DNA of 64,000 nucleotides from contig NZ_UIHB01000006.1 in assembly GCF_900476395.1 (NCBI RefSeq), forward strand, positions 310,001 through 374,000, written 5' to 3'. The position numbers and the translations under genes were made by a program. Source of the DNA: Xanthomonas euroxanthea. GTDB taxonomy: Bacteria; Pseudomonadota; Gammaproteobacteria; Xanthomonadales; Xanthomonadaceae. Below the pieces are notes generated by a model that was given only the letters and a program-made list of their open reading frames with translations, did not search any database and was not told the origin of the DNA. Shown one piece after another: positions 1-64,000 of this stretch (its first letter is position 1; every line of letters starts with the position of its first letter).

Positions 1-742
1 CGATCGAATCCGATGGGCTGGAGGCGAACGCATCCTTGTCCAGACGGGTGAAGTCGGCATCACGCTTGCCGCCTTCCCACGCCTTCTGGCAGGCATCGGC
101 AATGGCTGGCTGGAACTTGCGCAGTTCTTCCAGGTAGCGCGAGGCACGGAACAGGAACATGCCGCTGTTCCAGTAATACTCGCCGCTGGCCAGATACCCC
201 TGCGCGGTGGCCAGGTCGGGCTTTTCGACGAAGCGCTCGACCGCAGTGGCGCCGGTGCCGGCACCGGCCTTGATGTAGCCATAACCGGTTTCAGGCGCGG
301 TCGGCTTGATGCCGAAGGTGACCAGCTTGCCCTGTTCTGCGGCGGCGGCTGCGACGGTGACTGCCGCCTGGAAAGCAGCCTCGTCACGAATGACATGGTC
401 CGAAGGAAGCACCAGCAGCAGCGGATCACCACCGTTACGGGTGGCTTCCAGCGCAGCGACGGCAATTGCCGGGGCAGTATTGCGGCCCTTGGGCTCGAGC
501 AGGATGGCCGACGGCTTCACGCCCAGCTGCTGCAACTGTTCGGCGGCCATGAAGCGATGCTCCTCGTTGGCCACCACGATGGGGGCGTGTGCCGCCACCG
601 GAGCAGAACGCAACCAGGTGGCCTGCAGCATGCTGTGCTCGCCGACCAGCGGCAGGAACTGCTTGGGATAGGATTCGCGCGACAACGGCCAAAGGCGCGT
701 GCCGGAACCGCCGGACAGAATAATCGGAAGGACATCGCTCAT
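1..742 (-). CDS. xanB: Mannose-1-phosphate guanylyltransferase / mannose-6-phosphate isomerase, N-terminal part (cut by window edge)
   Basis: Bifunctional cytoplasmic enzyme that makes GDP-mannose for xanthan and LPS: type II phosphomannose isomerase plus GDP-mannose pyrophosphorylase. Only the first ~247 residues are in the window and no stop is reached. The start ATG is at 742 and the protein opens [19 protein letters not shown], so the nucleotidyl-transferase signature [12 protein letters not shown] lies at residues 11-22, followed by the KQF segment. A second sugar-nucleotide motif, FVEKP, is at 171-175. The C-terminal cupin-type isomerase half lies beyond position 1. xanA follows upstream on the same strand with a 45-bp gap, so the two are probably co-transcribed, xanA first. 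The symbol is given because sequence and neighbour both match the xanAB pair; lone guanylyltransferases would not normally sit beside xanA. Confidence 0.93.
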
Positions 743-787
743 GAGCGGGGGAAACTCCAATGCGTCAAAGTGGGGGACGATGTTAAA

Positions 788-2134
788 TCAGCCGCGCAGC
801 AGGTTGGAAATTTCCTGCGTACGCGTTTCCAGCAGTGCGGCGTCGCCGCGCGTTTCCACGTTCAGACGCAGCAGCGGCTCGGTATTGGAGCTGCGCAGGT
901 TGAAGCGCCATTGGCCGAAATCGGCACTGATGCCGTCGGTGTAGTCCAGTTCCGGCGACTGGTCGCCGTAGTGCTCCATCACGCGGGCGACCGCCGCCTT
1001 GGCATCGTCCACCTTGAAGTTGATCTCGCCGCTGCAGGGGAATTTCTGCATGCGCGCTTCGACCAGATCCGCCAGCGAACGACCCGACTGCGACACCAGC
1101 TCGGCGATCAACAGCCACGGAATCATGCCGGAGTCGGCATAGGCGAACTCACGGAAATAATGGTGCGCGCTCATCTCGCCGCCATAGACGGCATTTTCGC
1201 TGCGCATCTTTTCCTTGATGAAGGCATGGCCGCTCTTGCACAACACCGGAATACCGCCGGCGTCCTCGACCATCTCGACGGTGTTCCAGGTCAGGCGCGG
1301 GTCGTGCACGACCTTGCCGCCGGGCTGCTTGGCCAGGATCGCCTGCGCCAGCAGGCCGACCAGGTAATAGCCTTCGATGAAGCGGCCGGTGTGATCGAAG
1401 AAGAAGCAGCGATCGAAGTCGCCATCCCAGGCAATACCGAAATCGGCGCCGTGTTCCTTGACCGCCCTGGCCGTGGCGTCGCGGTTTTCCGGCAACAATG
1501 GGTTGGGAATGCCATTGGGGAAGTTGCCATCGGGTTCGTGGAAGACGCGGACGAACTCGAACGGCAGCTGCGGTGCAAGCAGGTCGACGATCAGGCCGGC
1601 GCCGCCGTTGCCGGCGTTGACCACCAACTTGAGCGGCTTGAGCGTGCTGCGGTCCACGTAGCTGAGCAGATGCTCCAGGTAGGCCGTCTTGTCGGTGCGG
1701 CTGTGCTCGCTTGCCGTGGGCTCGCCGGGGGCGGCGGTGTCGGCAGCGACGGTGTCGCGAATCGCGAACAGGCCGGTGTCGGAACTGATCGGCCGCGCCT
1801 GCTCGCGCACCAGCTTCATGCCGTTGTAGTCCATCGGGTTATGGCTGGCCGTGACCATCACGCCGCCGGCCGCCTTGAGGTGATCGGTCTGGAAATAGAC
1901 CTCCTCGGTGCCGCACAGGCCGATGTCGATCACTTCGCGGCCGCTGGCGCGCAGGCCGGCCGAGAGCGCTTCCTGCAGGCCGGGGCTGGCCAGGCGCACG
2001 TCGTGGCCCAGGACCACCGGTCCTTGCTCCAGCTGCGCCGCCAATGCCACGCCGATGCGGCGCGCCAAGTCCTCGTTGAGTTCATCCGGCACGCGGCCGC
2101 GAATGTCGTAGGCCTTGAAGGCGGGTAGCGTCAT
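788..2134 (-). CDS. xanA: Phosphomannomutase / phosphoglucomutase XanA
   Basis: Interconverts mannose-6-P and mannose-1-P, and also glucose-6-P and glucose-1-P, feeding GDP-mannose and UDP-glucose into xanthan and LPS. I chose the ATG at 2134 ([13 protein letters not shown], 448 residues, the usual XanA length) over the one two codons upstream. The phosphoserine loop TASHNP is at residues 95-100 with Ser97 as the phosphorylated residue. The metal-binding loop DGDFD is at 237-241 with Asp237, 239 and 241. A sugar-specificity loop containing GEMSAHHY and a C-terminal phosphate-binding stretch RSSNTEP are also visible. It is followed by xanB on the same strand. Nothing is truncated and all catalytic residues are present. 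Confidence 0.96.
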
Positions 2135-2269
2135 GGGCAATTCCTGGGGTGGGGGAAATCCCGAGTTTAGCGGCTGCGCCGTGTCTTGGGTGTGGCGGAA
2201 TTGCGATCGGGGACAGGGAACAGTCAGCGGCTAGAATGGCCGCTTCACATCAGCGAGGCGAGGGCGGTG

Positions 2270-3001
2270 ATGAGCAATGGTGGGCGTGGTGCGGCAGGCG
2301 GCAAACGCTATGCCGATGCCGGGGCGGCGCTGGATGGGGTGCTGGCCGATGGCCAGACCCTGGCGGTCGGCGGCTTTGGCTTGTGCGGAATTCCGGAGGC
2401 GCTGATTGCGGCGGTGCGCGAGAGCGGGGTCGGCGGATTGACCGTGATTTCCAACAACGCCGGCGTCGATGGATTCGGGCTGGGTCAATTATTGGCCACC
2501 CGACAGATCCGCAAGATGATTTCGTCCTACGTGGGCGAAAACAAGGAATTCGAGCGGCAGTATCTGGCCGGCGAACTCGAGCTGGAGTTCAACCCGCAAG
2601 GCACGCTGGCCGAGCGTCTGCGCGCGGGCGGTGCGGGAATCCCCGCGTTCTACACCGCAACCGGCTACGGCACCATCGTGGCCCAGGGCAAGGAAACCCG
2701 CGAATTCGACGGCAAACAGTACGTGATGGAAACCGCGCTGCAGGCCGATGTCGCGCTGGTCAAGGCCTGGCGTGCGGACACGGCCGGCAATCTGGTGTTC
2801 CGCAAGACCGCGCGCAACTTCAACCCGGCCTGTGCCATGGCCGGTCGCGTCTGCGTTGCCGAGGTCGAGGAGATCGTCGAAGTGGGCGCGATCGATCCGG
2901 ACCAGGTGCATCTGCCCGGCATCTATGTCGACCGGCTGGTGCTCAACGCCACGCCGGAAAAACGCATCGAACAGCGCACCGTGCGCGAAGGACAGCACTG
3001 A
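2270..3001 (+). CDS. 3-oxoacid CoA-transferase subunit A (LpsI-type)
   Basis: Alpha subunit of a two-subunit CoA transferase (SCOT family I), which moves CoA between succinyl-CoA and an acetoacetate-like acid in the cytoplasm. The protein is 243 residues from ATG 2270, preceded by a purine-rich GAGGCGAGGG. The CoA-binding motif GGFGLCGIP is at residues 34-42 and SNNAG at 61-65. Its stop TGA shares one base with the ATG of the B subunit (TGATG), so the two are translationally coupled. The gene diverges from xanA with a 135-bp gap. In Xanthomonas this pair has been labelled lpsI/lpsJ because of its position beside polysaccharide genes, but the sequence says only CoA transferase; a role in LPS is not supported by the protein itself. 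Confidence 0.9.
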
Positions 3002-3639
3002 TGGCCTGGACCAGGGACCAGATGGCCGCACGTGCGGCGCGCGAATTGACTGTTGGCGCCTACGTCAACCTGGGCATCGGCCTGCCGACGCTGGTGGCCA
3101 ATCACATTCCCGATGGCATGGACGTCTGGCTGCAATCGGAAAACGGCCTGCTCGGCATCGGCCCGTTTCCCACCGAGGACGAGGTGGATGCGGACCTGAT
3201 CAATGCCGGCAAGCAGACGGTGACTGCGCGTGCCGGTGCCAGTTATTTCGGCAGCCACGACTCGTTTGCGATGATCCGCGGCGGGCACATCGATCTGGCG
3301 ATTCTCGGTGCGATGCAGGTCACCGACCGCGGCGACCTGGCCAACTGGATGGTGCCCGGCAAGATGGTCAAGGGCATGGGTGGCGCAATGGACCTGGTGG
3401 CTGGCGTCAAGCGCGTGGTGGTGCTGATGGAACACGTCGCCAAGGACGGCAGCCACAAGATCCTGCCCGAATGCGATCTGCCATTGACCGGCGTCGGCGT
3501 GGTGGATCGCATCATCACCGACCTGGCGGTATTGGATGTTACCGATGGCGGGCTGGTGCTGGTGGAGGCGGCCGATGGGGTAGAACTGGAGGAGTTGCGC
3601 CAGAAGACCGGCGTGGCACTTCTGACGCCTCAACCGTGA
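3001..3639 (+). CDS. 3-oxoacid CoA-transferase subunit B (LpsJ-type)
   Basis: Beta subunit of the CoA transferase, 212 residues. It carries the catalytic glutamate in the SENG motif (Glu47), which forms the glutamyl-CoA thioester, followed by GLLGIGP. A glycine-rich stretch [10 protein letters not shown] lies near residues 120-129. It starts inside the stop codon of subunit A, so both chains are made from one message. A hairpin just beyond the stop (3645-3672) separates it from the convergent polysaccharide gene. Substrate preference cannot be read from the sequence. Confidence 0.92.
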
Positions 3640-3644
3640 GGCCA

Positions 3645-3672
3645 GGCCGGATGGCCGTCAGGTCATCCGGCC
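3645..3672. terminator. Hairpin between convergent genes
   Basis: GGCCGGATG at 3645-3653 pairs perfectly with CATCCGGCC at 3664-3672 across a 10-nt loop. It sits in the 23-bp gap between the convergent CoA-transferase B and RgpF-type genes and overlaps the last codons of the latter. No T-tract follows on either strand, so it may be a weak or bidirectional terminator. Confidence 0.45.
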
Positions 3673-6539
3673 CGAACCGATCCGCGTCCGGTGAAACGGT
3701 CGTCGAGTTGCAGATCCGCCAGCCACGGCGCCTGCCAGCGTCCGGAGCCGACGCACTGCAACGGGATCTGGACCGCGGCTCGATCGAAGTCCAGCAGATG
3801 GCTTTCGTCCTGCGCAACCTTGCAAACGTCTGCAATGAACGCCAATGCACCTTCGTGCACCTGTGCGATCGTCGCCCATTGCGCTGGCGACAGCTCCGCA
3901 CTGGCGTAGACCGCAGTCGGAACGTTGGTGGCGTCTGCAAAATAGGAAAACTGCGGCGAAGGAGCGGTGAGAAGTGTCTCCAGAAGCAGGTCATGGCGCA
4001 GGATCGTCGACTGCTCCGGAGCACCTTCGGTACGGCCATCAAAATAGCGGGCGGCGGCCCAGCTCTGGGCAGCGATCTTCGTGGCGCGCCCGTTCAGTGC
4101 AAAATACGCGCCACCCAGCGGCTGCCCGGTCAATCGCGCGAGGTTGGCCTGGATGGTGCCGGAGTACCCTATGTCGGCCACCATGGCGGCACCGTCGCCT
4201 GCGGTCGCCGTCCAGTAACGCAGGTAGGCCGTCCTTTCAGTTTCGGCGAGCGCCAGCAGGTCATTGATCGCTGGGGCAATGAGTTGCAGCAGTTCGGCAT
4301 GCATCTCCGGCAGGTAGACATCGCGTTGCATGACCGGGCGCCCCAGGCGACGTTCCAGAACAGCTGCGGCAGCATCTCCCAGGCGCGCCTGTATCAGGCC
4401 GCTCAGCGTGCCGGTGTAGGTGCTGTCCAGCAGCACTGCAAGATCATCCGGCGCATGCAGCGAGGGTGTTCCGGTTCCCCGCCGAGATGCCAGCAGATAC
4501 TTGCCTTGAAGCTGCTGCAGCGAAGGCGAGGTTTGCCTTACTAGCTGAAAACCCTGCTCCAGCAGGTGGCCTTCTCGGCTCAAAAACAGGATTGTTTCGA
4601 TATTGGCTTGCTTCGCCATGCGGATCAGCCAGGCGAGATAATCGAAGATCAGCGGGCCGATGACCACGTAGCCGAGAGATGCCGGTGAAAGCATCGGCAG
4701 CGGCATCAAGGTTTCCGGGTGCCGGTCGGCAAGATCGGCGAACCGGTTGGCCAATAGGCCAAGCCACAACTGGTCCTGCCACCGCGTTGCGTCACCGGAC
4801 GGTGGTCTGAGCGGGCGCAAGGCGGGGACCACCTCAAACAGCGCGGATGGGCGAAGCACATGCACCGGCGTCAACAGGTTGTGCATCTGTGGACGCTGGA
4901 CATCTGCATGTTCGTTGTCGCCCACATGCAGCCAGTGCGATGTCTCGATGTTTTCGATGCCTGGCAGTTCCTTCCAGGCGCTGTCAGCATCCTTGCGCCA
5001 GCCCGTCTCGCACGACACATACCAGGCAGCTGGCAACGCGCTGACGTCGGCCGGCAGGACCTGCTGCAGCAACGTGCTATCCAGATACATGTCCGAAAGC
5101 GCAACCAGGCGGGTGCCACGTTGTTGCAGGTGCGCCGCCGCTGCGATCACGCCTCGCCGTGGTTGCAGCAATCTGGCCTCCAGCGCCACTTCCAGTGCCT
5201 GCAAGGCACCGATGGGAAGTCCTCCCGCACCGGGCAGGCCAGACAGCGTGGTGTAGATGCTTGATAGATCGATATCGGCGCCACGTTGATGGCGTGCCTT
5301 TGCCTCGGCAAGCTCGCGGAGTTCGAGAAAATTTCCGACCCCGAATCGGTCCGCGACCAGATGGGCAAGATAGGCGCGCGCACCCGCTGGAAACAGGAAC
5401 GGCCTCACTACCAAGGTATCGAAGATATCCAGCGACACCAGCCGAGCTTGAAGAGAGGACAGGGTCAACCGCGTGGCGATCGGTGTTTCGAACGCCGCCT
5501 GCCAGTTGCGTCCACCTTCGCCGCTGAGTGCCAGCGTGCCATCTTGCGGCAATATGCCAATCCGATACTGCTGATGGCGCACAACAGCGACGAAGATGCG
5601 CTCCACTGCGTGGTGCAGGGTGCCATCGATCTGACCGTGTTCTTCCGGAAAATCCTTGAGTTCCAGATCCAGCGCGTACAACGGCCGCAGTGCATCCACC
5701 TTTGCCCAGAACATCGATCCGGCAGGAAAATCGATGTACTCCGAGGGGCTGATGTCGAATCCAAGTCGCTGGGCAAGCGCGCGACACACGCTGAAATTGC
5801 TGAGCCAGGTATGCGCCCACAGCAACACCCGCTCGTAACTCTCGGGATAGAGCATGCCAAGCCGTGGCTCGGCCTGAAACATTCCCAGTTGCCAGGCGAT
5901 GCGCTCCGGGCTCCCCATCAGGGATGACACCAGGTAACGGCGCCATTGGCCTTGCTCGCTGCCTGTATACAGCGACTTTTTCGTGTGCAGATGGCCAACG
6001 ACATCCAATGCCAGGACCTGTTCGCGAAATGTCACCAATAGCGGCGCGATGTCACGGCCACGGTTGGGCACGATGCGGATATCGAGCTTGTCCACCCGCG
6101 GCAACCTTGAAAAACGGTCTCGCACCTGGACGGCGGCGGCTTCATCCATCACCGATACCAGCAGGTCGTAGCCCACCGGCATGTGCTGGAGTGACTGTGC
6201 GAATTCGTCGATCAGGTCGGGATAGAAGACGTGCAGCATCACGCCAGTCTTGAGCCGCAGCTGCGACAGCGGCGCAGGCGCGAGGAAAGGTTCCTGGTCA
6301 GACAGGTGATGGACCGCCGGCTGCGTACGCCCGGCCAGTTGCAGCCGCCCCAGCAGGCCGCGTATGCCCAGGGCGCGGATGACCTTGAAGGCCCGTATTG
6401 CGACCGCGGCTACGCCGGCGAAACCGCCGCCATGGAGCTCTACCGAGCGACGTGCCGCGGCCAGGAGTTTGGAGAGACTGCCGCTCACGCGGTATGCCGA
6501 CAGTTGCTCACAGATTCTGGTAGTTCGGGCCCGAACCAC
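3663..6539 (-). CDS. RgpF-type polysaccharide protein fused to a HAD-like hydrolase
   Basis: Large (up to 958 residues) soluble protein of the rhamnan-synthesis-protein-F family. Residues ~90-330 carry the RgpF region: NRGRDIAP at 159-166 and HLHTKKS at 183-189. A HAD-like domain follows, with motif I DIFDT at 371-375 (Asp371, Asp374), motif II LSDMY around 481-485, a candidate motif III Lys516 and motif IV HVGDNEHAD at 538-546. A C-terminal region of ~350 residues contains LFLSREGHLLEQG and resembles no domain I can name. The start is uncertain: GTG 6539 lies one base after a GGAGG and overlaps the end of the ETF-QO gene by 32 bp; GTG 6488 is the next candidate. Base composition looks lower in GC than its neighbours, as is common for O-antigen genes acquired by transfer (inference). 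A role in O-antigen or other glycan assembly is likely, but the reaction is unknown. Confidence 0.8.
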   Translation of the reverse strand: MVRARTTRICEQLSAYRVSGSLSKLLAAARRSVELHGGGFAGVAAVAIRAFKVIRALGIRGLLGRLQLAGRTQPAVHHLSDQEPFLAPAPLSQLRLKTGVMLHVFYPDLIDEFAQSLQHMPVGYDLLVSVMDEAAAVQVRDRFSRLPRVDKLDIRIVPNRGRDIAPLLVTFREQVLALDVVGHLHTKKSLYTGSEQGQWRRYLVSSLMGSPERIAWQLGMFQAEPRLGMLYPESYERVLLWAHTWLSNFSVCRALAQRLGFDISPSEYIDFPAGSMFWAKVDALRPLYALDLELKDFPEEHGQIDGTLHHAVERIFVAVVRHQQYRIGILPQDGTLALSGEGGRNWQAAFETPIATRLTLSSLQARLVSLDIFDTLVVRPFLFPAGARAYLAHLVADRFGVGNFLELRELAEAKARHQRGADIDLSSIYTTLSGLPGAGGLPIGALQALEVALEARLLQPRRGVIAAAAHLQQRGTRLVALSDMYLDSTLLQQVLPADVSALPAAWYVSCETGWRKDADSAWKELPGIENIETSHWLHVGDNEHADVQRPQMHNLLTPVHVLRPSALFEVVPALRPLRPPSGDATRWQDQLWLGLLANRFADLADRHPETLMPLPMLSPASLGYVVIGPLIFDYLAWLIRMAKQANIETILFLSREGHLLEQGFQLVRQTSPSLQQLQGKYLLASRRGTGTPSLHAPDDLAVLLDSTYTGTLSGLIQARLGDAAAAVLERRLGRPVMQRDVYLPEMHAELLQLIAPAINDLLALAETERTAYLRYWTATAGDGAAMVADIGYSGTIQANLARLTGQPLGGAYFALNGRATKIAAQSWAAARYFDGRTEGAPEQSTILRHDLLLETLLTAPSPQFSYFADATNVPTAVYASAELSPAQWATIAQVHEGALAFIADVCKVAQDESHLLDFDRAAVQIPLQCVGSGRWQAPWLADLQLDDRFTGRGSVRAG

Positions 6540-8157
6540 CCTCCGGCGTGACCCAGGTGATGATCTCGTACGGGTCCTTGATGTCGCAGGTCTTGCAGTG
6601 CACGCAGTTGGCAGCGTTGATCTGCAGGCGCTTGCCGGACGGGCTGCCGGCGTCTGCGACCATTTCGTAGACGTTGGCCGGGCAGAAGCGGGTGCAGGGA
6701 TTGTCGTATTCCTGCACGCAGCGGGTAGCGCACACGTCGGTATCGAGTACCTTCAGATGCACGGGCTGGTCTTCGTCGTGCTCGGTGGCAGCGAAGTACA
6801 CCGCCTGCAGCCGGTCGCGCGGAGCGAGCTCGCGCGTGCCGTAGTGGCGCGCGGGTTGCTCGTACTCGCCGATCTTGTGCAATGCCGACCAGTCGGGCTT
6901 GTTCTTCAGTGTCCATGGTGAGGCGCCCTTGAGCGCAGTTTCCCAGGCGGCGTTGAGCAGGCCGAACCACAGGCCCTTCTTGAAGCCCGGCTTGATGTTG
7001 CGCACCTGCTTGAGCTCGGCCATCGCATCGGAGGCGCGCAACTTGGCGTCGAAGCCTTGTGGCGCCAGCTGCGATTGCACCAGATGTTCGGCGGCCAGCA
7101 TGCCGCTGCGGATTGCCTGGTGGGTGCCCTTGATCTTGGGCACGTTGAGCAGGCCGGCAGTGTCGCCGATCAACAGGGCGCCGGGCATTTCCACCTTCGG
7201 CAGCGACTGCCAGCCGCCGGTGACGATGGCGCGCGCGCCGGCCGAGAGGATGCTGCCGCCTTCCAGCAACGGCTTGATCAGCGCGTGGTTCTTCCATTGC
7301 TGAAAGGCTTCCCATGGCTGGTATTGCGGGTCGCTGTAGTCCAGCCCGCTCACATAACCGAGCGCGATCTGGTTGTTGTCCAGGTGATACAGGAAGCTGC
7401 CGCCGTAGGTGCGGTTGTCGGCCGGCCAGCCCAGCGTATGCACGATCTTGCCGGGGCTGACGCGCCCCTCCGGTACCTGCCACAGTTCCTTGATGCCGAT
7501 CGAGTAGCCCTGCGGGTCGGCGTCGGCGGTGAGGTCGAAGCGCTTGAGCAGGCGCTTGGTCAGGTGCCCGCGTGCGCCTTCGGCCAGCACGGTGACCTTG
7601 GCACGGATGTCGATGCCGGCGGTGTAACCGGGCTTGTGCGATCCATCCTTGGCCACGCCCATGTCGCCGATACGTACGCCGATGACCTGGTCGTTGTCGT
7701 CGTGCAGCGTTTCGGCAGCGGCAAAGCCCGGGTAAATCTCCACGCCCAATGCTTCGGCCTGCGGCGCCAGCCAGGCGCACATTGCGCCCAGGCTGACGAT
7801 GAAGTTGCCGTGGTTGCGCATGCCCGGCGGCACCACCGGGAACTTGCGCGCGCTGTCCTTGCCGAGGAACCAGAACTCGTCGTCGGTGGCGGCCACGCAG
7901 ATCGGCGGCGGGTTGTCGCGCCAGCCCGGCAGCAAGGCATCCAGCGGGCCCGGCTCGATCACCGCGCCGGACAGGATATGCGCACCGATGGTGCTGGATT
8001 TTTCGATCACGCAGACGCTGATGGCCGGATCCAGCTGCTTGAGCCGGATCGCAAAAGCCAGCCCGGCCGGGCCGGCGCCGACGGTGACGACGTCGTACTC
8101 CATCACGTCGCGCTCGACCGTCTCTGGCGCACTTGCGCCGACTCCTGCTTCCGACAT
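6508..8157 (-). CDS. Electron transfer flavoprotein-ubiquinone oxidoreductase
   Basis: Membrane-associated flavoprotein that passes electrons from reduced ETF to ubiquinone during fatty-acid and amino-acid oxidation. ATG 8157 gives 549 residues; upstream in-frame codons add a poor N-terminus. The FAD dinucleotide-binding motif GAGPAG is at residues 27-32. A C-terminal 4Fe-4S ferredoxin-like domain contains RFCPANVYE and CVHCKTCDIKDP (Cys518, 521, 524). The family usually neighbours etfAB, which are not in this window. It ends inside the proposed start of the RgpF-type gene. Confidence 0.95.
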   Translation of the reverse strand: MSEAGVGASAPETVERDVMEYDVVTVGAGPAGLAFAIRLKQLDPAISVCVIEKSSTIGAHILSGAVIEPGPLDALLPGWRDNPPPICVAATDDEFWFLGKDSARKFPVVPPGMRNHGNFIVSLGAMCAWLAPQAEALGVEIYPGFAAAETLHDDNDQVIGVRIGDMGVAKDGSHKPGYTAGIDIRAKVTVLAEGARGHLTKRLLKRFDLTADADPQGYSIGIKELWQVPEGRVSPGKIVHTLGWPADNRTYGGSFLYHLDNNQIALGYVSGLDYSDPQYQPWEAFQQWKNHALIKPLLEGGSILSAGARAIVTGGWQSLPKVEMPGALLIGDTAGLLNVPKIKGTHQAIRSGMLAAEHLVQSQLAPQGFDAKLRASDAMAELKQVRNIKPGFKKGLWFGLLNAAWETALKGASPWTLKNKPDWSALHKIGEYEQPARHYGTRELAPRDRLQAVYFAATEHDEDQPVHLKVLDTDVCATRCVQEYDNPCTRFCPANVYEMVADAGSPSGKRLQINAANCVHCKTCDIKDPYEIITWVTPEGGSGPNYQNL

Positions 8158-8284
8158 TGCTCCGCTCCCGTTGGCTCGATGGCTACCGCGCATTTTCCGG
8201 GATTCGATGTGACGGCGGCAAATCGGATCGATTCATCCGTACCGCCCAGCCTCCACGCAGCCGGAGCGTGCTAGCGTTTGAAAC

Positions 8285-8884
8285 ATGAAGATTCGGGTTG
8301 CATTGCCGCATGCAGAGATCGCCTGGTACCGCGGCTGGTTGCCGCGCGCGCAGGCCGATGCGCTGCTGCAGGTGCTGCTGACGCAGGTGCAGTGGGAGGT
8401 GCATCGCATCCGCATGTTCGGGCGGACGGTGGATTCGCCGCGTCTGAGCAGTTGGATCGGCGATGCGGACGCCAGCTACCGCTACTCGGGCACGCAGTTC
8501 GCGCCGCAGCCGTGGCTGGAGGTATTGCAGCCTCTACGCGCGCGCCTGCAGGCCGAGACCGGGGCGCCATTCAACAGCGTGCTGGCCAACCGTTACCGCA
8601 GCGGCAACGATGCGATGGGCTGGCACAGCGACGACGAGCCGGAGTTGGGCGCGCAGCCGTTGATCGCTTCGCTGAGCCTGGGCGCGACGCGGCGCTTTGC
8701 CTTCAGGCATCGCGACGATGGGGCGTTGAAGCAGGCGCTGGAACTGGGGCACGGCGATTTGCTGCTGATGGGAGGCGATACCCAGCGCCACTACAAGCAT
8801 GCGTTGCCGCGCACCGCAAAACCGGTCGGCGAGCGCATCAATCTGACGTTTCGCCAGATTGCCCCGCGTGGCCCCAAGCGCTAG
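8285..8884 (+). CDS. AlkB-family alpha-ketoglutarate-dependent dioxygenase
   Basis: 199-residue Fe(II)/2-oxoglutarate dioxygenase related to AlkB, which removes methyl or other alkyl lesions from DNA or RNA by oxidation. The iron ligands are visible as WHSDDE (His114, Asp116) and KHALP (His172). The 2-oxoglutarate-binding arginines are in GERINLTFR (Arg184 and Arg190). The nucleotide-lid region includes RYSGTQ and RYRSGNDAMG. It is divergent from ETF-QO. Its stop overlaps the stop of the convergent lipoprotein gene through a shared CTAG. Substrate (DNA, RNA or protein) cannot be decided here. Confidence 0.9.
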   Translation: MKIRVALPHAEIAWYRGWLPRAQADALLQVLLTQVQWEVHRIRMFGRTVDSPRLSSWIGDADASYRYSGTQFAPQPWLEVLQPLRARLQAETGAPFNSVLANRYRSGNDAMGWHSDDEPELGAQPLIASLSLGATRRFAFRHRDDGALKQALELGHGDLLLMGGDTQRHYKHALPRTAKPVGERINLTFRQIAPRGPKR

Positions 8885-9543
8885 TCCGGCTGTCGCGGTG
8901 ACAGCGGACGCGGCAAGCGCTGACTATCCTGCTGGCCATTGAGCAGGGTCCAGCCAACCAGTTCGGTGGTGACCTGCGTCATCGCCTGTTCGAATGCCGC
9001 TGCCACTGCCGCCGTGTCGGTGCCGCTGGACGGGCGTGCCACCAGGAAGGTGCGCGAGGCCACCACGCGCTGGTCGGCGGCGTGCAGCAGCTTGGCATTG
9101 AGTTCGATGGTGGCCGAGGGCAGCGCCTGGCCGGCGTAATCGGACTCGAAGCGGCGCAGGTCGATCGCCAGCTTGTAGTCGGAGCGGATGCCGGTGCCGA
9201 TGCGGGCGACCGCGGCGATCTTGCCGGAGTCCTCGAATGCGCGCACTACGCTGTCTTCGAGCATATCGGTGGCCGGCTGCGCCCAGCCTGCGCCGTGGTA
9301 GACCTGCAATTCGCTCGGGGTCGGGCGCACGTTGATGCGCGGGCTGTCGATGATGCGCGCCGCGCTCGGCTTGGCCACCGCCAGTTGCCAGGTCACCTGC
9401 GGCCAGGACGGATTGGGTGTCACCCGCACGGTCGGCGCGTAGATGGTGGCCGGCTTCTGGTCGCCGCCGGTCAGCAGCGAGCAGCCGCCCAGCGCCAGCA
9501 GGGAGACGCACAACACGGGACGCAACAGGCGCATGGCAGTCAT
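8881..9543 (-). CDS. ABC-type lipid-transport auxiliary lipoprotein (PqiC-like)
   Basis: Outer-membrane-type lipoprotein of 220 residues belonging to the family that accompanies MCE transporters. The N-terminus has a short basic start, a hydrophobic stretch and a lipobox ending LGGC (Cys21 from ATG 9543, Cys18 from the ATG three codons later). ATG 9543 overlaps the TGA of the MCE gene as ATGA, which favours it. It is the last gene of a four-gene operon (permease, ATPase, MCE protein, lipoprotein). It probably receives or docks the periplasmic MCE protein at the outer membrane, by analogy with PqiC. Confidence 0.85.
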   Translation of the reverse strand: MTAMRLLRPVLCVSLLALGGCSLLTGGDQKPATIYAPTVRVTPNPSWPQVTWQLAVAKPSAARIIDSPRINVRPTPSELQVYHGAGWAQPATDMLEDSVVRAFEDSGKIAAVARIGTGIRSDYKLAIDLRRFESDYAGQALPSATIELNAKLLHAADQRVVASRTFLVARPSSGTDTAAVAAAFEQAMTQVTTELVGWTLLNGQQDSQRLPRPLSPRQPD

Positions 9544-10466
9544 TTCGGTTCGAACTCCTTGGGTGCGTCGCGGCCGAGCAGGTAGCGCGCAGGGTTGTTG
9601 TCCAGTTTGTCGCTGACCCGGCGCAGGTCGCGGATCAGGCCGCGCAATTCGGTCAGCGTGGGCCCGAGCTGGCCCAGCCCGTCGTTGGCAAAGCTGTTGA
9701 TGGCCGCGCGGTTCTCGCCAAGGATGTTGTCGGCGTTGCCGGCAGCCGAATCCAGCTTGACCAGGGTGGCATCGAGCTTCTCCAGGATGCCCGGCAGCTG
9801 CTGCACCAGGTTCTGGTCCAGCCGCTTGATGGTGCCGTTGGTGGTGGTCAGGGTGGTGTCCAGATTGCGTGCGGCATCGCGCGCGCTGACGATCAGCGCC
9901 TGCATGCCTTCGTCGCGATCGGCGATGCCGCCGCTGATCTTTTCCAGGTTCTGCAAGGTGGCAGTGATGCTGGCCACGTTCTTGTCCGAGAGCATCTGGT
10001 CCATGCGCTCGACGATGCGGTTGGCGGTATCGGTGATGTTCTGCAGCGCCGACGGCGTGGTCTGGATGATCGGCGCGTCGCTTTTGTCGATGGTGGTCAG
10101 CGACGGTGCCTCGGGTGTGCCGCCGGAGAGCTGGATGATCGACGGGCCGGTCAGGCTGGTGATGGCCAGCTTGGCACGCGTATCGCTCTTGATCGGCGTG
10201 GTGGAGTTCACCCGCACGTGCGCGACCACCTGGCGCGGGTCGTTCGGCGCCAGCGTCAGCTCGGTGATCGAGCCGACCGCGATGCCGTTGTACTGCACCG
10301 GGCTGCCGACCGACAGGCCGGTCACCGCCTCACGGAACACCACCCGGTACTGCTGCCAGGTGCGGTCGGAGGAATACTTTGCGGCCCACAGCCCGAACAG
10401 CAGCAGGGCCAGGCCTGCCACGATGGTGAAGGCGCCGATCAGGACGTAATTGGCTTTGGTTTCCAT
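9540..10466 (-). CDS. MCE-domain periplasmic lipid-binding protein (MlaD-like)
   Basis: 308-residue inner-membrane-anchored protein with one N-terminal transmembrane helix (about residues 6-28) and then an MCE domain containing the typical GLSVGSPVQYNGIAVG segment at ~50-65. A long predicted helical region with regular heptads (residues ~150-290) follows; this is longer than in E. coli MlaD and closer to the arrangement in MCE proteins that build a periplasmic bridge. It begins two bases after the ATPase gene and overlaps the lipoprotein gene. It likely binds phospholipid passing between the membranes. Confidence 0.9.
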   Translation of the reverse strand: METKANYVLIGAFTIVAGLALLLFGLWAAKYSSDRTWQQYRVVFREAVTGLSVGSPVQYNGIAVGSITELTLAPNDPRQVVAHVRVNSTTPIKSDTRAKLAITSLTGPSIIQLSGGTPEAPSLTTIDKSDAPIIQTTPSALQNITDTANRIVERMDQMLSDKNVASITATLQNLEKISGGIADRDEGMQALIVSARDAARNLDTTLTTTNGTIKRLDQNLVQQLPGILEKLDATLVKLDSAAGNADNILGENRAAINSFANDGLGQLGPTLTELRGLIRDLRRVSDKLDNNPARYLLGRDAPKEFEPK

Positions 10467-10468
10467 GC

Positions 10469-11311
10469 TCAGGCGGTCTCGGTGGAGTCGGTCTTGGCCG
10501 CGCGCGCGGCGCGGGCGCGCGGACCGTGGAAGTATTCCTGGATCCAGGGGTGGTCGACCTGTTCGATCTCGGCCAGCGGCGCGTTGGCAATCACCTTGTG
10601 ATCGGCCAGCACCGCGATGCGGTCGCAGATGGCGTACAGCGTATCCAGGTCATGGGTAATCAGGAACACGGTCAGGCCCAATGCCTGCTGCAAGGTGCGG
10701 ATCAGGCGGTCGAAGGCAGCTGCGCCGATCGGGTCCAGCCCGGCAGTGGGCTCGTCCAGGAACAGCAGCGGCGGATCCAGCGCCAGCGCCCGCGCCAGGC
10801 CGGCGCGCTTGCGCATGCCGCCGGACAGCTGCGAGGGCAGTTTGTCCAGCGCATCGGCCGGCAGGCCGGCCAGCTTGATCTTCAGCAGCGCCAGCTCGAA
10901 ATACCAGCGCTCCGGAAACTCGCCGTGATGCTCCTTCAGCGGCACCTGCACGTTTTCGCCGACGGTCATCGACGAGAACAGCGCGCCGTCCTGGAACAGC
11001 ACGCCGGTATTGCGGGTGATGTGCTGGCGGTCGGCGAAGCGGCCCGAGCGCGCATCCGCTCCCAGGACCTGGATGCTGCCGGCATCCGGCTCGCGCAGGC
11101 CCAGGATGCTGCGCATCAGCACCGACTTGCCGGTGCCCGAGCCGCCGACCACGCCAAGGATCTCGCCGCGCCGCACGTCCAGATCCAGGTCCTCGTGCAC
11201 GACCTGGCTGCCGAAACGGTTGGTCAGCCCGCGCACGGAAATCGCCAGCTGGTCGTCGTCGGCCTCGGCCTCTGTGCCGGGATTGGGGAGTGGGGATTCG
11301 GGATGGGTCAC
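10469..11311 (-). CDS. ABC transporter ATP-binding protein (MlaF-like)
   Basis: 280-residue ATPase of the MCE-type lipid transporter. Walker A GGSGTGKS is at residues 56-63, the signature is LSGGMRKRAGLARAL, and Walker B is FLDEPTAGLDP. Homology to the family starts near residue 22 (LAISVRGL). The only start in reach is GTG 11311, preceded by GGGAGAG at a good distance. Residues 2-12 (THPESPLPNPG) are encoded by one arm of a GGGAATC-type interspersed repeat, so the repeat has become the N-terminus. It is co-transcribed with the MCE and lipoprotein genes downstream; the permease lies upstream beyond the repeat. Confidence 0.92.
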   Translation of the reverse strand: MTHPESPLPNPGTEAEADDDQLAISVRGLTNRFGSQVVHEDLDLDVRRGEILGVVGGSGTGKSVLMRSILGLREPDAGSIQVLGADARSGRFADRQHITRNTGVLFQDGALFSSMTVGENVQVPLKEHHGEFPERWYFELALLKIKLAGLPADALDKLPSQLSGGMRKRAGLARALALDPPLLFLDEPTAGLDPIGAAAFDRLIRTLQQALGLTVFLITHDLDTLYAICDRIAVLADHKVIANAPLAEIEQVDHPWIQEYFHGPRARAARAAKTDSTETA

Positions 11312-11391
11312 AGCACAGCTCTCCCGGGTGTCAGGGCGCCAGCTGCGCTTCTGCCTTGCACGAATCCCGAATCCCGAATGTCCAATCCCGG
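11279..11391. repeat. Paired GGGAATC-type arrays between permease and ATPase genes
   Basis: Left arm 11279-11307 is built of GGGATTG/GGGATTC units. The right arm 11361-11391 carries the complementary CGAATCCCGAATCCCG pattern. The two can fold back on each other around a ~50-nt spacer. The left arm extends into the ATPase coding sequence; the right arm lies just beyond the permease stop. It belongs to the same family as the elements near 24.6, 25.3, 34.0, 34.7 and 53.9 kb. Confidence 0.8.
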
Positions 11392-11396
11392 CTCCA

Positions 11397-12509
11397 TCAC
11401 CACCCCATCTTCATGAACCACAGCGCGGCGACCGCGTCGAGGATGATTACCAAGGAAATCGTCTGCACCACCGAGGAGGTGGTGCGCTCGCCCACCGATT
11501 GCGCGGTGCCGCTGACCTTCAGGCCTTCCAGGCAGCCGATCAGGCCGATCACCAGCGCAAACAGCGGCGCCTTGGACAGCCCGACCAGGAAATGCCGCAA
11601 CTGGATGGTGTCGTGCATGCGCGCCAGGTACATCTGCGGCGGAATGTCCAGGTCGAACGCGCCCACGGTGACGCCGCCGGCCAGGCCGGCGATCATCGCG
11701 ATGAAGGTCAGCAGCGGCAGGGTGAAGATCAGCGCGAGCAGGCGCGGGATCACCAGCAGGTCGATCGGGTCCAGGCCCAGGGTGCGGATCGCGTCCACTT
11801 CCTCGCGTGATTTCATCGCACCGATCTGCGCGGTGAAGGCGCTGGCAGTGCGCCCGGCCAGCACGATGGCGGTCAGCAGCACCGCGAACTCGCGCAGAAA
11901 GGCGATGGACACCAGCTCCACCACATAAATTTCCGCGCCGAAGTCGCGCAGGATGGTCGAGCCCAGGAACGCGATCACCGCGCCAACCAGATACGACAGC
12001 AGCACCACCAGCGGCACCGCATCCAGGCCGACCTGCTCCATGTGGTGCACGGTGGCGGTCAGGCGGAAGCGGCGCGGCTCGTGGATCAGCCGCCCGATCT
12101 TGACCAGGTTCTCGCCCAGAAAACTGTTCAGTTCCAGGATGCCCTGGCCGACGCCATGGGTGGTGCGGCCCAGACGGTCCAGCGCGGCGACAAAGCCGTA
12201 GTCGCGTTTGGGCTTGGGGCGTTCGTCGTTGAGTTCCTCGATGGTGCACACCAGGGCCTGGTGCTCATCGCGGAAATCGATCGCATCTTCCTTCAGGCCC
12301 ATGCGGCCGGCGAAGCGCAGCAACTGCAGCACGCCGGCCGAATCCAGTTGGCCGATGCCGCGCGCGTCGATGCGGCGCACCCCGTCGGGCACGGCCTGCA
12401 GCTGTTCTGCCTGGGACAGGGCGGTTGCCAGCACCCAACTGCCGGCGAGGCGGAGCTGGGTCTGATCCTGCGAGTCTTGGTCGATGCGGGGAGGTTGCGG
12501 TTTGATCAT
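11397..12509 (-). CDS. MCE-system ABC permease with N-terminal STAS domain (MlaE-like)
   Basis: 370-residue inner-membrane permease. ATG 12509 (MIKPQPPRID) was chosen because the reading frame upstream looks non-coding. Residues ~15-100 form a STAS-like domain (VRRIDARGIGQLDSAGVLQLL), the role played by separate MlaB in E. coli. The rest is the MlaE permease with about five or six membrane helices and the family loop EVDAIRTLGLDPIDLL. It heads the lipid-transport operon. The set here lacks an MlaC-like soluble carrier and ends in a lipoprotein, so it resembles the Pqi or MCE-lipoprotein arrangement more than mlaFEDCB. Confidence 0.9.
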   Translation of the reverse strand: MIKPQPPRIDQDSQDQTQLRLAGSWVLATALSQAEQLQAVPDGVRRIDARGIGQLDSAGVLQLLRFAGRMGLKEDAIDFRDEHQALVCTIEELNDERPKPKRDYGFVAALDRLGRTTHGVGQGILELNSFLGENLVKIGRLIHEPRRFRLTATVHHMEQVGLDAVPLVVLLSYLVGAVIAFLGSTILRDFGAEIYVVELVSIAFLREFAVLLTAIVLAGRTASAFTAQIGAMKSREEVDAIRTLGLDPIDLLVIPRLLALIFTLPLLTFIAMIAGLAGGVTVGAFDLDIPPQMYLARMHDTIQLRHFLVGLSKAPLFALVIGLIGCLEGLKVSGTAQSVGERTTSSVVQTISLVIILDAVAALWFMKMGW

Positions 12510-12675
12510 GGGTGGCCTGTCCGTGGCGCCAGCATACCGCGCCCGGCGTGAGCGAATGATGGGGACGCTTCGCACTTGTGGTCCCGGCACAGACGATCGG
12601 CACGCCGGCCAGGGGCGCTGCGGCATACACTGGCGGCCTCGCCAGACGGCGTTTCTCCGATCCGACCCGCCACGC

Positions 12676-13935
12676 ATGTCCGCTGCCACCGTCGTCCAAC
12701 CGTCCGCCAGCGCCACCTATGCCCAGCGCGTCGCCTTTGTTTCGGAAATCGCCGGACGCCTGCATTCCTACGGCACCACCGCGCAGCGTCTGGAGGCCGC
12801 CGTGGTCGGACTGTCGCAGAAGCTGGGCCTGGACTGCGAGCCCTGGTCCAATCCCACCGGGATCATCTTGAGCTTCAGCGATCCGACCAAGGCCATCGGC
12901 TCCAGCGACATCACCCGGGTGATCCGGCTGGCCCCGGGCGAGAATGACCTGTACAAGCTCAGCGTGGCCGATTACGTGGCCGACAGCGTGGCCAACGGGC
13001 GCATGAGCATCGCGCAGGGCCACACCGCGCTGCGGCGGCTGGACCGCGAGGTCGATCGGCGCGGCAAGACCATGCAGGTGCTGGCATTCGGGCTGGCCGC
13101 CGCCGGCGTGGCAGGGCTGTGGAAACTGCCCTGGCTGGACATCGCCACCGCCGGTGCGATCGGGATGTCGATCGGCCTGCTGACCCAGTACACCGACAAG
13201 CGGCCGGCGACCAAGGAGGCCGGCGAGGCGCTGGCCGGGCTGTTGGCCGGGGTCGTGGCCGCGGTGGTGGCGTCGTTGCTCGGGCCGTTGAACCTCAATA
13301 CGGTGATCATCGCCTCGCTGGTGGTGCTGCTGCCCGGCATGTCGTTGACCAATGCCTTCAACGAGCTGGCCAGCCAGCACTGGGTCTCGGGCACGGCGCG
13401 GCTGGCCGGTGCGGTGACCACGGTGCTCAAGCTCACCGTCGGTGCGGTGATCGCGGTGACGCTGACCCAGGTGGTCGGCCTGCATCCGCAGGTGGCCGCA
13501 TTGCGCCCGCAGGCCAGCTGGGTGGAATGGGCCTCGCTGCTGGTGACCGCTTATGCATTTGCGGTGTTGTTCAAGGCCAATCGGCGCGATTATTTATGGA
13601 TCATGGCAGCGGCCATGTCCGGGTATGTCATTGCGCGTTATGCCGGACATGCCTGGGGTGGTCCGGCCGGTGTCTTTGCATCGGCGATGGCATTGACCGC
13701 CGCCGGTAATCTGTTCGGGCGGGTGGTGCAAAAACCCGGTGCATTGATCCGTTTGCCCGGCATCATCATGCTGGTTCCGGGCAGTGTCAGCTTGCGTGGC
13801 TTTCTGACCCTGGTACAGCAACAGGATGTCAGTGTCGGGCAGGCCGCACTATTGGCGGTGACCAATATCGTGATGGCCTTGATGGCCGGATTGCTGTTCG
13901 GCAATCTGTTGATTCCGGCCCGCAAGAATTTATGA
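12676..13935 (+). CDS. ThrE-family threonine/serine exporter
   Basis: 419-residue inner-membrane protein. ATG 12676 (MSAATVVQPSAS) was chosen because the upstream codons look non-coding. The N-terminal half (about 1-140) is the soluble DUF1212-type domain with ETEPWSNPTG-like variant CEPWSNPTGI and VRLAPGENDLYKL. The C-terminal part has about ten hydrophobic helices and the small DUF3815-type domain with PGIIMLVPGSVSLRGF. Both modules of ThrE are fused in one chain. Export of threonine or serine is the family role; substrate specificity here is not proven. A strong hairpin follows the stop. Confidence 0.85.
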   Translation: MSAATVVQPSASATYAQRVAFVSEIAGRLHSYGTTAQRLEAAVVGLSQKLGLDCEPWSNPTGIILSFSDPTKAIGSSDITRVIRLAPGENDLYKLSVADYVADSVANGRMSIAQGHTALRRLDREVDRRGKTMQVLAFGLAAAGVAGLWKLPWLDIATAGAIGMSIGLLTQYTDKRPATKEAGEALAGLLAGVVAAVVASLLGPLNLNTVIIASLVVLLPGMSLTNAFNELASQHWVSGTARLAGAVTTVLKLTVGAVIAVTLTQVVGLHPQVAALRPQASWVEWASLLVTAYAFAVLFKANRRDYLWIMAAAMSGYVIARYAGHAWGGPAGVFASAMALTAAGNLFGRVVQKPGALIRLPGIIMLVPGSVSLRGFLTLVQQQDVSVGQAALLAVTNIVMALMAGLLFGNLLIPARKNL

Positions 13936-13950
13936 CAGATAAAAAACGCG

Positions 13951-13985
13951 CAATAAAAACCCCGGCAATGCCGGGGGTTTTATTG
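13951..13985. terminator. Bidirectional rho-independent terminator
   Basis: AAAAACCCCGGCA and the matching TGCCGGGGGTTTT form a G+C-rich stem with a three-base loop. It is flanked by A-rich sequence on one side and T-rich on the other, so it can end the ThrE-like message and the convergent H-NS-type gene. Confidence 0.88.
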
Positions 13986-13992
13986 CTGTGAA

Positions 13993-14445
13993 TCAGGCGG
14001 CCTTGGACTTCTTGGGCGCGCGTTTGGTGGCGGCCTTGCGCGGGGCGGCCTTCTTGGCCGGAGTCTTCTTGGTGCTGACCTTGCTGATCAGAAAGTCTTC
14101 GACTTTCTTGCCGGCGGCGGTCAGTTCGGCCAGCCAGCGCGGCTGCTTGCCGCGGCCGGTCCAGGCTTCCTGGGGGTTGGCGGGGTTGCGATACTTGGGC
14201 GGAACCTTGCCCAGCTTGCGGCCGGCGCGCGGGCCCGGCTTGGCAGCGGCAGCAGGACGACCCGGGCCGGCGCTGGTGCCGAACAATTCTTCGATGGAAT
14301 AACCCTGGGCTTTTGCCGCGCGGGTCAGTTGCGTGCGGACCTTGGCAATCGGAGCGCGCTTGGCAACCACGGTCTGCTGCTTCTTCGCGTTTTTGATCAG
14401 GGCACCCAACTGCTTGGCCGACAGGCCGCTAAGATCGATCGACAT
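13993..14445 (-). CDS. H-NS-family nucleoid-associated DNA-binding protein
   Basis: 150-residue basic protein. ATG 14445 was chosen over a GTG one codon upstream; CCGGAGG precedes it at a good distance. The N-terminal ~55 residues are helical and would oligomerise. The C-terminal DNA-binding loop AWTGRGKQPRW at 94-104 corresponds to the H-NS family motif that reads AT-rich minor groove. The tail is rich in Lys/Ala/Pro (KKTPAKKAAPRKAATKR), like eukaryotic H1 tails, and probably adds non-specific DNA affinity. Related Xanthomonas proteins affect virulence gene expression (family knowledge). It is monocistronic, with terminators or gaps on both sides. Confidence 0.92.
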   Translation of the reverse strand: MSIDLSGLSAKQLGALIKNAKKQQTVVAKRAPIAKVRTQLTRAAKAQGYSIEELFGTSAGPGRPAAAAKPGPRAGRKLGKVPPKYRNPANPQEAWTGRGKQPRWLAELTAAGKKVEDFLISKVSTKKTPAKKAAPRKAATKRAPKKSKAA

Positions 14446-14589
14446 CACTACTCCGGAGGATGAGAGAGAAAAGAATGCCGGTCCGTGGCAGCGCTGGCCA
14501 TCATAATGTCAGAAAACCCGGGTGACAAATGCGCCGAAATAATTCGGCGCCTTGTGTTCATCCAATCCAAGTAGTTTCGGCTGATTTGA

Positions 14590-16284
14590 TCAACAACCCA
14601 GGCGGGAGAATAACCCGGCCTTATCCAGGTTTTCTGCTGCCTCTGCAGTGCGGGCACAATATTCAAATGTGCCGGCGGCCAATCCGCGTTCGGAGACCAC
14701 CACCCGATGCGGAATGCCCAGCAGTTCCATATCGGCAAACATGGCGCCCGGGCGCAGGCCGCGATCGTCCAGCACCGCGTCGATCCCCGCGGCGATCAAT
14801 TCGTCCAGCAATGCCTGGGCGGCGGCAACCACCTGTGCATCCTGCTTGGGGTTGATGATGCAGATCGCCACCTGCCACGGTGCCATCGGTGCGGGCCAGA
14901 CAATGCCGGCATCGTCATGGTTCTGCTCGATCGCCGCAGCCACGATGCGCGAAATGCCGATGCCGTAGCAGCCCATCTTCATCACCGCGGGCTTGCCGTT
15001 CTCGTCGATCACGGTGGCCTGCAGTGCCTGCGCATACTGGTCGCCGAGCTGGAACACATGGCCCACCTCGATCCCGCGCGCCAGACGCAGTTCGCCGCCA
15101 TCGGCCGCGCGTTCGCCGTCGATGACGTTGCGCACATCGGCAACGGTGTCAGGTTCGGGCAGGTCGCGGCCCCAGTTGACCCCTGCCAGGTGTTCGCCGG
15201 GCACGTTGGCACCGACCACGAAATCGGCCATCGCCGCGACATCGCGGTCGGCCACCACGCGCACCGGGCGGGCGGTGTTCACCGGGCCCAGGAAGCCCGG
15301 CTCGCAGCCGAGGTGGTCGCGGATCTCGGTCTCGTTGGCCAGGCGGTAGCCGGCCAGGCCGGCGACCTTGCCGAGCTTGATCTCGTTGACGGCGTGATCG
15401 CCGCGCACCAGCACCAGCACGAAGCCGGCCTCGGTCATCACCGCCACCGACTTGACCGTGCGCTGCAGCGTGATGCCCAGCAACCCGGCGACGTCTTCGC
15501 AGGTCTTCTGGGTGGGCGTTGCGACCTGGCGCATCGCCTCGCCAGCCTCGGCGCGCGGGGCGGGCAGGGCGGCGCTGGCGGTTTCCACGTTGGCGGCGTA
15601 ATCGGAGCCGGTGGAGAATGCCAGCGAGTCTTCGCCGGAAGCGGCAATGACGTGGAATTCCTGCGAGGCATCGCCGCCGATCGCGCCGGAGTCGGCCTGC
15701 ACGGCGCGGAATTCCAGCCCCAGCCGGGTGAAGATGCGGGTGTAGGCCGCGCGCATGTTGTCGTATTCGCGCGCCATGTCGGCATCGGTGAGATGGAAGG
15801 AGTAGGCGTCCTTCATCAGGAATTCGCGCGCGCGCATCACGCCGAAGCGTGGACGGATCTCATCGCGGAACTTGGTCTGGATCTGGAAGAAGTTCAGCGG
15901 CAACTGCTTGTAGCTGTTGATTTCCTGGCGCGCGAATTCGGCCGCGGCCTCTTCGGCGGTCGGGCTGTAGCAGAACTCCTGTTCCTTGCGATCCTTGATC
16001 TTGAGCAACTGCCCGCCGAACTTTTCCCAACGGCCGGTGGCATCCCACAGTTCGCGCGGCTGGATGGTGGGGAACAGCACTTCCACCGCCCCGGCGCGGT
16101 TCATTTCCTCGCGCACGATGGCCTCGACCTTGCGCAGCACGCGCAGACCCAGTGGCGACCAGGTGTACAGCCCGGAGGCCAGCTTGCGGATCATGCCCGC
16201 GCGCAGCATCAGACGGTGGCTGACCAACTCGGCGTCGGCCGGGGTTTCCTTGGTGGTGTGCAGGTGGAACTGGGAAAGACGCAT
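14590..16284 (-). CDS. proS: Prolyl-tRNA synthetase
   Basis: 564-residue class II aminoacyl-tRNA synthetase. ATG 16284 ([11 protein letters not shown]) is the standard start; codons upstream are not conserved-looking. Motif 2 is [17 protein letters not shown], followed by MKDAYSFH. A central insertion editing domain (roughly 230-400) removes mis-charged alanine. Motif 3 contains GIGISR. The C-terminal anticodon-binding domain ends the chain. Length and domain order match the bacterial (E. coli) form. Confidence 0.97.
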
Positions 16285-16398
16285 CGGGCTTCGCTTGGGC
16301 GGAAAGCCCATAGTTTGCCAGTCTCGCGCCCTGCCGGTCAGTGGCGCCGGCCGATCGGCCGGACGCATGGGCCGGTAGGTGGCCGCTCCCGGGCCGGC

Positions 16399-16800
16399 TC
16401 AGGAGGCCGGAGTGCCGCTCGCTGCCGGCTTGCAATAGGCCTTGGCGGCCGCTTCGGCGAGGTTGCGTTGCGCCACGCGGGCATCCGGGTCCAGCGGGGT
16501 GCCGGGCTTGCCATCGGCGCCGGCGCCCATGGTGACCTCGCCCTTGCCGCTGAGCAGCTCCAGGTTGCGGCGTGCAGTCAGGCAGTCGGCCGATTCGGGC
16601 GTGGTGGTGTCCGGCGCGGCGATGGCGGCGGTGCCGCTGCGTGCATCGATCCGGCGCGCTTCGTAGCGCTGGCCGGACGGTGGCGGGGTTTCGGTGTAGT
16701 GGGTGACGCCCTTGGCGTCCTTCCATTTGTACAGATCGGTCGCGCCGGCGGCGGCGCTGACCAGCATCAACAGGGCGCAAAGCCCGGACGATAGGTGCAT
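16399..16800 (-). CDS. Small exported DUF4124-type protein
   Basis: 133-residue protein starting at ATG 16800 with GGGGAAG upstream. The first 20 residues are a signal peptide (MHLSSGLCALLMLVSAAAGA) followed by the DUF4124 hallmark DLYKWKDAKGVTHYTETPP. The rest is polar and unstructured-looking, with two cysteines. It lies between proS (same strand, 114 bp away) and the divergent pssA. Function unknown; a periplasmic location is likely. Confidence 0.8.
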   Translation of the reverse strand: MHLSSGLCALLMLVSAAAGATDLYKWKDAKGVTHYTETPPPSGQRYEARRIDARSGTAAIAAPDTTTPESADCLTARRNLELLSGKGEVTMGAGADGKPGTPLDPDARVAQRNLAEAAAKAYCKPAASGTPAS

Positions 16801-16919
16801 GTGGCTTCCCCTGGATGATTCCCGCGGCGATTGCAGCATCCGCGGCCGGCGCTGGCAAGTGAGGCTGCACGCCGCCGGCGCGCTACCGCCGGATGGACCT
16901 CAGGCCCTACACTTGCCGG

Positions 16920-17693
16920 ATGGATGAGATGAGACCGCCCCCGCGCTCGCGCACGATCTACCTGCTGCCGAACCTGTTCACCACCGCCGGGCTGTTTTCC
17001 GGTTTCTACGCCATCATCGCCGCCGCCAACGGGCAATTCGTCCAGGCCGCCATGGCGGTGTTCGTGGCCGCGGTGATGGACGGGCTGGACGGCCGGGTCG
17101 CGCGCCTGACCAATACCAGCAGCGAGTTCGGCGTGCAGTACGACTCGCTGGCCGATCTGGTCAGCTTCGGCATGGCCCCGGCGCTGGTGATGTATCACTG
17201 GTCGCTGTCGGCGCTGAAGTACGACAGCAACGTGATGGGCCGGGTCGGCTGGTCGGCCGCGTTTCTGTATGCGGCCTGCGCGGCACTGCGCCTGGCGCGC
17301 TTCAACACGCAAGTGGGGGTGGTCGACAAGCGCTGGTTCATCGGCCTGGCCAGCCCGGCCGCCGCCGGCTTGATGATGTCCTTCGTCTGGGCGTTTGCCG
17401 ACGACAGCCTGGGTTTCGATGGCGAGCAGCTGCGTTACCTGGCGCTGGCGGTCACGGTGGTATCGGCCTTGCTGATGGTCAGCCGGATCCGGTTCTGGAG
17501 TTTCAAGGGCGGCGCGCGTGGTCCGCGTGCCGACCGTGTGCCGTTCCTGGCGCTGGCGATCGCCACGGTGGTGATCGCGCTGCTGGTGATCGATCTGGCC
17601 CGTTCGCTGCTGGTGATCGGCGTGCTGTATGCACTGTCCGGGCCGGTGATGTGGCTGTGGCGGCGCTGGCGGCGTACGCCCGAGCTGCCATGA
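16920..17693 (+). CDS. pssA: CDP-diacylglycerol-serine O-phosphatidyltransferase
   Basis: Inner-membrane enzyme that makes phosphatidylserine, precursor of phosphatidylethanolamine. It has 257 residues from ATG 16920, with about seven or eight hydrophobic helices. The CDP-alcohol phosphotransferase signature D-x2-D-G-x2-A-R-x8-G-x3-D-x3-D is clear: Asp54, Asp57, Gly58, Ala61, Arg62, Gly71, Asp75, Asp79. This is the membrane-spanning type II enzyme, unlike the soluble E. coli PssA. The next gene (psi-like) starts 10 bp after its stop. Confidence 0.92.
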   Translation: MDEMRPPPRSRTIYLLPNLFTTAGLFSGFYAIIAAANGQFVQAAMAVFVAAVMDGLDGRVARLTNTSSEFGVQYDSLADLVSFGMAPALVMYHWSLSALKYDSNVMGRVGWSAAFLYAACAALRLARFNTQVGVVDKRWFIGLASPAAAGLMMSFVWAFADDSLGFDGEQLRYLALAVTVVSALLMVSRIRFWSFKGGARGPRADRVPFLALAIATVVIALLVIDLARSLLVIGVLYALSGPVMWLWRRWRRTPELP

Positions 17694-17703
17694 GCCAGAT
17701 GCC

Positions 17704-18171
17704 ATGAGTCAATTGGCCTCCGAGCCGATGTGGTCCGATCTGCAGGTGTCGTATCTGCAGGCGTTGGGACACACCGTCTATCTGGACCGCGACACCGTGG
17801 ACGCGGCGGCGGTGCCTGAGGAGACGATCGAGCGTGCGCCGGCGGCTGCACCGCCGCGCGTGGAGCGCACGCCACCAATGCCGGCGCCAGCGGTAGCGCC
17901 GGCGGTCCGCCGCAGCGCACCGGTGGCGCCGGCCCACGCGCCGGATGCAGTCACGACTGCGCCGGCAGCGCCGCCGCGGCGCAGCCGGGTCGGCATGCCC
18001 GATCGCCTGCAGATGGCGTTGCTGCGCGCCTCCGGCTGCAACCCCGGCGATCCGAATACGCAAGCCTTGATGGCGTCCTGGCCGCTGGCCGAGCTGCGCG
18101 GCAACCCGGCCGCCAAGCGCGCGCTGTGGCCGCAACTGCGCGCGCTGCGGCGGCGTCGGAACCCGGCATGA
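17704..18171 (+). CDS. holD: Probable DNA polymerase III psi subunit (HolD-like)
   Basis: 155-residue protein that would usually be called hypothetical. Three things point to HolD. It starts with SYLQALGHTVYL, resembling the E. coli HolD opening LQQLGITQW. It ends with LAELRGNPAAKRALWPQLR, matching E. coli HolD LTDLRANPTARAALWQQI. And its stop overlaps the start of rimI (ATGA), the same holD-rimI order as in E. coli. The middle ~55 residues are a Pro/Ala-rich linker not found in E. coli. Psi joins the chi subunit (holC, also in this window) to the clamp-loader. The short divergent sequence keeps the symbol provisional. Confidence 0.7.
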   Translation: MSQLASEPMWSDLQVSYLQALGHTVYLDRDTVDAAAVPEETIERAPAAAPPRVERTPPMPAPAVAPAVRRSAPVAPAHAPDAVTTAPAAPPRRSRVGMPDRLQMALLRASGCNPGDPNTQALMASWPLAELRGNPAAKRALWPQLRALRRRRNPA

Positions 18172-18650
18172 GCGCCTTGAACGCGCCGCTGCCCACCTCG
18201 CTGCGCGCCATGCGCGAGAGCGATCTGGATGTGGTGATGGACATCGAACATCGGGCCTATCCGTTCCCGTGGACGCGCAGCATCTTTCGCGACTGCCTGC
18301 AGGCCGGCTATCCGGGCTGGGTGATGGAGCAGGGCGGGCAGGTCATTGGCTACGGAGTGATCAGCATCGCTGCCGACGAGGCGCACGTGCTCAATGTCTG
18401 CATCGCACCGGAGGCGCAATCCCGCGGGCATGGCCGCGTGCTGTTGCGCGCGCTGATCAAGGGTGCCTGCGATCGCGGCGCGCGGCGCGCGTTTCTGGAA
18501 GTGCGCCCATCCAATCCGTCGGCGATTGCGCTGTATCACTCCGAAGGCTTCAATGAGATCGGGCGGCGCCCACGCTACTACCCCTCCAACACCGGCCGCG
18601 AAGATGCGCTGGTGATGGCGATCGAGTTGTCCTTCGAAGGGTTCTCCTGA
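18168..18650 (+). CDS. rimI: Ribosomal protein S18-alanine N-acetyltransferase RimI
   Basis: 160-residue GNAT acetyltransferase that acetylates the N-terminal alanine of ribosomal protein S18. ATG 18168 overlaps the TGA of the psi-like gene. The acetyl-CoA pyrophosphate loop is QSRGHGR at 84-90. EVRPSN at 111-116 and ALYHSEGF at 121-128 (Tyr123) match the RimI catalytic region. RPRYYPS near the C-terminus is also typical of RimI. Confidence 0.92.
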   Translation: MSALNAPLPTSLRAMRESDLDVVMDIEHRAYPFPWTRSIFRDCLQAGYPGWVMEQGGQVIGYGVISIAADEAHVLNVCIAPEAQSRGHGRVLLRALIKGACDRGARRAFLEVRPSNPSAIALYHSEGFNEIGRRPRYYPSNTGREDALVMAIELSFEGFS

Positions 18651-19439
18651 GCCTCATCGGCCGAGGCTGATGGAAGCGTTCTCCCGCGTCCGGCTGGTTC
18701 TGCCCCGACGCACCTGATACGCGTCGCGCGGTTGCATCTGTGAGGCACGCGTCACCGCCCGAGACACCAGCCCGGCTCCTGCATAGCCGCCAGGCGATTG
18801 TGCCGGCGCCTTGCTGTTTCGCCCCAGAAGCGGCGTTGTGGTGACGCACCACGATCAGGTCATCAGGCAACGCACCCGCTGTGCGCCGAGCTGTTGCGCA
18901 TCGCTGCAATCGATCGCAACAGGGTGAATGTTTTTCCCATTTGCATCGCCCGAGGTGTCGCCTGCGCGGCGCCATCCGGCAGGGCGCACCGGCAGCCGCG
19001 ACGGTGATCATGCCGCCACGTGCCATCCGTGTTTTCCAGCAGCGCCAATCGACTGTGTCCATGTGCCAGGCGCACTGCGATAGCGATGCAATTGCCGTGC
19101 GCGCCGAAAAAAAACATGCATGCATGTGATGGCGGCGGCACACCGTGCTGGAGCTGTGTCGGTCTGCGTTGCGATGCAGAGCATGCTGCGCTGCAGTGTC
19201 CTCATGCCTGTCTCTGCGTGTCTTGATTACAGCGTTTTGTCTTCTCCTGGATGTCCCGCAACCGTTTGCGTGACTGCGCGTGCACATCGATGCATCGGCT
19301 AGATACAAGCCATTGCGATGCTCCTAGTATCGGCGTCGCGGAACTGAACATTACAGAGATGAAAAGTATGTTCCGCGCCTGCTAGACGAGGGGTGTGCCG
19401 CCGCGCGGCGCATCGAACCTATCCGAGGGAGAGATCAAG
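18651..19439. other. Long intergenic region upstream of pectate lyase
   Basis: About 790 bp with no convincing gene. A small hairpin at 18650-18668 (AGCCTC/GAGGCT) follows rimI. The stretch around 19110-19130 is AT-richer, with an A-run and a repeated ATGCATGCAT palindrome. A purine-rich ribosome-binding site (GAGGGAGAG) lies just before the pectate lyase ATG. I found no HrpX-type PIP box (TTCGC-N15-TTCGC) and no clean CRP/Clp palindrome. Confidence 0.5.
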
Positions 19440-20573
19440 ATGAAGCCGAAATTTTCAACGGCGGCCGCCGCGTCGCTGTTTGTCGGGTCGTTGCTGGTTG
19501 TTGGCGTTGCCTGCGCCGATCCTGCACTGGAAGTTGCAACCACTGGTTGGGCAACACAGAACGGAGGGACCAAGGGCGGTTCCAAAGCGGCCGCAGCCAA
19601 CATCTACACGGTCAAGACTGCCGCCGAGCTGAAGAGCGCGCTGAAAGCCAGCGTGGGCAGCAACGGGCGCATCATCAAGATCAGCGGCATCATCGATATC
19701 AGCGAAGGCAAGCCGTACACCACGACCTCGGACATGAAGAGCCGCGCGCGGTTGGACATCCCCACCAAGACCACGCTGATCGGCATCACCAGCAATGCGG
19801 AGATCCGCGAAGGCTATTTCTACGTCAAGGCCAACGACGTCATCATCCGCAATCTCACCATCGAAAATCCGTGGGATCCGCAGCCGGTCTGGGACCCGGA
19901 TGACGGCAGCGCCGGCAACTGGAATGCCGAGTACGACGGCCTGACGGTCGAGGGCGCAACCAATGTGTGGGTGGACCATGTCACCTTCACCGACGGTCGT
20001 CGTACCGACGATCAGAACGGCACCGCCAACGGTCGTCCCAAGCAGCATCACGATGGCGCGATGGACGTCAAGAAGGGCGCCAACTTCGTCACCATTTCCT
20101 ACTCGGCGTTCAAGTCGCACGAGAAGAACGACCTGATCGGTTCCAGCGACAGCGCCTCCAGCACCGACAGCGGCAAGCTCAAGGTGACCATCCACAACAC
20201 CTTGTTCGAGAACATCTCCGCACGCGCACCGCGGGTGCGCTTCGGGCAGGTGCATCTGTACAACAACTACCACGTCGGCAGCACCAGCAATAAGGTCTAC
20301 CCGTTCTCGCATGCGCATGGCGTGGGCAAGGAGTCGAAGATCTTCTCCGAGCGCAACGTGTTCGACATCAGTGGAGTGAGCAGCTGCGACAAGATTGCGG
20401 CCGACTACGGCGGCAGCGTCTATCGCGATCAAGGCTCACTGCTCAACGGCAAGGCGCTGACGTGCTCGTGGAACAGCAACATCGGCTGGACACCGCCGTA
20501 CACCTATAGCCTGCTGTCGGCCGACAAGGTCGCTGCGGACGTCAAGGCGAAGGCCGGCGCCGGAAAGCTGTAA
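19440..20573 (+). CDS. Secreted pectate lyase, polysaccharide lyase family 1
   Basis: 377-residue extracellular enzyme that cleaves de-esterified pectin by beta-elimination in a calcium-dependent way. ATG 19440 follows GAGGGAGAG. A signal peptide covers about residues 1-26 (cleavage after ACA). The parallel beta-helix family signatures are NVWVDHVTF (~174-182), [18 protein letters not shown] and the catalytic arginine region RAPRVRFG (~261-268). Two cysteines in the C-terminal part (SSCDK, LTCSWN) likely form a disulfide. Such lyases leave the cell through the Xps type II system, encoded at 52-63 kb. Its 3' end is repeated as a remnant directly downstream. Confidence 0.94.
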
Positions 20574-20620
20574 GCCTTATCAATGCACCACGCAAATGCA
20601 GTGCCCGCAAGACGGGTACT

Positions 20621-20842
20621 GCAAATGCGTTCGACATCGGTGGTGTGAGCAGCTGCGACAAGATCGCCGGCGACTACAAGGGCAGCGTGTATCGTGACCA
20701 GGGTTCGCTGATCAACGGCAAGGCGCTGAATTGCTCGTGGAACAGCAACATCGGCTGGAAGCCGCCGTATACCTACAGCCTGCTGGCCGCCACCAAGGTG
20801 GCGGCAGACGTCAAGGCAAAGGCCGGGGCGGGCAAGCTGTAA
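20621..20842 (+). pseudogene. 3' remnant of a second pectate lyase gene
   Basis: Reading in the frame that ends at TAA 20842, the DNA encodes [17 protein letters not shown]..., closely matching the last ~73 residues of the intact lyase ([16 protein letters not shown]...) up to the same final AKAGAGKL. There is no start or signal peptide, and the join is abrupt at about 20620. This is best explained as a tandem duplicate that lost its 5' part, probably by recombination or deletion. It could be mis-annotated as a short protein from GTG 20645. Confidence 0.88.
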
Positions 20843-20895
20843 GGCCCCTGCGGTACGCAACGCCGCGATGCGTGCAGCGTTGCACGTCTTTCCAT

Positions 20896-20919
20896 AACGC
20901 CCGCAGCACTGTGGGCGTT
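20896..20919 (+). terminator. Hairpin after pectate lyase remnant
   Basis: AACGCCCGCAG and CTGTGGGCGTT form an 11-bp stem with one mismatch and a two-base loop. There is no strong T-tract, so terminator function is only probable. Confidence 0.4.
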
Positions 20920-21044
20920 GTGCGTTTGCGTAATGTCCTTATCGATGTCTCATTGTCCGGCGACATACGCTGTTTCGACGCCGTGGCGCGTGCGCGCAGC
21001 ATCACGCGTCTTCAGTTCTCTGCGCAGCCGGGCGCAGGATCCAT

Positions 21045-21144
21045 GCAGGGCCCTTGCCCGCCCACCATTACGCGGCATCGATGCCGCGTAAGGTCCCGCG
21101 ACGGTTGGCGGGCAAGGACCAGTCGAGATGATCGGTGTGCATGG
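21045..21144. repeat. Dispersed repeat type A, copy 1
   Basis: 100-bp unit starting GCAGGGCCCTTGCCCGCCC and ending GGTGTGCATGG. It contains the palindrome CGCGGCATCGATGCCGCG and a near-terminal inverted repeat (CCTTGCCCGCC against GGCGGGCAAGG). A second, longer copy lies at 21291-21426. No transposase is present, so this looks like a non-autonomous palindromic element. Confidence 0.75.
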
Positions 21145-21275
21145 TTTTCAGTAAAGCAGCCGACCAACTGTCTGGCGTGGTGTCCTTGCCGGTTGCGGGA
21201 CCGTGTGGCGGCATGGATGCCGCCACCGAGCCCCCAGGGACGGGTTCACGAGCGGTGAGGGCACCGCGCACTCGA
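21143..21275. repeat. Dispersed repeat type B, copy 1
   Basis: About 130 bp running from GGTTTTCAGTAAAGC through the palindrome GTGGCGGCATGGATGCCGCC to GGTGAGGGCACCGCGC. Copy 2 is at 21500-21645, and the 3' part recurs inverted at the window end (63946-64000). It abuts type A, giving an A-B-A-B order. Confidence 0.75.
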
Positions 21276-21290
21276 CGCTGCGCGTTGGCT

Positions 21291-21426
21291 GCAGGGCCCT
21301 TGCCCGCCCACCATCGCAGGACACGCCGCAAGTACGTCCATGTAGGCTCTGGCGCGGCATCCATGCCGCTCAAGGTCCCGCGACGATGGCCGGGCAAGGG
21401 CCAGTCGAGACGGTCGGTGTGCATGG
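21291..21426. repeat. Dispersed repeat type A, copy 2
   Basis: Same borders as copy 1 but with a ~36-bp longer centre. The inverted ends (GGGCCCTTGCCCG against CGGGCAAGGGCC) are better preserved here, supporting a hairpin-forming mobile unit. Confidence 0.75.
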
Positions 21427-21499
21427 AAGAGCAGTGCTGGATGCGCCCTGTTCGATCGTGACGTATCGGCCCCGCGTCTAATGCACACCGCACGACAGA

Positions 21500-21645
21500 C
21501 AGCTTTTCAGATGGGCGCCGACCGACTCTCTGGTGCGGTGTTCTTGTCCGTTGCGGGACTGTGTAGCGGCATGGATGCCGCCACCGAGCTCCCAGGGGCG
21601 GGTTCACGGCGTGTCCCGCACGCGGTGAGGGCACCGCGCCCTCGA
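21500..21645. repeat. Dispersed repeat type B, copy 2
   Basis: Shares with copy 1 the central palindrome and the ending GGTGAGGGCACCGCGC. It carries an extra ~13 bp (GTGTCCCGCACGC) that is also present, slightly changed, in the inverted copy at the window end. It ends about 45 bp from the valS stop. Confidence 0.75.
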
Positions 21646-21691
21646 CTAACCAGGCTGTTGACCCCGTCTCGGCCAACAGTGATTGGTGGTC

Positions 21692-24613
<2,922 letters not shown>

Positions 24614-24621
24614 AGTGGGGC

Positions 24622-24812
24622 GGGGATTCGTTGTTCGGGATTCGGGATTGGTTGCGTCATGGGGCCGGCGAGAACCGCCGGCATCCAGTCATCAACGTCA
24701 GTGGTGGTGCCGTGGAGCGAAGGTCGAACGTTTGGGATTAGTCATTGGATGCAGTCCTTGGAGACGCAAAAATCTGCTTTTACGAATCCCCAATCCCAAC
24801 TCCCCAATCCCC
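24622..24812. repeat. Paired GGGAATC-type arrays between holC and valS
   Basis: Left arm 24622-24651 (GGGATTCG... units) and right arm 24783-24812 (CGAATCCCCAATCCC...) are inverted relative to each other across ~130 bp. The spacer holds a small hairpin, CCGGCGAGAACCGCCGG. The element fills the whole holC-valS gap, so the two genes may be joined by a structured spacer or uncoupled by it. Confidence 0.8.
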
Positions 24813-24819
24813 GCCCCTC

Positions 24820-25245
24820 TCACATGTCGTACTTGGTCAGTTCCAGGCCCAGGGCCTTGTACTGCTTCCAGCGTTCGCGCAGCGGTTCGCGGGCCGCCGG
24901 GTCGGCGGGGACGACTTCCAGCACGCGGTCGCAGGCGCCCAGGTAGGGATCGTCGCGCAGGTTGATCACCAGCGGGCGCGAGGGAGCATCGAACTCCGGG
25001 GAGGCGATCAGTACCGGCGCCAGCTCGTCTTCCTCGTCGGTGCCGGCAATCTGGTGCGGGATGTAGGCCTCGTCGTCGAATGCCCACAGCAGGTCGTCCA
25101 ATGCCTCGGCCTGCGCGGCGTCGCGCGCCAGGATCAGCGTGGGCAGGTTGGCGTCGTTGGCCTTGCGCGCCAGCTCGCAGACCAGCCGCAGCGGTTCGTT
25201 GAGGAAGCGCGGTTTGGCGATCAGGTAGAAGTCGGCACGGGGCAT
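24820..25245 (-). CDS. holC: DNA polymerase III chi subunit
   Basis: 141-residue chi subunit, which links the clamp loader (through psi) to single-strand-binding protein. The protein opens MPRADFYLIAKPRF and contains VCELARKAN, ALDDLLWAFDDEAYIPHQIAG, and the C-terminal RERWKQYKALG, all in HolC order. It lies between pepA and valS as in many Gammaproteobacteria. The ATG at 25245 is preceded by a GGGAATC-type repeat arm rather than a normal leader. Its expected partner is the psi-like protein at 17.7 kb. Confidence 0.93.
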   Translation of the reverse strand: MPRADFYLIAKPRFLNEPLRLVCELARKANDANLPTLILARDAAQAEALDDLLWAFDDEAYIPHQIAGTDEEDELAPVLIASPEFDAPSRPLVINLRDDPYLGACDRVLEVVPADPAAREPLRERWKQYKALGLELTKYDM

Positions 25246-25252
25246 CAGGGCA

Positions 25253-25369
25253 GGGATTCGGGAGAGGGGAATCGGGAATGGTCACGGCATCGCCGCGACC
25301 TCGAAGGTCGCGGAGGTGACTGAGAGGAAAGGGATTTCACGATTCCCTATTCCCGATTCTCAATTCCCA
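25253..25369. repeat. Paired GGGAATC-type arrays with central hairpin between pepA and holC
   Basis: Left arm 25253-25281 and right arm 25341-25369 are inverted copies of GGGATTC/GGGAATC units. Between them is a perfect hairpin, CCGCGACCT-CGA-AGGTCGCGG at 25293-25313. The right arm overlaps the end of pepA: its last codons GGG-AAT-TGA come from the array. Confidence 0.82.
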
Positions 25370-26841
25370 CCTGCGGCGCGGTCCAGCAACCACTGCGTCA
25401 ACAGCCCCACCGGGCGTCCGGTGGCCATGCCGCGCTTGCCTTCGTCGCTGGCGACGCCGGCGATGTCCAGATGTGCCCAGCGCTGGTTCTCGGTGAAGCG
25501 CGACAGGAAGCAGCCGGCGGTGATCGCGCCGCCCCAGCGGCCGCCGATGTTGTAGACGTCGGCGAAGGTGGAATCCAGCAGGCCCTGGTACTCGTCCCAC
25601 AGCGGCAGGCGCCAGGCGCGGTCGAACACGTGCTCGCCGGCGGCCAGCAGTTCGTTGGCCAGGTCGTCGTGCTTGCTCATCAGGCCGGCGGTCTGGTGAC
25701 CCAGCGCCACCATGCAGGCGCCGGTCAGCGTGGCCACGTCCACCAGGGCTTCGGGGTTGAAGCGCTCGGCGTAGGTCAGCGCATCGCACAGGATCAGGCG
25801 GCCTTCGGCGTCGGTGTTGCCGACCTCGATGGTCTTGCCGGACATGCTGGTGATCACGTCGGAGGGGCGATAGGCATTGCCGTCGATGGCGTTCTCCACC
25901 GCCGGCACCACCACCACCAGGTTGATCGGCAGCTCGGCCTTGACCGTGGCCACGAAGGTGCCGATGACGTTGGCGCCGCCGCACATGTCGTACTTCATTT
26001 CCTCGATGCCGCCCTGCGTCTTGAGGTTGACGCCGCCGGTGTCGAAGGTGATGCCCTTGCCGACCAGCACATAGGGGCGCGCGTCGCCGCCGCCGTTCCA
26101 CTTCAGCACGATCAGCCGCGGGCGGTTGGCCGAGCCACGCGCCACCGACAGCAGCGAGCCCATGCCCAGCGACTCCATCTGCGTCTCGTCCAGGATCTCG
26201 GCCTCGGCGCCGGGGAACTTGCCGGCGAAGGCGGCCGCGGTCTCGGCCAGGTAGGCCGGGGTGCAATAGTTCGGCGGCAGGTTGCCCAGCTCGCGGGCGA
26301 ATTCCACGCCCTCGGCGGTGGCCACGCCCACGGCCAGGGCACGGGCGTCGTCGCCGGCGATCGCCAGCGTGGTCAGGCCGGTCTCGTCGACCTTCTTCTT
26401 GCCCAGCGTGGCGGTGTAGCGGTAGGCGGCATGGTCGCTGACGATGATCGCCTGGCGGATGTTCCAGGCGCTGTCGCGCGCCTTGACCGGCAATTCGGTC
26501 AGGGTGAGCAGGGCGGTGCCGACCGGGCCGGTCTTCAGCGCGCGGGTCGCATCGCCCACCGCCTTGAGGTACGGCGCCACGCCGAACTTGCCGGCCTCGC
26601 CCAGGCCCACCACCAGCACGCGCGGGGCGGCAACGCCCGGCAGGTCGTGCAGCAGGCTGGTGGTGCCGGTCTTGGCAGCCACGTCGCCACGTGCCACCAG
26701 GGCCGTCAGACGGCCCTGGCTGGCACTGTCCAGCGCCTGGGCGGCGGGCGACAGGGTCTTGTCGGCGAACACGCCAACCACGATGCAGTCGACGGCGGCG
26801 CTTGCCGGCGCGTCTTGGTTCAGGGTGAATTGCAGGGCCAT
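25360..26841 (-). CDS. pepA: Leucyl aminopeptidase PepA (M17)
   Basis: 493-residue cytosolic metallo-aminopeptidase; family members also bind DNA and act at Xer recombination sites. The M17 signature NTDAEGRL is at 342-349 with the metal ligands Asp344 and Glu346 and the bicarbonate-binding Arg348. Upstream are [15 protein letters not shown] and MCGGANVIG, which supply further metal ligands. It is the first gene of pepA-holC-valS and is divergent from lptF across 107 bp. The final residues derive from a GGGAATC repeat arm. Confidence 0.96.
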
Positions 26842-26948
26842 TGATCAGATTCCGTAGGCAAATCCGTACAATCGCGGGCTGTTTACGCCAACCGGACTAG
26901 GCTGGCGCCGCCGCGAACGAATCCGAGAGTTTAAAACAAGCCCACCCC

Positions 26949-28031
26949 ATGCCGAAGCTCGATCGATACCTGCTTAGCGATTTCACCCAGAGCTTCCTGG
27001 CCACCTTGATCGTGCTGCTGGTCGTCAGCGTGGGCGGTGTGCTGGTGGATATCCTCGGCAATATCGCCGATGGCCGCATCCCTGCTCGCTTGCTGCTGTC
27101 CCAGGTGGGCCTGCAATTCGTGGCGTACCTGCCGATCATCCTGCCGCTGGCGCTGATGCTGGGGCTGTTATTGGCACTGGCGCGGCTGTACCGCGATTCA
27201 GAAATGGCGGTCATCACCGCCATCGGCGTGGGCCCGCGGCGCATGTTGCGGCCGATGTTGATGCTGGTGGTGCCGGTCGTGGTGGTGATCGGGTTGTGCT
27301 CGCTGTGGCTGGGCCCCTGGGCCAGCCGCACCGCCGAGACCATGCTGGAGGACGCCAACCGCAGCATCGTGATGGCCGGCCTGGAATCGGGCAAGTTCAC
27401 GCCGCTGTCCGGCGGCGGGGTGGTCTACCTGACCACGATCTCGGCCGACGGCAAGGGCCTGGGCAAGGTGTTCCTGCAGCGCCAGAAGGACGACCGCATC
27501 GACGTGGTCACCGCCGACCGCGGCGCGATGTTCTTCGAAGGCAAGGCCGACCGTTACCTGCGCCTGGAGGACGGCTACCGCATCGAAGGCCCGGCCGCCG
27601 GCAACACCCTGGACTACCGTTTGATGAAGTTCGCCAGCAACGACGTGGCCTTGCCCGACCGGGCCCAGGTGCACGATGCCAACGATCCGGAAGTGATGTG
27701 GACCACGCAGCTGCTCTCGGACCAGCGCCCGGCGGCGCGCGCGCAGCTGCATGAGCGCCTGGCGCCGCCATTGCTGGCGCTGGCCTTCGCGCTGCTGACC
27801 CTGCCGCTGTCGCGCAGCGCGCCGCGGCAACAGCGTTACGGCCGGATCATGCTGGCCTTCCTGGCTTACATGGTGGGCACCAATCTGATGATCGTCGGCA
27901 CCCAGTGGATCGCCAATGGCAAGACCCCGGCTGCGCTCGGTCTGTGGTGGCTGACCTTGCCGCTGCTGGCGGTGGCGATCTGGGCGTATGCGCGCGATGG
28001 CCGCGTGCGTCGGCCGAGGGTGCGCGCATGA
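26949..28031 (+). CDS. lptF: LPS export ABC transporter permease LptF
   Basis: 360-residue inner-membrane permease of the LptB2FG complex, which extracts LPS from the inner membrane. It begins MPKLDRYLLSDFTQSFLATL with a hydrophobic helix, followed by further helices and a large periplasmic beta-jellyroll (about 130-260), then the last three helices. It overlaps lptG through ATGA. The 107-bp divergent spacer with pepA must carry both promoters. Confidence 0.95.
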   Translation: MPKLDRYLLSDFTQSFLATLIVLLVVSVGGVLVDILGNIADGRIPARLLLSQVGLQFVAYLPIILPLALMLGLLLALARLYRDSEMAVITAIGVGPRRMLRPMLMLVVPVVVVIGLCSLWLGPWASRTAETMLEDANRSIVMAGLESGKFTPLSGGGVVYLTTISADGKGLGKVFLQRQKDDRIDVVTADRGAMFFEGKADRYLRLEDGYRIEGPAAGNTLDYRLMKFASNDVALPDRAQVHDANDPEVMWTTQLLSDQRPAARAQLHERLAPPLLALAFALLTLPLSRSAPRQQRYGRIMLAFLAYMVGTNLMIVGTQWIANGKTPAALGLWWLTLPLLAVAIWAYARDGRVRRPRVRA

Positions 28032-29134
28032 GGCTGATGCCGCGGGTGCATGACTGGTACGTCGGGCGTGCGGTGCTGTTCACCGTGTTGCTCACGTGGG
28101 CGGTGCTGCTGGGCCTGGACCTGGTCAATGCCTTTGCCAGCGAGGCCAAGAACATCGGCCAGGGTGCCTACACCTTTGGACACGCGATCGCGTATGTGGC
28201 CTACACGGTGCCGCGCCGGGCCTACACCTTGTTTCCGACCGCGGCGGTGATCGGCGCCTTGATGGGCCTGGGCCAGCTGGCGGCGACGTCCGAACTCACC
28301 GCGCTGCGCGCACTCGGCGTGTCGCGCAAGCGCATGTCGGCTTCGGTGGTGGCGGCCATGGCGCTGCTGACCGCCACCATGGTGATCAGCGGCGAGACCG
28401 TGGGGCCGTGGGCACAGAACCAGGCCGATACCCTGAAAACCAGCGCCCGCTACAACAGCGACATGGCAATGGCGCGCTATTCCGGCCTGTGGGCGCGCGA
28501 GGGCGACACCTTCCTCAATGCGCTGAGCGGCGAAGAGAAGCTGCTCGACGGCGGCGGCACCGCATTGGATCTGCACGATGTGCGGCTGTATCACCTCGAT
28601 GCCGGCGGCCGTCTGGCGCAGCTGACCTACGCGGCGTTGGCCGAGAATCGCAACGGGACCTGGACGCTGCGCCAGGTGCGCCGCGATACCTTCCAGGAAC
28701 GCTCGGTGCAGCGCGAAACCTTCCCCGAGCTGGCGTGGCAGTCGCAGCTCAGCCCGGCAGCGCTGGCGGCCGGGCTGGCCAAGCCGCGCAACCTGTCTGC
28801 GCGCGATCTGCAGCAGAGCATCGAATACCGCCGCCGCAACGGCCTGGATGCGCGCGACTACGAAGATCAGTACTGGAGCCGCTGGTTCTACCCGCTCAAC
28901 GTGCTGGCGCTGTGCATGGCGGCGATCCCGTTCTCGTTCGGTTCGCTGCGCAGCGGCGGGCTGGGCAAGCGCCTGTTCCTGGGCATCCTGTTCGCGCTGG
29001 GGTTCTGGCTGCTGCAGCTGTTCTTCGGCCGCATGGCCGGTGCCCTCAAGCTGGACTACCGCATCGCCTATGCGCTGCCGCCGATGGTGATGCTGGGCGT
29101 GTCGGTGTGGTTGTTCCGACGGCGCAGCAGCTGA
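28028..29134 (+). CDS. lptG: LPS export ABC transporter permease LptG
   Basis: 368-residue partner permease of LptF. ATG 28028 overlaps the lptF stop. The protein has the same six-helix layout, with the periplasmic jellyroll at roughly 120-270 and the conserved segment FPTAAVIGALMGLGQLAATSEL (given in part) in the first membrane block. The C-terminus has PFSFGSLRSGGLGKRLFLGI. It is followed by a hairpin and the convergent RDD gene. Confidence 0.95.
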   Translation: MRLMPRVHDWYVGRAVLFTVLLTWAVLLGLDLVNAFASEAKNIGQGAYTFGHAIAYVAYTVPRRAYTLFPTAAVIGALMGLGQLAATSELTALRALGVSRKRMSASVVAAMALLTATMVISGETVGPWAQNQADTLKTSARYNSDMAMARYSGLWAREGDTFLNALSGEEKLLDGGGTALDLHDVRLYHLDAGGRLAQLTYAALAENRNGTWTLRQVRRDTFQERSVQRETFPELAWQSQLSPAALAAGLAKPRNLSARDLQQSIEYRRRNGLDARDYEDQYWSRWFYPLNVLALCMAAIPFSFGSLRSGGLGKRLFLGILFALGFWLLQLFFGRMAGALKLDYRIAYALPPMVMLGVSVWLFRRRSS

Positions 29135-29177
29135 CGCGGCTGCGCCGGTTCAGCGTCTTCGGAACCGTGCGCTGCCT

Positions 29178-29204
29178 GCGCTAACCGGTGGTACCGGTTT
29201 GCGC
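29178..29204. terminator. Hairpin between convergent lptG and RDD gene
   Basis: AACCGGT (29183-29189) pairs with ACCGGTT (29193-29199) over a three-base loop. The stem is extended by GCGC/GCGC across one T-T mismatch. It lies in the 150-bp gap between convergent genes; a bidirectional terminator is plausible, though there is no T-tract. Confidence 0.45.
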
Positions 29205-29286
29205 GTGTGGCTGCCAGGGCTTTGCACGGCGGCCGCATTCCAGCACTGCTTGCCGGGGAGGTCGGCAAGCTGCCGGCCCAGGCGTT

Positions 29287-29748
29287 TCAGCGCTTGGGCG
29301 TGCGCTGCAGCCGGGTGCCGCTGGCACGGTCGTGCCAGGCCAGCCGATCGCGGTCCAGCCAGGCCCACCAGAATCCGACGCCAGCCAGGGCCAGCGACAG
29401 CGTACCAACGGCATAGCGGATCCATAGTGCGCGCCACGAGGCTTGCGGCCCGACCAGCGACAAGCGCCACGGACGCATGCCCAGGGTCTGGCCACCACGT
29501 CGCCAGCTGACGGTGGCGTAGACCCCGGCCGCGATCCAGCAGCACAGCCACAACAGCCATTGCCAGCCGCTGAAGGGGGCAATGTTCTCGCGGGCCGGAT
29601 GCCCGGCAAGCGTAAATCCCAACGTGAACGCGGCGGAGATCAGCATCCACAGCGCGAGCACCGGCCAGGCGTCGTAGCACATGGCCAGCAGTCGCCAGAC
29701 CACCAGGGCAGGTGCGCGCGCGCTGCGCGGTGCGGGGGGCGAAGTCAT
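29287..29748 (-). CDS. RDD-family membrane protein
   Basis: 153-residue inner-membrane protein from ATG 29748. Three or four hydrophobic helices are visible. The family opening is [16 protein letters not shown], and [14 protein letters not shown] follows the second helix, as in other RDD proteins. The C-terminus has the typical [16 protein letters not shown]. Function in the family is unclear (ion transport has been proposed). Confidence 0.85.
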
Positions 29749-29936
29749 GCTGCGAGCATAGCCGGCGCAGGCGAGCGAGCAACGTCGCGCTGCGGCAATC
29801 CCGTGCCAGGCGGGGCCTGGGTGTCGCGCTGAGAGCCACGCGGCGTGTGGCATGTCGAGGCAGTCTGCGTTGCCAAATCCCGCTCCTGGCGGACACGGCG
29901 CGCCGCAAAACGCATGCCACGCTCTATGCTGTTGCG

Positions 29937-30908
29937 ATGTCAGCCAGCAGTCCCGCCGAACGCCGCCAACTGGCGCAACACCTGCCGCCGGTGCAGGCCG
30001 CCGATGCCGCCGCCATCGAACGCTTTCTGGACCGGTTGTGGGCCGAGCAGGGCGTGGCGCGGCAGACCCTGGACAGTTACCGGCGCGACCTGGAAGGGCT
30101 GGCGCGTTGGCGCGACGGTGCCGGCGGCGGCTTGCTGGGTGTCGATCGGGCGGTGTTGTTCGACTATCTGCGCTGGCGCACCGAGGCGCGCTATTCGCCG
30201 CGCAGCAATGCCCGGCTGCTGTCGACCCTGCGTGCGTTCTACGGCCTGTGTCTGCGTGATGGCGTGCGCGGCGACGACCCCACTGCATTGCTGGACCCGC
30301 CACGCCTGCCGCGCTCGCTGCCCAAGGCGCTGACCGAGACGCAGATCGAGGCGCTGCTGGCTGCGCCCGATATCGCCACGCCGCTGGGCCTGCGCGACCG
30401 CGCGATGCTTGAGCTGATGTATGCGGCCGGCCTGCGCGTCAGTGAACTGGTCAACCTGCCGGCGGTGGGGGTCAACCTGCGCCAGGGCGTGCTGCGGGTC
30501 ACCGGCAAGGGCAGCAAGGAGCGCCTGGTGCCGTTGGGCGAGGAATCCCAGCACTGGCTGGAGCGCTATCTGAGCCAGGCGCGCCCGCTGCTGGCCAGCC
30601 ACAAGGTGGTGGCAGCGGTGGACGGGCAGGTGCCGTTGTTCATCGATGCGGCGCGGCAGCCGCCCAGTCGCCAGCAGTTCTGGGCGCTGGTCAAACGCTA
30701 TGCGGCGGTGGCCGGGATCGACCCCGCCACGGTCAGCCCGCACGGGCTGCGGCACAGCTTTGCCACCCATCTGCTCAACCACGGCGCGGACCTGCGCGCG
30801 CTGCAGATGCTGCTCGGTCACAGTTCGCTGTCCACCACCCAGATCTATACGCTGGTTGCGCGTCAGCACCTGCAGAAGCTGCATGCCGCCCATCACCCGC
30901 GCGGGTGA
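29937..30908 (+). CDS. xerD: Tyrosine site-specific recombinase XerD
   Basis: 323-residue recombinase that, with XerC, resolves chromosome dimers at dif. The ATG at 29937 is the first sensible start. The N-terminal SAM-like core-binding domain covers about 24-115 ([17 protein letters not shown]). Catalytic residues are Arg167 (AGLRVSEL), Lys191 (TGKGSKER), His269 and Arg272 ([12 protein letters not shown]), His295 ([13 protein letters not shown]) and Tyr304. It is about 25 residues longer than E. coli XerD at the N-terminus. dsbC follows, as in E. coli, which supports XerD rather than XerC. Confidence 0.94.
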
Positions 30909-31025
30909 TGGCGGGTGCGCCGCAGGCGAGGCAACGTCCAGAGAAAGAAGAAAGCGTTTCAGCCGCTGTCTGGCTTCATCTGCGCTGTGCGAGAATCCAG
31001 GCACCCCATTCCACTGGATGCGTGA

Positions 31026-31829
31026 ATGTATCGTCTTGCCATCGCCGCGCTGCTGGGCGCACTCAGCCTTACCGCCTGCGCGCAATCCTCGCAGCCTGCG
31101 GCAAGCAACGCCGGCGCCAAGCCAGCCGCTGCTGCCGCCCCCGCCGCCGCGGGCAACGTGGACCAGCGTGTGAGCGTTGCGCTCAAGGCGCTGGATCCGG
31201 ATTTCAAGCCGGATTACATCGGCGCAGCGCCGTTTCCCGGTTTCCGCGAAGTGGTGGTCGGCGGGCAGGTGCTGTACGTCAGCGACGACGGCCGTTACCT
31301 GATCCAGGCGCAGCCGTTCGACATCCAGAACAAGCAGTTCGCTGCCAGCCCGGGCCTGCTGGCCTACCGCCGCAAGCAGCTGGAGACCGTGCCCAAGGCC
31401 GACCGCATCGTGTTTGCGCCGGCAAACCCCAAGTACACCGTGACGGTGTTCACCGACGTGGAATGCGGCTACTGCCGCAAGCTGCACAGCGAGATCGGCG
31501 AGCTCAACAAGCAGGGCATCGCGGTGGAATACCTGGCGTTTCCTCGCATGGGCCTGGGCAGCCAGGACCACAAGGAAATGATCGCGGTGTGGTGCGCCGC
31601 CGACCGCAAGCAGGCGCTGACCGCGGCCAAGTCCGGGCAGCCGGTCAATGCCAAGGACTGCAAGAACCCGGTGTCGATGGAATACACGCTGGGCCAGCGT
31701 CTGGGCGTCAACGGCACCCCGGCGATCTTCGCCCCGGACGGCACCCAGCTCGGCGGCTACCTGCCGCCGGCGCAGCTGCGTGAAGCGCTGGAAAAGCGCG
31801 CGGTCACCACCGCCGGTGGCAGCCGCTGA
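31026..31829 (+). CDS. dsbC: Periplasmic disulfide isomerase DsbC
   Basis: 267-residue DsbC/DsbG-type protein. The N-terminus (MYRLAIAALLGALSLTAC) is a signal with a possible lipobox ending at Cys18, followed by an Ala/Pro-rich linker to ~residue 43. The dimerisation domain is at about 47-105 and the thioredoxin fold follows, with CGYC (Cys147, Cys150). A second structural cysteine pair is visible in WCAAD and KDCKNP. The cis-Pro loop is NGTPAIF. It corrects wrong disulfides in secreted proteins, which could include type II secretion clients. Gene order xerD-dsbC is conserved. Confidence 0.93.
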   Translation: MYRLAIAALLGALSLTACAQSSQPAASNAGAKPAAAAAPAAAGNVDQRVSVALKALDPDFKPDYIGAAPFPGFREVVVGGQVLYVSDDGRYLIQAQPFDIQNKQFAASPGLLAYRRKQLETVPKADRIVFAPANPKYTVTVFTDVECGYCRKLHSEIGELNKQGIAVEYLAFPRMGLGSQDHKEMIAVWCAADRKQALTAAKSGQPVNAKDCKNPVSMEYTLGQRLGVNGTPAIFAPDGTQLGGYLPPAQLREALEKRAVTTAGGSR

Positions 31830-32253
31830 CGTCGCCGCCGGCAGCGCCGTGATGCTGCGCTGACGCTGGCCGCCGCGACGGTCGGCGTGATCGATCAACA
31901 GGCCGGGATGCGCATGCATTCCGGCCTGTTGCGTTTCAGGACCGGCTGGCAGCAGGGTTTGGGGCTGGCAGCACGGTTTGTTGGGTGAGAGCGGCGATGG
32001 ACCGGCGTGGCGGCCAGCGCTGCGGACGTCGCCCCCGCGCGCAGATCCGGCCCAAGGCAGGTGTGCGCGCGAATCCGGGTCGGCATCGCCATCCGCCGCT
32101 GCCGCTGCCGCATCTGGCCGGAACGTGCCGAATCCGCGCCGGGCGGGGCGAGTCACCACCGCACAGATCGCTGGCCGCCACATCCCGGGTCCGGCGCCGA
32201 CGCATCAGCTCCGTTACAATCTGCAGCCCCGTTTCTGACACGGTTCCCCGGAC
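31830..32253. other. Intergenic region dsbC-purL with hairpin
   Basis: 424 bp without a convincing gene. At 31897-31930 AACAGGCCGG pairs with CCGGCCTGTT across a 14-base loop and is followed by GCGTTT, a probable terminator for dsbC. The last ~60 bp before the purL ATG should hold its promoter (CGTTACAAT at ~32212-32220 resembles a -10 region). No PurR-like palindrome was recognised. Confidence 0.5.
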
Positions 32254-35200
32254 ATGATGGTCCTCGAGGGCGCTTCCGCCCTTTCGCCGTTCCGCCGCGC
32301 TCGGCTCGAAACCCGCCTGCAAGCCCTCGTTCCCGCGCTGCGCATCACCGGCGCCTGGCACGTGTACTTCATCCGCGCCGAGGCCGGGCAAGCGCCCGAC
32401 CAGGCCACCTTGCAGCGGATCCTGCAGGCCGAAGCCGCCCCCGCTCCGCGGGCCGAGGAGGCTTCCTCGCGTTACGTGGTGCCGCGCCTGGGCACGCTGT
32501 CGCCATGGTCGAGCAAGGCCACCGAACTGGTGCGCGGGGCCGGGCAGCCGATCCAGCGCGTGGAGCGTGGCACCCGCATCGATCTGGCCGGCTGGCCGGC
32601 CGACGACGCGATGCAGGCCGCCGTGGCCAAGCTGCTGCACGACCCGATGACGCAGTCGCTGCTTGGCTCGGCCGCGGCCGCCGAGGCGCTGTTCAACGTG
32701 CCCGATCGCGGGCAGTTGCAGCGCGTGCCACTGGCGGCGCTGGAGCAGGCCAACCGCGACCTGGGCCTGGCCCTGGCGCAGGACGAGATCGACTACCTGC
32801 GCGAACGCTTCGCCGAGCTGGGCCGCGACCCGGCCGATGTCGAGCTGATGATGTTCGCCCAGGCCAACTCCGAGCATTGCCGGCACAAGATTTTCAACGC
32901 CAGCTGGACCATCGACGGCAAGCCGCAGGAACGCTCGCTGTTCCGCATGATCAAGCACACCCACCAGCAGACCCCGCAGCACACCCTGTCGGCCTACAGC
33001 GACAACGCCGCGGTGGTGGAAGGCGTGCCGGCCGCGCGCTATCGGCCGGATCCGGCCAGCGGCGAGTACCGCGCCGAGGCGGTGCTGCCGTCGGCGTTTG
33101 CGATCAAGGTGGAAACGCATAACCACCCGACCGCGATCGCGCCATTCCCCGGTGCCGCCACCGGTGCCGGCGGCGAGATCCGCGACGAGGGCGCCACCGG
33201 CCGCGGCGGCAAGCCCAAGGCCGGCCTGACCGGGTTCACGGTCTCGCACCTGCGCATCCCGACCCTGCCGCAGCCGTGGGAGGCGCCGCGCGCGCTGAAC
33301 CCGCGCATGGCCCCGGCGCTGGACATCATGCTCGACGGCCCGCTCGGCGGCGCCGCGTTCAACAACGAATTCGGCCGGCCGAACCTGCTCGGCTATTTCC
33401 GCAGCTTCGAGCTTGCCGAAGGGCAGGGCCTGACCCGCGCCTACGACAAGCCGATCATGCTGGCCGGTGGCCTGGGCGCGATCGATCGCAACCAGGTCGA
33501 GAAGCTGCGCCTGCAGCCCGGCGATGCGGTGATCGTGCTGGGCGGCCCGGCGATGCTGATCGGCCTGGGCGGCGGTGCGGCCAGTTCGGTGGCCGCCGGC
33601 GACAGCGCCGAGGCACTGGATTTCGCCAGCGTGCAGCGCGAGAACCCGGAGATGGAGCGCCGCTGCCAGGAGGTCATCGACCGCTGCGTGGCGCTGGGCA
33701 CCGACAACCCGATCCGCTGGTTCCATGACGTGGGCGCGGGCGGCCTGTCCAACGCCATTCCCGAGTTGCTGCACGATTCGGGCGTGGGCGGCATCATCGA
33801 CCTGGGCCGCGTGCTCACCGACGACCCCTCGCTGTCGCCGCTGGAACTGTGGTGCAACGAATCGCAGGAGCGCTACGTGCTGGGCGTACCGCAGGCGCGC
33901 CTGGACGAATTCGCCGCGATCTGCGCACGCGAGCGCTGCCCGTTTGCCGCCGTCGGCGTGGCCACGGCCGAGGAGCGGCTGGTGGTTGGCTACGGCGTCC
34001 TCGACGCTGGGAATGGGGAATCGGGAATCGGGAATGGTAACGGCGCACTGCCGGTTGCCGATGCCGCTTCTCACCATTCCCCATTCCCCACTCCCGATTC
34101 CTCGCTGCCGATCGATTTGCCGATGGACGTCCTCTTCGGCAAGGCGCCGAAGATGCATCGCGATGCGGTGCATCCGCCGGCGCCGCAATGGCCGGTGCTG
34201 CAGACCGCCGCGCTGGATCTGCAGCAGGCCGGCCTGCGCGTGCTGGCGCATCCCACGGTGGCGTCCAAGAGCTTTCTGGTCACCATCGGCGACCGCAGCG
34301 TGGGTGGCCTGACCGCGCGCGAGCAGATGATCGGGCCGTGGCAGCTGCCGCTGGCCGATTGCGCGATCACCCTGGCCGGCTTCGATACCTTCGCCGGCGA
34401 AGCGATGTCGATCGGCGAGCGCACCCCGCTGGCGTTGTTGAACGCCGCCGCGTCGGCGCGCATGGCGGTGGGCGAGGCGATCACCAACTTGTGCGCCGCC
34501 CCAGTGCAGACGCTGGACAGCATCAAGCTCTCGGCCAACTGGATGGCCGCGGCCGGTCATGCCGGCGAAGACGCCTTGCTGTACGACGCGGTGCGCGCGA
34601 TCGGCATGGAGCTGTGCCCGGCGCTCGAACTGAGCGTACCGGTGGGCAAGGACTCGCTGTCGATGCAGGCGCAGTGGGTTGTCGGGAATGGGGAATCGGG
34701 AATCGGGAATGGCGAAACGCCGCAGCCCGCCGCTTCCACCATTCCCGATTCCCTACTCCCCATTCCCGGCGAAACGCACAAGAGCGTTTCACCCGTCTCG
34801 CTGATCATCAGTGCGTTCGCACCCGTTGGCGATGTGCGCACGCAATTGACGCCGCTGTTGCGTAGCGACGAAGAGAGCGAGTTGTGGTTGATCGGGTTGG
34901 GCGGCGGCAAGCAGCGTCTGGGGGGCTCGGTGCTGGCGCAGGTGTATGCCGACGATGCCGCGCTACCGGCATTCGGCGGCGAGGTGCCGGATCTGGACGA
35001 TGCGCAGCGCCTGCGCAGTTTCTTTAAACTGATCCGCGCCGCGCGCGAGAGTGGCCTGTTGCTGGCGTACCACGACCGCAGCGATGGCGGTGCGTTTGCG
35101 GCACTGTGCGAAATGGCGTTCGCCTCGCGCCAGGGCCTGGATATCACGCTCGATGCCTGGGGCGACGATGCGTTCCGCAGCCTGTTCAACGAAGAACTGG

Positions 35201-36300
35201 GCGCGGTGGTGCAGATCGCCAACGAGGATCGCGCCGCGTTCGCCGATCTGGTCGAGCGGCATGCCTTGACCGAATGCGCGCAGCGTATCGCACGTCCCAC
35301 CGGCGCGCCGCGCATCCGCGTGAGCGGGCAGGGCCGCGTGCTGGCCGAGTGGCGTTGGGAAGCCTTGTTCGATGCCTGGTGGTCGGTGAGCCACGCCATG
35401 CAGAAGTTGCGCGACAACCCGGAAACCGCCGACGAGGAGCGTGCACAGGCGCGCGACTTCCAGGCGCCGGGATTGCGTCCGAAGCTGGTGTTCGATCCGT
35501 CCGAAGACGTGGCCGCGCCCTTCGTGGCGACCGGTGCGCGGCCCAAGGTGGCGATCCTGCGCGAGCAGGGCGTCAACGGGCAGATCGAGATGGCCTACAA
35601 CTTCGAGCGCGCCGGTTTCCGTGCGTTCGACGTGCACATGAGCGACCTGATCGAAGGCCGGGTGGATCTGGCGCAATTCTCGGGGTTTGCGGCCTGCGGC
35701 GGCTTCAGCTACGGCGACGTGCTGGGTGCCGGCCGCGGTTGGGCCACCTCGATCCTGGAACGGTCAGCCTTGCGCGATGCGTTCGCCGCGTTCTTCGCAC
35801 GCAGCGACACCTTCGCGCTGGGCGTGTGCAACGGCTGCCAGATGCTCAGCCAGCTCAAGGACATCATTCCCGGTGCCGAGCATTGGCCGCGGTTCCTGCG
35901 CAATCGCAGCGAGCAGTTCGAAGCGCGCACGGCCTTGCTGGAAGTGGTGGAGTCGCCGTCGATCTTCCTGCGCGGCATGGCCGGCTCGCGGATTCCGGTG
36001 GCGGTGGCGCATGGCGAAGGCCGCGCCGAGTTCGACACCGTGGTGGATCAGGCCGCTGCACGTGTGGCCCTGCGCTTCATCGATGGCGATGGCGCGGTGG
36101 CCTCGCAGTACCCGCTCAATCCGAACGGCTCGCCGGACGGCATCACCGGGCTGACCAGCACCGACGGTCGCGCCACCATTCTGATGCCGCATCCGGAGCG
36201 CACCCCGCGCACGGCAAACCTGAGCTGGCACCCGGCCGACTGGGGCGAGGACTCGCCGTGGCTGCGCATGTTCCGCAATGCGCGGGTCTGGTGCGGTTGA
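32254..36300 (+). CDS. purL: Phosphoribosylformylglycinamidine synthase, with two repeat-derived insertions
   Basis: 1348-residue cytoplasmic enzyme of purine synthesis (FGAR + Gln + ATP to FGAM). The synthetase core holds [15 protein letters not shown] and [20 protein letters not shown] in the active half. The C-terminal glutaminase domain has GVCNGCQM with nucleophile Cys1192 and the His1313/Glu1315 pair in MPHPERTPR. It is about 50 residues longer than E. coli PurL (1295). The excess falls in two spots: residues ~586-616 and ~811-839, each coded by inverted GGGAATC arrays and reading [10 protein letters not shown] at the left arm. Both keep the frame. A perfect hairpin follows the gene. 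Confidence 0.97.
34009..34101. repeat. Palindromic GGGAATC element inside purL, copy 1
   Basis: Left arm 34009-34037 is four GGGAAT units; right arm 34073-34101 is the complementary ATTCCC series; the spacer is 35 bp. It encodes about 31 residues of low-complexity sequence between the two halves of the PurL synthetase core. The left arm is identical, base for base over 29 nt, to that of copy 2. Confidence 0.9.
34684..34769. repeat. Palindromic GGGAATC element inside purL, copy 2
   Basis: Left arm 34684-34712 is the same 29 bases as copy 1 and is read in the same codon phase. Right arm 34738-34769 is complementary. GGCGAAACGC occurs both just inside the left arm and straight after the right arm. 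The element encodes residues ~811-839. Confidence 0.9.
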
Positions 36301-36353
36301 TGATGTGGCGCGGTACGGCATGAGCTGAAGCGCCGTACCAACGGTGCCATCGG

Positions 36354-36383
36354 ACGGCCGTGTGCAGCGATGCACACGGCCGT
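36354..36383 (+). terminator. Perfect hairpin after purL
   Basis: ACGGCCGTGTGCA pairs without mismatch with TGCACACGGCCGT over a GCGA loop, 54 bp beyond the purL stop. The T-content after it is modest (TGTCGTT). Probable terminator. Confidence 0.7.
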
Positions 36384-36731
36384 TGTCGTTGCTGGTCCTG
36401 CAAGAAAGTAAGTAATCAACGCCGGGACATGGTTTGCTTTACGTCACTATAAAAACTACTAGTTATTTACTCGCGGTATACGGTGATGCTGCTTGTGTGA
36501 TGTCAATCCCAATTGAATCTTTGGTTTTTCAATAGATTCAGACCACGTTTTGAATCATTGATTCATGGCGTTTCTGCAGCACTTTATGTCGCGATTCGTG
36601 GGTTCTTTTGCGCGGGTAATCTCCGGCGCAGACGCAGTGCGAGTGCATTTTGGATAAACCTCAGGGGGACCGTGCGATGCAATCGCGCGGTGGTCGGTTT
36701 TTACACCAGACCAATGGGGAGTAAGTCGTCG
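36384..36731. other. AT-rich leader region of adhesin 1
   Basis: The stretch 36400-36560 is clearly AT-richer than the surroundings and contains TATAAAA at 36448-36454, a possible -10, without a good -35. The long untranslated part up to ATG 36732 stays open in the adhesin frame but reads like non-coding DNA. AT-rich upstream DNA suggests control by an H-NS-like protein (inference). Confidence 0.4.
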
Positions 36732-39700
36732 ATGAAACCAATGTACTTGGATGCCGGCGGTGGGCAGCATGCCCATTGCCGAACGGGCAGGCTTGCCTGC
36801 GATGTGGGGAATCAGCGGTTGAATCGATCGCCGGTGCATGCGCGCGGCAGGCTGGCGGCAGCGATGCTGCTGGCACTTGCCGGCGTGGCCGCAGCTGCCC
36901 AGGCCACCACGCATGCCGATGCGCTTGCGCATTGCACCGCGGTCGAGGGCCAGCAACGTTGCGACACCGATGCGGCGACCCGCAACGACGTAGTGCCTGC
37001 AACCGCGAGCGCGCAGGTGACCGCAACGCCTGCGGCCGATACCGATGCACCGGGGTTTGCGGATGGGCAGGATGCGTTGGCACTGGGCAATGCAAGCAAT
37101 GCGCTGGGCGATGGCACCAGTGCGTTCGGTGGCGGAAGCCTGGCGCTGGAGCGCGACGCCACCGCGATCGGGCACAACGTATCGGCTGCCGGGGAATCGG
37201 CAACCGCCATTGGCGGCGTGGCAACGGTCTACGACTACGACGCATTCGGTTTTGTCATCGGGCAACGCGAACAGGCCACGCAAGCGTCCGGGGTGGGGGC
37301 GACGGCCATCGGCGGTGGTGCACTGGCCGGCGATCCGTTTTCCAGCGCCCTGGGCAGCGGCGCCAGCGCCATCGGCGTGCAGGGCACGGCGGTGGGGTAT
37401 CGCGCGCAGACCGGCAACGACGGCGCCACCGCGGTGGGCGGTCTGTCCACGGCCAGTGGTTTTCTCTCCACCGCCGGCGGCTACAGTTCGCGTGCCAGCG
37501 GAGATACGTCCACCGCCTTCGGTTACCGGGCGCGCAGCGAAGGCAGTAGCAGTATTGCAGTGGGCGATACCGCACTGGCCAGCGGGGTGCAAAGTGTGGT
37601 GGTGGGTGGCATCAGCAACTTCGGCTCGATCACCGCCGCCACCGGAACAGGCGGCATCGCGCTCGGCGCAGGTGCGCAGAGCCAGTCCGATTATGCGATT
37701 GCCATTGGCTACGATTCCAACATCTTTCCGAATCGGCCTGGCAATACCGATTCCGTGGCGATCGGCCACAGCGCCGGTTCGTTCGCGCCACGCACGGTAT
37801 CGCTGGGTGGTTTCGCATTGACGATGGGCGATGGCGGCATCGCGATCGGTCACGACAGCACGGCCTACGTGGAAAACAGTATCGCCTTGGGCGCGCGCGC
37901 CGCTACGTCGTGGTTCAACGGCAACAACACCGCGATCGGTGCAGATTCCCAGACCAATGGCATCGATGCGCTGGCGATCGGCTATGGCGCGCGCGTGGGC
38001 GATTTTGTCGACGATGCCTGGAATCGTTCGGCATCCAGTGCAGTCGCACTGGGCGCACATTCCTACGCGTACCGCAGCAACACGGTGTCGGTGGGCGATG
38101 TGCAGGCGGGTTTGATGCGGCAGATCACCAGCGTGGCGGCAGGCACCGAAGCCAACGATGCGGTCAATGTGGCCCAACTCGACAGCGTGCGCGCGATCAC
38201 CAATCGGCTCGACAGCACGCTGGCCATTGGCAAGACCGATACGGACGAAGCCGCTGCCCATGTCGACGGACTCAATGCGCTGGCCTTGGGGAGCGCCAGC
38301 AATGCGATCGGCGACGGCGCCAATGCGCTGGGCTCGGGCAGCCTGGCGCTGGGGCGCGATACCGTGGCTGTCGGCCGCAACGCCAGCGCGGCCGATGCAT
38401 CGGCCGTTGCAGTGGGCGGCGTGGCGTCCGTGCCGGTGTTCGATGCGGCGGGCTCGATCGTCGGCGCGCAGGAACAGGGTGCCTCGGCCCAGGCGCGCGG
38501 CGCGGTGGCGCTGGGCAGCGCGGCCATTGCCCAGCGCAGCTTCGCCACTGCGGTCGGCACGGGTGCAGCGGCCAGTGGCGAGCAATCGATGGCGGCCGGA
38601 TTCAGCGCCCGTGCGCAGGATGATGTGGCCACTGCGGTGGGCGCCTTTTCGAGCGCCCGCAGTGCGGCGGCGTCGGCCTTCGGCTTCGGTGCGCTGGCCA
38701 ACGCGAGCATGACCACGGCGGTGGGCTTCAACGCCTCCAGTCTTGGCGAAGGCAGTGTGGCCGTGGGCAGTCTGGCGGTTGCCGCTGGCGAGCGCAGCGT
38801 GACGCTCGGCGGCATGTCGCTGATCAGCTCCACGCTCAGGTCGGCAGGTGCCTTCCGGGTCGGTGGCGTTGCCATCGGCGCCGGCGCGCGAAGCGACGGC
38901 GATTATGCCGTTGCGCTGGGCTACAACGCCAATGTGTTCTCCAACGACAGCAATGCCGATGCGGTGGCGATCGGCCATAGTGCGGCCTCGTTCGCGCCGC
39001 GCACGGTGGCGCTGGGGGCGCTGGCATCTGCCGAGGGCGTTGAGGGGATCAGCATCGGCTACGACGCGCGTGCCGCCTCCAGCAGGAGCATTGCGATCGG
39101 CAGCGGCGCCAATACCTCGATCCTCCATGGCGACAATATCGCCCTGGGAACCAACGCCAGGGCGGACGCGCCCGACGCGATCGCGATCGGGCGCAATGCC
39201 AGCGTCGGCGTGTTCGTCGGTGAAGCGGGCAGCGCGGCGATGGCACTGGGCGTGCAATCCAATGCGCTGGGCAACAACAGTCTGGCGATGGGCTACAACG
39301 CCTTTACTCGGCAAGGGGGCAGTAACGCCGTCGCACTCGGTGCCGATGCCGGTGCCAGTGGTGCCGATTCGGTGGCGTTGGGCGCGGGCTCGCGCAGCTA
39401 CGAGGCCAACGTGGTGTCGGTGGGTAACGGCAATGGCCGCGGCGGCCCGGCCACGCGTCGCATCGTCAATGTCGGCAGCGGCGCGATTGCCAGTGCCAGC
39501 ACCGATGCGATCAACGGCGGCCAGCTGTTCCAGTCACTCAGCAACGCTGCCAGCTTCCTCGGCGGTGGCGCGGCGATCGGTGCGCAAGGCGTGTTCGTGG
39601 CACCGACCTACGTGATCCAGGGCAGCAGTTACCGCAATGTGGGCGAGGCGCTGACTGCGCTGGACAGCAAGGTCAGCGAGCTGGATGCGCGAGGTGGAGC

Positions 39701-40697
39701 GGCCACGCCCGGCACTGCCGCACGTTCAAGCGCTGCGCGTGTGGCAGCGGCGCCTTCACCAGTTGCGGACGCCTCGACTGTCGCCACCACGGCGGATGCG
39801 ACAGACGATGGCCTGCAGGCGACAGCGCTGGCCATCGACGGCATGCCAGAAAGTTCGGCGTCGTCGGTTGCTGCAACGGCGAGCGCGCTGGATGCAGGCA
39901 ACGCGGTGCAGGGCAGGCCGACTGCGGCGGTGGTCGGCAGCATCACCCCGGCCGCAACGTCCACCGCCGTCGGCACGGCGGCAGTGGCCAACCACGTGAC
40001 CGGCACGGCGATCGGCGGCAGCGCATATGCGCATGGCCCCAACGACACTGCGATCGGCAGCAATGCACGCGTCAATGCCGATGGCAGCACCGCGGTCGGC
40101 GCCAATACGCAGATCGCTGCGGTGGCGACCAATGCGGTGGCGATGGGCGAAGGCGCGCAGGTCAGCGCGGCCTCCGGCACGGCGATCGGCCAGGGTGCAC
40201 GGGCAAGCGCACAAGGTGCGGTCGCGCTGGGCCAGGGGTCGGTCGCCGATCGCGCCAACACGGTGTCGGTGGGCAGCGTCGGCGGCGAGCGTCAGGTGGC
40301 CAATGTGGCCGCCGGCACGCGTGCCACCGATGCGGTCAACAAGGGCCAGCTGGACAACGGCGTCGCTGCGGCCAACAGCTATACCGACAGCCGCTACAGC
40401 GCGATGGCCGACAGCTTCGAAACCTACCAGGGCGACATCGAGGACCGTCTGCGCCGGCAGAACCGTCGCCTGGACCGGCAGGGTGCGATGAGCTCGGCGA
40501 TGTTGAACATGGCCGCCAGCGTCGGCGGCATCGCCACGCAGAACCGCGTCGGTGCCGGCGTCGGTTTCCAGAACGGCGAATCGGCGTTGTCGGTGGGCTA
40601 CCAGCGTGCGATCAGCCCGCGCGCCACGCTGACGGTGGGCGGCGCGCTCAGTGGTGACGACAGGTCGATCGGCCTGGGCGCCGGCTTCGGCTGGTAA
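36732..40697 (+). CDS. YadA-like trimeric autotransporter adhesin 1
   Basis: 1321-residue surface adhesin. ATG 36732 is preferred because GGGGAG...GTCGATGAA matches the start context of adhesin 2. A hydrophobic signal segment lies at residues 41-56 after a long polar N-terminus; no ESPR motif is seen. The passenger is full of the YadA head repeat (A-x-A-x-G-x-x-S pattern), with three neck motifs of the type NVAAGT-x-ATDAVNKGQL. The last ~105 residues form the coiled-coil and YadA anchor barrel ending in FGW. It would be Sec-exported and trimerise in the outer membrane to bind surfaces or host tissue. The 3' ~770 bp is almost identical to that of adhesin 2. A subtilase gene follows 87 bp later. 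XadA-type names would fit, but I do not assign one. Confidence 0.93.
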   Translation: MKPMYLDAGGGQHAHCRTGRLACDVGNQRLNRSPVHARGRLAAAMLLALAGVAAAAQATTHADALAHCTAVEGQQRCDTDAATRNDVVPATASAQVTATPAADTDAPGFADGQDALALGNASNALGDGTSAFGGGSLALERDATAIGHNVSAAGESATAIGGVATVYDYDAFGFVIGQREQATQASGVGATAIGGGALAGDPFSSALGSGASAIGVQGTAVGYRAQTGNDGATAVGGLSTASGFLSTAGGYSSRASGDTSTAFGYRARSEGSSSIAVGDTALASGVQSVVVGGISNFGSITAATGTGGIALGAGAQSQSDYAIAIGYDSNIFPNRPGNTDSVAIGHSAGSFAPRTVSLGGFALTMGDGGIAIGHDSTAYVENSIALGARAATSWFNGNNTAIGADSQTNGIDALAIGYGARVGDFVDDAWNRSASSAVALGAHSYAYRSNTVSVGDVQAGLMRQITSVAAGTEANDAVNVAQLDSVRAITNRLDSTLAIGKTDTDEAAAHVDGLNALALGSASNAIGDGANALGSGSLALGRDTVAVGRNASAADASAVAVGGVASVPVFDAAGSIVGAQEQGASAQARGAVALGSAAIAQRSFATAVGTGAAASGEQSMAAGFSARAQDDVATAVGAFSSARSAAASAFGFGALANASMTTAVGFNASSLGEGSVAVGSLAVAAGERSVTLGGMSLISSTLRSAGAFRVGGVAIGAGARSDGDYAVALGYNANVFSNDSNADAVAIGHSAASFAPRTVALGALASAEGVEGISIGYDARAASSRSIAIGSGANTSILHGDNIALGTNARADAPDAIAIGRNASVGVFVGEAGSAAMALGVQSNALGNNSLAMGYNAFTRQGGSNAVALGADAGASGADSVALGAGSRSYEANVVSVGNGNGRGGPATRRIVNVGSGAIASASTDAINGGQLFQSLSNAASFLGGGAAIGAQGVFVAPTYVIQGSSYRNVGEALTALDSKVSELDARGGAATPGTAARSSAARVAAAPSPVADASTVATTADATDDGLQATALAIDGMPESSASSVAATASALDAGNAVQGRPTAAVVGSITPAATSTAVGTAAVANHVTGTAIGGSAYAHGPNDTAIGSNARVNADGSTAVGANTQIAAVATNAVAMGEGAQVSAASGTAIGQGARASAQGAVALGQGSVADRANTVSVGSVGGERQVANVAAGTRATDAVNKGQLDNGVAAANSYTDSRYSAMADSFETYQGDIEDRLRRQNRRLDRQGAMSSAMLNMAASVGGIATQNRVGAGVGFQNGESALSVGYQRAISPRATLTVGGALSGDDRSIGLGAGFGW

Positions 40698-40771
40698 CGC
40701 AGGCCTTGCCGTTGCAGCGGCGCGCGTATGGCCGCTGCGTGCTCACTCATTTGCTTTGCATTTCATCTTGA

Positions 40772-40787
40772 AGAGGACGTCATCGTG
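40772..40787 (+). promoter_or_regulatory. Ribosome-binding site deciding GTG start of protease 1
   Basis: AGAGGA at 40772-40777 lies 7 nt before GTG 40785. The same AGAGGA with the same spacing precedes the GTG of protease 2 (49982-49997), so both genes share this unusual start. Confidence 0.8.
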
Positions 40788-42668
40788 ATTCAGACCCATC
40801 GTTCCCGAACGCTCGCCATCGTCTGCAGCGCCGTCCTGTCGCTCGCCAGCGGCATCGCCACCGCGGCCACACCGGATTCCAGCGTACGCACTGCGCAACG
40901 TCAGCAGGCCATGCGCGACGCCCCGGTCGACAGCATCATCGTCAACTATCGCAGTGGCCGGGTGAGCGCGCGCAGTGTCGGCACTGCGTCGGTGGCCACG
41001 ATCGCCGCGGCGGCATCGCGCGCGGCAGTGCGCCTGGTGCCGGCCGCGCGCAGCGGCACGCAAGCCGCGCCGACGCATGTGCGTACGCTGGCGGTGGGCA
41101 GTGAGTTGATCAGGTTGCCCGCACAGCTCAGCCGCAGTGACGCCGACCGCCTGGTGCGCGAACTGCAGGCCGATCCTGCAGTGGAGTACGCGCAGATCGA
41201 CACGCGCATGTATCCGTTGCAGAACAGCGGTGGCAGCCTGCCCGACGACCCGCTGCTGGCGGGCAATCAATGGCATCTCACCGATCCGGTTGGCGGCATC
41301 GATGCGCCGGCAGCCTGGGCCACCGCCCAGGGCGAAGGCGTGGTCGTGGCGGTGATCGATACCGGCATCTTGCCGGGGCACCCGGATCTGGCCGGCAACC
41401 TGCTGCAGGGCTACGACTTCATCACCAACGCCGACAGGTCGCGACGCGCCACCGACGCGCGTGCGCCGGGCGCGCTGGATTACGGGGATTGGGAAGCAAC
41501 GGACGGCGAATGCGGCATTTTTTCAGCGGCCCGCGACAGTTCCTGGCACGGCACGCATGTGGCCGGCACGATTGCCGAAGCCACCGGCAACGGCATTGGC
41601 GGTGCCGGTGTGGCCTACAAGGCCAAGGTGCTGCCGTTACGCGTGCTGGGTCATTGCGGCGGTTCGTCCTCGGACATCACCGATGCCATCGTGTGGGCGT
41701 CGGGCGGCCATGTGGATGGCGTGCCGGACAATCGCAACCCGGCGGAAATCATCAACATGAGCCTGGGCGGCGTTGGCCCCTGCGATTCGGTCACGCAGGC
41801 GGCGATCAACGCTGCGGTGTCGCGTGGCACCACCGTGGTGGTGGCGGCCGGCAATGATGGCGCGGACGTGTCCAGTGCCGTGCCGGCCAACTGCGCCAAC
41901 GTGGTGTCGGTGGCGGCCACCCGCCTGACCGGCGGGTTGGCGTACTACAGCAATTTCGGCAGCTTGATCGATCTGGCTGCGCCTGGCGGCGGCGCGCGCG
42001 ATCTGGAAACCGACACCTTGTACGACGGCCCGATCGGCAGCTGGATCTGGCAGACCGGTTACACCGGCAAGACCACGCCCACGTCCGGCCAATTCGCCTA
42101 TCTCGGGCCTGGCTTTGCCGGAACCTCGATGGCCGCGCCGCATGTGGCGGGGACGGCCGCGCTGGTGCAGAGCGCCCTGATCGCCGACGGCAAGCCGCCG
42201 CTGACACCCGCGGCACTGGAACGCCTGCTCAAGCGCAGTGCGCGCGCGTTCCCCGTGCAGTTGCCGTTGAGCACGCCGGCCGGTAGCGGCATCGTGGATG
42301 CCGGCGCGGCCATCGATCGGGCACTGCGCCGTTGCGCCAGCGGCGACCTGGGCTGCCAGCTGGACGCGCAGACGCTGCGCAACAGCGTGCCCGAGCGCGG
42401 TCTGTCCAATGTGGCCGGCGATGCCGGCGTCTTCGCCTTCGAAGCGAATGCGGGTGCGGTGCTGAGCTTCGTCAGCTTCGGCGGCAGCGGGCAGGCGGCG
42501 CTGTATGTCGCCATGGGCCGCGCGCCGACCGCAACCGACAACGACGGCATGTCCAGCCGCAGCGGGACCAGCCAGACGGTGCGCTTCACCGCACCGCGTG
42601 CCGGAACCTATTTCATCCGGCTCGATGGCAGCAGCTTCGATGGGGTGAGCCTGTTGGCGCGCCAGTGA
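40785..42668 (+). CDS. Secreted subtilisin-like serine protease 1 with C-terminal PPC domain
   Basis: 627-residue S8 protease from GTG 40785. A signal peptide spans about residues 1-28 (ending ATAA). A propeptide region runs to ~155, and the catalytic domain has Asp192 (VIDTGILPGHPD), His255 (SWHGTHVAG) and Ser448 (GTSMAAPHVAG). The oxyanion Asn is in VVVAAGNDGAD. The C-terminal ~85 residues are a PPC-like beta domain (FEANAGAVLSF, AGTYFIRLDG). It lies 87 bp after adhesin 1 and probably shares its transcript. Export by Sec and then type II secretion is likely; acting on the adhesin is a hypothesis. Confidence 0.93.
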   Translation: MIQTHRSRTLAIVCSAVLSLASGIATAATPDSSVRTAQRQQAMRDAPVDSIIVNYRSGRVSARSVGTASVATIAAAASRAAVRLVPAARSGTQAAPTHVRTLAVGSELIRLPAQLSRSDADRLVRELQADPAVEYAQIDTRMYPLQNSGGSLPDDPLLAGNQWHLTDPVGGIDAPAAWATAQGEGVVVAVIDTGILPGHPDLAGNLLQGYDFITNADRSRRATDARAPGALDYGDWEATDGECGIFSAARDSSWHGTHVAGTIAEATGNGIGGAGVAYKAKVLPLRVLGHCGGSSSDITDAIVWASGGHVDGVPDNRNPAEIINMSLGGVGPCDSVTQAAINAAVSRGTTVVVAAGNDGADVSSAVPANCANVVSVAATRLTGGLAYYSNFGSLIDLAAPGGGARDLETDTLYDGPIGSWIWQTGYTGKTTPTSGQFAYLGPGFAGTSMAAPHVAGTAALVQSALIADGKPPLTPAALERLLKRSARAFPVQLPLSTPAGSGIVDAGAAIDRALRRCASGDLGCQLDAQTLRNSVPERGLSNVAGDAGVFAFEANAGAVLSFVSFGGSGQAALYVAMGRAPTATDNDGMSSRSGTSQTVRFTAPRAGTYFIRLDGSSFDGVSLLARQ

Positions 42669-42825
42669 TCCGACACGCGGTGGCGCCAGAGGGCGCTGCC
42701 GCCGGTTTCTTGGCGCGATGATGCGGATGAGAGCGGCCGCATTGCGAGGCGTCGTGGCCTGAAGCGTCGGCGCGGGACGCGCTGGCGCGGTTCCTGACCT
42801 GTTTCGCGCGCGGTTTTGCGCAACC

Positions 42826-42857
42826 AAGCCTGCTGGCGTCCTGCCAGCGGGCTTTTT
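42826..42857 (+). terminator. Rho-independent terminator after protease 1
   Basis: AAGCCTGCTGGC and GCCAGCGGGCTT form a long stem with one mismatch over a five-base loop, followed by TTTTTT. It closes cassette 1 and separates it from cassette 2. Confidence 0.9.
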
Positions 42858-43004
42858 TGTCTGCTGCAGACATCCGTATTCAGCTTTCAAATGTCTCGCG
42901 GGACATGATCTAGATCGCTGTTTTCCAAAGAATTATCAAAAAACTAATAAACGCAAGCCGAAGTGTGATGAAAAGCACGCTCAGCTTCGCTTTCTGTCAA
43001 AAAC

Positions 43005-43033
43005 TTGACGCCCGATTTGACCGCTGTTAACAC
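43005..43033 (+). promoter_or_regulatory. Possible sigma-70 promoter of adhesin 2
   Basis: TTGACG at 43005-43010 and TAACAC at 43028-43033 are separated by 17 bp in AT-rich DNA ~180 bp before the start codon. The -35 is good; the -10 is weak. Confidence 0.35.
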
Positions 43034-43210
43034 TTCGCTCAGTTCTATGGTTGGGTAGCGTTCACTTTTTGACTATCCAGGGTGCCGCTTTCCGCGCACC
43101 GCCAGTTGGCCCATGGCGCCAATCACCACGGGGATCGCAGTGGCTGACGGCCTCGCGACGGTGGGTGTTTGTCAAAAAAACCAGTCCCAACATTCAGGAG
43201 CAGGGCGTCG

Positions 43211-46200
43211 ATGAATCGGATTTATCGCAAGGTCTGGAACAAATCGTTAGGCGTGTGGGCCGTGGCATCGGAGTTGGCCAGCGGCGACAGCCCGGGCGCA
43301 GTGAGCACCGCCGCATTCATCGACCGCCGCCAGAGCCGTTGCCTGGTTGCCGCGATCGCCCTGGCGCTGGGTAGCGCCGGCATCGCCATCCCCCTTTCCG
43401 CAGTGGCGCAATCGGTCGAAGTCGGTCGCGGTGCGTCGGCACCTGCCGCCAACGCCACCGCCATCGGCGCCGGGAGTCGCGCCAGCGCGACCGGCGCGCT
43501 CGCCACCGGTGCCGACAGCAGCGCCAGCGGCGTCAACAGCAGCGCGATCGGCCGCCAGACCAATGCGATCGGCGAGAACGCAGTGGCCATTGGCTACAAC
43601 AGCTTCGTGCGCCAGAGCGGCGAAAACGGCGTGGCGCTGGGCGCCAACGCCGGCGTGACCGGTGCCAACTCGGTGGCGCTGGGCGCAGGCTCGCGCACCC
43701 ACGAGGACGATGTGGTGTCGGTCGGCAGCGGCAATGGCCGCGGTGGCCCGGCCACGCGCCGCATCACCAACGTCAGCGCCGGCGTCAACGCCACCGACGC
43801 GGTCAACGTGGCGCAGTTGCGCGACGTGGCCGACGTGGCCGAAGACACCGCCACGTTCTTCAAGGCGACCCCGGGCGAAGACAGCGTCGGCGCCTATGTC
43901 GATGGCGACAGCGCGCTGGCTGCCGGCGATGCCGCCAATGCCACGGGCACGGCGACCACTGCGCTGGGAACCGGTGCCAATGCGGTGGCCGACAATGCCA
44001 CCGCGGTCGGTGCCAATGCGCTCGCCTCCGGGCAGAACAGCGCGGCATTCGGCCATAACGCGCAGGCCAACGGCCCCGGCAGCGTGGCCGTCGGCGGCGC
44101 TGCGGTCGACGAAGATGGCGAGCCGTTGGTCACCAACGGCGGCGTGCCGGTCACCACCGGTGCCACCAGTGCCGGCGTCGGCGGAACCGCGGTCGGCGCC
44201 AGCGCCAATGCCGATGGCTTCGCGGCCTCGTCGTTCGGCGTCGGCGCGTATGCGGCCGGTGCGCAGTCGTCCGCGTTCGGTGCGGTTGCCAATGCGGCAG
44301 GCGATTACGCCACCGCCGTGGGCACGCAGACCAGCGCCAGCGGCACCAGCAGCACCGCAGTCGGTGGTCCGGTCGATTACGTCCCGGGTCTGGGTTTCTT
44401 CGTGCAGACCCAGGCCAGCGGCGATGCGTCCACCGCGCTCGGCGCCGGGGCGATCGCATCGGGTACCTACACCACCGCCGTCGGCGTGCTCAGTGAAGCC
44501 TCCGGCACCGAAGCCACCGCCGTGGGTTACTTCGCCTATGCACCCGGCGAAGGTGCCACGGCAGTCGGCCCGGAATCCTGGGCCAGCGGCGAGCTGAGCA
44601 CGGCGCTGGGTTACTACAGCACCGCACGCGGCGCCAACTCGGTTGCGTTGGGCGCCAATTCGATTGCCACGCGCGCCAACACCGTGTCCGTTGGCGCGGC
44701 CGGCGATGAGCGCCAGATCACCAATGTCGCCGCCGGTACCGAAGGCAGCGATGCGGTCAATCTCGACCAGCTCACCGCCGTGTCCGACGTTGCTTCCACC
44801 ACCGCGCGCACGTTCGTGGCCACCGGCGATGGCACCGCGATTGCTGAAGGCATCGACAGTGTTGCGGCCGGTTCCAACGCATCGGCAACGGGTGACTACA
44901 GCGCTGCATTCGGTTCGACCAGCCAGGCATCCGCGCAGGGCAGCACCGCGCTCGGCAGCGGCGCCATCGCGACCGGCGAGAATGCAAGCGCGCTCGGTTT
45001 CAACAGCAATGCAGTCGCCGACAACGCCACTGCGCTTGGCGCCACCAGCAGCGCGTCGGGCGAGTCCAGCACCGCAGTGGGCGGCGCAAGCCAGGCCACC
45101 GCCAGCGGCGCGACCGCACTGGGTTACGAGAGCATCGCCAACGCCGCCGACTCCACTGCGCTGGGGGCGGGCAGTGTGGCCTTCGGCGACACCAGTACGG
45201 CCGTGGGCGGTGCAAGCGTCGCGTTCGGCGATGACAGCGCCGCTTTCGGCGCCAATGCCGCCGCCGGCGGTAGCGCATCCACTGCGATCGGCGCAAACAG
45301 CAGTGCCTTCGGCGAGCGCACCGTTGCGCTGGGTGGCGCCAGTAACGCGTCGGGCGACGACAGCATTGCGCTCGGTGCGAGCAGCCAGGCCTCCGCGCTG
45401 GGCACGACGGCGGTCGGCAGCAATGCCAACGCCAGCATCGCCAATGCCACGGCGGTGGGCTTCAACAGCAGCGCCGGTGACGACTACGCCACCGCGCTCG
45501 GCGGCGACAGCAATGCATCGGGATATTTCAGCACCGCCGTCGGCGGCAACAGCATCTCCAACGGACGCTACTCGACAGCGATCGGCTATGAAAGCATCGC
45601 CAACGGCGGCTCGGCCACTGCGCTGGGCAGGGCCAGCGTCGCCTGGGGCGATGGCAGCACCGCGATCGGCATCGAGAGTTCGGCCTATGGCTACGACAGC
45701 ACCGCAGTGGGCCCCAATGCCTTCGCCGCCGACACCGCCTCGGTGGCGATGGGTGCGTTCGCCAACGGGTGGGGCGCGCGTGCCATTGCACTTGGCAGTG
45801 AATCTGCCGCGGTAGGCGATGAAAGCGCTGCGCTGGGCTGGGAAGCGCAGGCCGATGGCGCGCAGAGCGTGGCCATCGGTAGCAACGCGCTTGCGTCCGC
45901 GCAAAACAGCGTAGCGCTGGGCGCCGGCGCAGTTGCCGATCGCGCCAATACGGTGTCGGTGGGCAGCGTCGGTGGCGAGCGCCAGGTCACCAATGTCGCC
46001 GCCGGTACCGAAGGCACCGACGCGGTGAACCTGGACCAGCTCAACGCGGTCGGCGAGACCGCCGAAGCCACTGCGCGCCTGTTTACCGGTACCGGCACCG
46101 GCACCGCCGATGCGCAGGGCGAGGACGCCATCGCGGCCGGGTCCAATGCCACCGCCGATGGCGATTACAGCAGCGCGTTCGGCTCCAGCAGCCAGGCCAC

Positions 46201-49200
46201 CGCGATCGGCACGGTCGCCATCGGCAGCGGTGCCAGCGCCACCGCGCAGTACGCCAATGCGGCCGGCTACAACGCCGCCGCCAGCGGATACGGCAGTGTG
46301 GCCAGCGGCGCCTTCAGCCAGGCCAGCGGTGATTATGCCGTGGCCGTGGGTGGCGAAAGCGAAGCCGCCGGCGCGCAGAGCACCGCGCTGGGTGCGGCGG
46401 CAGGCGCCTATGGCGATGGGTCGCTGGCGGCCGGCACGCTGAGCGTGGCCGATGGCAGCGAAACCACCGCAGTGGGCTATTTCGCCAGCGCCAGTGGCGA
46501 TTCGGCCACCGCGGTCGGCGCGGAAAGCGTGGCCGATGGCACCAGCGCGGCGGCGTTCGGCTTCGGCGCCGAGGCCACCTCCAACTACTCCACCGCCCTG
46601 GGCGGCTATTCCAGCGCGACCGGGTTCAACAGCACCGCGCTGGGCAATTTCAGCACCGCCAGCGGCTCCAGTACCGTGGCCGTGGGTGGCGATGCCACCG
46701 CAACCGGCGACTACAGCGTCGCGGCCGGCCAGGGCAGCGTGGCCAGCGGCTACAACAGCGTGTCGGTCGGTGGCGCCTTGCTCGGCCTGCTGCCGACCGA
46801 AGCCTCCGGCGACTTCTCCACCGCGCTCGGCGGCGCTGCATGGGCGCCTGGCCTCAACAGCACCGCACTCGGCAATTTCGCCGAATCCACCGGCGAAAGC
46901 AGCGTGGCGCTGGGCGCCGATTCGGTGGCCGATCGCGATTTTGCGGTCTCGGTGGGCAGCGCCGGTAACGAGCGTCAGATCACCAACGTGGCCGCCGGTA
47001 CGCAGGGCACCGATGCGGTGAATCTGGACCAGCTCAACGCCGTGGCCGAAACCGCGCAATCCACCAGCAAGTACTTCCAGGCCAGCGGCAGCGCCGACAG
47101 CGATGCCGGCGCCTATGTGGATGGCGACAACGCGCTGGCTGCAGGCGAGGGCGCCAATGCCACCAGCACCGGCACCACGGCGTTGGGCGCAGGCGCGCAG
47201 GCGGTGGTCGATAACGCAACGGCGGTCGGCGTGAGCGCACTGGCCAGCGGCATCGGCGCGGCGGCGGTGGGCAACAATGCCCAGGCCACCGGCGAAAACA
47301 GCAGCGCGGTCGGCAGCAATGCCCTGGCCAGCGATGTCGGCGCCACCGCAAACGGTGCCGGCGCGCAAGCGGTTTCGACCTATACCACCGCGCTCGGCAG
47401 CGAGGCAGTGGCATCGGACAACCAGGCCACGGCGGCCGGTTTCCGCAGCACCGCCTCCAATGTCGGCAGCGCCGCCTTCGGTGGCTACAGCGAATCCAGC
47501 GGCCGGTTGTCGTCGGCGCTGGGTTACGGCGCGGTGGCCTCGAGCGACTACAGCACCGCGGTCGGTGCCGCATCGCTGGCCTCCGGTGCAAGCGCGGTCG
47601 CCGTGGGCGAGTTCAGCGAAGCCACCGGCGACGAAAGCGTGGCGGTGGGCGGCAGCACGTTCTTCGGCTTCATCCCGGCGCGTGCCACCGGCACCGGCGC
47701 TGCTGCATTCGGTGCAGGTGCCTGGGCCACGGCCGACTACACCACCGCGATCGGCTGGAATTCCTATGCCGACGGCGTCAATGCCACCGCGCTGGGTCAG
47801 AGCGCGGCGGCACTTGCCGACAACACGCTGGCCCTGGGTGGGGGCAGCCGCGCCGATGCGGTCGGTGCCAGCGTGGTCGGCGTGGATGCATCGGCGACCG
47901 GCATCAACAGCACAGGCGTCGGCCGACAGGTCAACGTGATCGGCGAGAACGCGGTGTCGGTGGGCTACAACTCGTTTGTGCGCCAGAGCGCGGTCAACGG
48001 TGTGGCCCTGGGTGCCAATGCCGGTGCAACCGGTGCCGATTCGGTGGCACTGGGCTCGGGCTCGCGCAGCGACGAAGCCGACACGGTGTCGATTGGCAGC
48101 GGCAATGGCCGCGGCGGCCCGGCCACCCGCCGTATCGTCAATGTCAGCGACGGCCAGGCGGCGACCGATGCGGTCAACAAGGGCCAGCTGGATGCGCTGG
48201 CGGCCGATGTGCAGACCACCACCGGCATGGTGCAGACCACCGGCGAAGGGGTGGCCACCGCGACCGGTGATCGCGCCACCGCCGCAGGTGCCGGCGCAAC
48301 CGCCAGCGGCGCACGCAGCGTGGCGATCGCCTCCGGCAGCCGCGCCTCGGCCACCGGCGCCAGCGCCATGGGCGTGGACAGCAGCGCCAGTGGCGTGAAC
48401 AGCACCGCGATGGGCCGGCAGACCAATTCCATCGGCGAAAACGGCGTGGCGCTGGGCTACAACTCCTTCGTGCGCCAGAGCGGTGCCAACGCAGTGGCGC
48501 TGGGTGCCAATGCCGGTGCCAGCGGTGCCGATTCGGTAGCGCTGGGCTCGGGTTCGCGTACCTACGACGCCAACGTGGTGTCGGTCGGTAGCGGCGATGG
48601 CCGCGGCGGCCCGGCCACGCGTCGCATCGTCAATGTCGGCAGCGGCGCGATTGCCAGTGCCAGCACCGATGCAGTCAACGGCGGCCAGTTGTTCCAGTCG
48701 TTGAGCAACGCTGCCAGCTTCCTCGGCGGTGGTGCGGCGATCGGTGCGCAAGGCGTGTTCGTCGCGCCGACCTACGTGATCCAGGGTGCCAGCTACAACA
48801 ACGTCGGTGCGGCATTGACCGCGTTGGACAGCAAGGTCACCGAGCTGGACGCGCGTGGCGGTAGTGCAACGGCCAGTACTGCGGCACGCACGTTGTCGCT
48901 GCGCACCGCAGCGGTGCCGGCTGTTGCCACCAGTGCAGTGACTGCATCGAGCAACGCTGTCGCCGATACCGGCGCCAGCGTGCAGGGCACGCCGACCGCA
49001 GCGGTGGTCGGCAGCATCACCCCGGCCGCAACGTCCACCGCCGTCGGCACGGCGGCAGTGGCCAACCACGTGACCGGCACGGCGATCGGCGGCAGCGCGT
49101 ATGCGCATGGCCCCAACGACACTGCGATCGGCAGCAATGCACGCGTCAATGCCGACGGCAGCACCGCGGTCGGCGCCAATACGCAGATTGCCGCGGTGGC

Positions 49201-49771
49201 GACCAATGCGGTGGCCATGGGCGAAGGCGCGCAGGTCAGCGCGGCCTCCGGCACGGCGATCGGACAGGGTGCACGGGCAAGCGCACAAGGTGCGGTGGCC
49301 CTGGGTCAGGGGTCGGTGGCCGATCGTGCCAACACGGTGTCGGTGGGCAGCGTCGGCGGCGAGCGGCAGGTGGCCAATGTGGCCGCCGGCACGCGTGCCA
49401 CCGACGCGGTCAACAAGGGCCAGCTGGACAACGGCGTCGCTGCGGCCAACAGCTATACCGACAGCCGCTACAGCGCGATGGCCGACAGCTTCGAGACCTA
49501 CCAGGGCGACATCGAGGACCGTCTGCGCCGGCAGAACCGTCGCCTGGACCGGCAGGGTGCGATGAGCTCGGCGATGTTGAACATGGCCGCCAGCGTCGGT
49601 GGCATCGCCACGCAGAACCGCGTCGGTGCCGGCGTCGGTTTCCAGAACGGCGAATCGGCGTTGTCGGTGGGCTACCAGCGTGCGATCAGCCCGCGCGCCA
49701 CGCTGACGGTGGGCGGCGCACTCAGCGGTGACGACAGTTCGATCGGTGTGGGTGCCGGCTTCGGCTGGTAA
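43211..49771 (+). CDS. YadA-like trimeric autotransporter adhesin 2 (giant, ESPR-type signal)
   Basis: 2186-residue trimeric autotransporter. ATG 43211 gives MNRIYRKVWNKSLGVWAVAS, the classic extended signal peptide region, followed by the hydrophobic core at ~44-63 and cleavage near AVA-QS (~66). The passenger contains hundreds of head-type turns (SxAxG) and seven neck motifs (e.g. NVAAGTEGTDAVNLDQL). A ~90-residue module with GENAVAIGYNSFVRQS and GRGGPATRR occurs three times (residues ~100-190, ~1557-1646, ~1717-1814). The C-terminal coiled coil and anchor barrel end in FGW and nearly duplicate adhesin 1. Codon use is strongly GC-rich with almost no rare codons. A protease gene follows after 223 bp. 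Expected role: surface attachment and biofilm or host contact. Confidence 0.94.
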   Translation: MNRIYRKVWNKSLGVWAVASELASGDSPGAVSTAAFIDRRQSRCLVAAIALALGSAGIAIPLSAVAQSVEVGRGASAPAANATAIGAGSRASATGALATGADSSASGVNSSAIGRQTNAIGENAVAIGYNSFVRQSGENGVALGANAGVTGANSVALGAGSRTHEDDVVSVGSGNGRGGPATRRITNVSAGVNATDAVNVAQLRDVADVAEDTATFFKATPGEDSVGAYVDGDSALAAGDAANATGTATTALGTGANAVADNATAVGANALASGQNSAAFGHNAQANGPGSVAVGGAAVDEDGEPLVTNGGVPVTTGATSAGVGGTAVGASANADGFAASSFGVGAYAAGAQSSAFGAVANAAGDYATAVGTQTSASGTSSTAVGGPVDYVPGLGFFVQTQASGDASTALGAGAIASGTYTTAVGVLSEASGTEATAVGYFAYAPGEGATAVGPESWASGELSTALGYYSTARGANSVALGANSIATRANTVSVGAAGDERQITNVAAGTEGSDAVNLDQLTAVSDVASTTARTFVATGDGTAIAEGIDSVAAGSNASATGDYSAAFGSTSQASAQGSTALGSGAIATGENASALGFNSNAVADNATALGATSSASGESSTAVGGASQATASGATALGYESIANAADSTALGAGSVAFGDTSTAVGGASVAFGDDSAAFGANAAAGGSASTAIGANSSAFGERTVALGGASNASGDDSIALGASSQASALGTTAVGSNANASIANATAVGFNSSAGDDYATALGGDSNASGYFSTAVGGNSISNGRYSTAIGYESIANGGSATALGRASVAWGDGSTAIGIESSAYGYDSTAVGPNAFAADTASVAMGAFANGWGARAIALGSESAAVGDESAALGWEAQADGAQSVAIGSNALASAQNSVALGAGAVADRANTVSVGSVGGERQVTNVAAGTEGTDAVNLDQLNAVGETAEATARLFTGTGTGTADAQGEDAIAAGSNATADGDYSSAFGSSSQATAIGTVAIGSGASATAQYANAAGYNAAASGYGSVASGAFSQASGDYAVAVGGESEAAGAQSTALGAAAGAYGDGSLAAGTLSVADGSETTAVGYFASASGDSATAVGAESVADGTSAAAFGFGAEATSNYSTALGGYSSATGFNSTALGNFSTASGSSTVAVGGDATATGDYSVAAGQGSVASGYNSVSVGGALLGLLPTEASGDFSTALGGAAWAPGLNSTALGNFAESTGESSVALGADSVADRDFAVSVGSAGNERQITNVAAGTQGTDAVNLDQLNAVAETAQSTSKYFQASGSADSDAGAYVDGDNALAAGEGANATSTGTTALGAGAQAVVDNATAVGVSALASGIGAAAVGNNAQATGENSSAVGSNALASDVGATANGAGAQAVSTYTTALGSEAVASDNQATAAGFRSTASNVGSAAFGGYSESSGRLSSALGYGAVASSDYSTAVGAASLASGASAVAVGEFSEATGDESVAVGGSTFFGFIPARATGTGAAAFGAGAWATADYTTAIGWNSYADGVNATALGQSAAALADNTLALGGGSRADAVGASVVGVDASATGINSTGVGRQVNVIGENAVSVGYNSFVRQSAVNGVALGANAGATGADSVALGSGSRSDEADTVSIGSGNGRGGPATRRIVNVSDGQAATDAVNKGQLDALAADVQTTTGMVQTTGEGVATATGDRATAAGAGATASGARSVAIASGSRASATGASAMGVDSSASGVNSTAMGRQTNSIGENGVALGYNSFVRQSGANAVALGANAGASGADSVALGSGSRTYDANVVSVGSGDGRGGPATRRIVNVGSGAIASASTDAVNGGQLFQSLSNAASFLGGGAAIGAQGVFVAPTYVIQGASYNNVGAALTALDSKVTELDARGGSATASTAARTLSLRTAAVPAVATSAVTASSNAVADTGASVQGTPTAAVVGSITPAATSTAVGTAAVANHVTGTAIGGSAYAHGPNDTAIGSNARVNADGSTAVGANTQIAAVATNAVAMGEGAQVSAASGTAIGQGARASAQGAVALGQGSVADRANTVSVGSVGGERQVANVAAGTRATDAVNKGQLDNGVAAANSYTDSRYSAMADSFETYQGDIEDRLRRQNRRLDRQGAMSSAMLNMAASVGGIATQNRVGAGVGFQNGESALSVGYQRAISPRATLTVGGALSGDDSSIGVGAGFGW
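47881..48650 (+). repeat. Tandem head-neck modules inside adhesin 2
   Basis: Two copies of the FVRQS...GRGGPATRR module lie at about 47881-48150 and 48361-48650; a third is far upstream at ~43500-43780. They share long stretches of nucleotide identity and are likely sites of slippage or recombination that change adhesin length. Confidence 0.75.
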
Positions 49772-49994
49772 CCCGCTGGGTGCATGACACGCGCCGGCGC
49801 CGGTGTGCGCCGCCGCGCCAGAGCAAGGCCCGAGGGGGCGGGCAAGGACCGTGGCTGGGCCGGCCAACGGATTCGATGGAGTGATGGCCTTACCAGGAGT
49901 GGCTGATCAAACGCAGCGAGCTGCACCGCAGTTGCGCAGCAGTTTCGAAAGCCGCTCCCAGCTGATCGACGAAAAACACGAAGAGGACTTCACC

Positions 49995-51878
49995 GTGATC
50001 GACAAGAATTTCCGTCTCTCCCCGCTGACCGGCGCCATCTTGATGATGGCGCTCGGTGCATCGGGCACGCTCGCTGCTGCCCCGCAACTGCTGGTCAAGG
50101 AACCGACCCAGGCAGCATCGGCCGGCGCTGCGTTCAGTAGCCGCCTGATCGTGCGCTACAAGGACAACACCGCCGCCGCGACCGATCGCGCCAGCAAGCT
50201 GAGCGCGGTGCAGGCCGCCGTCGGCCGTGTCGGTGCGAGCACTGGCGCACGCAGCAGCGCAGCCGCCGCCAAGGCGACGTATGTGCGCAAGCTCGGCATC
50301 GGCTCGGACCTGATCAAGCTGTCCAGCACGCTGACCACCGCACAGGTGGACAAGGTCGTGGTCGAGCTCAAGAACGACCCGTCCGTGGCCGACGTGCAGA
50401 TCGATCGCATGCTGCGCCCGGTCGAGATCAAGAAGAGCGTCGCCACCACCGACGTGACCCCGCAGCTGGTACCCAATGACCCGCTGTACGCGCAGTACCA
50501 GTGGCATCTGAGCAACCCCAACGGCGGCATCAATGCGCCGGCCGCATGGGATCTGTCGCAGGGCGCCGGCGTGGTGGTGGCGGTGCTGGATACCGGCATC
50601 CTGCCGGGCCATCCGGACTTTGCCGGCAACCTGCTACAGGGTTACGACTTCATTACCGATGCCGAAGTCTCGCGTCGTCCCACCGATGCCCGGGTACCGG
50701 GCGCGCTGGATTACGGCGACTGGGAAGAGGCCGACAACGTCTGCTATGACGGCTCGGTGGCACAGGAAAGCTCCTGGCACGGCACCCATGTCTCGGGCAC
50801 CGTGGCCGAAGCGACCAATAACGGCGTCGGCATGGCCGGCGTGGCGCCGAAGGCGACCATCCTGCCGGTGCGCGTGCTCGGCCGTTGCGGTGGCTACACC
50901 TCCGACATCGCCGATGCGATCGTCTGGGCCTCCGGCGGTACGGTTGCTGGCGTGCCCGCCAACACCAACCCGGCCGAGGTGATCAACATGAGCCTGGGCG
51001 GCGGCGAGCCGTGCGATTCGGCCACCCAGCTGGCAATCAACGGCGCCGTCTCGCGCGGCACCACCGTGGTGGTGGCGGCCGGCAACAGCGGCGAAGACGC
51101 GGCCAACCATTCGCCGGCCAGCTGCAACAACACCATCACCGTGGGTGCCACGCGTATCACCGGCGGCATCACCTACTACTCCAACTACGGCAGCAAGGTG
51201 GACCTGTCCGGTCCGGGCGGCGGTGGCAGCGTGGACGGCAATCCGGGCGGCTACATCTGGCAGGCCGGCTATACCGGTGCGACCACGCCGACCTCGGGCA
51301 CCTATACCTATATGGGACTAGGCGGCACCTCGATGGCATCGCCGCACGTGGCCGGTGTCGTCGCCCTGGTGCAGAGCGCGGCGATCGGCCTGGGCGATGG
51401 CCCGCTGACTCCGGCCGCAGTGGAAGCCCTGCTCAAGCAGACCAGCCGCCGCTTCCCGGTGACGCCGCCGGCCAGCACCCCGATCGGCAGCGGCATCGTC
51501 GATGCCAAGGCCGCGCTGGAAGCGGTGCTGGTGGAGCCCTGCGATCCGGCCACCGAAAGCTGCGCGCCGACCGCCATTGCCTTGACCAACAAGGCCCCGC
51601 TGACCGGCCTGAGTGGTCCCGCCGGCAGCGCCACGCTGTACAGCTTCGAAGCCAAGGCCGGGGCCGTGCTCAGCTTCATGACCTACGGCGGCACCGGCGA
51701 TGTGTCGGTGTACGTCAGCCATGAAGCCGAACCCAGCGCGACCAGTTACGACGCCAAGTCGACCCGCCCGGGCAACAGCGAAACCGTGCGTTTCACTGCT
51801 CCCAAGGCAGGCACCTACTACATCAAGCTGGTGGGCGCTGGCGACTACGCGAAGCTGACGCTCGTTGCACGACAGTAA
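49995..51878 (+). CDS. Secreted subtilisin-like serine protease 2 with C-terminal PPC domain
   Basis: 627 residues from GTG 49995, exactly the length of protease 1. AGAGGA sits 7 nt upstream. A signal peptide covers about residues 1-32 (ending LAAA). The catalytic triad is Asp199 (VLDTGILPGHPD), His262 (SWHGTHVSG) and Ser446 (GTSMASPHVAG); the oxyanion Asn is in VVVAAGNSGED. The last ~85 residues are a PPC-like domain. It is clearly a paralogue of protease 1, with the same insertions (DYGDWE, GRCGGYTSDI). It follows adhesin 2 and ends at a strong terminator, so adhesin and protease may be one operon. Extracellular action through Xps is probable. Confidence 0.94.
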   Translation: MIDKNFRLSPLTGAILMMALGASGTLAAAPQLLVKEPTQAASAGAAFSSRLIVRYKDNTAAATDRASKLSAVQAAVGRVGASTGARSSAAAAKATYVRKLGIGSDLIKLSSTLTTAQVDKVVVELKNDPSVADVQIDRMLRPVEIKKSVATTDVTPQLVPNDPLYAQYQWHLSNPNGGINAPAAWDLSQGAGVVVAVLDTGILPGHPDFAGNLLQGYDFITDAEVSRRPTDARVPGALDYGDWEEADNVCYDGSVAQESSWHGTHVSGTVAEATNNGVGMAGVAPKATILPVRVLGRCGGYTSDIADAIVWASGGTVAGVPANTNPAEVINMSLGGGEPCDSATQLAINGAVSRGTTVVVAAGNSGEDAANHSPASCNNTITVGATRITGGITYYSNYGSKVDLSGPGGGGSVDGNPGGYIWQAGYTGATTPTSGTYTYMGLGGTSMASPHVAGVVALVQSAAIGLGDGPLTPAAVEALLKQTSRRFPVTPPASTPIGSGIVDAKAALEAVLVEPCDPATESCAPTAIALTNKAPLTGLSGPAGSATLYSFEAKAGAVLSFMTYGGTGDVSVYVSHEAEPSATSYDAKSTRPGNSETVRFTAPKAGTYYIKLVGAGDYAKLTLVARQ

Positions 51879-51897
51879 GTACGCAGATAGTGTGACC

Positions 51898-51931
51898 GAT
51901 GCCCCCGGCCAATCACCGGGGGCATCGTTTT
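51898..51931 (+). terminator. Rho-independent terminator after protease 2
   Basis: GATGCCCCCGG and CCGGGGGCATC form a perfect 11-bp stem over a short loop, followed by GTTTTT. It separates the adhesin/protease region from the xps operon. Confidence 0.93.
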
Positions 51932-52007
51932 TCAGGGCGATTCAGATGCGTGCGGTTGATCGTCGCGGCAAACTGCTACAGTCGGCGCCGGACCAGTGGA
52001 GACGAGT

Positions 52008-53735
52008 GTGAACGCGGTTGCCGTCGATCCAATTGAGCATCGCAGTGCGGAGACGCGCATCGTCGAGGCGCTGCTTGAACGCCGTCGCCTGAAAGACACC
52101 GATCTGCTGCGCGCGCGCCAGTTGCAGACCGAATCCGGCATGGGCCTGCTGGCCTTGCTCGGCCGTCTGGGCCTGGTATCCGAACGCGATCATGCCGAGA
52201 CCTGCGCCGATGTGCTGGGTCTGCCGCTGGTGGATGCCCGCCAGCTCGGCGATACCCCGCCGGAGATGCTGCCGGAAGTGCAGGGGCTGTCGCTACGCTT
52301 CCTCAAGCAATTCCATCTGTGCCCGGTCGGCGAACGCGATGGCCGGCTGGAGCTGTGGATCGCCGATCCCTACGACGATTACGCGATCGACGCGGTGCGG
52401 CTTGCCACCGGCTGTGCGCTGTTCCTGCAGGTTGGCCTGCGCTCGGAAATCGACGATCTGATCGAGCGCTGGTACGGCCAGGGCCGCAGCGCGATGGGCA
52501 CCATCGTGGAAACCGCCGATGGCGATGCCAACAGTAGCGACGATATCGAAGCGCTGCGCGACCTGGCGTCCGAGGCGCCGGTGATTCGCCTGGTGAACCT
52601 GGTGATCCAGCACGCGGTGGAGCTGCGCGCCTCGGACATCCATATCGAACCGTTCGAAAGCCGGCTCAAGGTGCGTTACCGCGTGGACGGCGTGCTGGTG
52701 GAAGGCGAAAGCCCGCCGGCCAAGCTCACCGCCGCGGTCATCAGCCGCATCAAGATCATGGCCAAGCTCAACATCGCCGAACGCCGGCTGCCGCAGGACG
52801 GCCGCATCATGCTGCGCGTGCAGGGCAAGGAGCTGGACCTGCGTGTCAGCACCGTGCCCACCGCGCACGGCGAGAGCGTGGTGATGCGTCTGCTCGATCG
52901 CGAGACGGTGGTGTTCGACTTCTACAAGCTCGGCTTCACCGAAGAGTTTCTGCCGCAGTTCCGCAAGGTGCTGGAGCAACCGCACGGCATCATGCTGGTG
53001 ACCGGCCCGACCGGCTCGGGCAAGACCACCACGCTGTACACCGCATTGAGCCAGCTCAATACCTCCGACGTGAAGATCATCACCGTCGAAGACCCGGTGG
53101 AATACCAGATCGAAGGCATCAACCAGATCCAGGCCAAACCGCAGATCGGGCTGGATTTCGCCAACGCGCTGCGCAGCATCGTGCGCCAGGATCCGGACAT
53201 CATCATGATCGGCGAAATGCGCGATCTGGAAACCGCACGCATCGCGATCCAGTCCGCGCTCACCGGCCATCTGGTGCTGTCCACGCTGCACACCAACAAT
53301 GCGGCCGGCGGCATCACCCGCCTGCTCGACATGGGCGTGGAGGATTATCTGCTCACCTCCACCATCAACGGCATCCTGGCGCAGCGGCTGGTGCGCAAAC
53401 TCGACCTGGCCAACGCCGAGCGCTATCCGGCATCGCCGGAAGAAGTCGAACGCTTCAACCTGCGCCGGCTGCAGCCGGACGGAGAGATCTACCTGTATCG
53501 CCCGCGCGCCTCTGCCGCCGCGCCGACCGGTTACCTCGGCCGCACCACCATCGTCGAATTCCTGGTCATGAACGACGAATTGCGGCGCGCGGTGATGCGT
53601 CGCGCCGGCATGGGCGAGATCGAGCAACTGGCCCGCAAGGCCGGCATGCGCACCATGTACGAAGACGGCCTGTCCAAGGCCTTGCGCGGCGAAACCACCA
53701 TCGAAGAAGTGCTGCGCGTGACGGAGGATGCGTGA
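52008..53735 (+). CDS. xpsE: Type II secretion ATPase XpsE
   Basis: Cytoplasmic ATPase that drives the Xps pseudopilus. GTG 52008 is chosen because GGAG lies six bases upstream; GTG 51996 would add four residues. It has 575 residues. The N-terminal domain (about 1-150) docks to XpsL. Walker A GPTGSGKTT is at 333-341, the Asp box is DIHIEPFESRLKVRYR, Walker B includes DIIMIGEMRD, and the His box is LSTLHTNNA. The four-cysteine zinc-binding loop found in most GspE proteins is absent: between LAQRLVRKL and GYLGRTTI there is no cysteine. First gene of the operon, 65 bp after a terminator. Confidence 0.95.
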   Translation: MNAVAVDPIEHRSAETRIVEALLERRRLKDTDLLRARQLQTESGMGLLALLGRLGLVSERDHAETCADVLGLPLVDARQLGDTPPEMLPEVQGLSLRFLKQFHLCPVGERDGRLELWIADPYDDYAIDAVRLATGCALFLQVGLRSEIDDLIERWYGQGRSAMGTIVETADGDANSSDDIEALRDLASEAPVIRLVNLVIQHAVELRASDIHIEPFESRLKVRYRVDGVLVEGESPPAKLTAAVISRIKIMAKLNIAERRLPQDGRIMLRVQGKELDLRVSTVPTAHGESVVMRLLDRETVVFDFYKLGFTEEFLPQFRKVLEQPHGIMLVTGPTGSGKTTTLYTALSQLNTSDVKIITVEDPVEYQIEGINQIQAKPQIGLDFANALRSIVRQDPDIIMIGEMRDLETARIAIQSALTGHLVLSTLHTNNAAGGITRLLDMGVEDYLLTSTINGILAQRLVRKLDLANAERYPASPEEVERFNLRRLQPDGEIYLYRPRASAAAPTGYLGRTTIVEFLVMNDELRRAVMRRAGMGEIEQLARKAGMRTMYEDGLSKALRGETTIEEVLRVTEDA

Positions 53736-53864
53736 GAGTCAAGGGAGCCACAACGAGCATCGGATGCTCAGGATCGGAAGATAACCAAAGCAGCGTCCTG
53801 GCACTGCGGTGCGCGCACGCGCAGATGCGCGCAGTCGCGCCAGCACAGCGCAGCACCGTGCGTT

Positions 53865-53898
53865 GCCCGATTCCCGATTCCCGATTCCCCACTCCCGG
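53865..53898. repeat. Single GATTCCC-type array between xpsE and xpsF
   Basis: CCCGATTCCCGATTCCCG... units form one arm of the GGGAATC family, ending 12 bp before the xpsF ATG. No opposing arm was found in the 175-bp gap. A GCGC-rich inverted stretch lies just upstream (53810-53840). Confidence 0.75.
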
Positions 53899-53910
53899 CC
53901 TTCCAGCCTG

Positions 53911-55128
53911 ATGCCCCTGTACCGCTACAAGGCGCTCGACGCCCACGGCGAAATGCTCGATGGCCAGATGGAAGCGGCCAGCGACGCCGACGTTGCGCTG
54001 CGCCTGCAGGAGCAGGGCCACCTGCCGGTGGAAACACGCCTGGCCACCGGCGAAAACGATTCGCCGTCGCTGCGCATGCTGTTGCGCAAGAAGCCGTTCG
54101 ACAACGCCGCGCTGGTGCAGTTCACCCAGCAGTTGTCCACGCTGATCGGTGCCGGCCAGCCGTTGGATCGCGCGTTGTCGATCCTGATGGATCTGCCCGA
54201 AGACGACAAAAGCCGGCGCGTGATCGGCGATGTGCGCGACACCGTGCGTGGCGGCGCGCCGCTGTCCTCGGCGCTGGAACGCCAGCACGGGCTGTTTTCC
54301 AAGCTCTACATCAACATGGTGCGCGCCGGCGAAGCCGGCGGCAGCATGCAGGACACGCTGCAACGCCTGGCCGACTACCTGGAGCGCAGCCGCGCGCTGC
54401 GCGGCAAGGTGATCAACGCGTTGATCTATCCGGCGATCCTGCTGGCGGTGGTCGGCTGCGCGCTGCTGTTCCTGCTCGGCTATGTGGTGCCGCAGTTCGC
54501 GCAGATGTACGAAAGCCTGGATGTGGCCTTGCCGTGGTTCACCCAGGCGGTGTTGAGCGTGGGCCTGTTGGTGCGCGACTGGTGGGTGGTGTTGATCGTG
54601 GTGCCGGGCGTACTGGGGCTGTGGCTGGATCGCAAACGCCGCAATGCCGCCTTCCGTGCCGCGCTGGACGAATGGTTGCTGCGGCAGAAAGTGGTGGGCA
54701 GCCTGATCGCGCGCCTGGAAACCGCACGGCTGACGCGGACCCTGGGCACCTTGTTGCGCAACGGCGTGCCGCTGCTGGCAGCGATCGGCATTGCGCGCAA
54801 CGTGATGTCCAACCTGGCATTGGTCGAGGATGTCGATGCCGCCGCCGACGACGTCAAGAACGGCCATGGCCTGGCGATGGCGCTGGCACGCGGCAAGCGC
54901 TTCCCGCGGCTGGCCCTGCAGATGATCCAGGTCGGCGAAGAATCGGGCGCGCTGGACACGATGCTGCTCAAGACCGCCGACACCTTCGAGCTGGAAACCG
55001 CGCAGGCCATCGACCGCGCGCTGGCCGCGCTGGTGCCGCTGATCACGCTGGTGCTGGCCTCGGTGGTGGGGCTTGTCATCATCTCGGTGCTGGTACCGCT
55101 GTATGACCTGACCAATGCCATCGGATAA
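53911..55128 (+). CDS. xpsF: Type II secretion inner-membrane platform protein XpsF
   Basis: 405-residue polytopic protein that anchors the pseudopilus assembly platform. It opens MPLYRYKALDAHGEMLDG. It has two repeated cytoplasmic T2SF domains, each followed by hydrophobic helices (three in total), and the motifs VRAGEAGGSMQDTLQRLADYLE and QVGEESGALDTMLLKTAD (given in part). Length is normal for GspF. It is separated from xpsE by 175 bp containing a repeat arm, the largest gap in the operon. Confidence 0.95.
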   Translation: MPLYRYKALDAHGEMLDGQMEAASDADVALRLQEQGHLPVETRLATGENDSPSLRMLLRKKPFDNAALVQFTQQLSTLIGAGQPLDRALSILMDLPEDDKSRRVIGDVRDTVRGGAPLSSALERQHGLFSKLYINMVRAGEAGGSMQDTLQRLADYLERSRALRGKVINALIYPAILLAVVGCALLFLLGYVVPQFAQMYESLDVALPWFTQAVLSVGLLVRDWWVVLIVVPGVLGLWLDRKRRNAAFRAALDEWLLRQKVVGSLIARLETARLTRTLGTLLRNGVPLLAAIGIARNVMSNLALVEDVDAAADDVKNGHGLAMALARGKRFPRLALQMIQVGEESGALDTMLLKTADTFELETAQAIDRALAALVPLITLVLASVVGLVIISVLVPLYDLTNAIG

Positions 55129-55251
55129 CGTGGCGGTGGATTCACAACAACGTTCCGGCGACCGCGCGACACCCATGCGGGAACCATTGCAATGGCCGCT
55201 GTGTCATCTTCTGGCGGCAGCATCTTTCATCGACGTGCAAGGAAATCGTTC

Positions 55252-55683
55252 ATGATCAAGCGCTCCATCACCCGTAGCCCATCGCGTGCAGGCCAGGCCG
55301 GCATGAGCCTGCTGGAAATCATCATCGTCATCGTCCTGATCGGCGCGGTGCTGACCCTGGTCGGCAGCCGTGTGCTCGGTGGTGCCGATCGCGGCAAGGC
55401 CAATCTGGCCAAGTCGCAGATCCAGACCCTGGCCGGCAAGATCGAGAATTTCCAGCTCGACACCGGCAAGTTGCCGAGCAAGCTCGATGACCTGGTCACC
55501 CAGCCCGGCGGCAGCAGCGGCTGGCTTGGCCCGTACGCCAAGCCGGCTGAACTCAACGACCCGTGGGGCCACACCATCGAATACCGCGCGCCCGGCGATG
55601 GCCAGCCGTTCGATCTGATCAGCCTGGGCAAGGACGGCCGCCCCGGTGGCAGCAGTTACGACGCGGACATCAAGTACCAATAA
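55252..55683 (+). CDS. xpsG: Major pseudopilin XpsG
   Basis: 143-residue major pseudopilin. Prepilin cleavage is after Gly17, giving Met18 and the conserved Glu22 at +5 (MSLLEIIIVIVLIGAV). The C-terminal globular domain has the GspG layout with DPWGHTIEYRAPG and LGKDGRPGG, which carry the calcium-binding loop. It polymerises into the pseudopilus that pushes substrates through XpsD. Confidence 0.96.
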   Translation: MIKRSITRSPSRAGQAGMSLLEIIIVIVLIGAVLTLVGSRVLGGADRGKANLAKSQIQTLAGKIENFQLDTGKLPSKLDDLVTQPGGSSGWLGPYAKPAELNDPWGHTIEYRAPGDGQPFDLISLGKDGRPGGSSYDADIKYQ

Positions 55684-55693
55684 GCCGCTCGCC

Positions 55694-56203
55694 ATGCGCG
55701 TTGCGTGTCAGCCGTTGCGTCATCCGCATGGAGTGGTCGGCCCTGGTCGTCCCCGCACGCGTGGCAGTTCGTTGCTGGAGATGCTGCTGGTCATCGCCCT
55801 GATCGCGATGGCCGGTGTGCTGGCTGCCGCAGCGCTCAACGGCGGGATCGACGGCATGCGCCTGCGCACCGCCGGCAAGGCGATCGCCTCGCAGCTGCGC
55901 TATACGCGCACGCAGGCGATCGCCACCGGCACGCCGCAGCGCTTTCTGATCGACCCGCAGCAGCGCCGCTGGGAAGCACCCGGCGGCCACCACGGCGATC
56001 TGCCGGCGTCGCTGGAGGTGCGTTTCACCGGTGCGCGGCAGGTGCAGTCGCGGCAGGATCAGGGCGCCATCCAGTTCTTCCCCGATGGCGCCTCCACCGG
56101 CGGGCGCATCGATCTGCGCGTCAAGGACGCGACCTGGCGCGTGGACGTGGGCTGGATCACCGGCGAAGTGCGTTCCGGGCAGTTGCGGACGCCGGCGCCA
56201 TGA
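55694..56203 (+). CDS. xpsH: Minor pseudopilin XpsH
   Basis: 169-residue minor pseudopilin. ATG 55694 lies 11 bp after the xpsG stop. A long 24-residue leader ends RGRPRTRG-like (PRTRG), then SSLLEMLLV with Glu29 at +5. The hydrophobic N-terminal helix is followed by a GspH-like beta domain (YTRTQAIATGTPQRF). Its stop overlaps the xpsI start. Confidence 0.92.
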   Translation: MRVACQPLRHPHGVVGPGRPRTRGSSLLEMLLVIALIAMAGVLAAAALNGGIDGMRLRTAGKAIASQLRYTRTQAIATGTPQRFLIDPQQRRWEAPGGHHGDLPASLEVRFTGARQVQSRQDQGAIQFFPDGASTGGRIDLRVKDATWRVDVGWITGEVRSGQLRTPAP

Positions 56204-56616
56204 AGCGCCAGCGCGGTTACACCCTGATCGAGGTGATCGTCGCCTTTGCGTTACTGGCGCTGGCATTGAGCCTGTTGCTGGGATCGCTGTCCGGTGCCGC
56301 GCGTCAGGTGCGTGCGGCCGACGAGAGCACGCGCGCCACCTTGCATGCGCAATCGTTGCTGGCGGCGCAGGGCATGGACAAACCGCTGGTGCCCGAGCAG
56401 CAGCAAGGCACGTTCGAGGACGGGCATTTCCGCTGGTCGATGGATGTGCGCCCGTACGCCGAGCCGCGGCGCAATCCGCAGGCGCCGGTATCCCCCGGCG
56501 CACACACGCTGCTGCAGCTGACCCTGGTGGTGCGCTGGGGCGAGCAACCCAACCAGGTGTTGCAGTGGCGCACCTTGCGGCTGGTCGCGGCGGCGCAACC
56601 GGGCAGCGCGCCATGA
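56200..56616 (+). CDS. xpsI: Minor pseudopilin XpsI
   Basis: 138-residue minor pseudopilin. Cleavage after Gly6 (MKRQRG), then YTLIEV with Glu11 at +5. It starts inside the xpsH stop (ATGA) and its own stop overlaps xpsJ. With XpsJ and XpsK it is expected to form the tip complex. Confidence 0.92.
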   Translation: MKRQRGYTLIEVIVAFALLALALSLLLGSLSGAARQVRAADESTRATLHAQSLLAAQGMDKPLVPEQQQGTFEDGHFRWSMDVRPYAEPRRNPQAPVSPGAHTLLQLTLVVRWGEQPNQVLQWRTLRLVAAAQPGSAP

Positions 56617-57248
56617 GTCGGCCGCGTAGTGCCGGGTTCACCTTGATCGAAGTGTTGCTGGCGACGATGTTGCTGGTGGGCGGGCTGGCATTGGCGTTTG
56701 CCACCTTGCGCTCGGCCAGCGCGGTGAGCCAGCGCGGCGAGGCGATCGCCCAGCGCAGCGAGCGCGTGCGTGCGGTGGAGGAATTCCTGCGCCGGCGGCT
56801 GGCGGCGGCACTGCCGATCGCGATGGGCATCGACCCGCAGAGTCAGCAGCCGATGCTGTTCATCGGCGAGGCGCAGCGCATGCGGTTTGCCGCCGATGTG
56901 CCGGATTACCTGGGCCGCGGCGGGCCGTATCTGCACGATCTGTCGGTGGCCGGCGATGGCGAGCAGCGCACCCTGCGGATCGCATTGACCATGCTGCAAT
57001 CGGGCAAGCCGATCGAGGAGGGCACCACGCTGCCGCCGGAAACACTTGCCGACGACGTGCAGCAGGTGAGCTTCCGGTATCGCGGCATGGATCCGCAGAG
57101 CGGACGCCTCAGCGCGTGGTTGCCGCAGTGGGAATGGCACGACCGTCTGCCGTTGCTGGTGCGCATCGAGATCCGTAGTGGCGGTGCCGCCTGGCCGCCA
57201 ATGGTGGTGGCCCTGCCGCAATCCAGCAACCCGGGAGCGGGGCAATGA
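56613..57248 (+). CDS. xpsJ: Minor pseudopilin XpsJ
   Basis: 211-residue minor pseudopilin. Cleavage after Gly8 (MSRPRSAG), then FTLIEV with Glu13 at +5. The body matches GspJ, with VSFRYRGMD and LPLLVRIEI towards the C-terminus. ATGA overlaps with both neighbours. Confidence 0.92.
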
Positions 57249-58096
57249 GCGCGATGCGCGGCGCCGCCTTGGTGCTGGTGTTGTGGCTGATTGCGCTGCT
57301 CACCGCGATGATCGGCGCATTCGCGCTGACCGCGCGGGTGGAAGCGCTGCAGGGCAGCATGCTGCGCAATGGCGCGCAGGCGCAGGAATACGCGCGCTCC
57401 GGACTGGAATACGCATTGTCCCGCCTGCAGAGCACCGACACCCAGGCACGCTGGCTTGCAGACGGCCGGCGCTATCGTTGGCAGATGGACGACGCCACGG
57501 TGGAGATCCGCATCACCGACGAAAGCGGCAAGGTGGACTTGAACATGGCCGAGCCCGCGCTGCTGGCCGGCCTGGTGCGCGCGGTCGGTGCCGAACAGGG
57601 CCGCGATACGCGCATTGCCGGCGCCATCGTCGACTGGCGCGACGGCGACTCGCTGAGCCAGCCCGGCGGTGGCGCGGAAGATCGCGATTACGCCGATGCC
57701 GGGTTGCCGTACGGTGCCAAGGATGGCCCGTTCGAAACGCTGGGCGAGTTGCGCCTGGTGCTGGGCATGGATGGCGAGCTGTATCGCAAGCTGTTGCCCA
57801 ACCTCACCCTGTACAGCGGCCGCTCGCGTCCCGAGGCGCGCTTTGCGCCCGGGCCGGTGCTGACCGCGATGGGCCTGGATGCGCGGCAACTGCTGGCCCA
57901 GCGTGACGCGCCGCCGGGTTTGCCGGGCAGCGAGGCGACGGTCGGTGGGTCGGACACTTATAGTATCGAGAGCCGGGCGCGACTGAGTCAGGGACGCGAG
58001 GCCGTGTTGCGGGCAGTCGTCTCCACCAGTGCGTCCGCATTACCTGGGTCGGCGTATACCGTGTTGCGTTGGGAAGAGGGAGCAGCAGTGCAATGA
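57245..58096 (+). CDS. xpsK: Minor pseudopilin XpsK
   Basis: 283-residue largest minor pseudopilin. The leader is MSAMRG, then [13 protein letters not shown]; as usual for GspK, the Glu at +5 is missing. GspK landmarks [13 protein letters not shown] and [15 protein letters not shown] are present, with DWRDGD in the large tip domain. It caps the pseudopilus. Confidence 0.93.
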
Positions 58097-59214
58097 CCGC
58101 ATGGCGGGATACCTTGGGTCGTATCGGCGTACGCGCCATGCCGGGCGCCGGAGGCTTCTGGCGTTGGTGGCAGCAATCGCTGCTGGCCTGGCTGCCGCAG
58201 CGCTGGCAATGGCAGTTGGGCCTGTCGCCGTCGCGGCTGCTGTTGCAGCCCGATGGGCAGGCGTTGCAGTTGCTGCGTCAGCGCGACCACAGCAGCGAGG
58301 CCATCGCCAGCCTGCCATGGCCGGTGCAGCCGCAGGAGGTCAATGCCTTGCTGCCCACCGCGCTGGAGGGCCTGCCGCGGCATTGGCTGCTGCCGGCCGC
58401 GCATGCCTTGCGTCGCCCGTTGCGCCTGCCTGCTGCGGCAGCCGCGCGCCTGCAGGACGTGGCGCGCTTCGAGATCGACCGGCAAACCCCGTTCACCGCC
58501 GACCAGGTGTACTTCGATGCGCGCGTGCTGGACGTACGCGAAGACGGCCAGCTCGATGCCGAACTGGTGGTGGTGCCGCGACGCATGATCGATGGCCCCG
58601 ACGGCGTGCCCGACGCATGGACCAGCGCCTTGTCCGGCATCGATGTCGCCGACGCGCAGGGCCTGCCCTTGGGTGTAAACCTGCTGCCACCGGCGCGCCG
58701 GCTGCGGCGCAGCGACCCGATGCAGCGCTGGAACCTGTTGCTCGCGGCCGCCGCACTGGTGTTGCTGGCCGTGGCCGGCTGGCTGCTGCTGGACAACCGC
58801 CGCCAGGCCGCCGACGACCTGCGTGCCAAGGTGCAGGCCAACGCCGCGCGTGCGCGCCAGGTCGCCGCCGAACGCCAGCAATTGCTGGATCTGGTCGAAG
58901 GTGCAAATTTCTTCCAGCAGCAGCGCGCCACCCGCCCGACCTCGGTGGAAATCTGGGACGAGCTGAGCCGGCGCCTGCCCGGTGGCACCTATCTGGAAAA
59001 ATTCTCGGTGGAAGGCGGGCAATTGCAGTTGATCGGGTTGAGCAACGAAGCCTCCTCGCTGGTGCGGCGTCTGGAAGGCTCGCCGCTGTGGCGCACGCCC
59101 TCGCTGACCGGCGTGCTGCAGAGCGATGCCGGTCGCAACGTCGACCGCTTCACCATCACCGCCGAACTGGCCGGCCCCGATGCCAAGGAGGCGGCCGATG
59201 CCACGCAGCGTTAA
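58093..59214 (+). CDS. xpsL: Type II secretion inner-membrane protein XpsL
   Basis: 373-residue bitopic protein joining the XpsE ATPase to the periplasmic part. The cytoplasmic actin-like domain covers about 1-215 ([31 protein letters not shown]), one transmembrane helix lies at ~217-236 ([19 protein letters not shown]), and a periplasmic PilN-like domain follows. It overlaps xpsK by 4 bp and xpsM by 17 bp. Confidence 0.92.
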
Positions 59215-59851
59215 GCGCGATCGCTGGATCGCTTTGGGCCTGCTGCTGCTGGTGATCGGCGTGGCCTATCTGGTGCTGGTGCACCCCTGGTTCACCCAGC
59301 CGATGATCGCCGTGCAGGACGATCTGCAGGCGCTGCGCGAACGCGAGCTGCGCGTGCGCGTGCAGCTGCAGCAGGCGCCGGAAGTCAGCAAGCGGCTGCG
59401 CCAGGCGCGCCAGACACTGGAAAGCCGCCCGGGCTTTTTGCCGGAGACTTCGGCCGAACTGGCCTCGGCCGGCCTGGTGCAGCGGCTGGAGCGCGCCGTG
59501 GTGGAAGCCAGCCCCGGCAACCGCAGCTGCGCGATCAGCAACCGCTCGCCGCTGCAGCCGGAAAGCAAGGACCGCTTCACCCGCGTCGCGGTGCAGGTGC
59601 GCCTGCGCTGTGGCACGCCGGAGCTGGCCTCGGTGCTGTACAGCCTGGAAAACGGCACCCCGCGCCTGTTCGTGGACAATCTCAACGTGATGGCGCAGCG
59701 CTACCAACTTTCGCCCAACGAAAGCGGCAACGGCCTGGATATCGCCTTCGAACTGGCCGGCTATCTGCGCCCGGGCGCCAGCGCCGCGCCGTTGAACACC
59801 GACGCGGCGCCCGCCGCCCCCGACGCTGCGGAGGCCGGCAATGCGCCTTGA
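59198..59851 (+). CDS. xpsM: Type II secretion inner-membrane protein XpsM
   Basis: 217-residue bitopic protein. A short cytoplasmic start ([10 protein letters not shown]) precedes one transmembrane helix at ~11-28, then a coiled-coil stretch (~35-85) and a ferredoxin-like periplasmic domain. It pairs with XpsL to stabilise the platform. The start lies within xpsL and the end overlaps xpsN by 11 bp. Confidence 0.9.
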   Translation: MPRSVKRDRWIALGLLLLVIGVAYLVLVHPWFTQPMIAVQDDLQALRERELRVRVQLQQAPEVSKRLRQARQTLESRPGFLPETSAELASAGLVQRLERAVVEASPGNRSCAISNRSPLQPESKDRFTRVAVQVRLRCGTPELASVLYSLENGTPRLFVDNLNVMAQRYQLSPNESGNGLDIAFELAGYLRPGASAAPLNTDAAPAAPDAAEAGNAP

Positions 59852-60632
59852 CATGATCGGCCTGCGCACCTGGCTGCTGGCTACCGTGGTCGGCTGGGCG
59901 CTGCTGGTATGCGTGCTGGCCGTGGCCGGGCTGGGCAAGCGCGTGGAGTTGCTGCCGGACGACCCGGCCCTGGTGCAGCGCCTGCCCACGCTGCCGGCAC
60001 CAGCCCCGGAACGGCTGGGCGCATTCGAAAAATATTCGGAGATCGCCGCGCATCCGGCCTTCGCCGAAGACCGCCTGCCGCATCCGTTCTTCCTGTCCGG
60101 CAACGACGGCAGCGGTGCTGCCTCGACAGTGCGCCTGACCGGCGTGCTGCTGACGGACAACTTCAAGATGGCCACGCTGACGCTGGACCCGCAGGATTCG
60201 GTGCGTGTGCAACTGGGCGGCGAGGCGGTCAAGGGCTGGCGCCTGCTCGCCCTGCAGCCGCGCAGCGCAACCATCGAGGGCCCCGGCGGCACCCAGACAC
60301 TGGAGCTGCATGTGTTCAACGGCCTGGGCGGGCAGCCACCCACCGCCAATGCGGGCGCGCGCGCCGCTGCCGGCGCCATCCCGCCGTTACCCTCGCCCGA
60401 TGCCGCCGCCGTTGCGCCGACGCAACCGCCGCAGACCCAGCCCGCCGCGCAGCCACAGCAGCCCGGTGGACAGGCACCGCCGACGGTGCCGCCGCAGCGC
60501 AGCGATGGCGCCCAGGAAGCCCCACGCCCCTCCGACGATCAGATGCGCGCCATCCGCGAACGTATCGAAGCCCGACGCCGCCAGCTGCAACAGCAGCGCC
60601 AGAGCGGCTCTACCCCCGGTCAGACCCAATGA
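59841..60632 (+). CDS. xpsN: Type II secretion protein XpsN (GspC-like)
   Basis: 263-residue inner-membrane protein that links the platform to the secretin, the role of GspC. One transmembrane helix at ~9-30 is followed by a homology-region-like domain (VRLTGVLLTDNFKMATLTLD, KGWRLLALQPRSATIEG) and a Pro/Gln-rich C-terminal tail ([18 protein letters not shown]). It lacks a PDZ domain. Its stop overlaps the xpsD start. Confidence 0.9.
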   Translation: MRLDMIGLRTWLLATVVGWALLVCVLAVAGLGKRVELLPDDPALVQRLPTLPAPAPERLGAFEKYSEIAAHPAFAEDRLPHPFFLSGNDGSGAASTVRLTGVLLTDNFKMATLTLDPQDSVRVQLGGEAVKGWRLLALQPRSATIEGPGGTQTLELHVFNGLGGQPPTANAGARAAAGAIPPLPSPDAAAVAPTQPPQTQPAAQPQQPGGQAPPTVPPQRSDGAQEAPRPSDDQMRAIRERIEARRRQLQQQRQSGSTPGQTQ

Positions 60633-62932
60633 GTGAACGCATGACGCAGCGCCTGTTTCCCGTGTCCCTGCTGATCGGCCTGCTGGCCGGTTGCGCCTCC
60701 ACGCCGCCGCCGGAGGTGCGCCGCGACGCGCGCCTGGACCCGCAAGTCGGCGCTGCCGGCGCCACCCAGACCAGCGCCGAGCAACGCGCCGAGGGCAATG
60801 CCAGCGCCAAGCCCACCCCGGTGATCCGGCGTGGCAGCGGCACCATGATCAACCAGAGCGCCGCCGCCGCGCCGTCGCCCTCGCTGGGCATGGCCAGCAG
60901 CGGCAGCGCCACCTTCAACTTCGAAGGCGAATCGGTGCAGGCGGTGGTCAAGGCGATCCTGGGCGACATGCTCGGGCAGAACTACGTCATCGCCCCCGGC
61001 GTGCAGGGCACCGTGACCCTGGCGACGCCCAATCCGGTCTCGCCGGCGCAGGCCTTGAACCTGCTGGAAATGGTGCTGGGCTGGAACAACGCGCGCATGG
61101 TGTTCAGCGGCGGCCGCTACAACATCGTGCCGGCCGACCAGGCGCTGGCCGGCACCGTCGCGCCCAGCACCGCATCGCCCTCGGCCGCGCGCGGCTTCGA
61201 GGTGCGCGTGGTGCCGTTGAAGTTCATCTCCGCCAGCGAAATGAAGAAGGTGCTGGAGCCGTACGCGCGCCCGAACGCCATCGTCGGTACCGACCCCTCG
61301 CGCAACGTGATCACGCTGGGCGGCACCCGCGCCGAGCTGGAAAACTACCTGCGCACCGTGCAGATCTTCGACGTGGACTGGCTGTCGGGCATGTCGGTGG
61401 GCGTGTTCCCGATCCAGTCCGGCAAGGCCGAAAAGGTCTCGGCCGATCTGGAAAAGGTCTTCGGCGAACAGAGCAAGACGCCCAGCGCCGGCATGTTCCG
61501 TTTCATGCCGCTGGAAAACGCCAACGCGGTGCTGGTGATCACCCCGCAGCCGCGCTACCTGGACCAGATCCAGCAATGGCTGGACCGCATCGACAGCGCC
61601 GGCGGCGGTGTGCGGCTGTTCTCGTATGAGTTGAAATACATCAAGGCCAAGGACCTGGCCGACCGCCTGTCGGAGGTGTTCGGCGGCCGCGGCAACAACG
61701 GCGACTCCAATGCTTCGCTGGCGCCGGGCGCGGAAACCAGCGTGCTGGGTGGGCAGCTGGGCAATCGCGACAGCAGCATGGGCGGCAGCTCCGGCATGAC
61801 CGGCGGCAGCGTCGGCGAGAGTAGCGATGGCAGCTCCTCCGGCAGCAGCTTCGGTGGCAGCAGCGGCAGTGGCAGCAGCAGCGGTGGGCTGGGCAACGGC
61901 AGCCTGCAGCTGTCGCCGCGCAGCAACGGCAATGGCGCGGTGACGCTGGAGGTGGAAGGCGACAAGGTCGGCGTGTCGGCGGTGGCCGAAACCAATACCT
62001 TGCTGGTGCGTTCCACCCCGCAGGCATGGACCTCCATCCGCGACGTCATCGAAAAGCTCGACGTGATGCCGATGCAGGTGCATATCGAGGCGCAGGTGGC
62101 TGAGGTGAATTTGACGGGCCAGCTGCAGTACGGTGTGAATTGGTACTTCGAAAATGCGGTAACAACTCCGTTCAACGCCAACGGTAATGGTGGCGGTCCT
62201 GCACTGCCATCGGCTGCGGGCCGCAATATCTGGGGCGACATAGCGGGAAGCATCACCAACAACGGTGTGGGTTGGACATTCCTGGGGAAAAATGCGGCTG
62301 CGGTCATCAGTGCGCTCGATCAGGTCACCAATATTCGCTTGCTGCAGACGCCATCGGTCTTTGTGCGAAACAACGCCGAAGCCACGCTCAATGTGGGTTC
62401 GCGCATTCCGATCAATTCCACATCGATCAACACCGGGCTGGGCAGCGACAGCAGCTTCTCGTCGGTGCAGTACATCGATACCGGTGTGATCCTGAAAGTG
62501 CGTCCGCGCGTCACCAAGGACGGCATGGTGTTCCTGGATATCGTGCAGGAAATCAGTACGCCTGGTGCGCGTCCTGCTGCGTGTACGGCCGCGACCACCA
62601 CAACCGTCAATAGCGCCGCCTGCAATGTCGACATCAACACGCGCCGTGTCAAAACCGAAGCCGCGGTGCAGAGTGGCGACACCATGATGTTGGCCGGGCT
62701 GATCGACGACAGCACTAGCGATGGAAGTTCCGGGGTGCCGTTTCTCAGCAAGTTGCCGGTTGTCGGTGCGTTGTTCGGTCAGAAGACCAGAGATACGACT
62801 CGCCGCGAAGTCATCGTGCTGATCACCCCGTCGATCGTGCGCAACCCGCAGGAAGCGCGCAATCTCACCGACGAGTACGGCCAGAAGTTCAAGGCCATGG
62901 AGCCGCTGAAGCCCAGCCAGAAGCCGCAATGA
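60629..62932 (+). CDS. xpsD: Type II secretin XpsD (lipoprotein)
   Basis: Outer-membrane secretin that forms the exit pore. 767 residues from ATG 60629; ATG 60641 is a possible alternative. A lipoprotein signal ends LLAGC (Cys22). N0 and N1-N3 domains follow (FNFEGESVQAVVKAIL, VIAPGVQGTVTL, PLKFISASEM). A Ser/Gly-rich linker lies at ~385-427. The secretin core has VHIEAQVAEVNLTG, GSRIPINS, IDTGVILKVRPRV and VPFLSKLPVVGALF. Its stop overlaps the next gene. Codons from ~62100 to 62700 are less GC-biased than elsewhere. Confidence 0.96.
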   Translation: MSERMTQRLFPVSLLIGLLAGCASTPPPEVRRDARLDPQVGAAGATQTSAEQRAEGNASAKPTPVIRRGSGTMINQSAAAAPSPSLGMASSGSATFNFEGESVQAVVKAILGDMLGQNYVIAPGVQGTVTLATPNPVSPAQALNLLEMVLGWNNARMVFSGGRYNIVPADQALAGTVAPSTASPSAARGFEVRVVPLKFISASEMKKVLEPYARPNAIVGTDPSRNVITLGGTRAELENYLRTVQIFDVDWLSGMSVGVFPIQSGKAEKVSADLEKVFGEQSKTPSAGMFRFMPLENANAVLVITPQPRYLDQIQQWLDRIDSAGGGVRLFSYELKYIKAKDLADRLSEVFGGRGNNGDSNASLAPGAETSVLGGQLGNRDSSMGGSSGMTGGSVGESSDGSSSGSSFGGSSGSGSSSGGLGNGSLQLSPRSNGNGAVTLEVEGDKVGVSAVAETNTLLVRSTPQAWTSIRDVIEKLDVMPMQVHIEAQVAEVNLTGQLQYGVNWYFENAVTTPFNANGNGGGPALPSAAGRNIWGDIAGSITNNGVGWTFLGKNAAAVISALDQVTNIRLLQTPSVFVRNNAEATLNVGSRIPINSTSINTGLGSDSSFSSVQYIDTGVILKVRPRVTKDGMVFLDIVQEISTPGARPAACTAATTTTVNSAACNVDINTRRVKTEAAVQSGDTMMLAGLIDDSTSDGSSGVPFLSKLPVVGALFGQKTRDTTRREVIVLITPSIVRNPQEARNLTDEYGQKFKAMEPLKPSQKPQ

Positions 62933-63768
62933 GTGCGGCACTGCCCGTCGTGCTGGTGCCGGTCGGCACCGACGACGAGGCCCTGGATGCGTGCCTGGGC
63001 GCACTGGATGCCGCCACGCCCGCTGGCACGCGGGTGTGGCTGGCCGACGACGCGCAGGCCGGCCCGCGTGGCCGCGCGGTGATCGAGCACTGGCTGGCGC
63101 GCACGCGGCTGCAGGCGCATCACACACGGCGCCAGCGCATGCTCGGCGAGGTCGCGCATCTGGACGAAATGCTCAGCGCCTGCGGCGATGCCGACGTGGT
63201 GGTGCTGGGTGTGGATGCCTGCCCGCTGCCGGGTTGGTTGAATCAACTCGATGCCTGTTTTGCGCGCGATGCGGCGATTGCCACCGCCACCCCGTGGAGC
63301 AATGTAGGCGAAGCCTGTGCCTGGCCACGCCTGGGCGAACTCAACCCGATGCCCGAGGTGCCGGAGCGGCTGGCCGCTGCGTGTGCGGCGATGCCGCCGC
63401 TGCATCCGGAACTGCCATCGGCGATCGGCCACGCGGTGTTGCTGCGCGGCAGCGCACGGCGCAAGGCCGGCGGCCTGGATGCCAGCAGCTACGGCTCCTG
63501 GTATGCGGCACTGGTGGACCTGAGCCTGCGCATGGCGGGGCTGGGATGGCGCAACGTGCTGTGCGACACCGCCTTTGTCGCCTCGCCGCACGAAGGCCGC
63601 CCGGCCGATGGCGACATGGATGCACTGGCCACGCGCTGGCCGGCCTGGCACGCCCGCCTGGCCAACTTCCTGATGCACGACCCGCTGCGTGCGCAGCGCG
63701 ATCAACTCGCGCAGCTGCTCGCCGACCTGCCGCCGCCGGATTCACAACGCAGGCTATTTGACGCGTAG
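62929..63768 (+). CDS. GT2-like glycosyltransferase coupled to xpsD
   Basis: 279-residue soluble protein starting inside the xpsD stop (ATGA). The N-terminal half resembles a GT-A fold of the family 2 type: PVVLVPVGTDDEALDACLGAL at the start, DADVVVLGVDACPLPGWL where the DxD region is expected, and TATPWSNVGEACAWP as in rhamnosyltransferase-like proteins. The usual DxD is changed to DAC, so metal binding is uncertain. No signal or membrane helix. It is the last gene of the xps operon in this window. Possible roles are modifying a cell-surface glycan or a secretion component; neither is shown. Confidence 0.75.
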   Translation: MSAALPVVLVPVGTDDEALDACLGALDAATPAGTRVWLADDAQAGPRGRAVIEHWLARTRLQAHHTRRQRMLGEVAHLDEMLSACGDADVVVLGVDACPLPGWLNQLDACFARDAAIATATPWSNVGEACAWPRLGELNPMPEVPERLAAACAAMPPLHPELPSAIGHAVLLRGSARRKAGGLDASSYGSWYAALVDLSLRMAGLGWRNVLCDTAFVASPHEGRPADGDMDALATRWPAWHARLANFLMHDPLRAQRDQLAQLLADLPPPDSQRRLFDA

Positions 63769-63945
63769 AACAGCTGCCAAAGCGGCATGCTCACCGTCAG
63801 GCGGGCGCAGCCGGTGTTCGGTGGACTTGTGCAGTGCAGTTCTTGAGCGCTTTCCTATGCAACCTGACGACTGCTTGCCGTGCGGTGAGTGCAGTGGCTT
63901 GTCGGCCGTATGCTGGTAGATGCTATCGGGAGTCCAGGTCAAACG

Positions 63946-64000
63946 CCGAGGGGGTCGAGGGCGCGGTGCCCTCACCGCTCGCGGGAAACGCCGTGAACCC
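63946..64000. repeat. Inverted partial copy of dispersed repeat type B at window end
   Basis: The last ~55 bases are the reverse complement of the 3' part of type B copy 2 (21600-21645): both contain GGGTTCACGGCGT, a short variable part, and GCGGTGAGGGCACCGCGCCC. The element continues past the window. Before it, 63769-63945 holds no recognisable gene or terminator. Confidence 0.75.

Follow-up and report, generated by a model that had tools for sequence, protein, structure and literature searches.

MITEs are short, carry inverted repeats and exist in many copies. The palindromic elements of Rickettsia (RPEs) were reportedly described by Ogata in 2000 and 2002 and, to our knowledge, the way in which the in-frame palindromes of that genus spread is still open. 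According to the portions of the literature on which we rely here, RPEs are palindromic repeats of ~150 bp, many of them located in frame within genes and thought to be compatible with protein fold and function (PMC10969869), and REP/BIME sequences with REP-associated tyrosine transposases (RAYT) are abundant small palindromes in the genomes of Xanthomonas and Stenotrophomonas (Nunvar 2010, PMC2817692). The GGGAATC repeat of Xanthomonas has been published as a mostly intergenic repeat of G-quadruplex type (Rehm et al. 2015, PMC4692102). In two Xanthomonas genomes, 186 and 183 arrays were counted, with 70 and 75 convergent pairs; 89% and 93% of the repeats are intergenic, and 11% and 7% lie at least partly within open reading frames. 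The formation of G-quadruplexes in vitro was reported for oligonucleotides of the repeat, the repeat regions were called stable, and two Xac plasmids were found to be without it. The terms "purL" and "in frame" never occur in the main text of that paper, and the parts of it covered here give no account of exchange between sites or of other families at the same loops.

In this study, we have analyzed a stretch of 64,000 nucleotides from Xanthomonas euroxanthea (the window), in which this intergenic palindromic family sits twice in frame inside an open purL gene, as a preliminary description had proposed. The identity of the gene is supported by the NCBIfam PRK05297 match (1966.6 bits) and by sequence matches to solved PurL structures (e.g., 1t3t). 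The features of the locus are as follows:

32254..36300, + strand: purL, phosphoribosylformylglycinamidine synthase (open reading frame, NCBIfam PRK05297 and structure matches)
34009..34101, + strand: element 1, an in-frame inverted repeat of GGGAATC type at PurL site 1 (about residues 586-616)
34009..34037, + strand: left arm of element 1, 29 bases identical to the left arm of element 2
34074..34101, + strand: right arm of element 1, C-rich strand
34684..34767, + strand: element 2, an in-frame inverted repeat of GGGAATC type at PurL site 2 (about residues 811-838)
34684..34712, + strand: left arm of element 2, 29 bases identical to the left arm of element 1
34739..34767, + strand: right arm of element 2, C-rich strand

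The frame encodes 1348 residues with no stop through either element. Site 1 follows the first AIRS_C match (residues 421-579), and site 2 lies at the end of an FGAR-AT_PurM_N-like match (residues 671-810). The two left arms are indeed identical over 29 bases (GGGAATGGGGAATCGGGAATCGGGAATGG) and both are read in codon phase 0, with 4+3 heptamer units in element 1 and 4+4 in element 2. The shared codon phase, to which the preliminary description had drawn attention, is weak evidence, because a tandem heptamer gives one cyclic peptide whatever the frame: (GGGAATC)n encodes the identical peptide in each of the three frames, and none of its six frames has a stop, as is the case for all four heptamer types tested (GGGAATC, GGGATTC, GGGACCC and GGGACTC). 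As its heptamer frames are open, the repeat can survive inside genes; in the 27 inverted copies outside purL in the window genome, 56% of the frames are stop-free. As single RNA strands, elements 1 and 2 fold at -51.2 and -63.5 kcal/mol (z of -5.1 and -9.0 against 200 shuffles, with 0/200 shuffles in each case), and the hairpins are not due to chance. The extra length of PurL matches the inserts, as had been suggested from a comparison with Escherichia coli: the protein of Stenotrophomonas rhizophila (L042) has 1294 residues, with loops of 33 nt (site 1) and 21 nt (site 2) against 114 and 102 nt in the window. An AlphaFold2 model of 786 residues has a mean pLDDT of 59.4; its values drop below 50 at both inserts but also elsewhere, and the quality of the model is thus too low for it to be relied on. 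On the 3' side of purL, the window holds two large open reading frames of YadA-type trimeric autotransporter adhesins with YadA head and stalk repeats (36732-40697 and 43169-49771); in the second region, the opposite strand is open as well, over 2206 codons.

The whole genome of the window strain contains 254 matches of GGGAATCGGGAAT and none of the reversed control. Its copies show a general plan (GCC, a G-rich arm of about four units, an AARAGC-like inner motif, a variable loop, a GCTYTT-like motif, a C-rich arm, and GGC), which is a tendency and not a rule, since a strict search of the 27 copies outside purL finds these motifs in a minority: the inner motifs in 10 and 11, GCC in 11, and GGC in 5. 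Besides those of purL, the window carries the following copies:

11279..11375, no strand assigned: inverted pair
24637..24811, no strand assigned: inverted pair, ATT type
25267..25354, no strand assigned: inverted pair
53869..53896, - strand: single tandem arm of four heptamers

Sampling of the genome, which covered the window together with fifteen stretches of at most 20 kb and a further 18 shorter stretches, gave 60 distinct clusters, 24 of them with a stop-free frame of at least 60 codons on each side. Five of the 60 look coding on both sides, namely the two in purL, a copy in a YheS-type ABC-F gene, and a further two, which were set aside as probably antisense; the family is mostly intergenic in this genome as well. 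In one of these two (L146, 8264), the spanning frame runs on the strand opposite to the adjoining open reading frame, presumably that of a sulfite reductase, and the copy lies just before it; the other (L155, 7911) was set aside only because its spanning frame resembles an H/Q/R-rich antisense frame. The genes with in-frame copies in the sampled part of the genome are two, purL and the ABC-F gene. No Rfam family matched at gathering score, and 22 of the 24 sub-threshold matches were to microRNA families. A plasmid search returned one partial match in Xanthomonas sacchari and three in Klebsiella to the purL part of the query; the former (NZ_CP010410.1, 505582-505675), in a plasmid record of 508 kb, shares 78% identity with an 88-base part of the element 2 region, which contrasts with the two Xac plasmids reported to be free of the repeat (PMC4692102).

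The inserts are not specific to the window strain: the other 34 genomes examined from the genus are filled at both points as well, so that both sites are occupied in 35/35, with inserts longer than the Stenotrophomonas loops. Some are reduced or decayed. At site 2, G002 keeps the left part alone (45 nt), G031 is 21 bases short, and X. maliensis (G024) is degenerate; at site 1, G018 and G019 have a small hairpin of 63 nt. The insert length is a multiple of three in 34/35 genomes. The exception, G027 (L145), loses the frame twice, since a G-run at site 1 lacks one base and the insert at site 2 is also off by one, and a sequencing error is the likely cause in this 90%-complete assembly. An alignment of 103 PurL rows (Lysobacteraceae and two Rhodanobacter, some genomes twice; 105 rows were extracted, and L145, with its lost frame, and L178, with an internal stop, were left out) contains insertions of at least 8 residues at site 1 in 82 rows (shifted to a neighbouring column in 11) and at site 2 in 69. 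Elsewhere in PurL, insertions of this size occur in one to seven rows per place and reach at most 17 residues. Near reference position 1110, a nearly identical insert of 17 residues (PYMDVQVPRAQDAQERP and near forms) is present in four distant lineages (L039, L053, L172, L174 and L184, of which L039 and L172 are one genome) and absent in most other rows.

Outside the genus, we compared 40 PurL loci chosen from 247 genomes searched (243 matched), comprising the 20 best-ranking loci after those of the genus, 10 of lower rank, and 10 with a split match. Several genera carry heptamer elements, which are found at site 2 in Luteimonas saliphila (L049), L175, L179, L184, L187 and others. Both sites are free of repeats in eight named Stenotrophomonas loci, which have 33 nt at site 1 and 21 nt at site 2 (36 nt in L041), and two Rhodanobacter outgroups have 24 and 21 nt. 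The presence of the repeat throughout the family (Xanthomonadaceae), conserved residue by residue, would be the mark of old PurL loops; these empty loci do not show it, and across Xanthomonas itself the inserts are not conserved at the residue level, which argues against such a reading. L044 (Xanthomonas sp. GPE 39) and L176 have non-repeat loops of 45 and 51 nt, in genomes with 2 and 3 tandem matches, and their location amid filled relatives on the tree is as expected from loss. The repeat load of the genome plays a part: the median number of tandem matches per genome is 507 with a heptamer element at site 2 (n = 19) and 3 without one (n = 20; G243 was left out), in genomes of shared ancestry. 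Repeat load alone is not decisive for site 2, because five genomes without a heptamer element there have 44, 74, 109, 256 and 472 matches.

Site 1 can also be filled by an unrelated palindrome. In eight of the 40 loci from outside the genus (L177, L178, L180, L182, L186, L188, L198 and L199), it holds an element of a CTCTCCC family, of the form CCCTTCTCCC..GGGAGAAGGTGCCCGAAGGGCGGATGAGGG or near it, in most cases with a second half like CCTCACCCCAACCCCTCTCCC. The 16-mer CCCCAACCCCTCTCCC has 32-52 copies in seven of these eight genomes (0-11 for the reversed control), and its exact form is absent in the eighth (G037, L188). The presence of this 16-mer alone does not decide which family occupies site 1, because it is also frequent in genomes with heptamers there (up to 142 matches). 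In L178 (G243), the CTCTCCC-family insert brings an in-frame TAA that splits the PurL frame, either a real split, a reading error or a pseudogene; it is an exception to the frame filter discussed below. Five of the 40 loci, which are Pseudoxanthomonas-like, have GC-rich inserts at site 1 that look palindromic; these inserts are not claimed as a repeat family, their 17-mer being found only 0-4 times per genome concerned. Palindromes of the two families can also be nested, as at L153:19680-19931, where a CTCTCCC-family copy lies in the loop of a GGGAATC element.

In-frame inserts are not peculiar to purL. The YheS-type gene encodes an ABC-F ATPase (best solved match YheS, 9vvi; the NCBIfam PRK10636 match is below cut-off), and the insert site is the loop before its second ATPase domain. 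Across the 35 genomes of the genus, this loop contains a member of the heptamer family in 10 and of the other family (CCTTCCCCC..GGGGGAAGGTGCCCGAAGGGCGGATGGGGG) in 15 (G004 and G030 being diverged forms), it is empty in 8 (three read, and five inferred from a split match and a frame of 640-641 residues), and G027 and G028 are unassigned. Eight of the heptamer cases consist of the left arm and the inner motif only, and G018 and G019 have the right arm too. Thus, within a single genus, two unrelated palindromic families fill the same protein loop, differing by species, which argues for tolerance of the loop and not for a role of one particular sequence.

Within the genus, the arms are built of heptamers of AAT, ATT or ACC type. 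Between sister species, an arm type or an entire element is switched for another, and the edges of these changes are sharp. The window and G005, its closest purL relative, differ by 3.1% over purL, and their adjacent 60-nt flanks by 1.7-6.7%, whereas their inserts are identical at only 76/114 and 71/97 positions (33% and 27% different). At site 2 of L032 and L120, there is no difference in either flank (0/60 and 0/60), and the inserts are identical at 80/97 positions; at site 1, L129/L139 and L161/L169 carry AAT against ACC elements between flanks that are 3.3-5.0% different. These cases come from 12 hand-picked close pairs, several of which have kept the element at one or both sites (e.g., at site 2, L112/L115 and L047/L138). 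A purL tree from which the inserts were excluded requires at least 13 (site 1) and at least 9 (site 2) changes between filled and empty, and at least 38 and 29 changes of type, with unclassified inserts counted as states of their own (eight single-row states at site 1 and two at site 2) and on the assumption of a purL tree that is itself possibly recombined. This tree has 86 rows, after leaving out nine (L048 for its N run; L059, L113, L143, L144 and L170-L173 as repeats or near-repeats) and merging eight identical ones. If an exact baseline length is never regained, 14 (site 1) and 13 (site 2) clades are without tips of baseline length; a repeat or palindrome can be recognised in about twelve and seven of these, and five of the twelve are of the unproven GC-rich kind.

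Content has also passed between the two sites of purL. An 84-base loop of X. melonis (G025) has four matches in the 35 genomes (at most 26 candidates were scored per genome), all in purL: site 1 of G025 and G026, and site 2 of G025 and G029, with 78-89% identity besides itself. The same private loop is present at site 1 and site 2, and therefore copies have moved between the two. The left and right arms agree in type in 75/82 elements (counting each distinct insert that has two or more heptamers per half; shuffle mean 28.7), the two sites agree in 28/34 genomes (shuffle mean 13.0; G027 was left out of the type tests), and the purL type follows the genome-wide type (Spearman 0.57-0.68, n = 34); these figures are not independent tests, because the rows share ancestry. 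X. maliensis, with 0 AAT, 0 ATT and 151 ACY tandem matches, has ACC-type purL inserts; the purL type is unlike the genome majority in 13/34 genomes at site 1 and 12/34 at site 2. Three elements (L119, L127 and L164) have one arm of each type and look like half-way states. The agreement between arms is not special to purL, as it is also seen in 27/31 other pairs of the window genome, most of them AAT, and in 12/12 ACC-type pairs of G024 and G015. In a test of covariation, only 4/30 and 1/33 pairs show a double change at site 1; covariation on the raw 102-nt alignment of site 2 was discarded, since the AAT and ATT forms are offset by 3 nt, which inflates the count of 16/17 double-change pairs, and the arm types were compared in its place.

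With regard to the active or recent copying that the preliminary description had suggested, a copying or exchange process is needed; the insertions themselves are not recent, both sites being filled throughout the genus. The recent event looks like a replacement of the content of the insert, and not like the insertion itself. We consider it probable that palindromic repeats insert generally, survive in frame in tolerant loops, and are then exchanged in place. The repeats would spread through the genomes of Lysobacteraceae and now and then land in genes; two PurL loops would tolerate some 25-50 extra residues, and only in-frame, stop-free copies would survive there, which may be why unrelated families occupy the same points in different genera. 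Tolerance of the loops, rather than any benefit from the inserts, would then determine the choice of sites. Once a loop is filled, its content would be swapped in place by short-tract recombination, presumably a RecA-type conversion, with the same site in other species, the other purL site and, probably, the hundreds of intergenic copies as partners. The heptamer arms would supply the homology for this exchange, which may explain why the edges fall at the ends of the element and why both arms change together. Against this explanation, the comparison between species revealed neither an insertion enzyme nor a strain-level pair of empty and filled sites; inspection by eye of empty against filled sites from different species, in PurL as well as in YheS, showed no target-site duplication.

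Ordinary allelic recombination at purL from species to species can account for some of the switching, as indicated by the window-clade-like site 2 allele of L120. That plain allelic recombination accounts for the whole pattern, with one old insertion per lineage and a Xanthomonas patchwork created by interspecies homologous exchange of purL without any copying of elements, seems to us unlikely, although it would fit the near identity of that L120 allele to the window clade in loop and arms, as well as the elements with one arm per type, which a crossover in the loop would yield. It leaves unexplained the same private loop at both sites, the agreement of types between the sites and with the rest of the genome, and the occupation of the same point by unrelated families, both in other genera and in YheS. 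The convergence of unrelated palindromes on the same points might instead be read as the sign of a selected function, in which the purL message profits, near domain boundaries, from a long hairpin or G-quadruplex (e.g., as a translation pause for folding) and any able repeat is recruited. Both points do lie at the limits of Pfam matches, and the arm types stay matched; we regard such a function as improbable, however, in view of the loci that do without a repeat (the eight Stenotrophomonas loci, L044 and L176), of the half elements at site 2 of L116 and L180 and in the YheS gene, and of the arms that also match in pairs outside purL, so that a purL function is unneeded to keep them.

Explanations that dispense with a mobile copy, or that assign the movement to a known enzyme, fare worse. 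The heptamers might have arisen in place, by slippage from a small pre-existing GCC..GGC hairpin; empty sites do show small inverted repeats (e.g., GGCC-GAT-GGCC), and heptamer numbers vary. Stems are not enriched at empty sites, however, since gene positions at least as good make up a mean fraction of 0.39 and 0.57 (17 loci), and an inner motif (AARRGC-like) is common to 10/27 copies outside purL and the ACC-type purL copies, which makes local growth highly improbable. For the same lack of enrichment, a pre-existing hairpin was rejected as the target of insertion. Mobilisation by RAYTs is hardly credible: Y1_Tnp matches occur in 31/35 genomes of the genus and RAYT-linked REPs are palindromic, but the Xanthomonas RAYT REPs given in the part of that study considered here begin with GTAGGAGCG (PMC2817692), unlike GGGAATC, and the four genomes without a Y1_Tnp match (G010, G012, G029 and G033) have 93, 100, 25 and 91 GGGAATC tandem matches. 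As the presence of Y1_Tnp does not track the repeats, RAYT was rejected as the mover.

Returning to insertion followed by exchange in tolerant loops, we tentatively put forward a further possibility, in which the two PurL loops and the YheS-type ABC-F loop are standing cassettes of selfish DNA, whose in-frame copies are overwritten through ectopic gene conversion among hundreds of palindromes. If so, parts of conserved proteins would evolve in concert with intergenic repeats and not with their own gene. In dozens of species, fixed points of conserved genes are seen filled, empty, occupied by half an element or swapped, with two unrelated families in the same loops; the gain, loss and exchange of small bacterial palindromes can thus be measured by simple gene sequencing. 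Non-coding DNA can rewrite the loops of conserved enzymes and, as a warning, purL-based trees and protein models in Lysobacteraceae include segments derived from repeats.

All together, these results place the purL elements among known systems. They belong to the GGGAATC repeats of Rehm et al. (2015), with which they share the heptamer, the inverted-pair layout and the genus, being composed of GGGANTN heptamers, two or more in tandem and GGGAATC among them, often in convergent pairs; what is new relative to that work is the history of the repeat inside PurL. Judged by title and abstract, none of the papers among the matches listed deals with in-frame copies in Xanthomonas purL or YheS, and the supplementary tables of Rehm et al. 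may list purL. The likeness to MITEs consists of short inverted repeats in many copies; no target duplication was seen between species. The REPs, as far as described in the portion of Nunvar 2010 used here, are likewise abundant small palindromes, in the genomes of Xanthomonas and Stenotrophomonas; the purL elements have no head of the GTAG/GTGG type, most starting with GCC- or GTC-GGGA, and the repeat is present in the four genomes without a Y1_Tnp match. They are not RAYT-linked REPs. The closest parallel appears to be offered by the RPEs, many of which, in the description available to us (PMC10969869), are likewise palindromes located in frame within genes, as those of purL are in a conserved one. 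The taxa are different and, in the case of purL, the same loops are filled by unrelated families, their contents are swapped, and few genes are found to be hit.
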